A DNA stretch of 34,460 nt, taken from IMG/VR virus record IMGVR_UViG_3300036402_000100, positions 1-34,460 of that record. One strand, given 5' to 3'. This document shows positions 1 through 34,460 of this stretch, one piece after another; positions within the stretch are counted from its first letter, which is position 1, and the number at the start of each line of letters is the position of its first letter. Below the pieces are notes generated by a model. The model did not search any database and had not been told where the DNA came from. It saw only the letters and a list, made by a program, of their open reading frames with translations. The stretch is from a virus. A program made the position numbers and the translations under genes.

Positions 1-127
1 CCAACGATCAGTTGGGCTCGTGTGCGCCCTCGTCGCCCGTGTTGGGCTGGCTCTCGGTGGTCTCCTCGATGGTCTCACCGACGGGGAGACCGGCCGGGGC
101 GCCGCCGGCGGGGAACACATCGACGGT
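1..127. repeat. Terminal direct repeat, left copy
   Basis: These 127 bases are identical to the last 127 bases of the window. They lie inside a coding region (the C-terminal part of the 8-625 gene), not in an intergenic or packaging-site-like sequence. The simplest reading is that a circular contig was cut open with its k-mer overlap left in place, so the unit genome is 34,333 bp. Confidence 0.95.
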
Positions 128-625
128 ATAGGGAATGTCGATGTTGAACTCGCTGGGGTCGGCGAACGTGACCTTGCCGCGAGTCGCGAGGGTCGCATCC
201 TCGACGCGCCACCCGTGCTGGATGGCCTCGCGCACGGTGGCGCGGGCGTAGTCCTCATCCGGGAACCCCTCGGGGAGCTTCTTGGAGTGGCGCTCGGTGG
301 CCGGGATGCGATAGACGCGGGTGTAGGTCTCGGCGGCGGCCTTGACCGCGCTGGCGGTCGGCGTGTTGTCGGCCGCGGCGGTCTCGTCGTCGAGCTCGGG
401 GATGGGGTTGACCTGGCCGATGGGGGCCGAGGCGTTCACATCGGTGTCGTCGGTCTTGGCGGGATTGGAGCCCGAGTCAACGACCTCGGGGGGTGCCGTG
501 GACTTGGGCGCGGCGTCCACGGTGGGAACCTCCACGTTCTCGTCGCCGACGGTGACGGTCTTGGTCTTGGGCGAGGCCTTGGCGGCCGGGCTCTTGGCGG
601 TGGTGCTCTTTTTGGCGGTAGCCAT
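8..625 (-). CDS. Putative capsid decoration or accessory head protein
   Basis: A 205-residue protein directly downstream of the major capsid gene. I chose the ATG at 625 (MATAKK) over an in-frame start three codons earlier because GAGGAG sits at good spacing before it. The N-terminal ~100 residues are low-complexity, rich in Ala, Lys, Thr, Pro and Asp and probably disordered. The C-terminal half (from about ETYTRVYRIP) looks globular, with several aromatic residues, and ends in an acidic tail. I recognise no family. The position right after the capsid gene, and strong hairpins both before and after it, suggest an abundant virion protein such as a decoration or head-fibre protein. That role is inferred from context only. 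The gene reads across the arbitrary window junction, so a truncated copy appears again at the right end. Confidence 0.75.
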   Translation of the reverse strand: MATAKKSTTAKSPAAKASPKTKTVTVGDENVEVPTVDAAPKSTAPPEVVDSGSNPAKTDDTDVNASAPIGQVNPIPELDDETAAADNTPTASAVKAAAETYTRVYRIPATERHSKKLPEGFPDEDYARATVREAIQHGWRVEDATLATRGKVTFADPSEFNIDIPYTVDVFPAGGAPAGLPVGETIEETTESQPNTGDEGAHEPN

Positions 626-654
626 GGGTCTCACTCCTCGATCGAAAGATGATG

Positions 655-694
655 CCTCGGCGGCCCGCTCACCCGAGTAGACGGGCCGCCGAGG
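655..694 (-). terminator. Intercistronic hairpin after the capsid gene
   Basis: A perfect 13-bp inverted repeat (CCTCGGCGGCCCG and its complement) with a 14-nt loop lies between the capsid stop and the next gene. No real T-run follows it on the minus strand, so it is more likely a partial terminator or mRNA 3'-end stabiliser than a full intrinsic terminator. Confidence 0.6.
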
Positions 695-710
695 GGATGG
701 GGGGCGTGGG

Positions 711-1643
711 TTAGATCGTCACCCACAGGCCGGCCCAGGCCTGCACGTTGCCGACGACGAACCCGCGACGGGCGCGCATCTTGAGGAGGGTCTCGTCGGT
801 CAGGGCCGACGCGCCGCTCATGCCATCGATGACGACCGACTCGGGGCCCGAGCGCACGCCGCGGATGAGGAATTGCTTGTTTCCGATGAGCACGAGCGGG
901 GTGCTCGCGGTCGTCGGGACGCCCGGCGTACCGGTGGCGACGGTCGTGATCTGAGCGCCCTTGGTGAATCGGATGGGGTATCCGAAGAGGGTGTCGGCCT
1001 CGCCGTTGCGGGCGTTGCTGACGAAGATCGGCTCACCCTGCAAGTCCTTGATCCCGCGGAGCACCTTCTTGAACGACGGCGAGGCGATGACCAGGCCGTT
1101 GCTCTCGTCGAAGAAGTCCGAGTTTTCGTAGACCCCGACGAGCGTGTTGAGCTCGTCGTAGGTCGGCGTGGCGCCGACGGCCTTGACGACGTTGGCGCTG
1201 GCCACGTAGCCCACGGCCGCGTCGGCCGTGGTCAGTGCCCGCCAGAGCGAGGTAAAGGGGACGGTGGAGCCGTTCGCGGCGACCGAGGTGCCGATGCACG
1301 CGTTGTCGAACGTCTTGGCGAACGAGAGAACCCACTCGTTCTTCTTGGCGTTGATGACATCGGTGGGCGAGTCGTCGATGTCCTCCTCGGCGAGGCGGAA
1401 CACCTTGCCGAACTTGCGAGCCGTGAGGATCACGTCGTCATTGGCCGAGCCATCCTCGCCGTAGACACCGCCCTTGGCGATCACGTCCACCTGAGTGGCG
1501 CTCGACCGGTTGACGCTCTTGGCGTTGGTGCCCATCGGGGTCGGGGCGATTTCCGACTCGATGACCGAGGTGGCCGAGAGGGCCTGAATGACCTTGGATT
1601 CCTTTTCCTCGGGAATCCAGAGATCGAGAGTGGTGCGGGCCAT
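711..1643 (-). CDS. Major capsid protein, HK97-fold type
   Basis: A 310-residue protein that should form the icosahedral head shell. It follows the scaffold gene in the order portal, MuF, scaffold, capsid, which is standard for SPP1-like phages. The size suits a scaffold-dependent HK97-fold capsid protein without a fused delta domain. Visible family features include the N-arm, a segment with RLAEEDIDDS (a typical E-loop/spine region), the segment GLVIASPSFKKVLRGIKD, the segment GEPIFVSN, and a C-terminal end with RRGFVVGNVQAWAGL. The ATG at 1643 has a strong GAAAGGAG ribosome site. There is no separate maturation protease gene of recognisable type, consistent with SPP1-like assembly. Assignment is by family resemblance and synteny. 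Confidence 0.88.
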   Translation of the reverse strand: MARTTLDLWIPEEKESKVIQALSATSVIESEIAPTPMGTNAKSVNRSSATQVDVIAKGGVYGEDGSANDDVILTARKFGKVFRLAEEDIDDSPTDVINAKKNEWVLSFAKTFDNACIGTSVAANGSTVPFTSLWRALTTADAAVGYVASANVVKAVGATPTYDELNTLVGVYENSDFFDESNGLVIASPSFKKVLRGIKDLQGEPIFVSNARNGEADTLFGYPIRFTKGAQITTVATGTPGVPTTASTPLVLIGNKQFLIRGVRSGPESVVIDGMSGASALTDETLLKMRARRGFVVGNVQAWAGLWVTI

Positions 1644-1772
1644 GAGGCACGCTCCTTTCGTGTTGGGGTTGTGTGTCGAATCACTCGCCCATCACGCGGC
1701 GCGGCCTCATGGCCCTATTTGGCTAGAGTGTAGCGCACAGCATCATCAATGCCATACGCGGCGTGTCGTGTT

Positions 1773-2492
1773 CTAGCGTCGGGCCTTGGCGAGCTCGGCG
1801 ACCTGGCGCTCGGTGGCCGTCATCGCCTTCTTGCTGCCCTCGTCGTCGCCGCGCCGGCCAGAGCCGCCGCCGATCCGGCGTACCTTCTTGGCGCTGAACA
1901 ACTCGGGCCACTCGGTCACGAGCTCGTCAATGGCGTCGTCGAGGCCGATCACGCCATCGTCGTCAAGTTCGAGGCCCTCGAAGTCGATGAGCCCGACGAG
2001 CTTCTTGAGGCGATCGGCCGGCGCACCCTTGGCGGCGAGCGCGGCCCGCGCCTCGGTGCGGATGATGCGCGTGTTGCCGGCGGTCTCGCCCTCCTGGCGG
2101 CCCTCCTTGCGGGCACGCTCGACGGCACGATTGAGGGCGACCTCATCGACCTTCTTGCCCTTGTCCTCGTCGCCGCCGGCGCCGCCGTTGCGGGCCTCGT
2201 CGAGCTCTTTCTCAAGGTCTTTGACGCGGGTCTTGAGGCTCGTGCGGCCACGCTGGCTCTCGCCGTTGGCCTTCTTGAGTGCGGCGCGGGCCTTGACTAG
2301 TTCGGCCTTGAGCTCCTCGGGGGATTTGTCGGCGTCGGGGTCATCCTCCTCCTCCTCGTCGTCATCCTCCTCCTCGTCGTCGCCCTCGTCGTCGTTGCCG
2401 CCGCCGTCAGCGGGGGCCTCGCGGAGCATGAATCCGGGGCGCGCCCAGTAAGGCAGGGCGAGGGTGTGGCGATTGTCGAGCGTGGTGGCCAT
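1773..2492 (-). CDS. Scaffolding protein
   Basis: A 239-residue, mostly helical and highly charged protein immediately upstream of the capsid gene. Residues ~30-60 form a very acidic Asp/Glu-rich segment. Residues ~60-140 are coiled-coil-like (KSPEELKAELVKARAALKK). The C-terminal tail is basic (AKKVRRIGGGSGRR), the type of end that contacts capsid protein in known scaffolds. I prefer the ATG at 2492 (MATTLDN). A GTG-ATG pair 21-24 nt upstream is also open, so the N terminus is uncertain by up to eight residues. No protease domain is visible. It is expected to direct procapsid assembly and leave before or during packaging. A gap of 129 nt separates it from the capsid gene, enough for an internal promoter, but I see no convincing -35/-10 pair there. 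Confidence 0.8.
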   Translation of the reverse strand: MATTLDNRHTLALPYWARPGFMLREAPADGGGNDDEGDDEEEDDDEEEEDDPDADKSPEELKAELVKARAALKKANGESQRGRTSLKTRVKDLEKELDEARNGGAGGDEDKGKKVDEVALNRAVERARKEGRQEGETAGNTRIIRTEARAALAAKGAPADRLKKLVGLIDFEGLELDDDGVIGLDDAIDELVTEWPELFSAKKVRRIGGGSGRRGDDEGSKKAMTATERQVAELAKARR

Positions 2493-2557
2493 CTCGGTCT
2501 CTTTTCTCCCCATCACGGGGCTCTCGGGTGGTGTCCCTCGCTGGGGGAGTCTAGGGG

Positions 2558-3406
2558 CTACTTGGGCTTGGCTGAGGTATTGGTCTCGACGCCGACGACG
2601 GAGACCGTCACCACGCCCTTGTTGGTGGCCGGCGGGGTGAGCCGCAGATACACGAGGTCACCCGGCGCGACCTGGCGCGAGAAGGGCACGGTGGCCTTGA
2701 TCTGGCCCGCGTCGTCGATCGGGAGGCGCTCGGTGTAGTGAGGCGACATCTTGGCCGACGGCGTGGGCTTGGTGGCGATGTTCTCCCACACAAGCACGAC
2801 CTCGACGATATCGCCCGGGGTGCCCGAGGCGTAGACGTGGAGGAAGAACTCAGCGATGCCGGCCGCCCCTGCCACGTTCTGATCGGCCTTGTTGTCTTTG
2901 GTGCGCATGTAGACCGAGCTCGCGCCCGGGGCCAGCTTCTTGGTGGTCAAGTCCTGAAATGCAAGTGCCTGTTTCAAGTCCGGCTCCTCTACGACGATGG
3001 GCACGGAGCCGCCGCCGGCGGTCCACGTGTTGGTTGGGATGATCGGCATGTTGGGCCAATTGGGGTTATTGAAATGCCACGGCTCGTCGGGGTCGGGGGT
3101 GAACCCGGCCCGGAGCATCGCTGCCCGGTTCTCGGGGGTGGGGTAGGCGATGTCTACCGCCCCGCCGCGCATGTGGTTGCGCTGGCCCGTGTCCGGATTC
3201 GAGGCGGGCGGCGCGTAGGGGCCACCGTGATAGAGGTAGTTCTGGCGGGCGACCCAAAAGCCATTCTGCAAGACCCACGAGCGCCAGGCGTCCACGAGGG
3301 TAATCTCATGGCCGGCGTAGCCGTTGGCCACTTGGAGCCGGGCGAGCGTGTCGGGCGTCAGGAAATACCACGGCTGCCAGGGGACGGGCACGAGGCTCTG
3401 ACTCAT
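2558..3406 (-). CDS. M15-family peptidase (endolysin or virion peptidase)
   Basis: A 282-residue protein with a zinc peptidase domain of the M15/VanY D-Ala-D-Ala carboxypeptidase or L-Ala-D-Glu endopeptidase type in residues ~15-125. Zinc-site residues are visible: H78 and D85 in NHMRGGAVDIAYP, and E108 with H111 in DEPWHFNN. R42 in DAWRSW matches the usual substrate-side motif. Residues ~140-282 form a beta-rich domain I cannot name; no known wall-binding repeat is visible. The gene sits between the MuF and scaffold genes, inside the head block, while the membrane lysis-like proteins are at the other end of the late operon. The ATG at 3406 lacks a clear Shine-Dalgarno, and no other in-frame start lies between it and the upstream stop. 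It may be the endolysin displaced from the holins, or a peptidase packaged in the virion. Confidence 0.8.
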   Translation of the reverse strand: MSQSLVPVPWQPWYFLTPDTLARLQVANGYAGHEITLVDAWRSWVLQNGFWVARQNYLYHGGPYAPPASNPDTGQRNHMRGGAVDIAYPTPENRAAMLRAGFTPDPDEPWHFNNPNWPNMPIIPTNTWTAGGGSVPIVVEEPDLKQALAFQDLTTKKLAPGASSVYMRTKDNKADQNVAGAAGIAEFFLHVYASGTPGDIVEVVLVWENIATKPTPSAKMSPHYTERLPIDDAGQIKATVPFSRQVAPGDLVYLRLTPPATNKGVVTVSVVGVETNTSAKPK

Positions 3407-3502
3407 GGGCGGGAGCTTATCACTCGCTTGGGCGGCGTCGGTGTAGGGCGCGGCTCTCCTGGCTTGTGCTCAAGGGGTTGCTGAAAGAGCTCTGAGAGCT
3501 CG

Positions 3503-5257
3503 TCACTCGAACTCGACATCGACCCATACCGTCCTGCCGTCATCGACGACCTTGACCACGCGACCCTTGCCGGTCACGAGGTGCTCCTTAGACTTCTTCC
3601 AGTGTTCGGCGGTGGGGTTGCCCTTGAGTGGGATGGCCTCTACACCCTTGACTCGCACCATAACTTGTTTAGATGCCCGACTCGACGAATACTTCCGCGC
3701 CACCACATCATCGGTGGTGAATGACGAGAAGTTGGTGTCGAAGTCGGCGCCCTCGGTAAAGAGCTTGCTGATCTTCTCCTTGGGCACGTCGAGACCCTTG
3801 TAGAGCACGCGCGGCTTGACGACCTCTTGGGCGTTTAGCCAGCGCGCCGCATCCTCGATCGAGCCACGCACATCGCCCTCGGTGAATCGCACGGGCGTGG
3901 TGCCCTCCTCGACAGTGCCTGTATAGGTCTTAACCCAAGCCTTGGGCAGTCCGACGCCGGCGAACGGCTGGGCGCCCTCGCGGAGGTTTTTGGCGACCTT
4001 CTTGACCGCCTGCTCTGAGCGGAAGTCGTTCTGCAAGAGCACATTAGCGCGCTGCCCGGCATCCTCGACGTAGCGCCAATCGCCGCTCGTGAGGGCCGAT
4101 TTGCGCACCGAGGGGCTGGCACCACGGACGGCCTTGGCCACGGTGGTGGGCGGCACGTAGCCCCTCAGCCGAGCGGTGGCCTCAAGGGTCGCCGTCCGGA
4201 TGGCCTCACGCTCGGCCTTGACGCGCTCGATCTGGGCACGAGTCTCGGCCAGCTTGGCGGATGCCTTGGCCTTCTCGTCGGCGTGTTTGGCAGGCGCGGG
4301 GGTGGGGGTAGGTGCCTTGGGCGGCGGGGAAGAGTGCCGTGGCTGATCGGGCGGGCCCTGGGGCCGAACCCTGGGCACGGTGCGGGTGTTGAACTTGCCG
4401 CGCTTGACGGCCGCGCCGGCGTGGGCCTGCACGGTCTTAGGGGCGTCCACGCCGTCGTCGAGGAGCTTCTTGGCAGCCTTGATGCGCACGCCCATCGATT
4501 CGGATTCGAGGGAGTAGCCACGGAGCACCGAGCGGCGCGCCTCACGCTGCAAGGCCTCGGCATAGGCCGGGTCGTTGAGCACCTCCATGTGACAACGGCA
4601 GTGAGGGTGCAACGGGGGCGTTTTCACGGCGTCGTCGTAGGTGTATGGTCCGAACGACAGGCCAGCGGGGAACTTCCCCCCGACCTGCACGACGTGGCCC
4701 GAGTGAGCCAGGCATCGCACGCACGCATCTCGCTCGGCTACCCAGACCATGGGCATCTTGGCGATCCGGGCCACGTCGGTGGTCCCCTTGGCGGCCTGCT
4801 CGTGGAGGAGCCATTGGAGGCCTGCCGTGGTGCTCCTGCCGTTGGCGATCATCACGCCGGCCGCGGTCGCGGGGTCGATGCCGGCCAGGAGGAGGGCTTG
4901 GGCCTTGAATGCGGCCTTGGCGATGTCGTCGAGCATCCCCGCGGCGTGCACGGGCGGCGGCACCTGGGCGCGCTTGAGGATGGTGCCCAGTTGCTCATCG
5001 GTGGCCGATCGTCCGACGATGGCCCCATTATCGAGCACTGAGGTTACATAGGCCGCATCGATGTTGGCAGTGACGGCCGCGAGGTCAAGGGCGCCCGATC
5101 GCGCGAGCGAGATGAGCTCCCCGATCTTGGCCGCCACATTAGGGTCGCCGAGCGCCACGAGCTTCTTGAGCTCCTCCACGGCCGTCAGGTACGGGCCCGC
5201 CCCCTCGGCAAGTAGCTGACGCTCTAGCGCGAGGAGGTCGTCGTCGATGGCGGGCAC
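3503..5257 (-). CDS. MuF-like minor head protein fused to an ADP-ribosyltransferase-like domain
   Basis: A 584-residue protein starting with GTG, 3 nt after the portal stop. Residues ~100-230 carry the MuF (Mu gpF/SPP1 gp7) signature: C179 and C182 in DACVRC, then PPLHPHCRC with H217, H219, C220 and C222. Residues ~295-330 are a Pro-rich linker, followed by a charged helix to ~365. The C-terminal ~130 residues resemble the bacterial toxin-type ADP-ribosyltransferase fold: LYKG (485-488) where the family has LYRG, FSSFT (510-514) at the Ser-Thr-Ser position, and SKEHL with E558 at the catalytic Glu, followed by a beta-rich end (GRVVKVV). The first Glu of the usual ExE is Ser here and the motif-1 Arg is Lys, so activity is uncertain. 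MuF proteins travel in the head next to the portal, so the domain may be injected with the DNA to modify a host target. The MuF call is solid; the transferase call rests on motif order. Confidence 0.8.
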   Translation of the reverse strand: MPAIDDDLLALERQLLAEGAGPYLTAVEELKKLVALGDPNVAAKIGELISLARSGALDLAAVTANIDAAYVTSVLDNGAIVGRSATDEQLGTILKRAQVPPPVHAAGMLDDIAKAAFKAQALLLAGIDPATAAGVMIANGRSTTAGLQWLLHEQAAKGTTDVARIAKMPMVWVAERDACVRCLAHSGHVVQVGGKFPAGLSFGPYTYDDAVKTPPLHPHCRCHMEVLNDPAYAEALQREARRSVLRGYSLESESMGVRIKAAKKLLDDGVDAPKTVQAHAGAAVKRGKFNTRTVPRVRPQGPPDQPRHSSPPPKAPTPTPAPAKHADEKAKASAKLAETRAQIERVKAEREAIRTATLEATARLRGYVPPTTVAKAVRGASPSVRKSALTSGDWRYVEDAGQRANVLLQNDFRSEQAVKKVAKNLREGAQPFAGVGLPKAWVKTYTGTVEEGTTPVRFTEGDVRGSIEDAARWLNAQEVVKPRVLYKGLDVPKEKISKLFTEGADFDTNFSSFTTDDVVARKYSSSRASKQVMVRVKGVEAIPLKGNPTAEHWKKSKEHLVTGKGRVVKVVDDGRTVWVDVEFE

Positions 5258-5260
5258 GGG

Positions 5261-7003
5261 CTACCCGACGGGCGCGGGCACCTTGCCCGGCGCCGGCGGG
5301 AGCGCGGTGGGGGCAAGCTGGGGCGGGGTGAGGCCCTTGGGCGGCGCGGGCGGTACCCCGGGAGGCGTCGGTGCGCCAGGCACGACGGGCGCCGCGATCG
5401 GCTGGCCATCGAGACCGATGCCGAGCTTGACATCGTTGAGCGGCGGCGCGGCCTCAGGAGCGGCACCCACGAGGAGCCACGGCACCATGAGGCGGATATC
5501 CTCATCGGACGCCGAGCCGAGCGTGACCGCCTGCCCGAGGGCCTGCATGGCCGGGCCAATGCTCTTGAGCATGTCGATTGTGAGGTGCACCTCGTCGCCC
5601 GTCGGAAACCATTCCTTGATCTGCTCATCGGTGTAGCCGGCCTCGGCGAGTGCCTGAGTGACGGGCACGCCGTTCGCGGTCTTGAGACCGACGAGCTCCA
5701 TGCCCTCCTTGTCGGTGGCCACCTCGGGCGGCATCCAGACCGGCTCGACCTTCTTGCCCTCGGCGATATTGAGCATCTTGAGCGCGACCTCGCCGCCCTT
5801 AGACCACTCGGAGCCGAACGAGCTCATGACCTTCTTGGCGTGCTTGGTGATCGTGCCGTCAGCACGGCGGCGCGCCTCGCCCGACGGGGCGGTGCCCGAG
5901 TCGGCGGGGTTGAACTCGTAGAGCGGCGTGCGGGTCAGCACGGCCATGCTCCTGATCTGGAACTCCTCGCGATCTTGGAACGGCGTGCCCGTCATGGCCG
6001 CGAACTCGCCGACGGTCTTGACGCCGCGGAGGAGCCAGGTGGAGCCGGGGAGGCTCTTGAGCTTGCCGCCGGCGCGCTGGATCATCCGCGAGGGGTCGAA
6101 GTCCTGGGCCGGGCCGTCGAGGAGCTCGTGGTCGTTGAAGTCCTCGGCAATGTCGTCGTCGGCCTCGGCGTCGGGGTCGAGGAGTGCGTAGCGCTGGGGC
6201 AGCACCATGTAGTCGATAGTGGCCATGTCCGAGGCGTTGAGCTTGGTGATGGCGTCCTGGGGCCCGTAACCGCGGATGTTGACCGGCGTGCCGTATGGCT
6301 TGGAGTCGGGGCGAAAGTGCATGACCGGCCAGCCCCACTCGTTCACGACAGTGCGGGTGCCGTCGTCGCTCTCCTCGTCGGCGACCCGCTCGAACGCCTC
6401 GGCCTTCTCGGGGCGCTTGGGGGAATCGACCGCGATCCACTCCACCACGAGGTCGTCGTAGACCTGATTCGCGCGCCAGGTGTCTTTGCCCACCTTCCAC
6501 ATGAACACGAACGTGACCGGCTCGCGCTCAGCCTCCTCGTCGTAGAGAACAATGGCGTTGAGCGGGTGCTTGCCGAGCACGTCGATGGTGCGGGTGGCAT
6601 CCTCGGCCTCGTCGTCGTCGGGCCAGACGAGCGCGTAGTAGTCGCCCAGATAGGCGGCCTTGACGTGGTAGTCGTCGGCGTCGTCGTCGAGGTCGTTCTC
6701 ATCCCAGAACGCCTCCTTGAGCTTCTTGGTTGAGGCGTCATCGTTCTCGACGGTGAGCGCGGTGAGGTCGCATCGGTCGATCAGCGCATCGACGGGGACG
6801 GCGGCGTAGGTCAGGCCGAAGTGCTGGCCGTTGCCGTACCGCTCAAGGAGCAACTCAAGCTGTTTGGTCGCCACGACCTCGGTGTTGGTGCCCTTGTAGT
6901 AGCGCTCACGCCGGCCGTATTCCTCGCGCTTGTCGTGCATGAGGTGAAAGGCTTTCGCGAAGTCTCGGCGGATGAGCTCAGGGTCAGTCGGGGAGGCGGC
7001 CAT
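5261..7003 (-). CDS. Portal protein, SPP1 gp6-like
   Basis: A 580-residue portal, which should form the dodecameric ring through which DNA enters and leaves the head. It has the typical N terminus with a charged helix (REEYGRRERYYKG), the segment FGLTYAAVPVDALIDR, central beta-rich wing sequences, and the clip/stem region SGTAPSGEARRR that is diagnostic for this portal family. Residues ~520-580 are a Pro/Ala-rich tail with no structure to predict. Length fits the family. I chose the ATG at 7003 (MAASPTD), 10 nt after the large terminase stop; AGGA lies 9 nt upstream, a modest ribosome site, so coupling to terminase translation is likely. The portal connects physically with large terminase, the MuF protein and the adaptor at 33764-34270. 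Confidence 0.9.
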   Translation of the reverse strand: MAASPTDPELIRRDFAKAFHLMHDKREEYGRRERYYKGTNTEVVATKQLELLLERYGNGQHFGLTYAAVPVDALIDRCDLTALTVENDDASTKKLKEAFWDENDLDDDADDYHVKAAYLGDYYALVWPDDDEAEDATRTIDVLGKHPLNAIVLYDEEAEREPVTFVFMWKVGKDTWRANQVYDDLVVEWIAVDSPKRPEKAEAFERVADEESDDGTRTVVNEWGWPVMHFRPDSKPYGTPVNIRGYGPQDAITKLNASDMATIDYMVLPQRYALLDPDAEADDDIAEDFNDHELLDGPAQDFDPSRMIQRAGGKLKSLPGSTWLLRGVKTVGEFAAMTGTPFQDREEFQIRSMAVLTRTPLYEFNPADSGTAPSGEARRRADGTITKHAKKVMSSFGSEWSKGGEVALKMLNIAEGKKVEPVWMPPEVATDKEGMELVGLKTANGVPVTQALAEAGYTDEQIKEWFPTGDEVHLTIDMLKSIGPAMQALGQAVTLGSASDEDIRLMVPWLLVGAAPEAAPPLNDVKLGIGLDGQPIAAPVVPGAPTPPGVPPAPPKGLTPPQLAPTALPPAPGKVPAPVG

Positions 7004-7013
7004 GGGCGTGATC

Positions 7014-8621
7014 CTACACGTTGGAGACCGCGGAGACCGCGACCTTGGTGCGCTTCTTGGTGCCCAAGAAGTAGAGCACGCCCGAGCCAACGCAGTCCAC
7101 GAGGTCGTCGTGAGGGGCCCGCGGGAAGCTGACTTGCTGGGCCTCTAGGGCGTCAAGCCCGTCGGTGTGCATGACCCGCTTGCGCTGATAGTGGTTCAAC
7201 GCCTCGGCCGCCCTAAGCTCCTTTTTCACGGATTGCGTGACGGTCTTGACGGGCACGCCGAGGCCCCAGAGTATCTCTTTCCAGAGGTCGCCGCCCTGAT
7301 TGGTCTCGACGTAGACCAGGCCGATGGTCGGGTCGTCGTTGAGCATCCGGAGGAGGCGTTGGCGGATGGCCTCGCCCGACTCGCGCACGCCGATCGCGCT
7401 GTAGACGATGCACCGACCGCGACCCTGGGCCCGGCCGTTGAGGCGCGGGGCGGGTTTCCACCCGATGACGGCGATGCCGGTCTCGTCCGAGGTGCGCTTG
7501 GTGGTCACGGCCGGGTCAACGCTGATCATCTTGCGCGTGACGCCGGCGAGCGTGCCGTGTTGGAAGTCGGACAATTGCCAGTAGTCGCCATCGGCACCGA
7601 GCGGGTCGTTGGCGTAATTCTTGAGGTAAGCCCTTGTATGTCTGATCTTGAGGAGCCGCTTGAGCGACCACCGTGCCGGCCACGTCGAACGCATCCCGGG
7701 CCCGTCCTCGTCGATGATGGGGGCGTGGTAGTGAGGCTGCCAGCCATCCTCCTCGATCCACGCCTCGGTGCCCTTGCCGCGGGCGGCGTTGACCAATTGG
7801 TGGATGATCGAGCCGGCCATGGTGACGGTGCCCACCAACTGCACTCGCGCCTTGTCGTTGAGGGGCAGCACGGCATCCTGCACGGTCTTGAGCCGCTTGG
7901 TCATCTGCTCTAGCGAGTAGCTGCCCTCGGCCGGCTCGATGTCGTCGAGGAGGATGTAGTCGGGGCGCTGGGCGCCGATCTTGAGCCCGAGCACGGCGCT
8001 GTCGATGCCGCGGGCGGCGAACGCGAACCCCGAGGCCGAGCGGTACAGGCTCACGCGGTCAGCGGCGACCACGCCACGGTCGCGCTTGAGGGGTGCGCAT
8101 AGCCTGGGGAAGTCCACCCGGAGCCGCTCGTTGGTCTCTAGCTCGTGCTTGAACGTGGCCAGGTGGGTCTCCGCCTGCCCCGAGGAGTCGGCGAACGCGG
8201 CAATGAACTTGATGTGGCCAAACGCCGCGGCCCATGCCGGGATGAGCAAGAAGTGCCAGGTGCTCTTGCCGGTCTCTCGGGGGGCGATATCGGCGTGCCT
8301 GTTCTGGCCGGCCTCGATGACCGAGGTGGCGAGCTCCTTGGCCCGCTCTGCCCAGGCGAGGTGAGGGTCTCCGAAGGTCATCCGGTCGCCGGTCTGCTCG
8401 CTCGCCAGGTGGTGCGGGAAGTAGAGCATGGCGAAGAGGAGGGGCTCGTTGTAGGTCAGCGCGCGGCGGTACTTGCTCCACTCAGGAGAGACCCCGAGCA
8501 CGCCGTTGAGCGCCTCCTGGTGGCCGAGCCCGAGCGTGTCGGCGATGACCTCGGTGGGCTCATAGAGGTGGCGCTTGAGGTACTTGGCCACCGAGAACTT
8601 GGAGGCATCGGTGGTGGTCAA
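7014..8621 (-). CDS. Terminase large subunit
   Basis: A 535-residue packaging motor with ATPase and nuclease domains. The Walker A-type motif is APRETGKST (R115 to T121, K119), and Walker B is YILLDDIE (D226, D227, catalytic E229). The RNase H-like nuclease is marked by D368 in SVDPAV, E438 in VYVETNQGG and the HDDLVD motif at 503-508. The start is TTG at 8621, which overlaps the TGA of the small upstream ORF as TTGA, with GAGG 8 nt upstream, so translation is probably coupled. It cuts concatemeric DNA and pumps it into the procapsid through the portal. The sequence alone does not tell headful from cos packaging. Confidence 0.95.
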   Translation of the reverse strand: MTTTDASKFSVAKYLKRHLYEPTEVIADTLGLGHQEALNGVLGVSPEWSKYRRALTYNEPLLFAMLYFPHHLASEQTGDRMTFGDPHLAWAERAKELATSVIEAGQNRHADIAPRETGKSTWHFLLIPAWAAAFGHIKFIAAFADSSGQAETHLATFKHELETNERLRVDFPRLCAPLKRDRGVVAADRVSLYRSASGFAFAARGIDSAVLGLKIGAQRPDYILLDDIEPAEGSYSLEQMTKRLKTVQDAVLPLNDKARVQLVGTVTMAGSIIHQLVNAARGKGTEAWIEEDGWQPHYHAPIIDEDGPGMRSTWPARWSLKRLLKIRHTRAYLKNYANDPLGADGDYWQLSDFQHGTLAGVTRKMISVDPAVTTKRTSDETGIAVIGWKPAPRLNGRAQGRGRCIVYSAIGVRESGEAIRQRLLRMLNDDPTIGLVYVETNQGGDLWKEILWGLGVPVKTVTQSVKKELRAAEALNHYQRKRVMHTDGLDALEAQQVSFPRAPHDDLVDCVGSGVLYFLGTKKRTKVAVSAVSNV

Positions 8622-8719
8622 CGCTTACGCCTCGGCTTGCGCTTCTGCTGGATGCGGCCCTTGGCCTTCTTGGAGGGGCGTGGGCGTGCGCCTCCAAAGC
8701 TGTACGGTACCCAGGGCAT
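8618..8719 (-). CDS. 33-residue basic peptide between the terminase genes
   Basis: A small ORF coding for 33 residues with 14 Lys/Arg (SKKAKG ... QQKRKPRRKR). Its ATG overlaps the stop of the small terminase gene as TGATG. Its TGA overlaps the TTG of the large terminase as TTGA. It fills exactly the space between the two genes, which argues that it is translated and couples them. The extreme positive charge suggests nucleic-acid binding, perhaps helping terminase engage DNA, but it has no recognisable domain. Alternatively it is only a translational bridge. Confidence 0.55.
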   Translation of the reverse strand: MPWVPYSFGGARPRPSKKAKGRIQQKRKPRRKR

Positions 8720-9294
8720 CAGGCACGCGCCTTCTTGCCGGCGGCGGCATCGAGCATGGCGGCGAGCTCACGGGCCTCGGCGTCGTAGTGCTCCACGGTG
8801 ACGGCCACCTCAACGGGGGCGTCGAGCCCGAGTAGCTTGGAGCGGCGCTCCTCGACCCAGGCAAGGCCCTTGAGGGCGGCGTCGAGCACCTTCTCAGCGG
8901 CCGGGTCGATGACCACTTGGCCCCACTCCATGCCCGCCTCGTAGACGTAGCCGGCGCGGGCCAGCATGCGAGTGATCTGGGCGGTGCGGACACGGCTAAT
9001 CTCGTCGAGCCGGGCAAGCGAAATGCCCCGATACTCGGGGACGAGCTCAGCGAGCTCCTCGGTGTGTACCTGGGCGGCCTCAATGATGCGGCGCTGGACG
9101 GTGCGGGTGCCGATGTTGCGGCCTAGTCCCCCGTCGAGGGAGAAGCGGCCGTTCTCGCCCCGGATGATGGGCCGTTTCGCCATCTCGGCGATGTCGGCGG
9201 TGCTCCTGTAGGCGAGTCGATGTTGATATATCCATGCGGTCTCGGCGTCGTGATCCATCCGGACCACGGAGCGAGCCGTGTGCTTGTCGGCCAT
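8719..9294 (-). CDS. Putative terminase small subunit
   Basis: A 191-residue, largely helical protein just upstream of the large terminase gene, so the call rests mainly on position. The N-terminal part contains a segment that could be a DNA-binding helix-turn-helix (RSTADIAEMAKR ... GTRTVQRRIIEA, residues ~30-75). It is followed by helices rich in Glu and Arg (RLDEISRVRTAQITRML) of the kind used for ring assembly in small terminases. The ATG at 9294 follows a strong GAGGAGG site. A sigma70-like promoter lies just upstream at 9312-9341. It would recognise phage DNA and load the large subunit. It could also be another DNA-binding regulator. Confidence 0.6.
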   Translation of the reverse strand: MADKHTARSVVRMDHDAETAWIYQHRLAYRSTADIAEMAKRPIIRGENGRFSLDGGLGRNIGTRTVQRRIIEAAQVHTEELAELVPEYRGISLARLDEISRVRTAQITRMLARAGYVYEAGMEWGQVVIDPAAEKVLDAALKGLAWVEERRSKLLGLDAPVEVAVTVEHYDAEARELAAMLDAAAGKKARA

Positions 9295-9311
9295 CGCGGC
9301 CTCCTCTCGGG

Positions 9312-9341
9312 AAGATAGCCCCGATCCTAGCGCCCTGTCAA
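9312..9341 (-). promoter_or_regulatory. Leftward sigma70-like promoter before the terminase genes
   Basis: Read on the minus strand, TTGACA (9341-9336), an 18-bp spacer and TATCTT (9317-9312) lie between the stop of the 9343-9660 gene and the ribosome site of the small terminase gene. The perfect -35 and plausible -10 make this the best candidate for a late-operon promoter. Confidence 0.5.
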
Positions 9342-9342
9342 C

Positions 9343-9660
9343 TCAGGCCTCCGCATCCGCGATCGTGCCGTCGATCGAGAGCGAGGCGTCGAGCTCCGCG
9401 ATGATGGCCCGGATGCCGAGCGGGTACCGCCACCATCCGGCGAAGATCACGAACCCGACGGGGCTAGCGCCCGGCTCGGGGTAGATCACCTCGAACTGGG
9501 CGAGGCCCCGCTTGGCGCCGTGTCGCCGGCCGAGGATGGCCACGGCTGGCCCTGAGGCGGCCCGTACGGCCTTCACTTGGAAGTTGGCGAGCCGGGCACG
9601 GCCGATGAGGGTCTTGGCGTCACGGCTGAACGAGGCCAGGGCGACATTTTCAGGCGTCAT
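9343..9660 (-). CDS. Hypothetical protein, first gene of the leftward block
   Basis: A 105-residue protein I do not recognise. It has a basic N-terminal half (KTLIGRARLANFQVKAVR) and a hydrophobic, aromatic middle (VGFVIFAGWWRYPLGIRAII) that could be a buried beta-strand or helix; it is not clearly a membrane span. The ATG at 9660 has AGGA upstream. It is the gene nearest the control region, with a TAGGAT -10-like box and the conserved GTTGACGCGCCAAC dyad directly in front of it, so its expression may answer to the same regulator as the rightward promoters. It is followed by the terminase promoter and genes. Confidence 0.65.
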   Translation of the reverse strand: MTPENVALASFSRDAKTLIGRARLANFQVKAVRAASGPAVAILGRRHGAKRGLAQFEVIYPEPGASPVGFVIFAGWWRYPLGIRAIIAELDASLSIDGTIADAEA

Positions 9661-9675
9661 CCCACCATCCTATCA

Positions 9676-9689
9676 GTTGACGCGCCAAC
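9676..9689. promoter_or_regulatory. Operator-like dyad, copy 1 of 4
   Basis: GTTGACGCGCCAAC is a near-palindrome (12 of 14 positions) 15 nt upstream of the leftward gene at 9660. It matches the sequence over the -35 box of three rightward promoters (14017, 18218, 20453). No suitable rightward -10 follows here, so this copy looks like a binding site and not a promoter. Confidence 0.5.
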
Positions 9690-9741
9690 CTCCCACCCCC
9701 AATGCCACCGATCAGAGCCCCACTCTCCCGCTAGGGGTGCT

Positions 9742-10013
9742 GGGGGGCAAGGAGGCACCTTTTTCCCTATATACGCCTATAAGCGGTATTTATATATATA
9801 TCCTTCCAGAGAAGAAAAGAGACCCCCTATGCCCCCTAAGGGCCCCTCTTCCCTTTCATTTACTGGGATGGCGCGGGGGGCAAGGTCGATAAAAAAGGTG
9901 CCCCCCGGGGGCACACTCCTTGCCCCCTAACCCCTGGCGCGTCGTGCTGGACATTCTGGGGGGCATACTTTAGAGTCGAATCCTTACCCCCCTCAGCGCA
10001 AAGGAATGCCCCC
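9742..10013. repeat. Iteron-like GGGGGCA/TGCCCCC cluster with AT-rich patch: candidate origin or control region
   Basis: The 355-bp gap between divergent blocks (9661-10015) has no credible gene. It holds eight copies of GGGGGCA or its complement: GGGGGCA near 9743, 9876, 9907 and 9959, and TGCCCCC at 9830, 9899, 9921 and 10007. Two form a perfect 8-bp inverted repeat with a 1-nt loop (9898-9914). GGCACCTTTTT (9754-9764) also has an inverted partner at 9891-9901. Between 9766 and 9803 is an AT-rich run (CTATATACGCCTATAAGCGG, then TATTTATATATATAT), exceptional in this GC-rich genome. Repeats flanking a low-melting patch next to the primase-helicase operon are typical of replication origins. 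They could equally be operators for divergent promoters. Confidence 0.55.
9948..9976 (+). promoter_or_regulatory. Rightward promoter of the replication operon
   Basis: TGGACA (9948-9953), a 17-bp spacer and TAGAGT (9971-9976) give a near-consensus sigma70-type promoter. The -10 is identical to that of the promoter at 20454. A GGGGGGCAT repeat (9958-9966) lies in the spacer, so a protein bound to the repeats would compete with RNA polymerase. Confidence 0.5.
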
Positions 10014-10015
10014 TT

Positions 10016-10132
10016 ATGGCCTACAAGAAGCTCGTCATTCACGGTATCGACCCGGCCGAGGCCGAGGACATGGCCGACGACATCGCCGCCACGTTCGAGC
10101 TCGTCGTCGATATCGAAGATGACGCCAAGTGA
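10016..10132 (+). CDS. 38-residue acidic protein leading the replication operon
   Basis: A short ORF encoding MAYKKLVIHG then an acidic helix-like segment (AEAEDMADDIAATFELVVDIEDD). AAAGGA lies 11 nt before the ATG, with the last TGCCCCC repeat between them. Its TGA overlaps the GTG start of the primase-helicase as GTGA, a sign of coupled translation. The pattern of strand, helix and strand suggests a tiny alpha/beta fold. Function unknown; it may only be a leader that couples translation. Confidence 0.6.
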   Translation: MAYKKLVIHGIDPAEAEDMADDIAATFELVVDIEDDAK

Positions 10133-12456
10133 ACCCCGAGAAGAAGGCGGCCAAGGCCGTCGAGAAGCTCACCGACCACGAGACCGTCGTGTGGAATGCG
10201 CTCATGCTGGCATCCGCCGGCGTGTACGTGTTCCCCGTCCTCCTCACCGACCCGCACCTCAAGCCCGAGGGCGGCGTCAAGGCCACCAAGCGCTACCCCG
10301 TGAAGTGGGGCAGCGAGGCGAGCATCGAGGCCGATGCCGTGGCCGACATGTTCGAGCGCAACCCGACGGCCGCCGTGGGTATCGCCACCGGCCCGAGCCG
10401 CCTCGTGGCGATCGACCTCGACCATGGCGAGAAGAATGGCGCCGAGTCGCTCACTCTCGCTGGCCTCGACATCACCCCCACCCCGTTCTCCTACCCGACC
10501 TTGGGCGGCGGCACGCACCACGTCTACCGCTCGCCGAAGAAGCGCTACGCCAAGACCCTCTCCGATAAGGTCTACGGCGATATGAAGCTCCTGGGCGTGG
10601 ATGTCCGCGCGACGGGTGGGATGCTCGTCTACTACGGCCCGAAGATCGAGACCAAGCCCGACCTCGACGCGCTGCCCAAGGCCCCCGAGTGGGCGCTTGA
10701 GGATGCCGCCCCGACGGGCACCAAGGCCGAGCCCTCGATCGCGATGTCAGACTGGCTGAGCGCCCTGCACGGTGGCAAGCCCACCCTCAAGACCCGGGAG
10801 GCCGTCAAGGCCGTCAAGCGCGACGGGATGGGCCACGGCGACCTCCTCGTGGTCACCAACAAGCTCGCCGAGTTGGGGGCATCCGGCGCGGCCGGGGTCG
10901 CCGACGCCGTGGCTGAGGCGCGTGAGCGCTACGTAGGCAACTGGGGCCCGCTGTACGAGAAGGCCTGGGATAACGCCATGCTGGATGCCGCCCAGTATTA
11001 CGGCAAGCCCCTGCCGATCATCGCGCTCGTGCCCAAGAGCCAGGTGGCGAAAGAGGCCAAGGCGGCCAAGCCCAAGAAGGGCAAGGCCGAGGTGGTCACC
11101 CCGCCCGGCGCCGTGGTCGAGGTGGTCGATGACATCCCCGAGCGGCCCCACACGGTGCCCGATGACTTCTTTGAGAAGGTGACGGGCCTGCAATCGCAAC
11201 GCCTCGCCGACCTCGTGAACTACGACGGCACGATTGGCGCCGGTAACGACGGCACGGCCTGGCACTACTTGCGCGGGGTCTGGCGGCCCGATGACGAGGT
11301 GATCAAGCGGCGCACGGCCGAGATGCTGGGCGACCGTTACCGACGCGACCACGCCGGCATCGCCCGTGACATGATCCTGGCCAACGCCGAGGTCACCCGC
11401 CTCACCGGCGCCCCGCATTTCGAGTTCGTCAACCTGGCCAACGGCATGGTGAATTGGCGCACGGGCGACCTCCTCGCCCACCACCCCGACTACCTCTCCA
11501 CCGTGCAACTGCCCGTCGAGCTCGTCAAGACACCGCGGCATCCGAGGTTCGATCGCTGGCTTGCCGAGGTGGCGCCCGAGACCATGCACGTGGTGATCTG
11601 GGAGCTCATCGCCTACACCATCCTCAACGGCAACCCCTTTCAGAAGGCGGCCATGCTGCACGGCCCGGGCGGCACTGGCAAGGGAACGCTCATCCGGCTC
11701 TTGGAGCACATCGCCGGCGCGGCCAACACGGTCCACCTCACCCCTACCGACATGACGGGCACGTTTGAGCCTGCCCGGATGTTCGGCAAGCTCCTGAACA
11801 CGGTGGGCGACCTCGATGGCAAGTATCTGCCCGATACGGGCCCGTTCAAGCGGGTCACGGGCGGCGACTCGATGATGGCCCAGCACAAAAACAAGGCGCC
11901 GTTCGAGTATTCACCTTGGATTTTCCCCGTGTTCGCGGCCAATACCGTGGCCGTGTCGAGTGACGCCACAAGCGGATTCTTCCGGCGCTGGCTGATCCTG
12001 CCGTTTACCCGCGTCGTCGATCGCTCCCAGCCCTACGACGAGCGTGCGCTCTGGGCTGAGGCCAGCGACATCGCGAGCACGGCCATCGGGCTCCTGCCGG
12101 CGCTCGTCGAGCAGAACGATTTCACCGAGACCATCGAGACCATCGAGGCCACGGCTGACTTCCAGACCCAGAGCGATATCATCCGCACGTGGCTCGACGA
12201 CGACGAGCACGTGATGATCCACGACCCGAGCGCTCGGCAATTCCAGACCTCACGCGCCCACCTCTATCAGGTGTATGCCGATTGGTCGCTGGCCACGGGC
12301 CACCGTAACCCGCTCTCCCGGATCGCGTTCTCGAAACGGCTCACGGCCCTTGGCCACGAGTTCTCCAAGGTCAAGGGCACGGTGTTCGTGCGCGGCGTCA
12401 AGACCGACTCTGTGCCGCTCACCGTGCTCGGCGGTACGCTCGCTGAGGAGGCCTGA
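10129..12456 (+). CDS. Primase-polymerase/helicase fusion protein
   Basis: A 775-residue replication protein. The N-terminal ~200 residues are a bifunctional primase/polymerase (PrimPol, archaeo-eukaryotic primase fold): AIDLDHG with metal ligands D96 and D98, and LGGGTHHVYR with H130/H131. The C-terminal part is a superfamily 3 D5-like helicase: Walker A GPGGTGKGT (512-520, K518), the GDLDG segment as motif B, FAAN as sensor 1, and the Arg-rich FFRRWLILPF, like plasmid and P4-type replicases. Residues ~200-300 include a Lys/Ala-rich linker. The GTG start overlaps the preceding stop. Such fusions can melt an origin, unwind DNA and lay primers, so this is likely the initiator acting at the adjacent repeat region. 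No DNA polymerase gene is visible in the genome, so host polymerase probably elongates. Confidence 0.92.
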   Translation: MNPEKKAAKAVEKLTDHETVVWNALMLASAGVYVFPVLLTDPHLKPEGGVKATKRYPVKWGSEASIEADAVADMFERNPTAAVGIATGPSRLVAIDLDHGEKNGAESLTLAGLDITPTPFSYPTLGGGTHHVYRSPKKRYAKTLSDKVYGDMKLLGVDVRATGGMLVYYGPKIETKPDLDALPKAPEWALEDAAPTGTKAEPSIAMSDWLSALHGGKPTLKTREAVKAVKRDGMGHGDLLVVTNKLAELGASGAAGVADAVAEARERYVGNWGPLYEKAWDNAMLDAAQYYGKPLPIIALVPKSQVAKEAKAAKPKKGKAEVVTPPGAVVEVVDDIPERPHTVPDDFFEKVTGLQSQRLADLVNYDGTIGAGNDGTAWHYLRGVWRPDDEVIKRRTAEMLGDRYRRDHAGIARDMILANAEVTRLTGAPHFEFVNLANGMVNWRTGDLLAHHPDYLSTVQLPVELVKTPRHPRFDRWLAEVAPETMHVVIWELIAYTILNGNPFQKAAMLHGPGGTGKGTLIRLLEHIAGAANTVHLTPTDMTGTFEPARMFGKLLNTVGDLDGKYLPDTGPFKRVTGGDSMMAQHKNKAPFEYSPWIFPVFAANTVAVSSDATSGFFRRWLILPFTRVVDRSQPYDERALWAEASDIASTAIGLLPALVEQNDFTETIETIEATADFQTQSDIIRTWLDDDEHVMIHDPSARQFQTSRAHLYQVYADWSLATGHRNPLSRIAFSKRLTALGHEFSKVKGTVFVRGVKTDSVPLTVLGGTLAEEA

Positions 12457-12458
12457 TC

Positions 12459-12746
12459 GTGGGCAATCTACTGTGGGCTGAGAAGAAGCGGGGCACGCTC
12501 CTAGAGCTCGCCCCCGCTACCGCCGTCGAGGCGGCCATTGCCGCGGGCGGCGACCGCGCCATTGAGTGGGCGGGCTACGTGTCGAGCCGCTCGCCGTACA
12601 GCTATGCGTTTTGGCTCGGCCAGGCCGTCGCGCGCTCGGGGCTCCCCGTGCCGTATCCGATCGATCGAGCGGCCGACGCCGAGAGTGATGCGTTTTTCGC
12701 CAAACTCAAGGCCCGTGAGCTCAAGACCAAGAAGGGCAAGAAATGA
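12459..12746 (+). CDS. Hypothetical protein
   Basis: A 95-residue protein starting at GTG, 2 nt after the primase-helicase stop, with GAGGAGG upstream inside the preceding gene. The first half is hydrophobic and Ala-rich, with an aromatic segment (SSRSPYSYAFWLGQAV). The C terminus is strongly basic (ARELKTKKGKK). I do not recognise it. Tight spacing places it in the replication operon. Confidence 0.65.
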   Translation: MGNLLWAEKKRGTLLELAPATAVEAAIAAGGDRAIEWAGYVSSRSPYSYAFWLGQAVARSGLPVPYPIDRAADAESDAFFAKLKARELKTKKGKK

Positions 12747-13036
12747 CCTCCAAGAAGCGCCCCGCCATCGAGGCCCGATGCATCGCGATCGAACCCGGAT
12801 TCGGGGCTGGATGCGCCATGCCCAAGCACGCCGGCCACGACCACGTTGACGTGTTCGGTTTCGAGTGGACCGACGCCCTCACGGTCGAGTATTGCGAGGT
12901 CGAGGCGGCCGACACCGAGGGCTATGCCGAGATGGCCGAGTGGATGGCCACCGAGGGGCGCGTCGTCACGGCCAAGGCCTTCCGTGGCCGCTCGGTGGTC
13001 TACCGCACCGACATCGAGACCCGCGAGGAGGAGTGA
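12743..13036 (+). CDS. Hypothetical protein with Cys/His-rich centre
   Basis: A 97-residue protein whose ATG overlaps the previous stop as ATGA. It contains C13, C24 (GAGCAMPKHAGHDHVD) and C51 (VEYCEVE), with several His residues between, so metal binding is possible but not proven. The C-terminal part has an acidic helix followed by FRGRSVVYRTDIETREEE. Function unknown. Translation is coupled to its neighbours in the replication operon. Confidence 0.6.
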   Translation: MTSKKRPAIEARCIAIEPGFGAGCAMPKHAGHDHVDVFGFEWTDALTVEYCEVEAADTEGYAEMAEWMATEGRVVTAKAFRGRSVVYRTDIETREEE

Positions 13037-13037
13037 G

Positions 13038-13292
13038 ATGGATGACCCTTATCTTTGGAGCGTTGACCGCTCGTGGAGCAACTACCGCGGCAACTCTGAC
13101 GGCGAGCTAGCCCCGAGCGATCACACCAAACTGCACCTACAACGCGAGGACACGACCACGGCTATGTGTAGCCGTTGGGTGCTCCTCAACGCCTTACGGG
13201 GGGACCGACCGGCTGGGCGCCTGAGCGAATACCAAGGCACCGAGCACGAGGGCCTGATCTGCCGGCGTTGCGTGCCCGGGGGCCGACCGTGA
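13038..13292 (+). CDS. Hypothetical protein with C-terminal CxxC
   Basis: An 84-residue protein starting at the ATG at 13038, with GAGGAGG just upstream. A longer open frame extends to 12846, but that part lies inside the previous gene and is only a shadow. The sequence contains a Cys in AMCSRWVLLNAL and a terminal CRRC pair (GLICRRCVPGG), compatible with a small zinc site. Its TGA overlaps the next ATG as TGATG. Function unknown. Confidence 0.6.
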   Translation: MDDPYLWSVDRSWSNYRGNSDGELAPSDHTKLHLQREDTTTAMCSRWVLLNALRGDRPAGRLSEYQGTEHEGLICRRCVPGGRP

Positions 13293-13603
13293 TGCTCCTC
13301 GTGACGCACGAGCTCGTCAACGGCCGCGTGGTGGCCGCTGAGGCGCGCGAGCTCGTGCCGCTCGACGTGGACATGATCAGCACGATTACCGTGCGGCGTG
13401 GCTCGTTCTACGTGCCCCAGGAGGCCATCGACGATGAGCCCGAGGATGGGGAGGTGGGCCTGTTGGCCCGGGCTATCGCCGTGGCGCTCGATCGCGCCGG
13501 CGTCAGCGGTCGCCGCGTCCGGATGTCGCACGTGCCCGCCGAGGGCGGCGGTCGCCTCTACACCTGGCGCATCGTGAACGCTTGGATTCGCCCCCAGGCA
13601 TGA
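13292..13603 (+). CDS. Hypothetical protein, last gene of the first rightward operon
   Basis: A 103-residue protein read from the ATG at 13292, overlapping the previous stop. It begins with a beta-rich segment (MLLVTHELVNGRVVAAEAREL), has an acidic linker (EAIDDEPEDGE) and ends with a basic, beta-rich part (GRRVRMSH ... RLYTWRIVNAWIR). No family recognised. A strong bidirectional terminator begins at the base after its stop codon, closing the operon that starts at the primase-helicase. Confidence 0.65.
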   Translation: MLLVTHELVNGRVVAAEARELVPLDVDMISTITVRRGSFYVPQEAIDDEPEDGEVGLLARAIAVALDRAGVSGRRVRMSHVPAEGGGRLYTWRIVNAWIRPQA

Positions 13604-13655
13604 GAAAAGCCCCCATCCCCGGCCGGTATCCGTGCCAGCGGGATGGGGGCTTTTC
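13604..13655. terminator. Bidirectional intrinsic terminator
   Basis: A perfect 16-bp inverted repeat, with right arm GGGATGGGGGCTTTTC (13640-13655) and its complement at 13604-13619 across a 20-nt loop. The GC-rich stem and the TTTT on either strand fit termination in both directions, between the rightward operon and the leftward gene at 13709. Confidence 0.9.
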
Positions 13656-13708
13656 TGTCGAGCCCGACTAGAGGCCTGAGCGCCATAGGGACGCTCGCGT
13701 GGAGCCTA

Positions 13709-13972
13709 TCAGTCGTCGAGGTGCTCGGCGTGCAACGCGATCTGAGCACGGCCCAGGTTGCCCGGCTCGTCGGTCGTGTGCAAGTCGGTGTAGCCTGCCG
13801 CTTTCATGCCGGCGTAGAGGAAGGCGCGGGCGGTCGCGGCCTGGCTCAATCCTTGCTCGCGTGCCACGATGTCGATTACCGCGCGTGCGTCGGCCGAGAG
13901 CAGGAGCACCACCTGTTCGGTGTACTTGGCCGGCGGCGGGGCCGGTCGATCCTTCTTGGTCACGGTGGCCAT
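13709..13972 (-). CDS. Ribbon-helix-helix-like regulator candidate
   Basis: An 87-residue protein, the only leftward gene inside the early block. The start is the ATG at 13972 with a perfect AAAGGAGG site; a longer upstream frame reads through the promoter and is not credible. After a basic Pro-rich arm (KKDRPAPPPAK), residues ~17-60 show a strand followed by two helices (QVVLLLSADARAVIDIVARE, then LSQAATARAFLYAGMKAAG). This resembles ribbon-helix-helix or related small DNA-binding proteins. It is transcribed divergently from the methyltransferase operon. The 103-bp gap between them holds two AGTAGTTGA repeats exactly 11 bp apart, which overlap the rightward -35. Autoregulation and control of the three GTTGAC-type promoters is a reasonable inference. 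Another possibility is an antitoxin-like orphan. Confidence 0.6.
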   Translation of the reverse strand: MATVTKKDRPAPPPAKYTEQVVLLLSADARAVIDIVAREQGLSQAATARAFLYAGMKAAGYTDLHTTDEPGNLGRAQIALHAEHLDD

Positions 13973-14001
13973 GGTGGCCTCCTTTCGTTGTATAGAAATA
14001 C

Positions 14002-14046
14002 AGTAGTTGATAAGTAGTTGACACGCCACCTGCAAACTGGGATAGT
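14002..14046 (+). promoter_or_regulatory. Rightward promoter with tandem operator repeats
   Basis: TTGACA (14018-14023), a 17-bp spacer and GATAGT (14041-14046). AGTAGTTGA occurs at 14002-14010 and 14013-14021, one helical turn apart, with the second copy running into the -35. The 14-mer GTTGACACGCCACC (14017-14030) is a copy of the shared dyad. The leader AGTAGAGGACACG recurs behind the promoter at 18219. Confidence 0.7.
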
Positions 14047-14075
14047 AGAGGACACGACCCCAGCGAAAGGGAACC

Positions 14076-14234
14076 ATGAACGCCTCCACCCCCAACAACG
14101 AGCAAATCCACTTTGCCCACCGTCGCTCGTTCACGGCCACTAACAACGGCACCAAGGCCGACCTCAAGCGCGACTGGCTCAAGCACCTCACCACGTGCAA
14201 GCCCTGCGCCGAGCACGAGGCGACCACGCGATGA
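14076..14234 (+). CDS. 52-residue protein with CxxC, before the methyltransferase
   Basis: First gene behind the 14018 promoter. GAAAGGG precedes the ATG. It encodes 52 residues: a polar N terminus, a basic helix (KADLKRDWLKHL) and TTCKPCAEHEA, a CxxC followed by His that could hold one zinc ion with H37 nearby. Its stop overlaps the methyltransferase ATG as ATGA, so the two are translated together. Function unknown. Confidence 0.65.
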   Translation: MNASTPNNEQIHFAHRRSFTATNNGTKADLKRDWLKHLTTCKPCAEHEATTR

Positions 14235-15337
14235 TCGCCCTCGACCTCTTCGCGGGCACGGGCTGGGGAGTCGCGTGCAAGGCCCTCGGCATCGAGGAGC
14301 ACGGCGTCGAGATTATGCCTGCCGCGATCGCGACCCGCGAGGCGAACGGCATGACCACGATCTTCAATGACGTGTGGGATGGGCTCGACGGGGACGTTGG
14401 CGGAAACGCTCGCGACCACCTCAATAGCTACGAGCTACTCATCGCCTCGCCGCCCTGCCAGACCTTCTCGATGGCGGGCAAGGGGACGGGTCGCAAGGCC
14501 CTCGACGAGGTGCTCTCGTTGATCGAGGAGCGCGCCTTTCTCCACCCCCACAAGCTCCGCGAGTTCGGCGAGAAGCACGACCCGCGCACGGCTCTCGTGC
14601 TCACCCCGCTCACCTACATTGCCCGCGACCTTCCCCGGCTCGTGGTGCTTGAGCAGGTGCCCCAGGTGCTCCCCGTGTGGGAGGCCTACGCCGTCGTGAT
14701 GCGTGAGTGGGGCTATTCAGTCAAAACCGCCGTGCTCAACGCCGAGCAATACGGTGTGCCCCAGACCCGCAAGCGCGCCATTCTCGTGGCCCGCTGGGAT
14801 GCCGAGGCCACTCTCCCGGCGCCGACCCACTCGCTCTACTACTCCCGCGATCGCGCCCGCCTCGACGACGGCGTGTTGCCGTGGGTCTCGATGGCCGAGG
14901 CCCTCGACTGGGGCATGACAGACCGGCCCTACATGACCGTTGCCGCGGGCACCGCCTCAGGTGGTACCGACCCGGCATTCCTCGGGGGCTCGGGGGCGCG
15001 TAAGCTCCTCGTGGGCGAGCGTGACGGTGGCCGCTGGAAACCGCGTTGGGCCTACGAGCGCCCAGCAACGACCATCTCGGGTGACGCTCGCGTTTGGCCT
15101 CCTGGGCACAAGTACAACAACGACGACATCCGCCGCCTGGGCGAGGAGGAGGCCAAGGCCCGCTACGGTGACCGCGCGGGCTCCGAGGCCATCCGCCTCA
15201 CCGACGCCGAGGCATCCGCCATCCAGAGCTACCCGGCCGGATTCGATTGGCGCGGTAACCGCGGCGACGTGGCCCAACAGATCGGCAACGCCGTCCCCCC
15301 GCTCCTCGCCGAGGCCGTGCTACGGGAGATGATCTAG
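14231..15337 (+). CDS. DNA cytosine-C5 methyltransferase
   Basis: A 368-residue enzyme that should transfer a methyl group from S-adenosylmethionine to carbon 5 of cytosine in a specific DNA site. Conserved motifs appear in order: ALDLFAGTGWG (motif I, cofactor), SPPCQTFS (motif IV, catalytic C76), VVLEQVPQV (motif VI, where most family members have ENV), QTRKR (motif VIII, residues 178-182), and QQIGNAVPPLLA (motif X). The variable region between VIII and IX (residues ~200-310) would set target specificity. I chose the ATG at 14231 over an upstream in-frame start because of the ATGA overlap and because motif I lies at residue 4. No restriction enzyme gene accompanies it, so it probably protects phage DNA from host restriction or marks it for regulation. 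Confidence 0.93.
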   Translation: MIALDLFAGTGWGVACKALGIEEHGVEIMPAAIATREANGMTTIFNDVWDGLDGDVGGNARDHLNSYELLIASPPCQTFSMAGKGTGRKALDEVLSLIEERAFLHPHKLREFGEKHDPRTALVLTPLTYIARDLPRLVVLEQVPQVLPVWEAYAVVMREWGYSVKTAVLNAEQYGVPQTRKRAILVARWDAEATLPAPTHSLYYSRDRARLDDGVLPWVSMAEALDWGMTDRPYMTVAAGTASGGTDPAFLGGSGARKLLVGERDGGRWKPRWAYERPATTISGDARVWPPGHKYNNDDIRRLGEEEAKARYGDRAGSEAIRLTDAEASAIQSYPAGFDWRGNRGDVAQQIGNAVPPLLAEAVLREMI

Positions 15338-15634
15338 ATGGCCAAGGCCCGCATCCGCCGCCGCTGGCACCCGTCGCTCGACGATCAGAGCAACCACGAC
15401 GGGTCACCGGCGACCTCGGCCAAAGAGCCCTATAAGCCTTGGCGCGTCGTGCTCCCCGTCGATGGCCAGCGATCGCCGCATGTCGAGTTCACGACCACCT
15501 GGGCCGGGGCCCTCGCGATCGCTGCATGGTGGATTCACCCCGTCGGGTATCTATCCAGCCTCACCCCCCGCACCTCCCGCATTCCGAACCCCATCACCAC
15601 CGATTCAGAGAGTGAGCACGACGATGACCTATGA
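15338..15634 (+). CDS. Hypothetical protein
   Basis: A 98-residue protein starting at the base after the methyltransferase stop. It has a basic N terminus (AKARIRRRWHPS), a Pro/Val segment and one short hydrophobic stretch (WAGALAIAAWWIHPVGYLSS) that might touch a membrane but is short and interrupted. The end is Ser/Asp-rich. Its last 11 nt overlap the next gene. No family recognised. Confidence 0.6.
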   Translation: MAKARIRRRWHPSLDDQSNHDGSPATSAKEPYKPWRVVLPVDGQRSPHVEFTTTWAGALAIAAWWIHPVGYLSSLTPRTSRIPNPITTDSESEHDDDL

Positions 15635-16268
15635 CAACCCCACCCCGACCCCCACCGAGGGCTCGGGAATGTCGGGCGGCCCTGGCTATACGCCGACCCC
15701 GATGCCGACCGTCACGGAGGCGCCCTACGTGCCGCCCGTGCCGACCCCTACGCCGACGTACACGAGCGGCCCGGGCGTCGTGCCCTCGCCAACCCCTACG
15801 CCGACGTACACGAGCGGCCCGGGCGTCGTGCCCTCGCCAACTCCTGCCCCGTCGCACACGGTCACGCCGGCGCCCGTCGTGGTGGGCCCGCCGACCTCGA
15901 CGACGCCGCACGTTCAGACCGTTGTGCCCATGACGCCCACGCTGGCCGATACCGGCATCGACTCGGGCGTCGGATTTCTCTGGCTCGTCATCGCCATTAT
16001 GCTCATCGTGCTCGGCATCGCCTCGCTCATCGCTGGCATCGTCAAGAAGACCTCCGTGCGTGAAGAGGACATGGCCGCCGAGGTCGAGGGCGTTCTCAGG
16101 GAGGCCAGCGTGGCCACCCTCGTGGGCGATGTCCGCATGGCCGCGATCCGCAAGGGTCACGCCGTCAGGGATGCGTTCTGCCGCTTCTACGACCCGAGCG
16201 CGAATAGCCCCTACACGTCGGCCGTGTGCGCGGTCTGCCGCAACGAGACCGACGAGGCGGCGGCGTGA
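15624..16268 (+). CDS. Pro/Thr-rich single-span membrane protein with LADTG sorting-like motif
   Basis: A 214-residue protein. Residues 1-105 are almost entirely Pro, Thr, Ser, Val and Gly, with two near-perfect copies of a 16-residue repeat (40-55, 56-71). This composition is typical of wall-spanning stalks. LADTG (107-111) is followed by one clear transmembrane helix (~116-140, FLWLVIAIMLIVLGIASLIA) and KK. That order is the layout of a sortase signal, and LAxTG is the class E sortase motif of actinobacteria. Two features do not fit a standard sorted protein: no N-terminal signal peptide, and a ~70-residue tail after the KK, with an acidic helix and CAVCRNE at 202-207. It may insert N-out and act at the envelope, for example in superinfection exclusion. 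Function unknown. Confidence 0.65.
   Translation: MTYDNPTPTPTEGSGMSGGPGYTPTPMPTVTEAPYVPPVPTPTPTYTSGPGVVPSPTPTPTYTSGPGVVPSPTPAPSHTVTPAPVVVGPPTSTTPHVQTVVPMTPTLADTGIDSGVGFLWLVIAIMLIVLGIASLIAGIVKKTSVREEDMAAEVEGVLREASVATLVGDVRMAAIRKGHAVRDAFCRFYDPSANSPYTSAVCAVCRNETDEAAA
15741..15836 (+). repeat. 48-nt tandem repeat inside the stalk gene
   Basis: Two head-to-tail 48-nt units (15741-15788 and 15789-15836) differ at one base and encode the 16-residue unit beginning PTPTPTYTSG. Near-identity at DNA level indicates a recent duplication, and copy number may vary between relatives. Confidence 0.9.
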
Positions 16269-16501
16269 TGCCCGGGCTCGTTCCCAACGCCGCACGCGGC
16301 GGATACCGGGTCAACTCAGGCCGCCCCACCACCATCCGCCTCACCGACGCCCAAGAAGAAGCGATCCGCGAGGGGGTCGAGGCTGGCCAGCACGTCAACG
16401 CCATCGCCCTCTCCGTCGGCGTCAGCTCGCGCACGGTCGTCAGGCGGAAGGCCGGCTACGTCACCCACGCCAACCTCCCAACGGAAGATCAGGTGTCCTG
16501 A
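16268..16501 (+). CDS. Small helix-turn-helix protein
   Basis: A 77-residue protein from the ATG at 16268 (TGATG overlap with the preceding stop). A longer upstream frame only shadows the previous gene. Residues ~23-65 read as a helix-turn-helix of the resolvase/transposase-like kind: LTDAQEEAIREGVEAG, then HVNAIALSVGVSSRTVVRRK, where SVGVSSRTVVRR is the recognition-helix segment. Likely a phage transcription regulator or accessory DNA-binding protein. Its stop overlaps the next start as TGATG. Confidence 0.6.
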   Translation: MPGLVPNAARGGYRVNSGRPTTIRLTDAQEEAIREGVEAGQHVNAIALSVGVSSRTVVRRKAGYVTHANLPTEDQVS

Positions 16502-16794
16502 TGACTCTCGATCGCAAGGCGCTTGAGAGCGCGCTATTGACTCACGGTCCCCTCTCCTGGGATGAGCACGACATCGGCATCTACGCCGACGAGGCGCTCG
16601 ACGCGGATGCGGACACGCCGGAATCGATGGCTCATATTTTCTGGACCATGGGCGCGAATAAGGAGCACGATGGATGCCCCTACGCGCCCGATGGTGATGG
16701 CAGCGATGGCGATTACTCAAACCGGTGCGCGGAATGCGAGGAGTACCTTACCGAGCTCTCACGCAAGGTACTTGCCGAGGCCAATCGTGGCTAA
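16501..16794 (+). CDS. Acidic hypothetical protein with C-x13-C-xx-C
   Basis: A 97-residue, strongly acidic protein whose ATG shares a base with the previous stop. A Cys in DGCPYAP and a CAEC pair (NRCAECEEYL) lie around a Gly/Asp-rich loop (DGDGSDGD), which could bind a metal. The high negative charge recalls DNA-mimic inhibitors, but there is no specific match. Function unknown. Confidence 0.6.
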   Translation: MTLDRKALESALLTHGPLSWDEHDIGIYADEALDADADTPESMAHIFWTMGANKEHDGCPYAPDGDGSDGDYSNRCAECEEYLTELSRKVLAEANRG

Positions 16795-17029
16795 CCGCAA
16801 AGAGCTACGTGACGCCCGGCGCAAGGCCGCCGAGGCTCAACGGATCGCCGACGAGATTGCCGCCCTGCCACGGCGTGTCGGGCAGCAAGTCATCTGGGCC
16901 AACGGCGTCATTTGGACACGGGTAGGCGACGATCGGTGGCGTAGTCAATACGAGGAGCCGGGCGAGCCCGTCTATCCCTCGGCCCACATCGTTTCGTTCC
17001 CGGGATTCTGGCGGCCCTACGATGAGTAA
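16787..17029 (+). CDS. Hypothetical protein
   Basis: An 80-residue protein starting at GTG 16787, with GAGG 7-8 nt upstream; it overlaps the previous gene by 8 nt. The N-terminal ~30 residues are a charged helix (RKELRDARRKAAEAQRIADE). The rest is beta-rich and aromatic (GQQVIWANGVIWTRVGDDRW ... SFPGFWRPYDE). No family recognised. It overlaps the next gene by 8 nt, as is usual in this operon. Confidence 0.6.
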   Translation: MANRKELRDARRKAAEAQRIADEIAALPRRVGQQVIWANGVIWTRVGDDRWRSQYEEPGEPVYPSAHIVSFPGFWRPYDE

Positions 17030-17651
17030 GACCACCTGGGCCGACGTGACGCCCGGCGCCACCGTGCTCCTCAAGGGGCGTGAGTGGGAGGTGCTCAAGG
17101 CCAAGCACAAAGGCAAGGCCGTCAAGGTCACCGTGAAGGGCCCGGGCGGCGAGTTCGACTCGGCCATGAAGGCCACCGACAAGGTGACCATCACCGAGCC
17201 GGGGTGGGCCAACGAGACCGCCGCCAAGAAAGCCGACGCCAAGCGGGCCAAGACCGAGGCCGCCCACCGCGCGCCGGCGCTTGAGCCCGGCCGACTCCGT
17301 GCCGCACGTGACGAGCTCGACCGCGACGAGTCCAAGGTAGAGCGCAAGGTGCGCACCTTTCTCGACGCTAAGCTCCTCGCCGTCGAGGTGGATGGGGTCT
17401 ACGTGATGCCGTTCGTGTCCCCCGACACGGTGGCCGCCCACCTTCTCACCTTCCACGGCGTCACGGCCGAGGGCGTGGACCTCACCGAGGCCAAGAAGCT
17501 CGCCCGCACCCACTCACCCGAGGGCGCCATTGCGATCCTCTCGTGGGACAAGCTCAAGGCCGTCCACGACCGAGAGCACCAACTGATCGAGGCGGGCACC
17601 AAGTCGGCGCTCGTTGACCACCTCCACACGAAAGATAGGCCCACCTCATGA
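17022..17651 (+). CDS. Hypothetical protein with SH3-like N-terminal domain
   Basis: A 209-residue protein. Residues ~1-60 alternate strands (PGATVLLKGREWEVLKAKHK, then KAVKVTVKGPGGEFDS) as in small SH3-like barrels. Residues ~65-115 are a long charged helix. The C-terminal ~90 residues look alpha/beta (VSPDTVAAHLLTFHGVTAEG). No catalytic motif is visible. It lies in the methyltransferase operon with short overlaps on both sides. Confidence 0.6.
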   Translation: MSKTTWADVTPGATVLLKGREWEVLKAKHKGKAVKVTVKGPGGEFDSAMKATDKVTITEPGWANETAAKKADAKRAKTEAAHRAPALEPGRLRAARDELDRDESKVERKVRTFLDAKLLAVEVDGVYVMPFVSPDTVAAHLLTFHGVTAEGVDLTEAKKLARTHSPEGAIAILSWDKLKAVHDREHQLIEAGTKSALVDHLHTKDRPTS

Positions 17652-18250
17652 GCGACATCGACATCACCCCCGACGACGGCACCGACGACATCCCCACCGA
17701 GCCGCGAGGATTCGTGGAGGGCGAGCGCGTGAGCCACGTGGCCTACCAGGATCGGCTAGGCACGGTGGTCTGGGGGGACTGGCGCGGCGTGCGCGTCGAT
17801 TGGGATATGGTCTACGGCGAAACAATCGAGGCATCCACCGCCCTCCGTCACGACGCGCCGATGCCCGACCCGGCGTATGCGCTGGCCAAGGGGCTCCGCT
17901 ACCGCCGGCAGAGAGATGCCGCGCTCACCGACCTCGCCCGGGTCGCCGGCCTCGAAACCGAGTACGCCATAAAGTTCGGCGAGCAAGGCCGCAAGCTCGA
18001 AGATGCCCGCGAGGAGATGACCCTGGCCTACGCGCGTCAGGCCAAGCTCCTCACCGAGACCACGGAGAAGCTGACGGCCACCACCGATCGCCTCGTGGCG
18101 GCCCTCGACGCCATCGGAAGGATCAACGAGGCCACCGAGGAGCACGGCGACGACGCGCCTATCCACACGGTCAAGATCGTGCGCGGCATTCTGGCCGAGC
18201 GTTTCGGTGAGCCGGTAGTTGACACACCAACCGAGGGTGTGGGAGAGTAG
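17648..18250 (+). CDS. Hypothetical protein, SH3-like domain plus coiled coil, with promoter in its 3' end
   Basis: A 200-residue protein. Residues ~20-55 look like a small beta-barrel (GERVSHVAYQDRLGTVVWGD), and residues ~80-165 form a long coiled coil (QGRKLEDAREEMTLAYARQA). The C terminus ends PVVDTPTEGVGE. These last residues are encoded by the next promoter, whose -35 and spacer lie inside the gene; the final T of the -10-like GAGAGT is the first base of the TAG stop. The same VVDTPT ending appears in the nuclease at 18716-20479 for the same reason. Function unknown. Confidence 0.65.
   Translation: MSDIDITPDDGTDDIPTEPRGFVEGERVSHVAYQDRLGTVVWGDWRGVRVDWDMVYGETIEASTALRHDAPMPDPAYALAKGLRYRRQRDAALTDLARVAGLETEYAIKFGEQGRKLEDAREEMTLAYARQAKLLTETTEKLTATTDRLVAALDAIGRINEATEEHGDDAPIHTVKIVRGILAERFGEPVVDTPTEGVGE
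18218..18248 (+). promoter_or_regulatory. Rightward promoter, shared-dyad family
   Basis: TTGACA (18219-18224), an 18-bp spacer and GAGAGT (18243-18248). The -10 is weak, but GTTGACACACCAAC over the -35 and the leader AGTAGAGGACACG match the 14018 promoter closely. A weak core with a conserved flank suggests dependence on an activator or other regulator. Confidence 0.6.
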
Positions 18251-18292
18251 AGGACACGGGCCGCCGGCCCGCCCCAGCGAAAGGATCACACC

Positions 18293-18535
18293 ATGCTCAC
18301 CGTCCCCGATACCGACCTCCCCGTTGGCACGCTGGCCCGCCATGCCGTCGAGCTCCACGAGGCCCAGGAGTTGCTCAAGAAGGCCGAGGCCATCATCGAG
18401 CGCCAACTTAGCGAGAGCCAGGGACGGCCCGCACTCCACCAGGCGGCCGTCGGGGTCTCGGAGGCTATCTCCCGCATCGGTGGCGTCAAGATGCACCTCT
18501 CGACTCTCGTGCTCATGCACAAGGTGGGCGAGTGA
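18293..18535 (+). CDS. Small helical hypothetical protein
   Basis: An 80-residue, mostly helical protein (VELHEAQELLKKAEAIIERQ), first gene behind the 18219 promoter. The ribosome site GAAAGG and the leader around it match those of the 14076 gene. It may form a dimeric helical bundle. Its stop overlaps the next start as GTGA. No family recognised. Confidence 0.6.
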   Translation: MLTVPDTDLPVGTLARHAVELHEAQELLKKAEAIIERQLSESQGRPALHQAAVGVSEAISRIGGVKMHLSTLVLMHKVGE

Positions 18536-18705
18536 ACCGCCGCACCACCTACCGCCCCCGGGGTGTGAAGGCCCATCTCCTGCACTGGGGATGGCTCGCT
18601 TTCCGCCCCGGCTCGGCGGGCCAGACGGCCGTGCGCGGCGCGGTCTACACCATCATTCTCGCGCTCATCCTGGGCGCGATCCTCTACGGCACCACCTCAA
18701 ACTAG
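18532..18705 (+). CDS. 57-residue single-span membrane protein
   Basis: The GTG at 18532 overlaps the previous stop. The protein has a basic N terminus (NRRTTYRPRGVKAH), then aromatic residues, and one transmembrane helix near the C terminus (~36-52, AVYTIILALILGAILYG). The charge distribution suggests N-in, C-out. It is an early-expressed small membrane protein; such proteins in phages can block superinfection or alter the envelope, but nothing here is specific. Confidence 0.65.
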   Translation: MNRRTTYRPRGVKAHLLHWGWLAFRPGSAGQTAVRGAVYTIILALILGAILYGTTSN

Positions 18706-18715
18706 GAGGCCCATC

Positions 18716-20479
18716 GTGGCAAAAGATAAGAGCAAGAAGAAGGCCAAGAAGGTCGAGCCCAAGAAGGGCAAGGCCGCCAAGGAGAGCAAGGGCAAGAAGG
18801 CCCCCAAGCTCGTCACCGAGGTCATCCCCATCCCGCACCTCGAACACCTCGACAAGGTGGGCCGTGCGCTCGCCGTTGTGCAGGACAAGAAGAATCACTC
18901 CAAGGAGGCCCGCAAGAAGGCGGCCAGGTTTTTGGTGGAAGCGCGTGAAGCAACCCTTGACCGTCAGGCCGCCAAGGCCCTCGCCGACGCCATTGACCGG
19001 GCCGACGCCACCCGAGTAGTGGCGTACAACGAGACCCAGGGCAGGGCCGACGGCCACTATCTGACGAGTGACGCGGAGCGTGACGCGGCCGTGGCCTCGC
19101 TCGCCTCCACTCTCGTCATCAAGCTCACCCCCGATGAGGTCGTGCAGGTAGAAGGCGCTCTCGACTCGGTGGGCAAGCCCGCCCCCGCCCTGGCCGAGGT
19201 CATCACCGACGCTGAGCGCAAGGCCCGCATCAAGGCCAAGAAGGCGGCACGCGCCAACCCTCCGCTCGGCGACATGACGGAGGAGGAGCGCGCCGCGACC
19301 TTCCCCCAGCCCGACGATCAGGTGGGAGGCGACCCTACGGCCATGGATGACGCCCCCGACGAGGTTGACGCGCCCACCGAGCCCGAGCGCCAGGAGGCCG
19401 AGGAGGTCGAGACCGAGACCGGCCGCGAGTTCTCCGTGGGCCCCACCGCCGAGCCTGGCTCGGGTGGCCTGAGCGGCCCGGCCGAGGATGAGAACACCGA
19501 CTTTGACCTCAACGGCCTCGGTCAATATAAGGTTTGGAACCCCGAGAAGAAGGCCGAGCGCGGCTACACCCGCGTCACCACCTACATCGACTGCCTAGAG
19601 GACAAGGGCCGCCTCACCGACTGGAAAACCCGCCAGGTGCTCATCGGCGCCGGCCTCGACGCAACGGGCGACGGTGTGCTCGTCAATGACACGATCATAG
19701 GCAAGGCCGTCGAGCTCTATGACGCATGGAAGAAGGCCTACCGCAAGACCGCCAAGCGCGAGAAGGCGGGCGAGCTCGACCTTGGCCAGTTCGGCCTCCT
19801 CCGTGCCGCCGCCGACAAGGCGCTCCGTGAGGGTGGCAACGTGCTCGCCGAGCTCGCGCTTGAGTACGCCGGCGCCAACGAGAAGCGCGAGAAGGGCACC
19901 GACCTCCACAAGCTCACCGAGCGATTCGATCGGCACGAGTTCACGCTTGACGACGAGGAGAGCATGGTCGAGGCGGGCCTTGCGACCCACGCTGACTTCG
20001 CCGACCTCCGTGCCTACGACGCCAAGATGCGCGAGCTCGGCATCGAGCACGTCTACATCGAGAAGCGCGTCGTGCTCGATGGCCTCAAGGTGGCGGGCAC
20101 GCTCGACCGCGGCAGTTACTACAAGCTGCCCGGCGCCACTCGGCGCACCAAGCTCGTGGCCGACCTCAAGACCGGGCGTGTCGATTACTCGGCCGCCAAG
20201 ATCGGGATGCAGTTGGGGCTCTACGCCACGGGCGAGGGTTACGATCGCGAGCACCCCGAGGCGCGTGAGAAGCTGGGCCTTTCCAAGACCGTCGCGCTCC
20301 TCATCCACCTCCCCGCTGGCGAGGCCACCTGTACGGTCTACGTCGTTGATCTGACCCTCGCGGCCAAGGGCCTCAAGCTCGCGGCCGAGGTGCGCACCTG
20401 GCGCAACGTCGGGAAGAAGGTCTACGACCTCAAGGCGCCCCTCGGCGCGGTAGTTGACACACCAACTACAACCCCGTAG
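18716..20479 (+). CDS. PD-(D/E)XK nuclease, RecB/Cas4-like, with long N-terminal extension
   Basis: A 587-residue protein; GTG start with AGGAGG upstream. The nuclease core is in residues ~280-570: H398 (KGTDLHKLTERF), D464 (VAGTLDR), D483-x-K485 (VADLKTGR) and Q499 (GMQLGLYATG), the ordered motifs of RecB-like exonucleases. It probably degrades or resects DNA during recombination or host DNA breakdown. The first ~35 residues are extremely Lys-rich (AKDKSKKKAKKVEPKKGKAA), similar to the start of the 20667 protein. Residues ~40-165 are helical and ~185-260 acidic and disordered. The C terminus VVDTPTTTP is encoded by the downstream promoter, and the TAG stop forms the first half of its -10. 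The nuclease call is firm; its polarity and partner are unknown. Confidence 0.85.
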   Translation: MAKDKSKKKAKKVEPKKGKAAKESKGKKAPKLVTEVIPIPHLEHLDKVGRALAVVQDKKNHSKEARKKAARFLVEAREATLDRQAAKALADAIDRADATRVVAYNETQGRADGHYLTSDAERDAAVASLASTLVIKLTPDEVVQVEGALDSVGKPAPALAEVITDAERKARIKAKKAARANPPLGDMTEEERAATFPQPDDQVGGDPTAMDDAPDEVDAPTEPERQEAEEVETETGREFSVGPTAEPGSGGLSGPAEDENTDFDLNGLGQYKVWNPEKKAERGYTRVTTYIDCLEDKGRLTDWKTRQVLIGAGLDATGDGVLVNDTIIGKAVELYDAWKKAYRKTAKREKAGELDLGQFGLLRAAADKALREGGNVLAELALEYAGANEKREKGTDLHKLTERFDRHEFTLDDEESMVEAGLATHADFADLRAYDAKMRELGIEHVYIEKRVVLDGLKVAGTLDRGSYYKLPGATRRTKLVADLKTGRVDYSAAKIGMQLGLYATGEGYDREHPEAREKLGLSKTVALLIHLPAGEATCTVYVVDLTLAAKGLKLAAEVRTWRNVGKKVYDLKAPLGAVVDTPTTTP

Positions 20480-20482
20480 AGT
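20450..20482 (+). promoter_or_regulatory. Rightward promoter with full operator dyad
   Basis: TTGACA (20454-20459), a 17-bp spacer and TAGAGT (20477-20482), a near-consensus promoter. The -35 lies within GTAGTTG-N6-CAACTAC (20450-20469), a perfect 7-bp dyad, the most complete copy of the shared operator. Transcription should begin near 20489 and run through the structured leader. Confidence 0.75.
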
Positions 20483-20504
20483 CATTCCATAACTGAATAC
20501 GTAC

Positions 20505-20553
20505 CCCTGGCCCGCCTCAACCGAGGCCGTGGTGAGACTCGAAAGGGCCAGGG
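20505..20553 (+). ncRNA. Leader stem-loop upstream of the tRNA-like element
   Basis: CCCTGGCCC (20505-20513) pairs perfectly with GGGCCAGGG (20545-20553). Directly stacked inside is a second helix, GCCTC (20514-20518) with GAGGC (20523-20527) around the loop AACC, leaving a 17-nt single-stranded bulge on the 3' side. It starts about 16 nt after the predicted transcription start and ends 5 nt before the tRNA-like element. No T-run follows, so it is not a terminator. It may act as a leader domain of one composite RNA. Confidence 0.6.
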
Positions 20554-20558
20554 TGCAA

Positions 20559-20615
20559 GGGCCGGTGGTGTAAGGCAGCACTCTAGAGGTGGAGGTTCAA
20601 TTCCTCCCCGGTCCA
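20559..20615 (+). ncRNA. 57-nt anticodon-armless tRNA-like element with alanine identity bases
   Basis: Acceptor GGGCCGG (20559-20565) pairs over all 7 bp with CCGGTCC (20608-20614). The D arm is GTGT/GCAC (20568-20571, 20578-20581) with loop AAGGCA, keeping A14, A15, G18-G19 and A21. T8 and G9 are present. The T arm is GGAGG/CCTCC with the canonical loop TTCAATT. T48 is available to pair with A15. Positions 26-47, normally a whole anticodon arm, are only 8 nt (TCTAGAGG). The acceptor has G1-C72, G2-C71, G3.U70 and A73, the set read by alanyl-tRNA synthetase, which ignores the anticodon. CCA is not encoded and would need to be added. The D arm resembles bacterial tRNAs with GTGGTGTAA..GGCAGCAC, so it probably derives from a real tRNA by deletion. 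It cannot decode. It lies in the leader of the next gene. Confidence 0.75.
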
Positions 20616-20666
20616 CGCCTCCCGAGATGGGAACGCGCTAACGAAACGCTAACGAAAGGGGCCACC

Positions 20667-21194
20667 ATGGCCAAGGACAAGAGCAAGTCAAAGAAGGCCG
20701 AGCCGGTCGTCGAGGAGAAGGTCAAGAAGGGCAAGAAGGCCGCCCCGGTCGAGGAGCCCAAGAAGGCCAAGAAGGCCAAGGATGAGGCGCCCGCCAAGGG
20801 TGGCAAGACCAAAAAGGGCTCCCTCGGTGGGCCGGGCTCAACGGCCCAGTTCTCCGCCGAGGAGTGGACCGACCACCTCCTCCTGATCACGCCCAAGAGC
20901 ATCGAGCACGACATTGTGACGAGCAACGGCACCGCCGACGCGACCCGCGCCGACATCGTCGTGCTCGACACCAACCCGCCCAAGCTCATCGACAACGCCC
21001 TCATCTTCCAGAAGGTCGTGCAGGGTCAACTGCGCGAGGCGGTCGAGAGCAAGGGCCGCGTGGTCGGCACCCTGTTCGTGGACACGGCGAGCAAGAAGGC
21101 GGGCCAGTCGGCCCCCTACCGCATCGCCGCCCCCTCCAAGAAAGACCTGGCCAAGGGTCAGGCCTACTTGGACAAGCTCGACCCGCTCCGTTAG
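20667..21194 (+). CDS. Putative ssDNA-binding protein with Lys-rich tail
   Basis: A 175-residue protein from the ATG at 20667, with GAAAGGGG upstream inside a duplicated CGCTAACGAAA (20636-20657). An upstream in-frame start runs through the tRNA-like element and is rejected. Residues ~1-52 are Lys/Ala/Pro-rich (MAKDKSKSKKAEP), as in the nuclease at 18716. The globular part alternates strands and a helix (DHLLLITPKSIEHDIVTSNG, then DIVVLDTNPP, LIFQKVVQGQLREAV, RVVGTLFVDTA), compatible with an OB-fold. I infer a phage single-stranded DNA-binding protein from the pattern and the nuclease neighbour; no motif proves it. It has its own promoter and terminator, so it is likely highly expressed. Confidence 0.5.
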   Translation: MAKDKSKSKKAEPVVEEKVKKGKKAAPVEEPKKAKKAKDEAPAKGGKTKKGSLGGPGSTAQFSAEEWTDHLLLITPKSIEHDIVTSNGTADATRADIVVLDTNPPKLIDNALIFQKVVQGQLREAVESKGRVVGTLFVDTASKKAGQSAPYRIAAPSKKDLAKGQAYLDKLDPLR

Positions 21195-21207
21195 GAGCAT
21201 CCCAACT

Positions 21208-21249
21208 GGGGCCCCGACACGACCCGAACGTGGCGGGGCCCCTTTCCCC
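21208..21249 (+). terminator. Intrinsic terminator
   Basis: GGGGCCCCG (21208-21216) pairs with CGGGGCCCC (21234-21242). CACG/CGTG extends the stem inward, and TTTCCCCTTT follows. It ends the transcript carrying the tRNA-like element and the 20667 gene, making this a self-contained transcription unit. Confidence 0.85.
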
Positions 21250-21279
21250 TTTCACCCCCAGAACGGAGCATTGAAAACC

Positions 21280-21849
21280 ATGAACGAATTCACCCAGGCC
21301 GCCGTGGCGGCGGCCGAGGAGGCCCAGGCCTGGCGCGGTAACGCGCCCGCCCGCGTCGAGAAGTTCGCGGAGGCCGCCGCACTCGCGTCGGTGGCCGACG
21401 CCCTCGATCGCGCCGAGCTCCTCGCCATCACCCGCGCCACCACCATGGAGAAGGCCATGACGCTCTACGGCCTCGCGCCGACAGAGAGCCTGCTCGACGT
21501 GTCCGCGCTCACCGAAGATACCCAGGCCGTCATCCGCACAATCGTTGAGGCCGACGATGACCCCGATAGCACGGCCGGCGTAGTGTTCTACGACACGCGC
21601 GAGGGCTCGGGATTCGATACCCAGCGCGTCGCCGCCGCCGCCTCGATCCTGGGCCTCGACGAGACCGCCCGCGAGGCGATCCGCCAGGTGCTCGATGCCT
21701 GGCGCAACCCGGAGACCATCGACGACGAGGGCGGCCAGATACCGGCCGACATCGCCGATGACATCTTTGGCGAGGCCAAGGCTGAGGCCAAGGCCAAGCG
21801 GAAGGCCGAGAAGAAAGCCGCCAAGCTCGCCGAGGATGACGAACGATGA
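21280..21849 (+). CDS. Hypothetical helical protein
   Basis: A 189-residue protein. I prefer the ATG at 21280 over the TTG at 21271, because the TTG lies only 2-3 nt after CGGAG; the ATG spacing of 11 nt is long but workable. It is helical and acidic (AAVAAAEEAQAW, DALDRAELLAITRATTMEKA), with a Lys/Ala-rich C-terminal coiled coil (AKAEAKAKRKAEKKAAKLAE). No promoter is obvious after the preceding terminator, so readthrough may supply it. Its stop overlaps the next ATG as ATGA. Function unknown. Confidence 0.65.
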   Translation: MNEFTQAAVAAAEEAQAWRGNAPARVEKFAEAAALASVADALDRAELLAITRATTMEKAMTLYGLAPTESLLDVSALTEDTQAVIRTIVEADDDPDSTAGVVFYDTREGSGFDTQRVAAAASILGLDETAREAIRQVLDAWRNPETIDDEGGQIPADIADDIFGEAKAEAKAKRKAEKKAAKLAEDDER

Positions 21850-21977
21850 TCACATGCCCGCATTGCTTGAGGCAGGTTGGGTGCCTCGTGCAGTTGCCCG
21901 ATATGGTCGAGCCTCGGTGCACGTTCTGCGCCACCGCCCCGGTCTCCCTCTACCTCCCGAAGGGATCGATAGCATGA
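21846..21977 (+). CDS. 43-residue zinc-ribbon miniprotein
   Basis: ATGA overlap with the gene before. The protein has CPHC (4-7) and CTFC (25-28), a four-Cys zinc-ribbon arrangement, plus C13. It is little more than one zinc knuckle, so it probably binds nucleic acid or a host protein. Its TGA overlaps the next ATG as ATGA. Confidence 0.65.
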   Translation: MITCPHCLRQVGCLVQLPDMVEPRCTFCATAPVSLYLPKGSIA

Positions 21978-22261
21978 CCATCCCCAACGAGACCCGCATC
22001 CCCGGCCTGCCCGTGGGCTGGCTCGTGACGAGCACGTGGGTACCCAAGTTCGGACGCAACGAGGGATTCACTCAGTTCGTGCTCCGTCGCTACTCGCGCG
22101 GTCGGTGGCGCCCCGTGTTCAAGTCGAAGAATGCCACGGAGCTAGTGAACTACGCCGAGGCCACCGAGCGGGCCGAGGCGGCCGAGCGCGAGGCGTTCTA
22201 CGTCAAGGCCCAGGAGCTCAAGACCCGGCGCATCGATACCGGCCACGGTGATGGCTTATGA
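21974..22261 (+). CDS. Hypothetical protein
   Basis: A 95-residue protein from the ATG at 21974 (ATGA overlap). The N-terminal half is beta-rich and basic (LPVGWLVTSTWVPKFGRNEG, VLRRYSRGRWRPVFKSKN), and the C-terminal half is one long charged helix (ATERAEAAEREAFYVKAQEL). It reads like a small nucleic-acid-binding domain with a helical tail. No family recognised. Confidence 0.6.
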   Translation: MTIPNETRIPGLPVGWLVTSTWVPKFGRNEGFTQFVLRRYSRGRWRPVFKSKNATELVNYAEATERAEAAEREAFYVKAQELKTRRIDTGHGDGL

Positions 22262-22389
22262 TCCTCTGCAAGCTGGGCATTCACCGTTGGGCCTGGCGCT
22301 TTGTGCCGTCGTTCTCCGTGAAGCTAGACGAGGCCGAGAGGTTCTGCGCACGATGCGGCAAGCTCGGCGGGCGGCGCCCCCTTGGCTAG
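22258..22389 (+). CDS. 43-residue C/H-CxxC protein, DUF1660-like
   Basis: ATGA overlap at the start. It begins MILCKLGIHRWAW and ends FCARCGKLGGRR. A Cys and a His near the N terminus and a CxxC near the C terminus match the pattern of small phage proteins of the DUF1660 type (recalled from family knowledge, not searched). One zinc site is likely. Role unknown. Confidence 0.6.
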   Translation: MILCKLGIHRWAWRFVPSFSVKLDEAERFCARCGKLGGRRPLG

Positions 22390-23149
22390 TCAGCCCTGCA
22401 AGGAGTGTGGCGCCCGGCCGAAGATGACCGGGCGCCACCGCTGCATCGTGTGCGCGACCCGCCACCTCCCGATCGATGATCAGGTGGAGCGGGCGCGTTG
22501 GCGTGTCGGGATGGTGCCGCCCGAGCTACGCCGTGCCGTGGTGCCGGCGTATCTGTGGCCGCCCGGGCAGCGTTGGTGTGGCTCGTGCCAATCGTTCGTA
22601 GACCTGGCCGATGTGCAGGGCTCACGGTGCCGCGCGTGCGCGAGCTCGGCGGCACACACCAAGCGCATCGAGAAAACCTACGGCCTCGATCGCGAGGGCT
22701 ATGACGCCCTCCTCAAGCTGCAAGGCGGGCGCTGTGCGATCTGCCGGGCCCGCCCCAAGTCCAAGCGCCTCGCCGTCGATCACGACCACAAGACCGGCGT
22801 GGTGCGCGGCCTTCTCTGCTCGCGCTGCAATCACGACCTCATGGGCGCCGCCTGGGATTCGCAAGCAATGGCGCTTGCCCTCCTCGGCTACATCTCGGCC
22901 CCGCCGGCGGCCGGCCATTGGACCGCCCCCGAGGATTCGGGCCGCCCCGCGGCCGTGGCTGGGCCTGGCGCGCTCTCTGGCCCCGGGGGCACCACCGCGC
23001 GCCCGAGCCTCCCCGTGGCCCCAGAATCGCTTACAGCGCCGCACGGCCTCACGGCCTCCGAGCTCTACTCCAAGATCGGCGCCATAGGCATCCCGGGCGG
23101 CGGCCGCATCCTCGTGTTCGTGAAGGCCGGCGAGCCCGCCCCGTTCTAG
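22382..23149 (+). CDS. HNH endonuclease, recombination endonuclease VII-like
   Basis: A 255-residue protein starting at TTG 22382 and overlapping the previous gene by 8 nt. Residues ~95-175 match the endonuclease VII family: YGLDREGYDALLKLQGGRCAI with C118 and C121, then AVDHDHKTG (D133 to H136, metal and catalytic residues) and GLLCSRCNHDLMG (C146, C149, N150, H151). Before it are three more Cys pairs (C6/C9, C21/C24, C66/C69 with C83/C86), likely zinc-ribbon DNA-binding elements. The last ~80 residues are Pro/Ala-rich and probably flexible. Such enzymes resolve branched DNA before packaging or nick DNA; a mobile HNH role is less likely because it sits as an integral last gene before a terminator. 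Confidence 0.85.
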   Translation: MASQPCKECGARPKMTGRHRCIVCATRHLPIDDQVERARWRVGMVPPELRRAVVPAYLWPPGQRWCGSCQSFVDLADVQGSRCRACASSAAHTKRIEKTYGLDREGYDALLKLQGGRCAICRARPKSKRLAVDHDHKTGVVRGLLCSRCNHDLMGAAWDSQAMALALLGYISAPPAAGHWTAPEDSGRPAAVAGPGALSGPGGTTARPSLPVAPESLTAPHGLTASELYSKIGAIGIPGGGRILVFVKAGEPAPF

Positions 23150-23154
23150 GGATG

Positions 23155-23196
23155 ACGAAAGGCCCGGGCGCCTTATCAGCTACCCGGGCCTTTCGT
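23155..23196. terminator. Bidirectional intrinsic terminator
   Basis: ACGAAAGGCCCGGG (23155-23168) and its exact complement (23183-23196) form a 14-bp stem with a 14-nt loop; TTTCGT follows on the plus strand and the mirror on the minus strand. It separates the convergent early and late blocks. Confidence 0.9.
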
Positions 23197-23236
23197 GTGA
23201 CCCCCAGCGTGGAATCGGGGCCAGCCTAGCAGAAAG

Positions 23237-23596
23237 CTACTTGGCCTTGTTGGTCGGGATGTAGACACCACCACCGACGAGGCCGGCGCCGACGAGGCCC
23301 GAGACCACGAGGATGATGTAGGTGGCGGGGTCGGTCCAGTCGGTCGCCTTGCTACCGAGGTCTTGCACGAGCGCGGAGCCCGCGGCCGTGATGCCACCGA
23401 CGATCGCGCCGACGATGGCCTTGGTGCCCTTGGTCGGGATGATGGCGGCGGCCTGAGCGATGACCTCGTTGGGAACGTGGTCGATCAACTGGGTCGCTGT
23501 GAGTTGGCTCGTTGGCGCGTAGTCCGCCTCGGTTGCGCCGGTCTCGTCGGGGGCGATGGTGGGCGCCACGTGCTCACCTACGGGGGCGTCGGACAT
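23237..23596 (-). CDS. Two-span membrane protein, holin candidate
   Basis: A 119-residue protein, last gene of the late block. The start is the ATG at 23596 with AAGGAG upstream; a longer frame only shadows the previous gene. The first ~50 residues are acidic and polar. Transmembrane segments lie at ~59-78 (AIVGAIVGGITAAGSAL) and ~91-113 (TYIILVVSGLVGAGLVGGGV), with a short basic end (PTNKAK). Small size, two Gly/Ala-rich spans and the neighbourhood fit a holin that opens the membrane at lysis. Other membrane roles cannot be excluded. Confidence 0.6.
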   Translation of the reverse strand: MSDAPVGEHVAPTIAPDETGATEADYAPTSQLTATQLIDHVPNEVIAQAAAIIPTKGTKAIVGAIVGGITAAGSALVQDLGSKATDWTDPATYIILVVSGLVGAGLVGGGVYIPTNKAK

Positions 23597-23948
23597 CTTG
23601 GGGCTCCTTGCGTCGAAATAGTACGGGCTCGGCCGAGCCGCGCTCAACAAAGTACACCACGCACAGCATCGCGCCAGCGAGCAAGAAGGTCGAGTACCCG
23701 ACGAGGCGGAACACCGACCGCCCCCAGTAGTCGGGCCCGAGCATGAGCGAGAGAAACACGAGGCCGCCGACGACTGTCACGGCCGTGCCGAGCGTGGCGA
23801 ACATCCAGCCGATCGAGGAGCGCCACCACGGCTCGAATCGGCGTGCCGGCCGCACGAGAACATAGTCGATCGTGAAGGCCGCGTAGAAGAAGAAGGCAAC
23901 GAAAAGGATCACGTCAGCAATGGAGTTGATGGGGTCTCCGTGGTGCAT
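23574..23948 (-). CDS. Three-span membrane protein
   Basis: A 124-residue protein. I prefer the ATG at 23948, 1 nt after the preceding stop, over a TTG at 23957. Transmembrane segments are at ~11-32 (ADVILFVAFFFYAAFTIDYV), ~45-70 and ~79-101, followed by a basic tail (RRKEPQDVRRPRR). It overlaps the holin candidate by 23 nt. It could be a second holin, antiholin or other lysis accessory. No enzyme motif. Confidence 0.6.
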   Translation of the reverse strand: MHHGDPINSIADVILFVAFFFYAAFTIDYVLVRPARRFEPWWRSSIGWMFATLGTAVTVVGGLVFLSLMLGPDYWGRSVFRLVGYSTFLLAGAMLCVVYFVERGSAEPVLFRRKEPQDVRRPRR

Positions 23949-23949
23949 G

Positions 23950-24132
23950 TCAGGCAATCCGTTTCCGGAGCTCCGCGCGGGCCTTATCGGCCCAATGGTT
24001 CTCGCGCCTCTCCGCTCGCATCATACCAACGACATCATCGACCCGGCGCATCACCGCGTCGGCGTCGTCGGCGCGCTTCACGCTCCGCTCGTAGGCTTGC
24101 TTTGCCTCCTCGTGCTCACGCTCGCTCGACAT
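23950..24132 (-). CDS. 60-residue coiled-coil protein
   Basis: ATG at 24132, overlapping the previous gene by 17 nt. Almost the whole sequence is one charged helix (EREHEEAKQAYERSVKRADD), with heptad-like spacing and no membrane span. Its place among membrane proteins suggests a lysis-cassette accessory or a soluble regulator of a holin. Function unknown. Confidence 0.55.
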   Translation of the reverse strand: MSSEREHEEAKQAYERSVKRADDADAVMRRVDDVVGMMRAERRENHWADKARAELRKRIA

Positions 24133-24541
24133 CGTTCCCCACCGCCTCGGGCAGAGCTCGGAGGAGGTGAACGGTCGTTGCGCCGAACTCCTCCGTTACC
24201 GTCATCAGCTTCTCTGCCATCCTGTCTGAGCGGTCACGATCGTTGCCGGCGGCGTTCCGCCAGTAGTTTTTCTCCTCGATGATGCGGGCCGTGGCGTCGT
24301 CTTTCTCCTTGAGAATCGCCTTGTGCGCGGTCTCCTCGCGGGCCATCGCCTCGGCGTGTGCTGTAAGGGTCAAGAGCCGGCCTCTCAGGAGTGCAACGAT
24401 CCACGGGGCCGGGGAGAGCCCCAGGATGGTAACAGCCCCCCCGAGCCATTGCCACCACTCTAGATCAATGGCCCCAGAAGTGGGGATAGCCGAGGCTGGA
24501 AGTATGTGAAGGATCGCGAAGAGAAGGGCGTGGTGACTCAT
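24116..24541 (-). CDS. Membrane protein with coiled-coil tail, lysis-cassette candidate
   Basis: A 141-residue protein from the ATG at 24541, overlapping the preceding stop as ATGA; the longer upstream frame shadows the tail gene. Two hydrophobic segments (~4-20, ~29-53, including WWQWLGGAVTILGLSPAPWI) are followed by a ~60-residue charged coiled coil (AMAREETAHKAILKEKDDAT). The layout, short N-terminal spans plus a cytoplasmic helix, occurs in holin-like and spanin-like phage proteins. Exact role unknown. Confidence 0.6.
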   Translation of the reverse strand: MSHHALLFAILHILPASAIPTSGAIDLEWWQWLGGAVTILGLSPAPWIVALLRGRLLTLTAHAEAMAREETAHKAILKEKDDATARIIEEKNYWRNAAGNDRDRSDRMAEKLMTVTEEFGATTVHLLRALPEAVGNDVERA

Positions 24542-25068
24542 GCCTGAGTCGCGATCCACGCGAAGGATGCGGCGCCGGCGGCGGCGGGCGACCAATTGCT
24601 GAACGTGATGTTGCAACCCGTAGTGCCCAGGGAGCTATAGCCCGGGGTGAGGCGGCCGTTGTTGGGCAGGGCCACGATGCTGGGCGCGGTCGTGAATCGG
24701 TTGGGCTTGAACGACACAGCGATGACGCCCGAGTTGCCGCCGGCGGCCACGCCAGGGATGGAGCCGAACCCCGAATCGATCCGGGCATACGGGGCGCCGA
24801 GGCCGCCGAGGATGACGTAGGAGCGGCCCACGGGCAGCATCACCACGCGCGAGCTCGGCAGGGGAGGCGTGCCGATCCACGGATAGGTCCGAGTCCCCAT
24901 GGTGGTCTCGCCGTCGAAGGTCACCTTGGGGTCGCCGACGCCCGCATAGGCCGGGTCGATGATGGCCATTAGCGGGGGCTGATCCTGGGCCGGCGTGACG
25001 CCGTTGTTGTTTCGCTGATAACCCGTGAGGGAGGTGAGGATGTCGAGCGCGCTTGGAATCTCAGACAT
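24538..25068 (-). CDS. Minor tail protein, tip or receptor-binding candidate
   Basis: A 176-residue protein. The N-terminal ~90 residues are beta-rich (PLMAIIDPAYAGVGDPKVTF ... RVVMLPVGRSYVILGG), like a small barrel used for attachment to a tail tip. The C-terminal ~75 residues (VIAVSFKPNRFTTAPSIVAL ... NITFSNWSPAAAGAASFAWI) resemble H-type lectin or gp53-like domains at the ends of tail fibres, where a central FSNWS turn and a final FAWIA strand are typical. As last of the tail genes it probably recognises a surface carbohydrate. The fold call is by pattern only. Confidence 0.6.
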   Translation of the reverse strand: MSEIPSALDILTSLTGYQRNNNGVTPAQDQPPLMAIIDPAYAGVGDPKVTFDGETTMGTRTYPWIGTPPLPSSRVVMLPVGRSYVILGGLGAPYARIDSGFGSIPGVAAGGNSGVIAVSFKPNRFTTAPSIVALPNNGRLTPGYSSLGTTGCNITFSNWSPAAAGAASFAWIATQA

Positions 25069-26176
25069 TGACGATCCGCCTAACTGAATGGGTCATCATC
25101 GCGCCGACGGCCAAGTCGAACTCCCAGTGAGTCTCGGAGTAGGGCGATGCGATGCCGAGCCTCGCCATGCTGATATTGAACACGTCGGAGTCGCCGTGGA
25201 ACGGCATAAGCGCGGTCTTGTACTCGACGACCTCGAACACCTGGGAGGCGTCGAAGGCGGCACGCTGAGTCAGGGCGTCGAGGGTAGCTTGGTTGGCGGC
25301 CGTGACCCCCGTGCGGAATTCGAGGATGGTGCGACCGCGCGAGACCGTCGAGGTGGGCGAGCTCGGCGCCGTGTTGGTGTACTCCGAGCGGAGGGAGGCT
25401 TGGTCAGCCTCGCTGACGACGAGAACCCACTTGTTGGGGACATCAAAAAGGTCGAGGGTTTGGTCGATGTCGCCGCCGATGACCGAGGTGCGATCGGTGG
25501 CGTAAGTGAACGTGGCCGGGCGCGAGGCGGGCGACACGTAGGGCTTGGCGATAAAGACGCCGTTCTGATCGAAGGTCGCCGACTCATAGTTGATCGCGCC
25601 GAGGAGGTCGTTGACGATGCGGAGATAGCTCGTACCCGGGCCCCATTCGAGCGCGGCCGGCAGAGTGAGCGCGGAGGGCGTCACGTTTACCTGCATCCCC
25701 TCGGCGTTCACGATGGCCAGCACGGCATCGGTGTACTTGGTGCCCGCGGTCACGGTGTAGCGAGTGGAGGCCTTGTCGTCGGAGAGCACCTGTAGTTGGT
25801 CGTAGGCCTGAACATCGCGGGTCACGTACATCCCGGAGGTCATCGTGCGCTTGGGGGTCGAGAGGAGAAAGACGCCCTGGGGCCACTCGACCACGCCGCC
25901 GTCGGGCATCGCGAGCCTCACCCATGGCTTGATCCGCTGATTCAGGAAGTTCACGGCGCCGTCATCGAGGAGCGTAAAGGTCGCCGTGCGTTTGATGTCG
26001 GCGAGGGAGGAGTTGGCCACGTGGCCGCCGATGACCGAAGTGAGCGGGGCGACAAGGTTGTTGGCCGAGTCGAGGAGGTCGTAGCGGAACGAGAGGTTAC
26101 GAGAGCCCCGCTTGAACGCGAGCGCATCCTTGACGGCCTGATCCGAGTAGATGCCTTTTGGGTCGAGAGCTTGCAC
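25061..26176 (-). CDS. Minor tail protein, baseplate hub-like
   Basis: A 371-residue protein from GTG 26176. It begins with a segment common to actinophage tail-tip proteins (FRYDLLDSANNLVAPLTSVI), followed by a beta-rich domain (ATFTLLDDGAVNFLNQRIKP, then WPQGVFLLSTPKRTMTSGMY). It ends with a domain containing HWEFDLAVGAMMTHSVRR. The arrangement resembles hub proteins that close the tail tube. No peptidase or hydrolase motif is visible. It lies between the large FN3 protein and the receptor-binding candidate and overlaps the latter by 8 nt. Confidence 0.7.
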   Translation of the reverse strand: MQALDPKGIYSDQAVKDALAFKRGSRNLSFRYDLLDSANNLVAPLTSVIGGHVANSSLADIKRTATFTLLDDGAVNFLNQRIKPWVRLAMPDGGVVEWPQGVFLLSTPKRTMTSGMYVTRDVQAYDQLQVLSDDKASTRYTVTAGTKYTDAVLAIVNAEGMQVNVTPSALTLPAALEWGPGTSYLRIVNDLLGAINYESATFDQNGVFIAKPYVSPASRPATFTYATDRTSVIGGDIDQTLDLFDVPNKWVLVVSEADQASLRSEYTNTAPSSPTSTVSRGRTILEFRTGVTAANQATLDALTQRAAFDASQVFEVVEYKTALMPFHGDSDVFNISMARLGIASPYSETHWEFDLAVGAMMTHSVRRIVNV

Positions 26177-26181
26177 GGCCC

Positions 26182-28983
26182 TTAGCTCCCCTCGGTGTAG
26201 TCCACCCGCTGATACGAGAGGCCGACGGTAGTGCCTGCATCCGCGTCATCCGCGATGGTGGTGGCGGCATCGATGACGCCGAACACGACCCGGCCTCGGT
26301 TGTCACGGTAGCAGAGAGTCGCTCGGGCTCGGGTGAACTCGCGCAAGGCCTCGACGCCGGCGGGGTTATCGTCGCCGGCGGGCACCTTGACGCCCAGCTT
26401 GTATTTCTCGACCTCGACCTCGCCGAACTCGGCCACGGGGAACGCCCGCCCGACGAAGGCGAGCATGGCGCTCTGGCTCTCGATGCTCTCGGCGCGCACG
26501 GCCGACTGATAGAGATACGCCTGCTCGGTCCCCGTCGGGTTGTCGATGAGGTGGAGCCACACGCCGGTCAGGATGGGCGCGGTTGCCGGCGTGAGCGCGG
26601 AGGGGGTCGAGCCCGTGGCGGCCACCGCGGTCACGAGGTAGTCGTAGGCGCGCCCGCTGGCCACCTGGCGGTCTTGGTAGCTGGCTCCGTAGCCGACGAC
26701 GGCGACGGTAGTCCACGCATCTCCTGAGCCCGAGAGGCGGCGCTGGATGATGTTCGAGGTGGCCTCGGGGAGCGACCCAGCGGGGGCCGGGTTGGTGACG
26801 ACGACCTCAAGGTAATTGATGCCCGTGTTGATCGCGACGAGCGGCACCATCGGCGCGTTGAACGTCGAGGTAAAGGTGCGCACGGCCTGAGCCGGCGCTT
26901 GGGCGTTCGAGTTGATGATGTCGAGCGCGAACGAGTACGGCACGCCCGAGATGAGCCCGGTGAGGAGGTAGTTGAGCGTGGTGTTGGCCTGCATCGTCGT
27001 GTCGAGCACGAGGGCCATGGTGTCGGTGCGCGTGAGCCGCACGCGGCGCTGGGCCTGAGTGAACCCGTTGCCCTGTACGTAGGTCCACGCGACGAGGTAA
27101 GAGCTCGTGTTGAGCGCGGCGCCATCGGCGGCCGGGTCGGTGATGGTGAGCGTGCCGAGGGCGCTCGGCGTGAAGGTGCCGTAGCTGGAATACGAGCCCA
27201 CCTGATCGAGGGCGTCGTAGGTGCGCACTTTCCAGCGGTAGGGCGTGCCGTTGACGAGCGTGGCGGCCGTCAGGTTGTGCGACTGGGCGGCCGACGCGAC
27301 CTTGCCCGAGTCGAAGGCGGGGAGGCCCGTGGAGACAACCTCGATGACGAGTTGATAAGCGGTCTGCCCGTCGAGCACGTCCGGATCGCTGAATGTCCAC
27401 CCAAACGTTGCGGCGGTCGCGGCGTCGAAGTTCGATCGCGGGGTGAGGGCGGGGGCGTTCGGCGCCACGTTGCCCGAGCGCTCATCGAGTACGGCGAGCG
27501 ACTGAGTGCCGGTAAGCACGTTGGCCGCCGAGAGGATCACGCGGCGCTCGTCGATCACGACGGCGTGGGCCACCTTGAGCTTGGAGTTGACCGAGGCGGC
27601 GGCCCCGAGGGTCGTGGTGATGACGACGGCGACGTTGGCGAGGTAGGTGACCGGTGACACGTCGATGCGCGAGACCGCTCGGGCACCGACGAGCACGTAG
27701 ACGCTGACTAGCCCGCTCTGGGGGTTGTAAAGAACATCCCAGTTGTCGCCCGCGGCGCCGCCCGTGAAGGTGGCCGCGGGGATGCTGTACGAGCCGAGCG
27801 GCCCGGCCTGGGCGTAGAAGCTGACGACGAGGTTGCCGGCCGCGTCGGGGTTGATCAGCGCGTAGGTCGTCGAGGTGAGGCCGAGGATGCGAGCTCGGGG
27901 CCCCGTGAGCACGGTGCCGCTGGGAGACTTGGTGCCGAAGGCCGCGGGTACGCCGTTGGTGACCTGCACCATGGCCACGCCGTCGGCGGCGACGAAATGC
28001 CAGATCGGCGAGGAGGTCGAGACCGCCGACACGTCGAGCACGCCCCTCGACGGGGCCGGGGAGGTCACGCTGGCGGGCGGCGTCGGGAGCCATGAGGGAT
28101 TCATGCCCGAGGCCAGGAAAAGGGCGCCAGAGCCCGCACGGAGGTTGTTGACGTTGAGCATGGCGTAGGCCAGGTGCTTGGCCTGAGCCGGGCCCGCCGC
28201 GCGGATGATCGTAAGGAGGCTGGGGACGGGCGCCGGCGAAATGCCCGTGCCGGCGTCGTAGCTGGCCGCGAACTTGTGCAGTGCCCCGCCGGCGTTCAGC
28301 CCCGAGATGGCCTGAGTGAGGGAGGCCTGGGGCGTCCACACGTTGGTGCTGCCCGTCCGAGTGAAGGCCTGAGCCATGACCGTGTTGAGCGCGCCGGCGA
28401 GTCGGCCGATCACAAAGATGTCGCCACTCGGGCTCGCGATGAGCGCGAGGTCTTGGTCTCCACCTGGCACGGCGTACTTGGGGGGTGGGCCGCCGGCCGA
28501 GAACCCGAAGGGCGTGGGGTCGGGCGAGGCACCGAGGGTCGTGATGGCCGTGAATCCCACGCCATCGGTGAGCTTGGAGTAACCGAGCGTGATGACGGGG
28601 GCGGTGGCGCCATCGGAGCGGAGCTCAACGGTCACGCCGCCTGGCACCTGAACCGAGGCCAGGCGTACCGAGCCGATCAGGGTGCGCGCGAGCGCCGTGG
28701 CGCTGACGTTGGCCGTGTTGGGGCCCGCCCCGGATGCGTTGGTGGCCCGGACGCGGAAGGTGTACGCCGTGCCCGGTGTCGGCCCGAGGAAGGTGACCGA
28801 GTTACTTGCGAGCATCTCGGCCGAGCTCGACGTGTAAGGCCAGGTGGTGCCGCCGTCGGTGGAGGCGTCCACGGTGTAGGCCGTGATGGCGCCGCCCGGC
28901 GTCGTGGGAGCGGTCCACGAGATGACGATTGCCCCGTCGATCGCAACGGCCGCCGGCGTATTCGGTACGGTGGGTACGGCCAT
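26182..28983 (-). CDS. Large minor tail protein with fibronectin type III-like domains
   Basis: A 933-residue protein, 1 nt after the tape measure stop, with GGAG before the ATG. Residues 1-97 are a clear FN3 domain (ISWTAPTTPGGAITAYTVDA ... TAYTFRVRATNASG). Residues ~100-500 are all-beta with repeating short strands and may form a propeller or jelly-roll region. Residues ~505-800 hold about three more FN3/Ig-like domains (TPYRWKVRTYD, YLVAWTYV, RAYDYLVTAVAATG). The C-terminal ~130 residues look like a tail-attachment domain (YKLGVKVPAGDD ... LSYQRVDYTEGS). It is probably a central tip protein projecting surface-binding Ig-like modules. Confidence 0.8.
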   Translation of the reverse strand: MAVPTVPNTPAAVAIDGAIVISWTAPTTPGGAITAYTVDASTDGGTTWPYTSSSAEMLASNSVTFLGPTPGTAYTFRVRATNASGAGPNTANVSATALARTLIGSVRLASVQVPGGVTVELRSDGATAPVITLGYSKLTDGVGFTAITTLGASPDPTPFGFSAGGPPPKYAVPGGDQDLALIASPSGDIFVIGRLAGALNTVMAQAFTRTGSTNVWTPQASLTQAISGLNAGGALHKFAASYDAGTGISPAPVPSLLTIIRAAGPAQAKHLAYAMLNVNNLRAGSGALFLASGMNPSWLPTPPASVTSPAPSRGVLDVSAVSTSSPIWHFVAADGVAMVQVTNGVPAAFGTKSPSGTVLTGPRARILGLTSTTYALINPDAAGNLVVSFYAQAGPLGSYSIPAATFTGGAAGDNWDVLYNPQSGLVSVYVLVGARAVSRIDVSPVTYLANVAVVITTTLGAAASVNSKLKVAHAVVIDERRVILSAANVLTGTQSLAVLDERSGNVAPNAPALTPRSNFDAATAATFGWTFSDPDVLDGQTAYQLVIEVVSTGLPAFDSGKVASAAQSHNLTAATLVNGTPYRWKVRTYDALDQVGSYSSYGTFTPSALGTLTITDPAADGAALNTSSYLVAWTYVQGNGFTQAQRRVRLTRTDTMALVLDTTMQANTTLNYLLTGLISGVPYSFALDIINSNAQAPAQAVRTFTSTFNAPMVPLVAINTGINYLEVVVTNPAPAGSLPEATSNIIQRRLSGSGDAWTTVAVVGYGASYQDRQVASGRAYDYLVTAVAATGSTPSALTPATAPILTGVWLHLIDNPTGTEQAYLYQSAVRAESIESQSAMLAFVGRAFPVAEFGEVEVEKYKLGVKVPAGDDNPAGVEALREFTRARATLCYRDNRGRVVFGVIDAATTIADDADAGTTVGLSYQRVDYTEGS

Positions 28984-28984
28984 G

Positions 28985-30949
28985 TCAGGCTCCTATCGGG
29001 GCGGTCATTTGGCCCTGCCCCTGGCGGGCGGTCTGGCCAATCTTCTTGAGTGTATCGAGGGCCTGTTGGACATCCGCGAATTTCGAGGCGTCGAGGGTGA
29101 TGTGCACCACGTAGGTGTCGCCGCCCCCCTTGGGCTTGCCCTTCTCGGTGCCGGCCGAGAAGGCCTCGGCGGCCGTTCCGCTCGCGTTCACGTTGCCCGT
29201 GATGTCGAAGGTGTCGCGCACGGCTCGGTGGAGGTTGAATTTCCGATCCTTGATCGCGTTCTCGGCGCCGAGCACGGTGTTGACGCCAATCTCGTACATC
29301 ACTGTCGAGGGCGAGTGGATGCCGAGGAGCGCCTTGGCTACGTCGGTGATGCCACCAACGATTCCGTTCCACCAGGACATGAAGTTATCCCAGGCGCCGC
29401 GGAGACCGTTCCACAGTCCCTGCACGATGTTGCGGCCGATCGAGCCAAGCCAGCTCATCGCGCCGTTGAACACGCCCATGATCATCCCGGGGATGGATCG
29501 GAACCACCCGATCAATCCGTTCCACGCGCCTCGGGCGAAGTTGACCACGTTAGACCACACGGAGTTGATGAACGAGCCCACTCGGCTCCACAGCGCGTTC
29601 CAGCCCCCGACGAATCCGGAGACCACGGCGAGAATCCACGAGATGAATCCCTGCCAGACAGCGCGAATCCATGAAATGAAACCATTCCAAATATTACGTA
29701 TCGTCGCACCGATCAAGTTCCACGTGGCGGCCCATATCGCATTGAACCCGACGACGACGGCGACGACCCAGTTGATGAATCCCTGCCAGAGTCCGCGAAT
29801 CCAGCCAATGAATCCGTTCCACACGCTCGCGATCCACGCGCCGAATCCGGCCCATACGCCATTCCACCACCCGACGAATCCGATGATCACGCCGACGACC
29901 CAGGTAATGAATCCCTGCCATACCACGGTAAGGAATTTCACGACGGCATCCCAGTTGGTCACGAGGAGCACGACCGCGGCGATGAGGGCCATGATGCCCA
30001 TGATGATCAGAACGATGGGGTTGGCGTCGAGGGCGATGTTGACCACCCAGATAGCGGCGGCGAGTATGCCGAGGATGATCACGAGCGGCCCGATAAGGGC
30101 CTGATTCTTGCCGATCCAATCGGCAATGCCCTTGAGGATCGGCAGAAAGACCGTCGTGAAAACGCCCATGAGGGTCTTGACGACGGGCAGGAGCGAGGTG
30201 CCGAGGGAGGCTTTCAAGTCCTCGGTCTGAGCCTGCATAATCTTGGTCTGATTGGCCGCGCCGCCCGAGGTCTTGGCGAAGTCGCCCATAGCCCGTGAAC
30301 CATCCTTCTGGATGATATTCATGGTCGCTTGGGCCTTCTCCTGAGCGGTCAGCTGGGAGGCTTGCTTCTTCCCCGACTCGGTGAGCGCCTCGTGCTCGAC
30401 GCGGGCGGCGTTGATGTTGGGGATGACTCGCTGCAAGGAGTCATACTCGCCGCGCATCGCGCCGCTGATCATATCGAGCACCTCGCCCGTGGGCAGGTTT
30501 TTGAATGAGCCGAGGTCGGTGGCCATCTGCACGATGCTCTTGGAGTTTCTCGTGGCGGCGGTCTGAGTGAATCCGATCTGCTGGAACATGTCGCCGAACC
30601 CCGTGGCGGCCTCGATGGCCGCCTGCTTGCTAAGGCCGAACTTGGTGGCGGCGTTCTCGGCCCACGAGGAGATTGAGCCGGCCGATCGCCCGAAGATCGC
30701 TTGGCTGGCGCTAACGGTCTCGTTGAGGTTCGAGGCGGCGCCGATCGAGTCGCCGATAAACTCGCCGGCCTTCTTGAACCCCTCGTAGGCTACGAACCCG
30801 CCGACGAACCCCTTGGCGAGACCCATGCCCGAGGCCTTGGCCTTGGGCGCGCCCTTATCGACATCCTTGGCCACGTCGGTGACGACCTCGGTGCCGTCGC
30901 CGTGGACATCCACATAGGCGTCAGCTAGCCTGAATCCCTTGCCCGCCAT
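28985..30949 (-). CDS. Tape measure protein
   Basis: A 654-residue protein that should set tail length and line the tail lumen. Residues ~35-250 are helical with the usual N-terminal pattern (GLAKGFVGGFVAYEGFKKAG; FGLSKQAAIEAATGFGDMFQ). Residues ~280-340 contain hydrophobic spans (PLVIILGILAAAIWVVNIAL). Residues ~340-510 repeat a Trp-rich unit (VWQGFITWVVG, VWNGFIGWIRG, LWQGFINWVVA, IWNGFISWIRA). GIHSPSTVMYEIG near residue 550 is a conserved element of many tape measures. At about 0.15 nm per residue the tail would be near 100 nm. The start follows GAGGAGG and overlaps the GT chaperone frame by 29 nt. Confidence 0.9.
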   Translation of the reverse strand: MAGKGFRLADAYVDVHGDGTEVVTDVAKDVDKGAPKAKASGMGLAKGFVGGFVAYEGFKKAGEFIGDSIGAASNLNETVSASQAIFGRSAGSISSWAENAATKFGLSKQAAIEAATGFGDMFQQIGFTQTAATRNSKSIVQMATDLGSFKNLPTGEVLDMISGAMRGEYDSLQRVIPNINAARVEHEALTESGKKQASQLTAQEKAQATMNIIQKDGSRAMGDFAKTSGGAANQTKIMQAQTEDLKASLGTSLLPVVKTLMGVFTTVFLPILKGIADWIGKNQALIGPLVIILGILAAAIWVVNIALDANPIVLIIMGIMALIAAVVLLVTNWDAVVKFLTVVWQGFITWVVGVIIGFVGWWNGVWAGFGAWIASVWNGFIGWIRGLWQGFINWVVAVVVGFNAIWAATWNLIGATIRNIWNGFISWIRAVWQGFISWILAVVSGFVGGWNALWSRVGSFINSVWSNVVNFARGAWNGLIGWFRSIPGMIMGVFNGAMSWLGSIGRNIVQGLWNGLRGAWDNFMSWWNGIVGGITDVAKALLGIHSPSTVMYEIGVNTVLGAENAIKDRKFNLHRAVRDTFDITGNVNASGTAAEAFSAGTEKGKPKGGGDTYVVHITLDASKFADVQQALDTLKKIGQTARQGQGQMTAPIGA

Positions 30950-31654
30950 CGGGGGCCTCCTCTGCTCTCGAAACTTCCACCAGGCCCTCGAAGGCCGGCG
31001 CCGTGGCTATTGAGCCCAAGTCGCCAGGGACGTGGGTTACTTCTTGGCCATCACGGCCCCGAGCCGGTGAGCTCGGATGGTGTTTCTTGCTGGGGAGGTT
31101 GCCGTCGTCGAGCTCCTCGCGCAAGGCAAGGATGAGCTCGCGCATCACGCCGCGATAGCTCGGCAAGCGGAGAACTAGGTCAATGAATTTTTGCGCTGGC
31201 ATATCCCGCACGTCATCGATGCGGTGGAAGGCGCTCATATCGCTCTCGATGTCAGGGAGGTATGCCAGCGCCATGGCCCATTGCCCTAGGGTTTTCTTGC
31301 CGCGGAGCCAGCGCCACGGCCTTTTGGGAGCGCGATCGCCTGCACTCTTGTCATCACGCCGTCGAACTCCTTGGTGTCGAGCCCGACGACGTTGGAGAGG
31401 GCCTCGGCACCCTCGGCGCCGATGGTCTCCTTGAGGAGGTACATGGCCGCGTCGGAGGCGTTCTCCTCGCCGAGCTTGACGAACATGAGGGCGATGTCGG
31501 CGCGCTGCACCTTGGGCATGTCGTAGTCAACGCCATCGATGGAGAAGATGACGACGCGCTCGGCGTCGGCGACTCGCTGGGCGGATGCCTTGGAGTCGAT
31601 GACGACGGGCAGGAATTTGTCTGCGGGGAGGTCGGGCTTGTCTTTCTTGGCCAT
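30921..31654 (-). CDS. Tail assembly chaperone GT, made by -1 frameshift
   Basis: Predicted fusion of 244 residues: residues 1-111 of the G protein, then, after a -1 slip on CCCAAAA (31328-31322), RPWRWLRGKKTLGQWAMALA and on to the stop at 30921. The downstream frame has an internal ATG giving MALAYLPDIES, but this is inside the continuous shifted frame, with no ribosome site of its own. The shifted part carries WRW and a helix (PAQKFIDLVLRLPSYRGVMR) like other GT proteins. G and GT together load the tape measure during tail assembly in long-tailed phages; position directly before the tape measure gene is universal. Confidence 0.85.
31286..31654 (-). CDS. Tail assembly chaperone G
   Basis: A 122-residue protein from the ATG at 31654 (MAKKDKP) with AAAGGGG before it; the longer upstream frame crosses a hairpin and the end of the major tail gene and is rejected. 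Alpha-helical, with a segment typical of actinophage G proteins (ADIALMFVKLGEENASDAAM; LSNVVGLDTKEFDGVMTRVQ). It ends normally at TAG 31286 when no frameshift occurs, after a basic tail (PKGRGAGSAARKP). It is needed in excess over GT to keep the tape measure soluble during tail-tube polymerisation. Confidence 0.85.
   Translation of the reverse strand: MAKKDKPDLPADKFLPVVIDSKASAQRVADAERVVIFSIDGVDYDMPKVQRADIALMFVKLGEENASDAAMYLLKETIGAEGAEALSNVVGLDTKEFDGVMTRVQAIALPKGRGAGSAARKP
31322..31328 (-). promoter_or_regulatory. Programmed -1 frameshift slippery site CCCAAAA
   Basis: Read on the minus strand as C CCA AAA in the G frame, an exact X XXY YYZ heptamer placed 12 codons before the G stop. A -1 slip enters the frame that runs to 30921 without a stop. 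A GC-rich stretch downstream could supply a pause, but I did not identify a specific hairpin. Confidence 0.85.
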
Positions 31655-31698
31655 GGTGGCCCCTTTCGGGTCTCGGGTGATGGGTAGGGCTTGAGGGG

Positions 31699-31743
31699 GA
31701 GCGGCCGGCGCCGACGACGGGGAAAAGGCAACGCCGGCCGCTC
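31699..31743 (-). terminator. Intercistronic hairpin after the major tail gene
   Basis: GAGCGGCCGGCG (31699-31710) and its exact complement (31732-31743) form a 12-bp stem with a 21-nt loop, starting 9 nt after the major tail stop. No T-run follows on the minus strand. It is most likely a partial terminator or 3'-end stabiliser that lets tail protein outnumber the chaperones. Confidence 0.6.
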
Positions 31744-31752
31744 GATCGGGGG

Positions 31753-32301
31753 TTAGGTGCCGTCCGTCAGCTTGAACGGCTTGACCGTGGTGCTCACGTA
31801 GAAGCACTCGAACTCCACGGGGATGAGCGTCTGACTGTCTCTCTTGTAGCTCGACTCCGAGGAGCCAGTCTGCAAGGCGCGGCGCAGGATCACGTCACGC
31901 GGCACGCCGTTCGGCCCGAGGCCGCGCAGGAGCACGGCGTTGTAGGGCGTCACGAAAGCGGCGGTGACGTTGCCGTTGACCGGCTCGAAACTGCCAGCCG
32001 CGACCGAGGCCGGGAGCTCATTGAGAGCGACCGCCCAGTTGGCCAGTGTGGCCTCCGCGAGGTTGGTCTTGATCTTGGCTGACCGCTTGGAGCGGGTCGC
32101 GCCGGCGTTGTCGAGAATCTGATCGACGGTCAGGAGAGAGAACTCCTGCTCGACGGTCAGCGCTACGCCGTCCTGGGTGCCTCCGCAATCGACCCACGCG
32201 ACGGCCGGGGCCGTGTTGGGGGTGGCGGGCTCGGCGGCGCCGAACGCGGCGACCCAGAGACTCGCGGGGCCCTGAATGAGGTTGGTGGTGGTGACGGGCA
32301 T
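31753..32301 (-). CDS. Major tail (tube) protein
   Basis: A 182-residue, beta-rich protein (PASLWVAAFGAAEPATPNTA; WVDCGGTQDGVALTVEQEFS) that should stack as hexamers into the tail tube. VALTVEQEFSLLTVDQ and the strand near VEFECFYVSTTVKPFKL are features seen in actinophage tube proteins. It lies between the tail terminator and the chaperones, as expected. The ATG shares a base with the previous stop (TAATG). A strong hairpin follows, as after the major capsid gene, in line with high expression. Confidence 0.85.
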   Translation of the reverse strand: MPVTTTNLIQGPASLWVAAFGAAEPATPNTAPAVAWVDCGGTQDGVALTVEQEFSLLTVDQILDNAGATRSKRSAKIKTNLAEATLANWAVALNELPASVAAGSFEPVNGNVTAAFVTPYNAVLLRGLGPNGVPRDVILRRALQTGSSESSYKRDSQTLIPVEFECFYVSTTVKPFKLTDGT

Positions 32302-32483
32302 TAGCTCGCCTGCCCTTCTGTCTTGTCGTCGCTCGGCTCGGGCGCGTCGTCGAAGTTCACACCGAGGCGGGCGAGCTCGTCGCGCTCCTCTTTGGTGACC
32401 TTGACGACCTTGCCGCCCGAGATGAACGGCGTGGGGATTGATCCAGCCATGATGTCCTCTCGTGTGGTGGTGGTGGTGGCCAT
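32301..32483 (-). CDS. Small hypothetical protein before the major tail gene
   Basis: Predicted 60 residues from the ATG at 32483 (MATTTTTRED), with GAGAGG 6 nt upstream. A second in-frame ATG at 32450 (MAGSIPTPF) also has GAGGA close by, giving 49 residues, so two products are possible. The C-terminal half has a KEERDELARLG helix and an acidic end. Translation is coupled to the tube protein by TAATG. Function unknown, possibly a tail-assembly accessory. Confidence 0.6.
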   Translation of the reverse strand: MATTTTTREDIMAGSIPTPFISGGKVVKVTKEERDELARLGVNFDDAPEPSDDKTEGQAS

Positions 32484-32500
32484 CGCGGCCCTCTCGGCGC

Positions 32501-32962
32501 TCACGGGACTACCCAGTCCACGCGAACGTTGAGTGTGATGCGAGCGTAAGCGCTCGGGTCGTTCTCGATTTGGCGGGGCTCGGTGTCTTTGTAGACCGCC
32601 TGCACGCGGGCACCCATGTACTCGACGCCGAGGTCGAGGGCCTTACCGAAGGTCTGAAAGTTGGCCTCCATGGCCCGCTCCACGCGCGCCTCAAGCTGCC
32701 ACGCGGCGTTCCAACGCACGTGCCCGCCGCTGGCCACGGGGGCCGCCCAGAAGTCGAAGGTGAGGAGCGGCCGATGCACGGGAAGATCGACGGCGGCGAT
32801 GCCGGCCATAATCGGCCGCACGGTAATGAATCCGTCGGAGGGGAGCGTCTTGGGGAGGCTCGTGGCGATGCCGGCGTTGCCGAGGTCGGGGGCGACGTAG
32901 TGACGGAGCCAGGCCACGCCCACCTGAGGGTCGTTGGGTACGAGGAGGCCGGTGAGCGTCAC
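32501..32962 (-). CDS. Tail terminator protein candidate
   Basis: A 153-residue protein from a GTG overlapping the upstream stop (GTGA). The order stopper, gp10-like, terminator, tube is standard in siphoviruses. Its beta-alpha pattern (FITVRPIMAGIAAVDLPVHR, LLTFDFWAAPVASGG, WQLEARVERAMEANF, ARITLNVRVDWVVP) matches tail terminators that cap the tube and join it to the head. The call is mainly by position and size. Confidence 0.7.
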   Translation of the reverse strand: MTLTGLLVPNDPQVGVAWLRHYVAPDLGNAGIATSLPKTLPSDGFITVRPIMAGIAAVDLPVHRPLLTFDFWAAPVASGGHVRWNAAWQLEARVERAMEANFQTFGKALDLGVEYMGARVQAVYKDTEPRQIENDPSAYARITLNVRVDWVVP

Positions 32963-33285
32963 TTGAGTACCCCGATCTGCCCGAGCGCGGGCACCACGAA
33001 CGGCTGGGCCGCCATGCGGGAGGTGCCACGCTCGACGAAGGGGCCGTAGTCCACATCCTCGCCCGTGCCAGCGTCCACGCCGACGCGGAGAGTCACGTCG
33101 CTCGGGTTGCTCGCGTCCACCTCGTAGGTCAGCGCCCGGTAGAGCGCGCCCGAGCGGAACGGCACGATGCCCTGAGCGGCCTTGAGCCAGAGCGGGCCGA
33201 GGCGCTTGTTGAATATCTGGCCGACGGCGTAGGCGATGTCCTCGGGGCCGTTCGAGGTGGGGACGATTCCCTTGCGCTTGGGCAT
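32959..33285 (-). CDS. HK97 gp10-like tail completion protein
   Basis: A 108-residue protein from the ATG at 33285 with GGAGG upstream; the longer frame starting at 33387 lacks a ribosome site. The C-terminal segment VDYGPFVERGTSRMAAQPFV is the signature of the HK97 gp10 family (YA/GPFVE.GTSRM..QPF), here intact. These proteins act at the head-tail joint or in tail completion. Its place between stopper and terminator agrees. Confidence 0.88.
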   Translation of the reverse strand: MPKRKGIVPTSNGPEDIAYAVGQIFNKRLGPLWLKAAQGIVPFRSGALYRALTYEVDASNPSDVTLRVGVDAGTGEDVDYGPFVERGTSRMAAQPFVVPALGQIGVLK

Positions 33286-33395
33286 AGGGGCCTCCACCTC
33301 TTGTCGAGTCGCAACGAGCGGGCCTCGGCGCCCTTGTCGGGCGGCCCTAGGGGGCACGATAGCAGATTGGGCGAGAACTTCCCGCACGCCAGGCG

Positions 33396-33767
33396 CTAGG
33401 GTGACGGAGTCTCCGAGAGGAGCCGTAGGTCGAGCCGGGTGTCGAGCACGCCAGCGATCGAGCGGCGGCCGGGCGTGGTCTCGTCCACAACGTAGGTAAG
33501 GCCGGTCCTGAGGTCACGGAGCCGGATACCCTGGGCGACCTCGGCCGCGCGCGCCGGCGAGATGGTGCCCGCGTACCACCGAATGGTGCGGAGCTCGTTG
33601 GTCTCGGGGACGTAGACCTTTTTCGTTTTCTCGATCAGTGACGCGGGAATGGCGTGCTCGGCGGCGTCGGCCGGGATGGCCTCGACGACATCGACGACAT
33701 CCCCCAGGCGGTCGGTGGTGGTGACCGTGAGGGGGTAGAGGCTCGCGTTGGCGAGAAAGGTGCTCAT
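33396..33767 (-). CDS. Head-tail stopper / head closure candidate
   Basis: A 123-residue, beta-rich protein (NASLYPLTVTTTDRLGDVVD; RTIRWYAGTISPARAAEVAQ; RLRDLRTGLTYVVDE) directly after the adaptor gene, with an ATGA overlap. Size, beta-barrel-like pattern and position fit SPP1 gp16-type stoppers that plug the portal after packaging. No motif is diagnostic, so the call rests on synteny. Confidence 0.65.
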   Translation of the reverse strand: MSTFLANASLYPLTVTTTDRLGDVVDVVEAIPADAAEHAIPASLIEKTKKVYVPETNELRTIRWYAGTISPARAAEVAQGIRLRDLRTGLTYVVDETTPGRRSIAGVLDTRLDLRLLSETPSP

Positions 33768-34270
33768 CCGCGGGTTTCCGTTACCCAGATTTCGGCGGGG
33801 TAGTCCGACACGCCCGCGCCCGGGGGCAGGAGCGGGTATCCGCCGCCGCCAGTCTGGCCGGCGATCGTGTCGCGACGGAGCCGAGAGGGCAGGAGCGTCC
33901 GCGTGCCGCGCCAGGAGAGGCGCTTGAGGGCCCGACGCACGAGCGGGGGCAGGATGAGCGAATCGCCGTCCAGTTGCACGCTCTGGCCGTCCTGGGAGAA
34001 CCCCTTGGCCTGCATCCGCGTGAAGAAGTCAGGGTGATCGCGCATGAAGGGCACGAGGTAGGCGGCGGCGGCATCCATCCAGTAGGTGTCGCGCTTGTCG
34101 AGGAGCGAGATGGTGTTACCGTTCGCGGGCACGGCGACGAACGCATACACTGCGCCGGTCACGAGCTCGATGACGAGAGAGGCGCGCCCGAGCTCGGTGT
34201 CCGTTACGCCGGTAAGGCCCGTGCGGAGCTCCGTATCGGCGATCTTTCCCCAATGGTCCGTAGCTGCCAT
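33764..34270 (-). CDS. Head-tail adaptor (connector) protein
   Basis: A 168-residue protein from the ATG at 34270, with GAGAGG upstream. Helices at the N terminus (TDTELGRASLVIELVTGAVY; RDTYWMDAAAAYLVPFMRDH) fit the helical bundle of SPP1 gp15/HK97 gp6-type adaptors that bind the portal ring. The C-terminal ~70 residues are basic and Gly/Pro-rich. It is the first gene after the capsid/decoration pair, as expected. No diagnostic motif; moderate confidence. Confidence 0.7.
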   Translation of the reverse strand: MAATDHWGKIADTELRTGLTGVTDTELGRASLVIELVTGAVYAFVAVPANGNTISLLDKRDTYWMDAAAAYLVPFMRDHPDFFTRMQAKGFSQDGQSVQLDGDSLILPPLVRRALKRLSWRGTRTLLPSRLRRDTIAGQTGGGGYPLLPPGAGVSDYPAEIWVTETRG

Positions 34271-34289
34271 GGTGGCATCCTCTCATAGG

Positions 34290-34327
34290 CGAGGGGCCGG
34301 GCACGGTGTCGCGCGCCCGGCCCCTCG
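34290..34327 (-). terminator. Intercistronic hairpin after the putative decoration gene
   Basis: CGAGGGGCCGGGC (34290-34302) and its exact complement (34315-34327) give a 13-bp stem with a 12-nt loop, beginning 13 nt after the stop of the decoration gene (copy at 34341). No T-run follows on the minus strand. It forms a set with the hairpins after the capsid and tail tube genes. Confidence 0.6.
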
Positions 34328-34333
34328 GTCTTG

Positions 34334-34460
34334 CCAACGATCAGTTGGGCTCGTGTGCGCCCTCGTCGCCCGTGTTGGGCTGGCTCTCGGTGGTCTCCTC
34401 GATGGTCTCACCGACGGGGAGACCGGCCGGGGCGCCGCCGGCGGGGAACACATCGACGGT
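34334..34460. repeat. Terminal direct repeat, right copy
   Basis: Exact copy of bases 1-127. It shows that position 34333 is followed by position 1 in the real molecule and should be counted once. Confidence 0.95.
34341..34460 (-). CDS. Partial duplicate of the putative decoration gene (assembly overlap)
   Basis: The last 39 codons and stop of the gene at 8-625, cut by the window end. It is the same gene seen through the circular overlap, not a second copy. Confidence 0.9.
   Translation of the reverse strand, partial: TVDVFPAGGAPAGLPVGETIEETTESQPNTGDEGAHEPN

What the first reader, a model, noticed from the sequence alone, without database searches (positions are those of the whole stretch)
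20559..20615. Anticodon-armless tRNA-like RNA with complete alanine identity set
A 57-nt element keeps every canonical tRNA core feature I can check: 7-bp acceptor, T8, G9, 4-bp D stem with A14, G18-G19 and A21, a 5-bp T stem with loop TTCAATT, A15-T48. It has only 8 nt where the anticodon arm belongs, so it cannot decode. The acceptor reads G1-C72, G2-C71, G3.U70 with A73. G3.U70 is the main determinant for alanyl-tRNA synthetase, which can charge minihelices and tmRNA without any anticodon. The predicted product is an alanyl-charged, non-decoding RNA. Possible roles: a decoy that titrates AlaRS or EF-Tu, an alanine donor, a tmRNA-like mimic, or an RNase P/Z processing signal in the mRNA, as the 61-nt mascRNA element serves in MALAT1.
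Basis: partly seen in the sequence, partly recalled or inferred. Interest (0 to 1): 0.93.

Follow-up and report, generated by a model that had tools for sequence, protein, structure and literature searches.

The report
Phage tRNA-like RNA without anticodon arm
This phage carries a tiny RNA gene that folds like a transfer RNA but lacks the part that reads the genetic code, and many unrelated phages turn out to carry single copies of the same kind of RNA, which points to a use of the tRNA shape other than translation.

Summary
At 20559-20615 lies a 57-nt true tRNA homologue (Rfam tRNA 43.6 bits, gathering score 29; ARAGORN misses it) with acceptor, D and T arms and an 8-nt spacer where the anticodon arm should be. 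It is not a one-off: pattern scans of IMG/VR found over 100 distinct phage elements of this build. In matches not selected for pairing, 89 of 115 keep at least 6 of 7 acceptor pairs (about 4 expected); spacers cluster at 8-9 nt. In 18 whole records each has one copy, in 13 the only tRNA-like RNA. They are rare in bacterial chromosomes. At a Streptococcus phage locus the armless form sits where a relative has a full tRNA-Phe. The alanine reading is weaker: G3.U70 occurs in 12 of 102, N73 varies, and close homologues lose G3.U70; but the window, five other contigs and probably a Microbacterium phage genus share the alanine-type acceptor. Relatives of the window phage carry a different structured leader instead. 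Most likely it is a tRNA mimic excised by host tRNA-processing enzymes; whether it works in cis or in trans is open. I found no earlier description of the class.

The parts
20454..20482 (+). promoter-like site TTGACA-17-TAGAGT, overlapping the 3' end of the exonuclease gene
   Evidence: consensus scan, 10 of 12 positions, 0.2 expected by chance in the region; not proof of function
20505..20553 (+). stem-loop upstream of the element (CCCTGGCCC / GGGCCAGGG, 9 bp, with an inner GCCTC/GAGGC hairpin)
   Evidence: sequence and fold; relatives have a long GC stem at the same place; homology to it is inference
20559..20615 (+). anticodon-armless tRNA-like element, positions 1-73 without the anticodon arm
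   Evidence: RF00005 43.6 bits; class model R1 42.6 bits, E 8.9e-13 (the window is one of the 62 sequences in R1)
20559..20565 (+). acceptor stem, 5' strand GGGCCGG (G3 at 20561)
   Evidence: pairs with 20608-20614
20568..20581 (+). D arm GTGT-AAGGCA-GCAC
20582..20589 (+). 8-nt spacer TCTAGAGG in place of the anticodon arm
   Evidence: class spacer length peaks at 8-9 nt
20591..20607 (+). T arm GGAGG-TTCAATT-CCTCC
20608..20615 (+). acceptor stem, 3' strand CCGGTCC (U70 at 20612) and A73; CCA not encoded (next bases CGC)
18716..20479 (+). upstream gene P0001, phage exonuclease
   Evidence: phrog_466 exonuclease 1.7e-53
20667..21194 (+). downstream gene P0002 (MAKDKSK...), phrog_870, function unknown; starts 51 nt after the element
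   Evidence: phrog_870 3.7e-18; the MAKDK start is shared by syntenic genes of relatives

Best explanation
The element is a phage tRNA that has lost its anticodon arm and is kept for its tRNA fold, not for decoding. SHOWN by sequence: tRNA homology, loss of the arm, membership of a recurrent phage class with acceptor covariation, and replacement of (or by) a full tRNA at one other locus. INFERRED: it is transcribed (perhaps from the promoter-like site about 80 nt upstream), folds into an acceptor/T stack plus D-T elbow, and is cut by host RNase P at its 5' end and by RNase Z or exonucleases at its 3' end, which need only this half of a tRNA. In the window this would cut the leader of gene P0002, remove the upstream hairpin and give the mRNA a defined 5' end about 50 nt before its start codon, while releasing a stable 57-60-nt RNA. 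The cis cut is my first choice for the job; a trans role of the released RNA is second. The structural and class claims alone I hold at about 0.85; the number below is for the whole statement including the cis mechanism.
For: tRNA homology 43.6 bits. In 115 dereplicated matches not selected for pairing, 89 have 6-7 acceptor pairs against about 4.4 when partners are shuffled, maximum 13 in 1000. Covariation in 12 of 16 pairs (that set was selected for pairing, so one search is the fair control). Spacer 8-9 nt in 80 of 102, C48 in 49 of 49 of the 8-nt ones. In 18 whole records one armless element each, and in 13 no other tRNA-like match, so these are not remnants in tRNA arrays. Streptococcus locus: full tRNA-Phe in Javan565, armless in L118, double-T-arm form in Javan577, shared upstream flank: fold kept, decoding dispensable. 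Some lie between scaffold and major capsid genes (L172) or between capsid and tail genes (L176) of T7-like phages, places where transcript processing is plausible. N73 variable and CCA mostly not encoded (11 of 102; ordinary tRNAs in the same loci 10 of 12) speak against charging as the general purpose.
Against: No expression or processing data. Orientation to neighbours is only weakly biased: a sense gene start within 160 nt downstream in 17 of 91 against 9 in the antisense control; 10 of 71 lie antisense to both flanking ORFs, with crude gene calls. A strict operon-punctuation role should give a stronger bias. Close relatives of the window phage do without the element. Few elements encode CCA, which helps bacterial RNase P.
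Confidence: 0.42

Rival explanations
1. Free-standing tRNA mimic that works in trans: the released RNA binds and titrates a tRNA-binding protein of the host (processing, modification or CCA enzyme, EF-Tu, or a tRNA-targeting defence factor).
For: Single copy, no fixed neighbour gene, some antisense to both neighbours; C74 in 65 of 102 and A76 in 58 of 102 suggest a 3' end like a tRNA's.
Against: No known target; no conserved loop or partner sequence beyond the tRNA core; some copies sit in late structural operons.
Confidence: 0.25
2. Alanyl-charged, non-decoding RNA: AlaRS charges it through G3.U70 and A73, and it acts as alanine donor, EF-Tu ligand or AlaRS sink.
For: G1-C72, G2-C71, G3.U70, A73 in the window and in L096, L098, L099, L106, L120 (6 of 8 elements that have G1-C72, G2-C71 and A73); Neferthenavirus elements probably also. 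G-T pairs at position 3 in 9 of 25 against 20 of 190 at the other positions.
Against: Only 12 of 102 elements have G3.U70; homologues L029/L031 and L113/L140 differ at it. The same excess is expected if some elements descend from tRNA-Ala genes. No alanine transferase seen among the window proteins scanned.
Confidence: 0.1
3. Decaying tRNA: a phage tRNA gene that lost its arm by deletion and is drifting without function.
For: At one locus the armless form replaces a full tRNA; ordinary tRNA loss is common in phages; for the window itself there is only one sequence.
Against: Acceptor pairing kept through free sequence change, narrow spacer length, single copies in phages mostly without other tRNAs, few in 257 Gb of bacterial genomes that hold far more tRNA genes.
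Confidence: 0.15
4. A bacterial Y RNA of the YrlA type, which mimics tRNA and binds Ro protein.
For: Related Microbacterium phages FuzzBuster and SM23 encode a Ro (TROVE) protein next to a tRNA-mimicking RNA.
Against: No TROVE match in the window. In FuzzBuster and SM23 the T arm precedes the D arm; in the window the order is that of an ordinary tRNA with its own closed acceptor stem.
Confidence: 0.03

Closest known systems
Ordinary phage-encoded tRNAs (Rfam RF00005)
   Same: Sequence homology, acceptor, D and T arms, elbow residues; one armless copy sits where a relative has tRNA-Phe
   Different: Anticodon arm missing; cannot decode; CCA mostly not encoded
mascRNA / MEN beta tRNA-like RNA (RF01684)
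   Same: About the same size, tRNA-like with reduced anticodon arm, made (from general knowledge) by RNase P and RNase Z from a longer RNA; weak match 21.9 bits, E 0.041
   Different: Below its gathering score 42.5; from mammalian long non-coding RNAs, no shared descent shown
YrlA Y RNA
   Same: tRNA mimic without decoding, present in related phages
   Different: Permuted arm order, bound by Ro protein; no Ro gene here
tmRNA tRNA-like domain
   Same: G3.U70 and A73, no anticodon arm, charged with alanine (general knowledge)
   Different: No insert with a tag reading frame, no long RNA; normal D stem here
phage phi80 M3 RNA
   Same: Small phage RNA listed as an RNase P substrate (PMC11143913)
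   Different: oop-like hairpin RNA, no match to the class model
Truncated mitochondrial tRNAs of nematodes and mites (PMC2797822)
   Same: Minimal tRNAs that lack an arm
   Different: They lack the D or T arm and keep the anticodon; here the reverse

Membership tests
tRNA (RF00005) | covariance model score above gathering | tested here: met
   43.6 against 29 bits
tRNA (RF00005) | anticodon arm with anticodon | tested here: not met
   8-nt spacer only; 13 model positions skipped; ARAGORN negative
Armless phage tRNA-like class described here (model R1) | 7-bp acceptor, 4-bp D stem, short spacer, 5-bp T stem with GGTTCRANTCC | tested here: met
Alanine acceptor (G3.U70 class) | G3.U70 pair and A73 | tested here: met
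   20561/20612 and 20615
Alanine acceptor (G3.U70 class) | G3.U70 conserved among homologues | tested here: not met
   12 of 102 in the class; differs between L029/L031 and L113/L140; no homologue at the window's own locus
Alanine acceptor (G3.U70 class) | charging by AlaRS | not testable with these tools
   needs biochemistry
YrlA Y RNA | Ro/TROVE gene nearby | tested here: not met
   no PF05731 match in the window record, matches in FuzzBuster and SM23
YrlA Y RNA | permuted order, T arm before D arm | tested here: not met
mascRNA-menRNA (RF01684) | gathering score | tested here: not met
   21.9 against 42.5 bits
tmRNA | tag reading frame between the tRNA halves | tested here: not met
   57 nt in all; no tmRNA by ARAGORN
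RNase P / RNase Z substrate | cleavage at the 5' and 3' ends | not testable with these tools
   acceptor/T stack is present; no RNA data

The most novel reading that the evidence does not exclude
Phages of many hosts keep a class of non-decoding, anticodon-armless tRNAs as single-copy functional RNAs with one shared, undescribed job, of which the window's element is a member with an alanine-type acceptor.
Probability: 0.5. Interest if true: 0.88.

Novelty: new variant of a known kind. Interest (0 to 1): 0.72.

Why it matters
ARAGORN, a standard tRNA finder, missed the window's element and the armless copies in the loci scanned, so RNAs of this build go unannotated. A recurrent phage RNA that keeps the tRNA body but drops the anticodon asks directly what phages use tRNA shape for: transcript processing, titration of tRNA enzymes, or escape from tRNA-targeting defence. 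Named, cultured phages carry such elements (Microbacterium phages Mercedes, Juicer, Jemerald, WilliamStrong), so the question can be tested at the bench. The model R1 gives a way to annotate them.

Tried and rejected
YrlA identity (no TROVE gene, wrong arm order). phi80 M3 RNA as founder (no match). Integration-site remnant: a tRNA-gene attP would keep only the 3' half of a tRNA, the 5' acceptor strand and D arm are intact here, and the window proteins scanned show no integrase. Anticodon arm encoded just upstream: the anticodon-like hairpin before L097, L125 and L064 looks like the 3' end of a reading frame. A shared neighbour gene for the class: none found. Orientation and gene-start tests for a strict leader role: weak. 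Terminator association: 6 sense terminators downstream in 92 against 2 or fewer in the controls, too few to build on. Finding the window's own relatives by P0002 or P0001 alone failed; an alignment of exonucleases found 7 relatives, none with the element in the stretch read. Literature searches for anticodon-less phage tRNAs returned nothing relevant in the open-access library, which does not prove that none exists. The 62-sequence covariation table was drawn from elements already chosen for good pairing; the unselected control is.

Full report
The element. The window is a 34,460-base IMG/VR record of an actinophage-like genome whose exonuclease is 41% identical to that of Microbacterium phage Isperia. 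Its modules (terminase, portal, capsid, wrap-around to tail; replication genes on the other strand) match the order of the complete 32-34-kb genomes of Isperia, Wyvern and OscarSo, so gene content is probably near complete. Between the exonuclease gene P0001 and gene P0002 lies the 57-nt element. Rfam tRNA matches end to end at 43.6 bits with the anticodon arm skipped. It is the only such match in the record. It is probably not coding: P0002 starts at 20667 with MAKDK, a start shared by syntenic genes in relatives. A promoter-like site lies at 20454-20482 and a 9-bp stem-loop at 20505-20553.

A class, not a freak. BLAST gave a first relative in Microbacterium phage WilliamStrong. Its genus mates Mercedes and Juicer carry the same unannotated element upstream of DNA polymerase I, and the DNA match extends to Jemerald. 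Two DNA patterns that allow only 1-14 nt between D stem and the T-arm motif then found 10 and more than 119 IMG/VR contigs; narrower patterns added more. After parsing, 144 distinct sequences match, of which 102 have at least 6 of 7 acceptor pairs and 4 of 5 T pairs. The patterns say nothing about the acceptor, so pairing there is a fair test: of 115 dereplicated matches 89 have 6-7 pairs; shuffling the partners gives about 4.4, never more than 13 in 1000 trials. The spacer is 8 or 9 nt in 80 of 102, with consensus CTTGGGKC. The final C is present in all 49 of the 8-nt ones, as expected for a G15-C48 tertiary pair. A model built from 62 of them, the window among them, scores the window at 42.6 bits and finds the WilliamStrong, Mercedes and Juicer elements, which were not in it, at 34-37 bits.

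Phage specificity and copy number. One specific pattern gave 25 viral contigs but only 12 hits in 257 Gb of bacterial and archaeal genomes. About half of those 12 have a proper acceptor, and two of those are Acinetobacter contigs with the same element and flanks as viral contigs L024 and L107. In 18 whole viral records, each has exactly one armless element, and 13 have no other tRNA-like match.

Origin. In Streptococcus phages one intergenic site near the packaging genes, with shared upstream sequence, holds a full tRNA-Phe in Javan565, an armless element in L118 and a longer form with a second T-arm-like hairpin in Javan577. So at least here the armless form replaces or derives from an ordinary phage tRNA, and the anticodon is dispensable.

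Alanine identity. G3.U70 is present in 12 of 102; N73 is A46 G21 C18 T17; CCA is encoded in 11 of 102 against 10 of 12 ordinary tRNAs in the same loci. Homologues L029/L031 and L113/L140 share flanks and fold but have G3.U70 and A3-U70 respectively. Alanine identity is therefore not what the class conserves. A subset does look alanine-like: 6 of 8 elements with G1-C72, G2-C71 and A73, and Neferthenavirus if its acceptor is read as GGGGTAG/CTGTTCC (the model aligns it one base further on, with mismatches). G-T pairs are commoner at position 3 than elsewhere (9 of 25 against 20 of 190). Descent from tRNA-Ala would give the same signal.

The window's own locus. Isperia, Wyvern, OscarSo, SM23 and four of seven IMG/VR relatives have, between the exonuclease and the P0002-type gene, a long GC-rich stem followed by a hairpin whose loop is complementary to the first loop. 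Across these eight phages summed complementarity is 73 against a shuffled mean of 43 and maximum of 55, and the pairing is kept through sequence change. The window lacks this pairing and has the tRNA-like element instead. The spot therefore tends to hold a structured leader RNA, which fits, without proving it, a cis role for the element in the transcript of P0002.

Mechanism. The parts that RNase P, RNase Z, the CCA enzyme and EF-Tu recognise (acceptor/T stack, elbow) are kept; the part that reads codons on the ribosome is gone (general knowledge of these enzymes). I therefore rank excision by tRNA-processing enzymes first. In the window and in late operons of T7-like phages such as L172 (between head assembly and major head genes) and L176 (between major head and tail genes) this would shape mRNA ends. 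Neighbour orientation is only weakly biased, so a trans role of the released RNA remains a serious rival. Nothing here shows transcription.

Verdict. Observation confirmed; interpretation half right: a real, non-decoding tRNA-like RNA, one of a recurrent and apparently undescribed phage class, whose alanine features are a minority trait.

Noticed in passing
L003 23475-23596 (-), L004 24370-24490 (-), L005 25307-25424 (-), L007 13970-14103 (-), L164 about 4810-4890, L167 4670-4745, L169 4995-5080, L170 4775-4855: Conserved leader RNA upstream of the P0002-type gene in Microbacterium-type phages: GC stem plus hairpin with kissing loops that covary (for example GGTGATGC/GCATCACC, CGCTGA/TCAGCG, GATGCTGA/TCAGCATC); summed complementarity 73 against a shuffled maximum of 55. 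No Rfam match in L003-L005 and L007.
   Followed up: partly
L161 about 1437-1526 (Arthrobacter phage Glenn, reverse strand of KU160645): Unannotated tRNA-like in Korravirus phages: acceptor TGGGACC/GGTCCCA and T arm with about 50 divergent nt between; its DNA matches records of 105 Arthrobacter phages, many only over the T arm, acceptor and downstream promoter-like part.
   Followed up: no
L006 39089-39215 (-) and L007 26660-26780 (-): YrlA-like RNA (T arm before D arm) beside Ro/TROVE genes in FuzzBuster and SM23; the annotated 67-nt tRNA-Asn of SM23 is part of it and is probably not a tRNA.
   Followed up: partly
L015, L016, L021, L023, L101, L108, L206 1269-1381: Composite tRNA-likes with two T-arm-like hairpins in several viral contigs and at the Streptococcus locus.
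   Followed up: no
window 18716-18820 and 20667-20780: P0001 and P0002 share a lysine-rich N terminus (VAKDKSKKKAKK / MAKDKSKSKKAE), as if one leader peptide had been copied.
   Followed up: no
window 1-34460: The record looks like a near-complete genome cut inside the head-tail module, by comparison with gene order in Isperia.
   Followed up: partly
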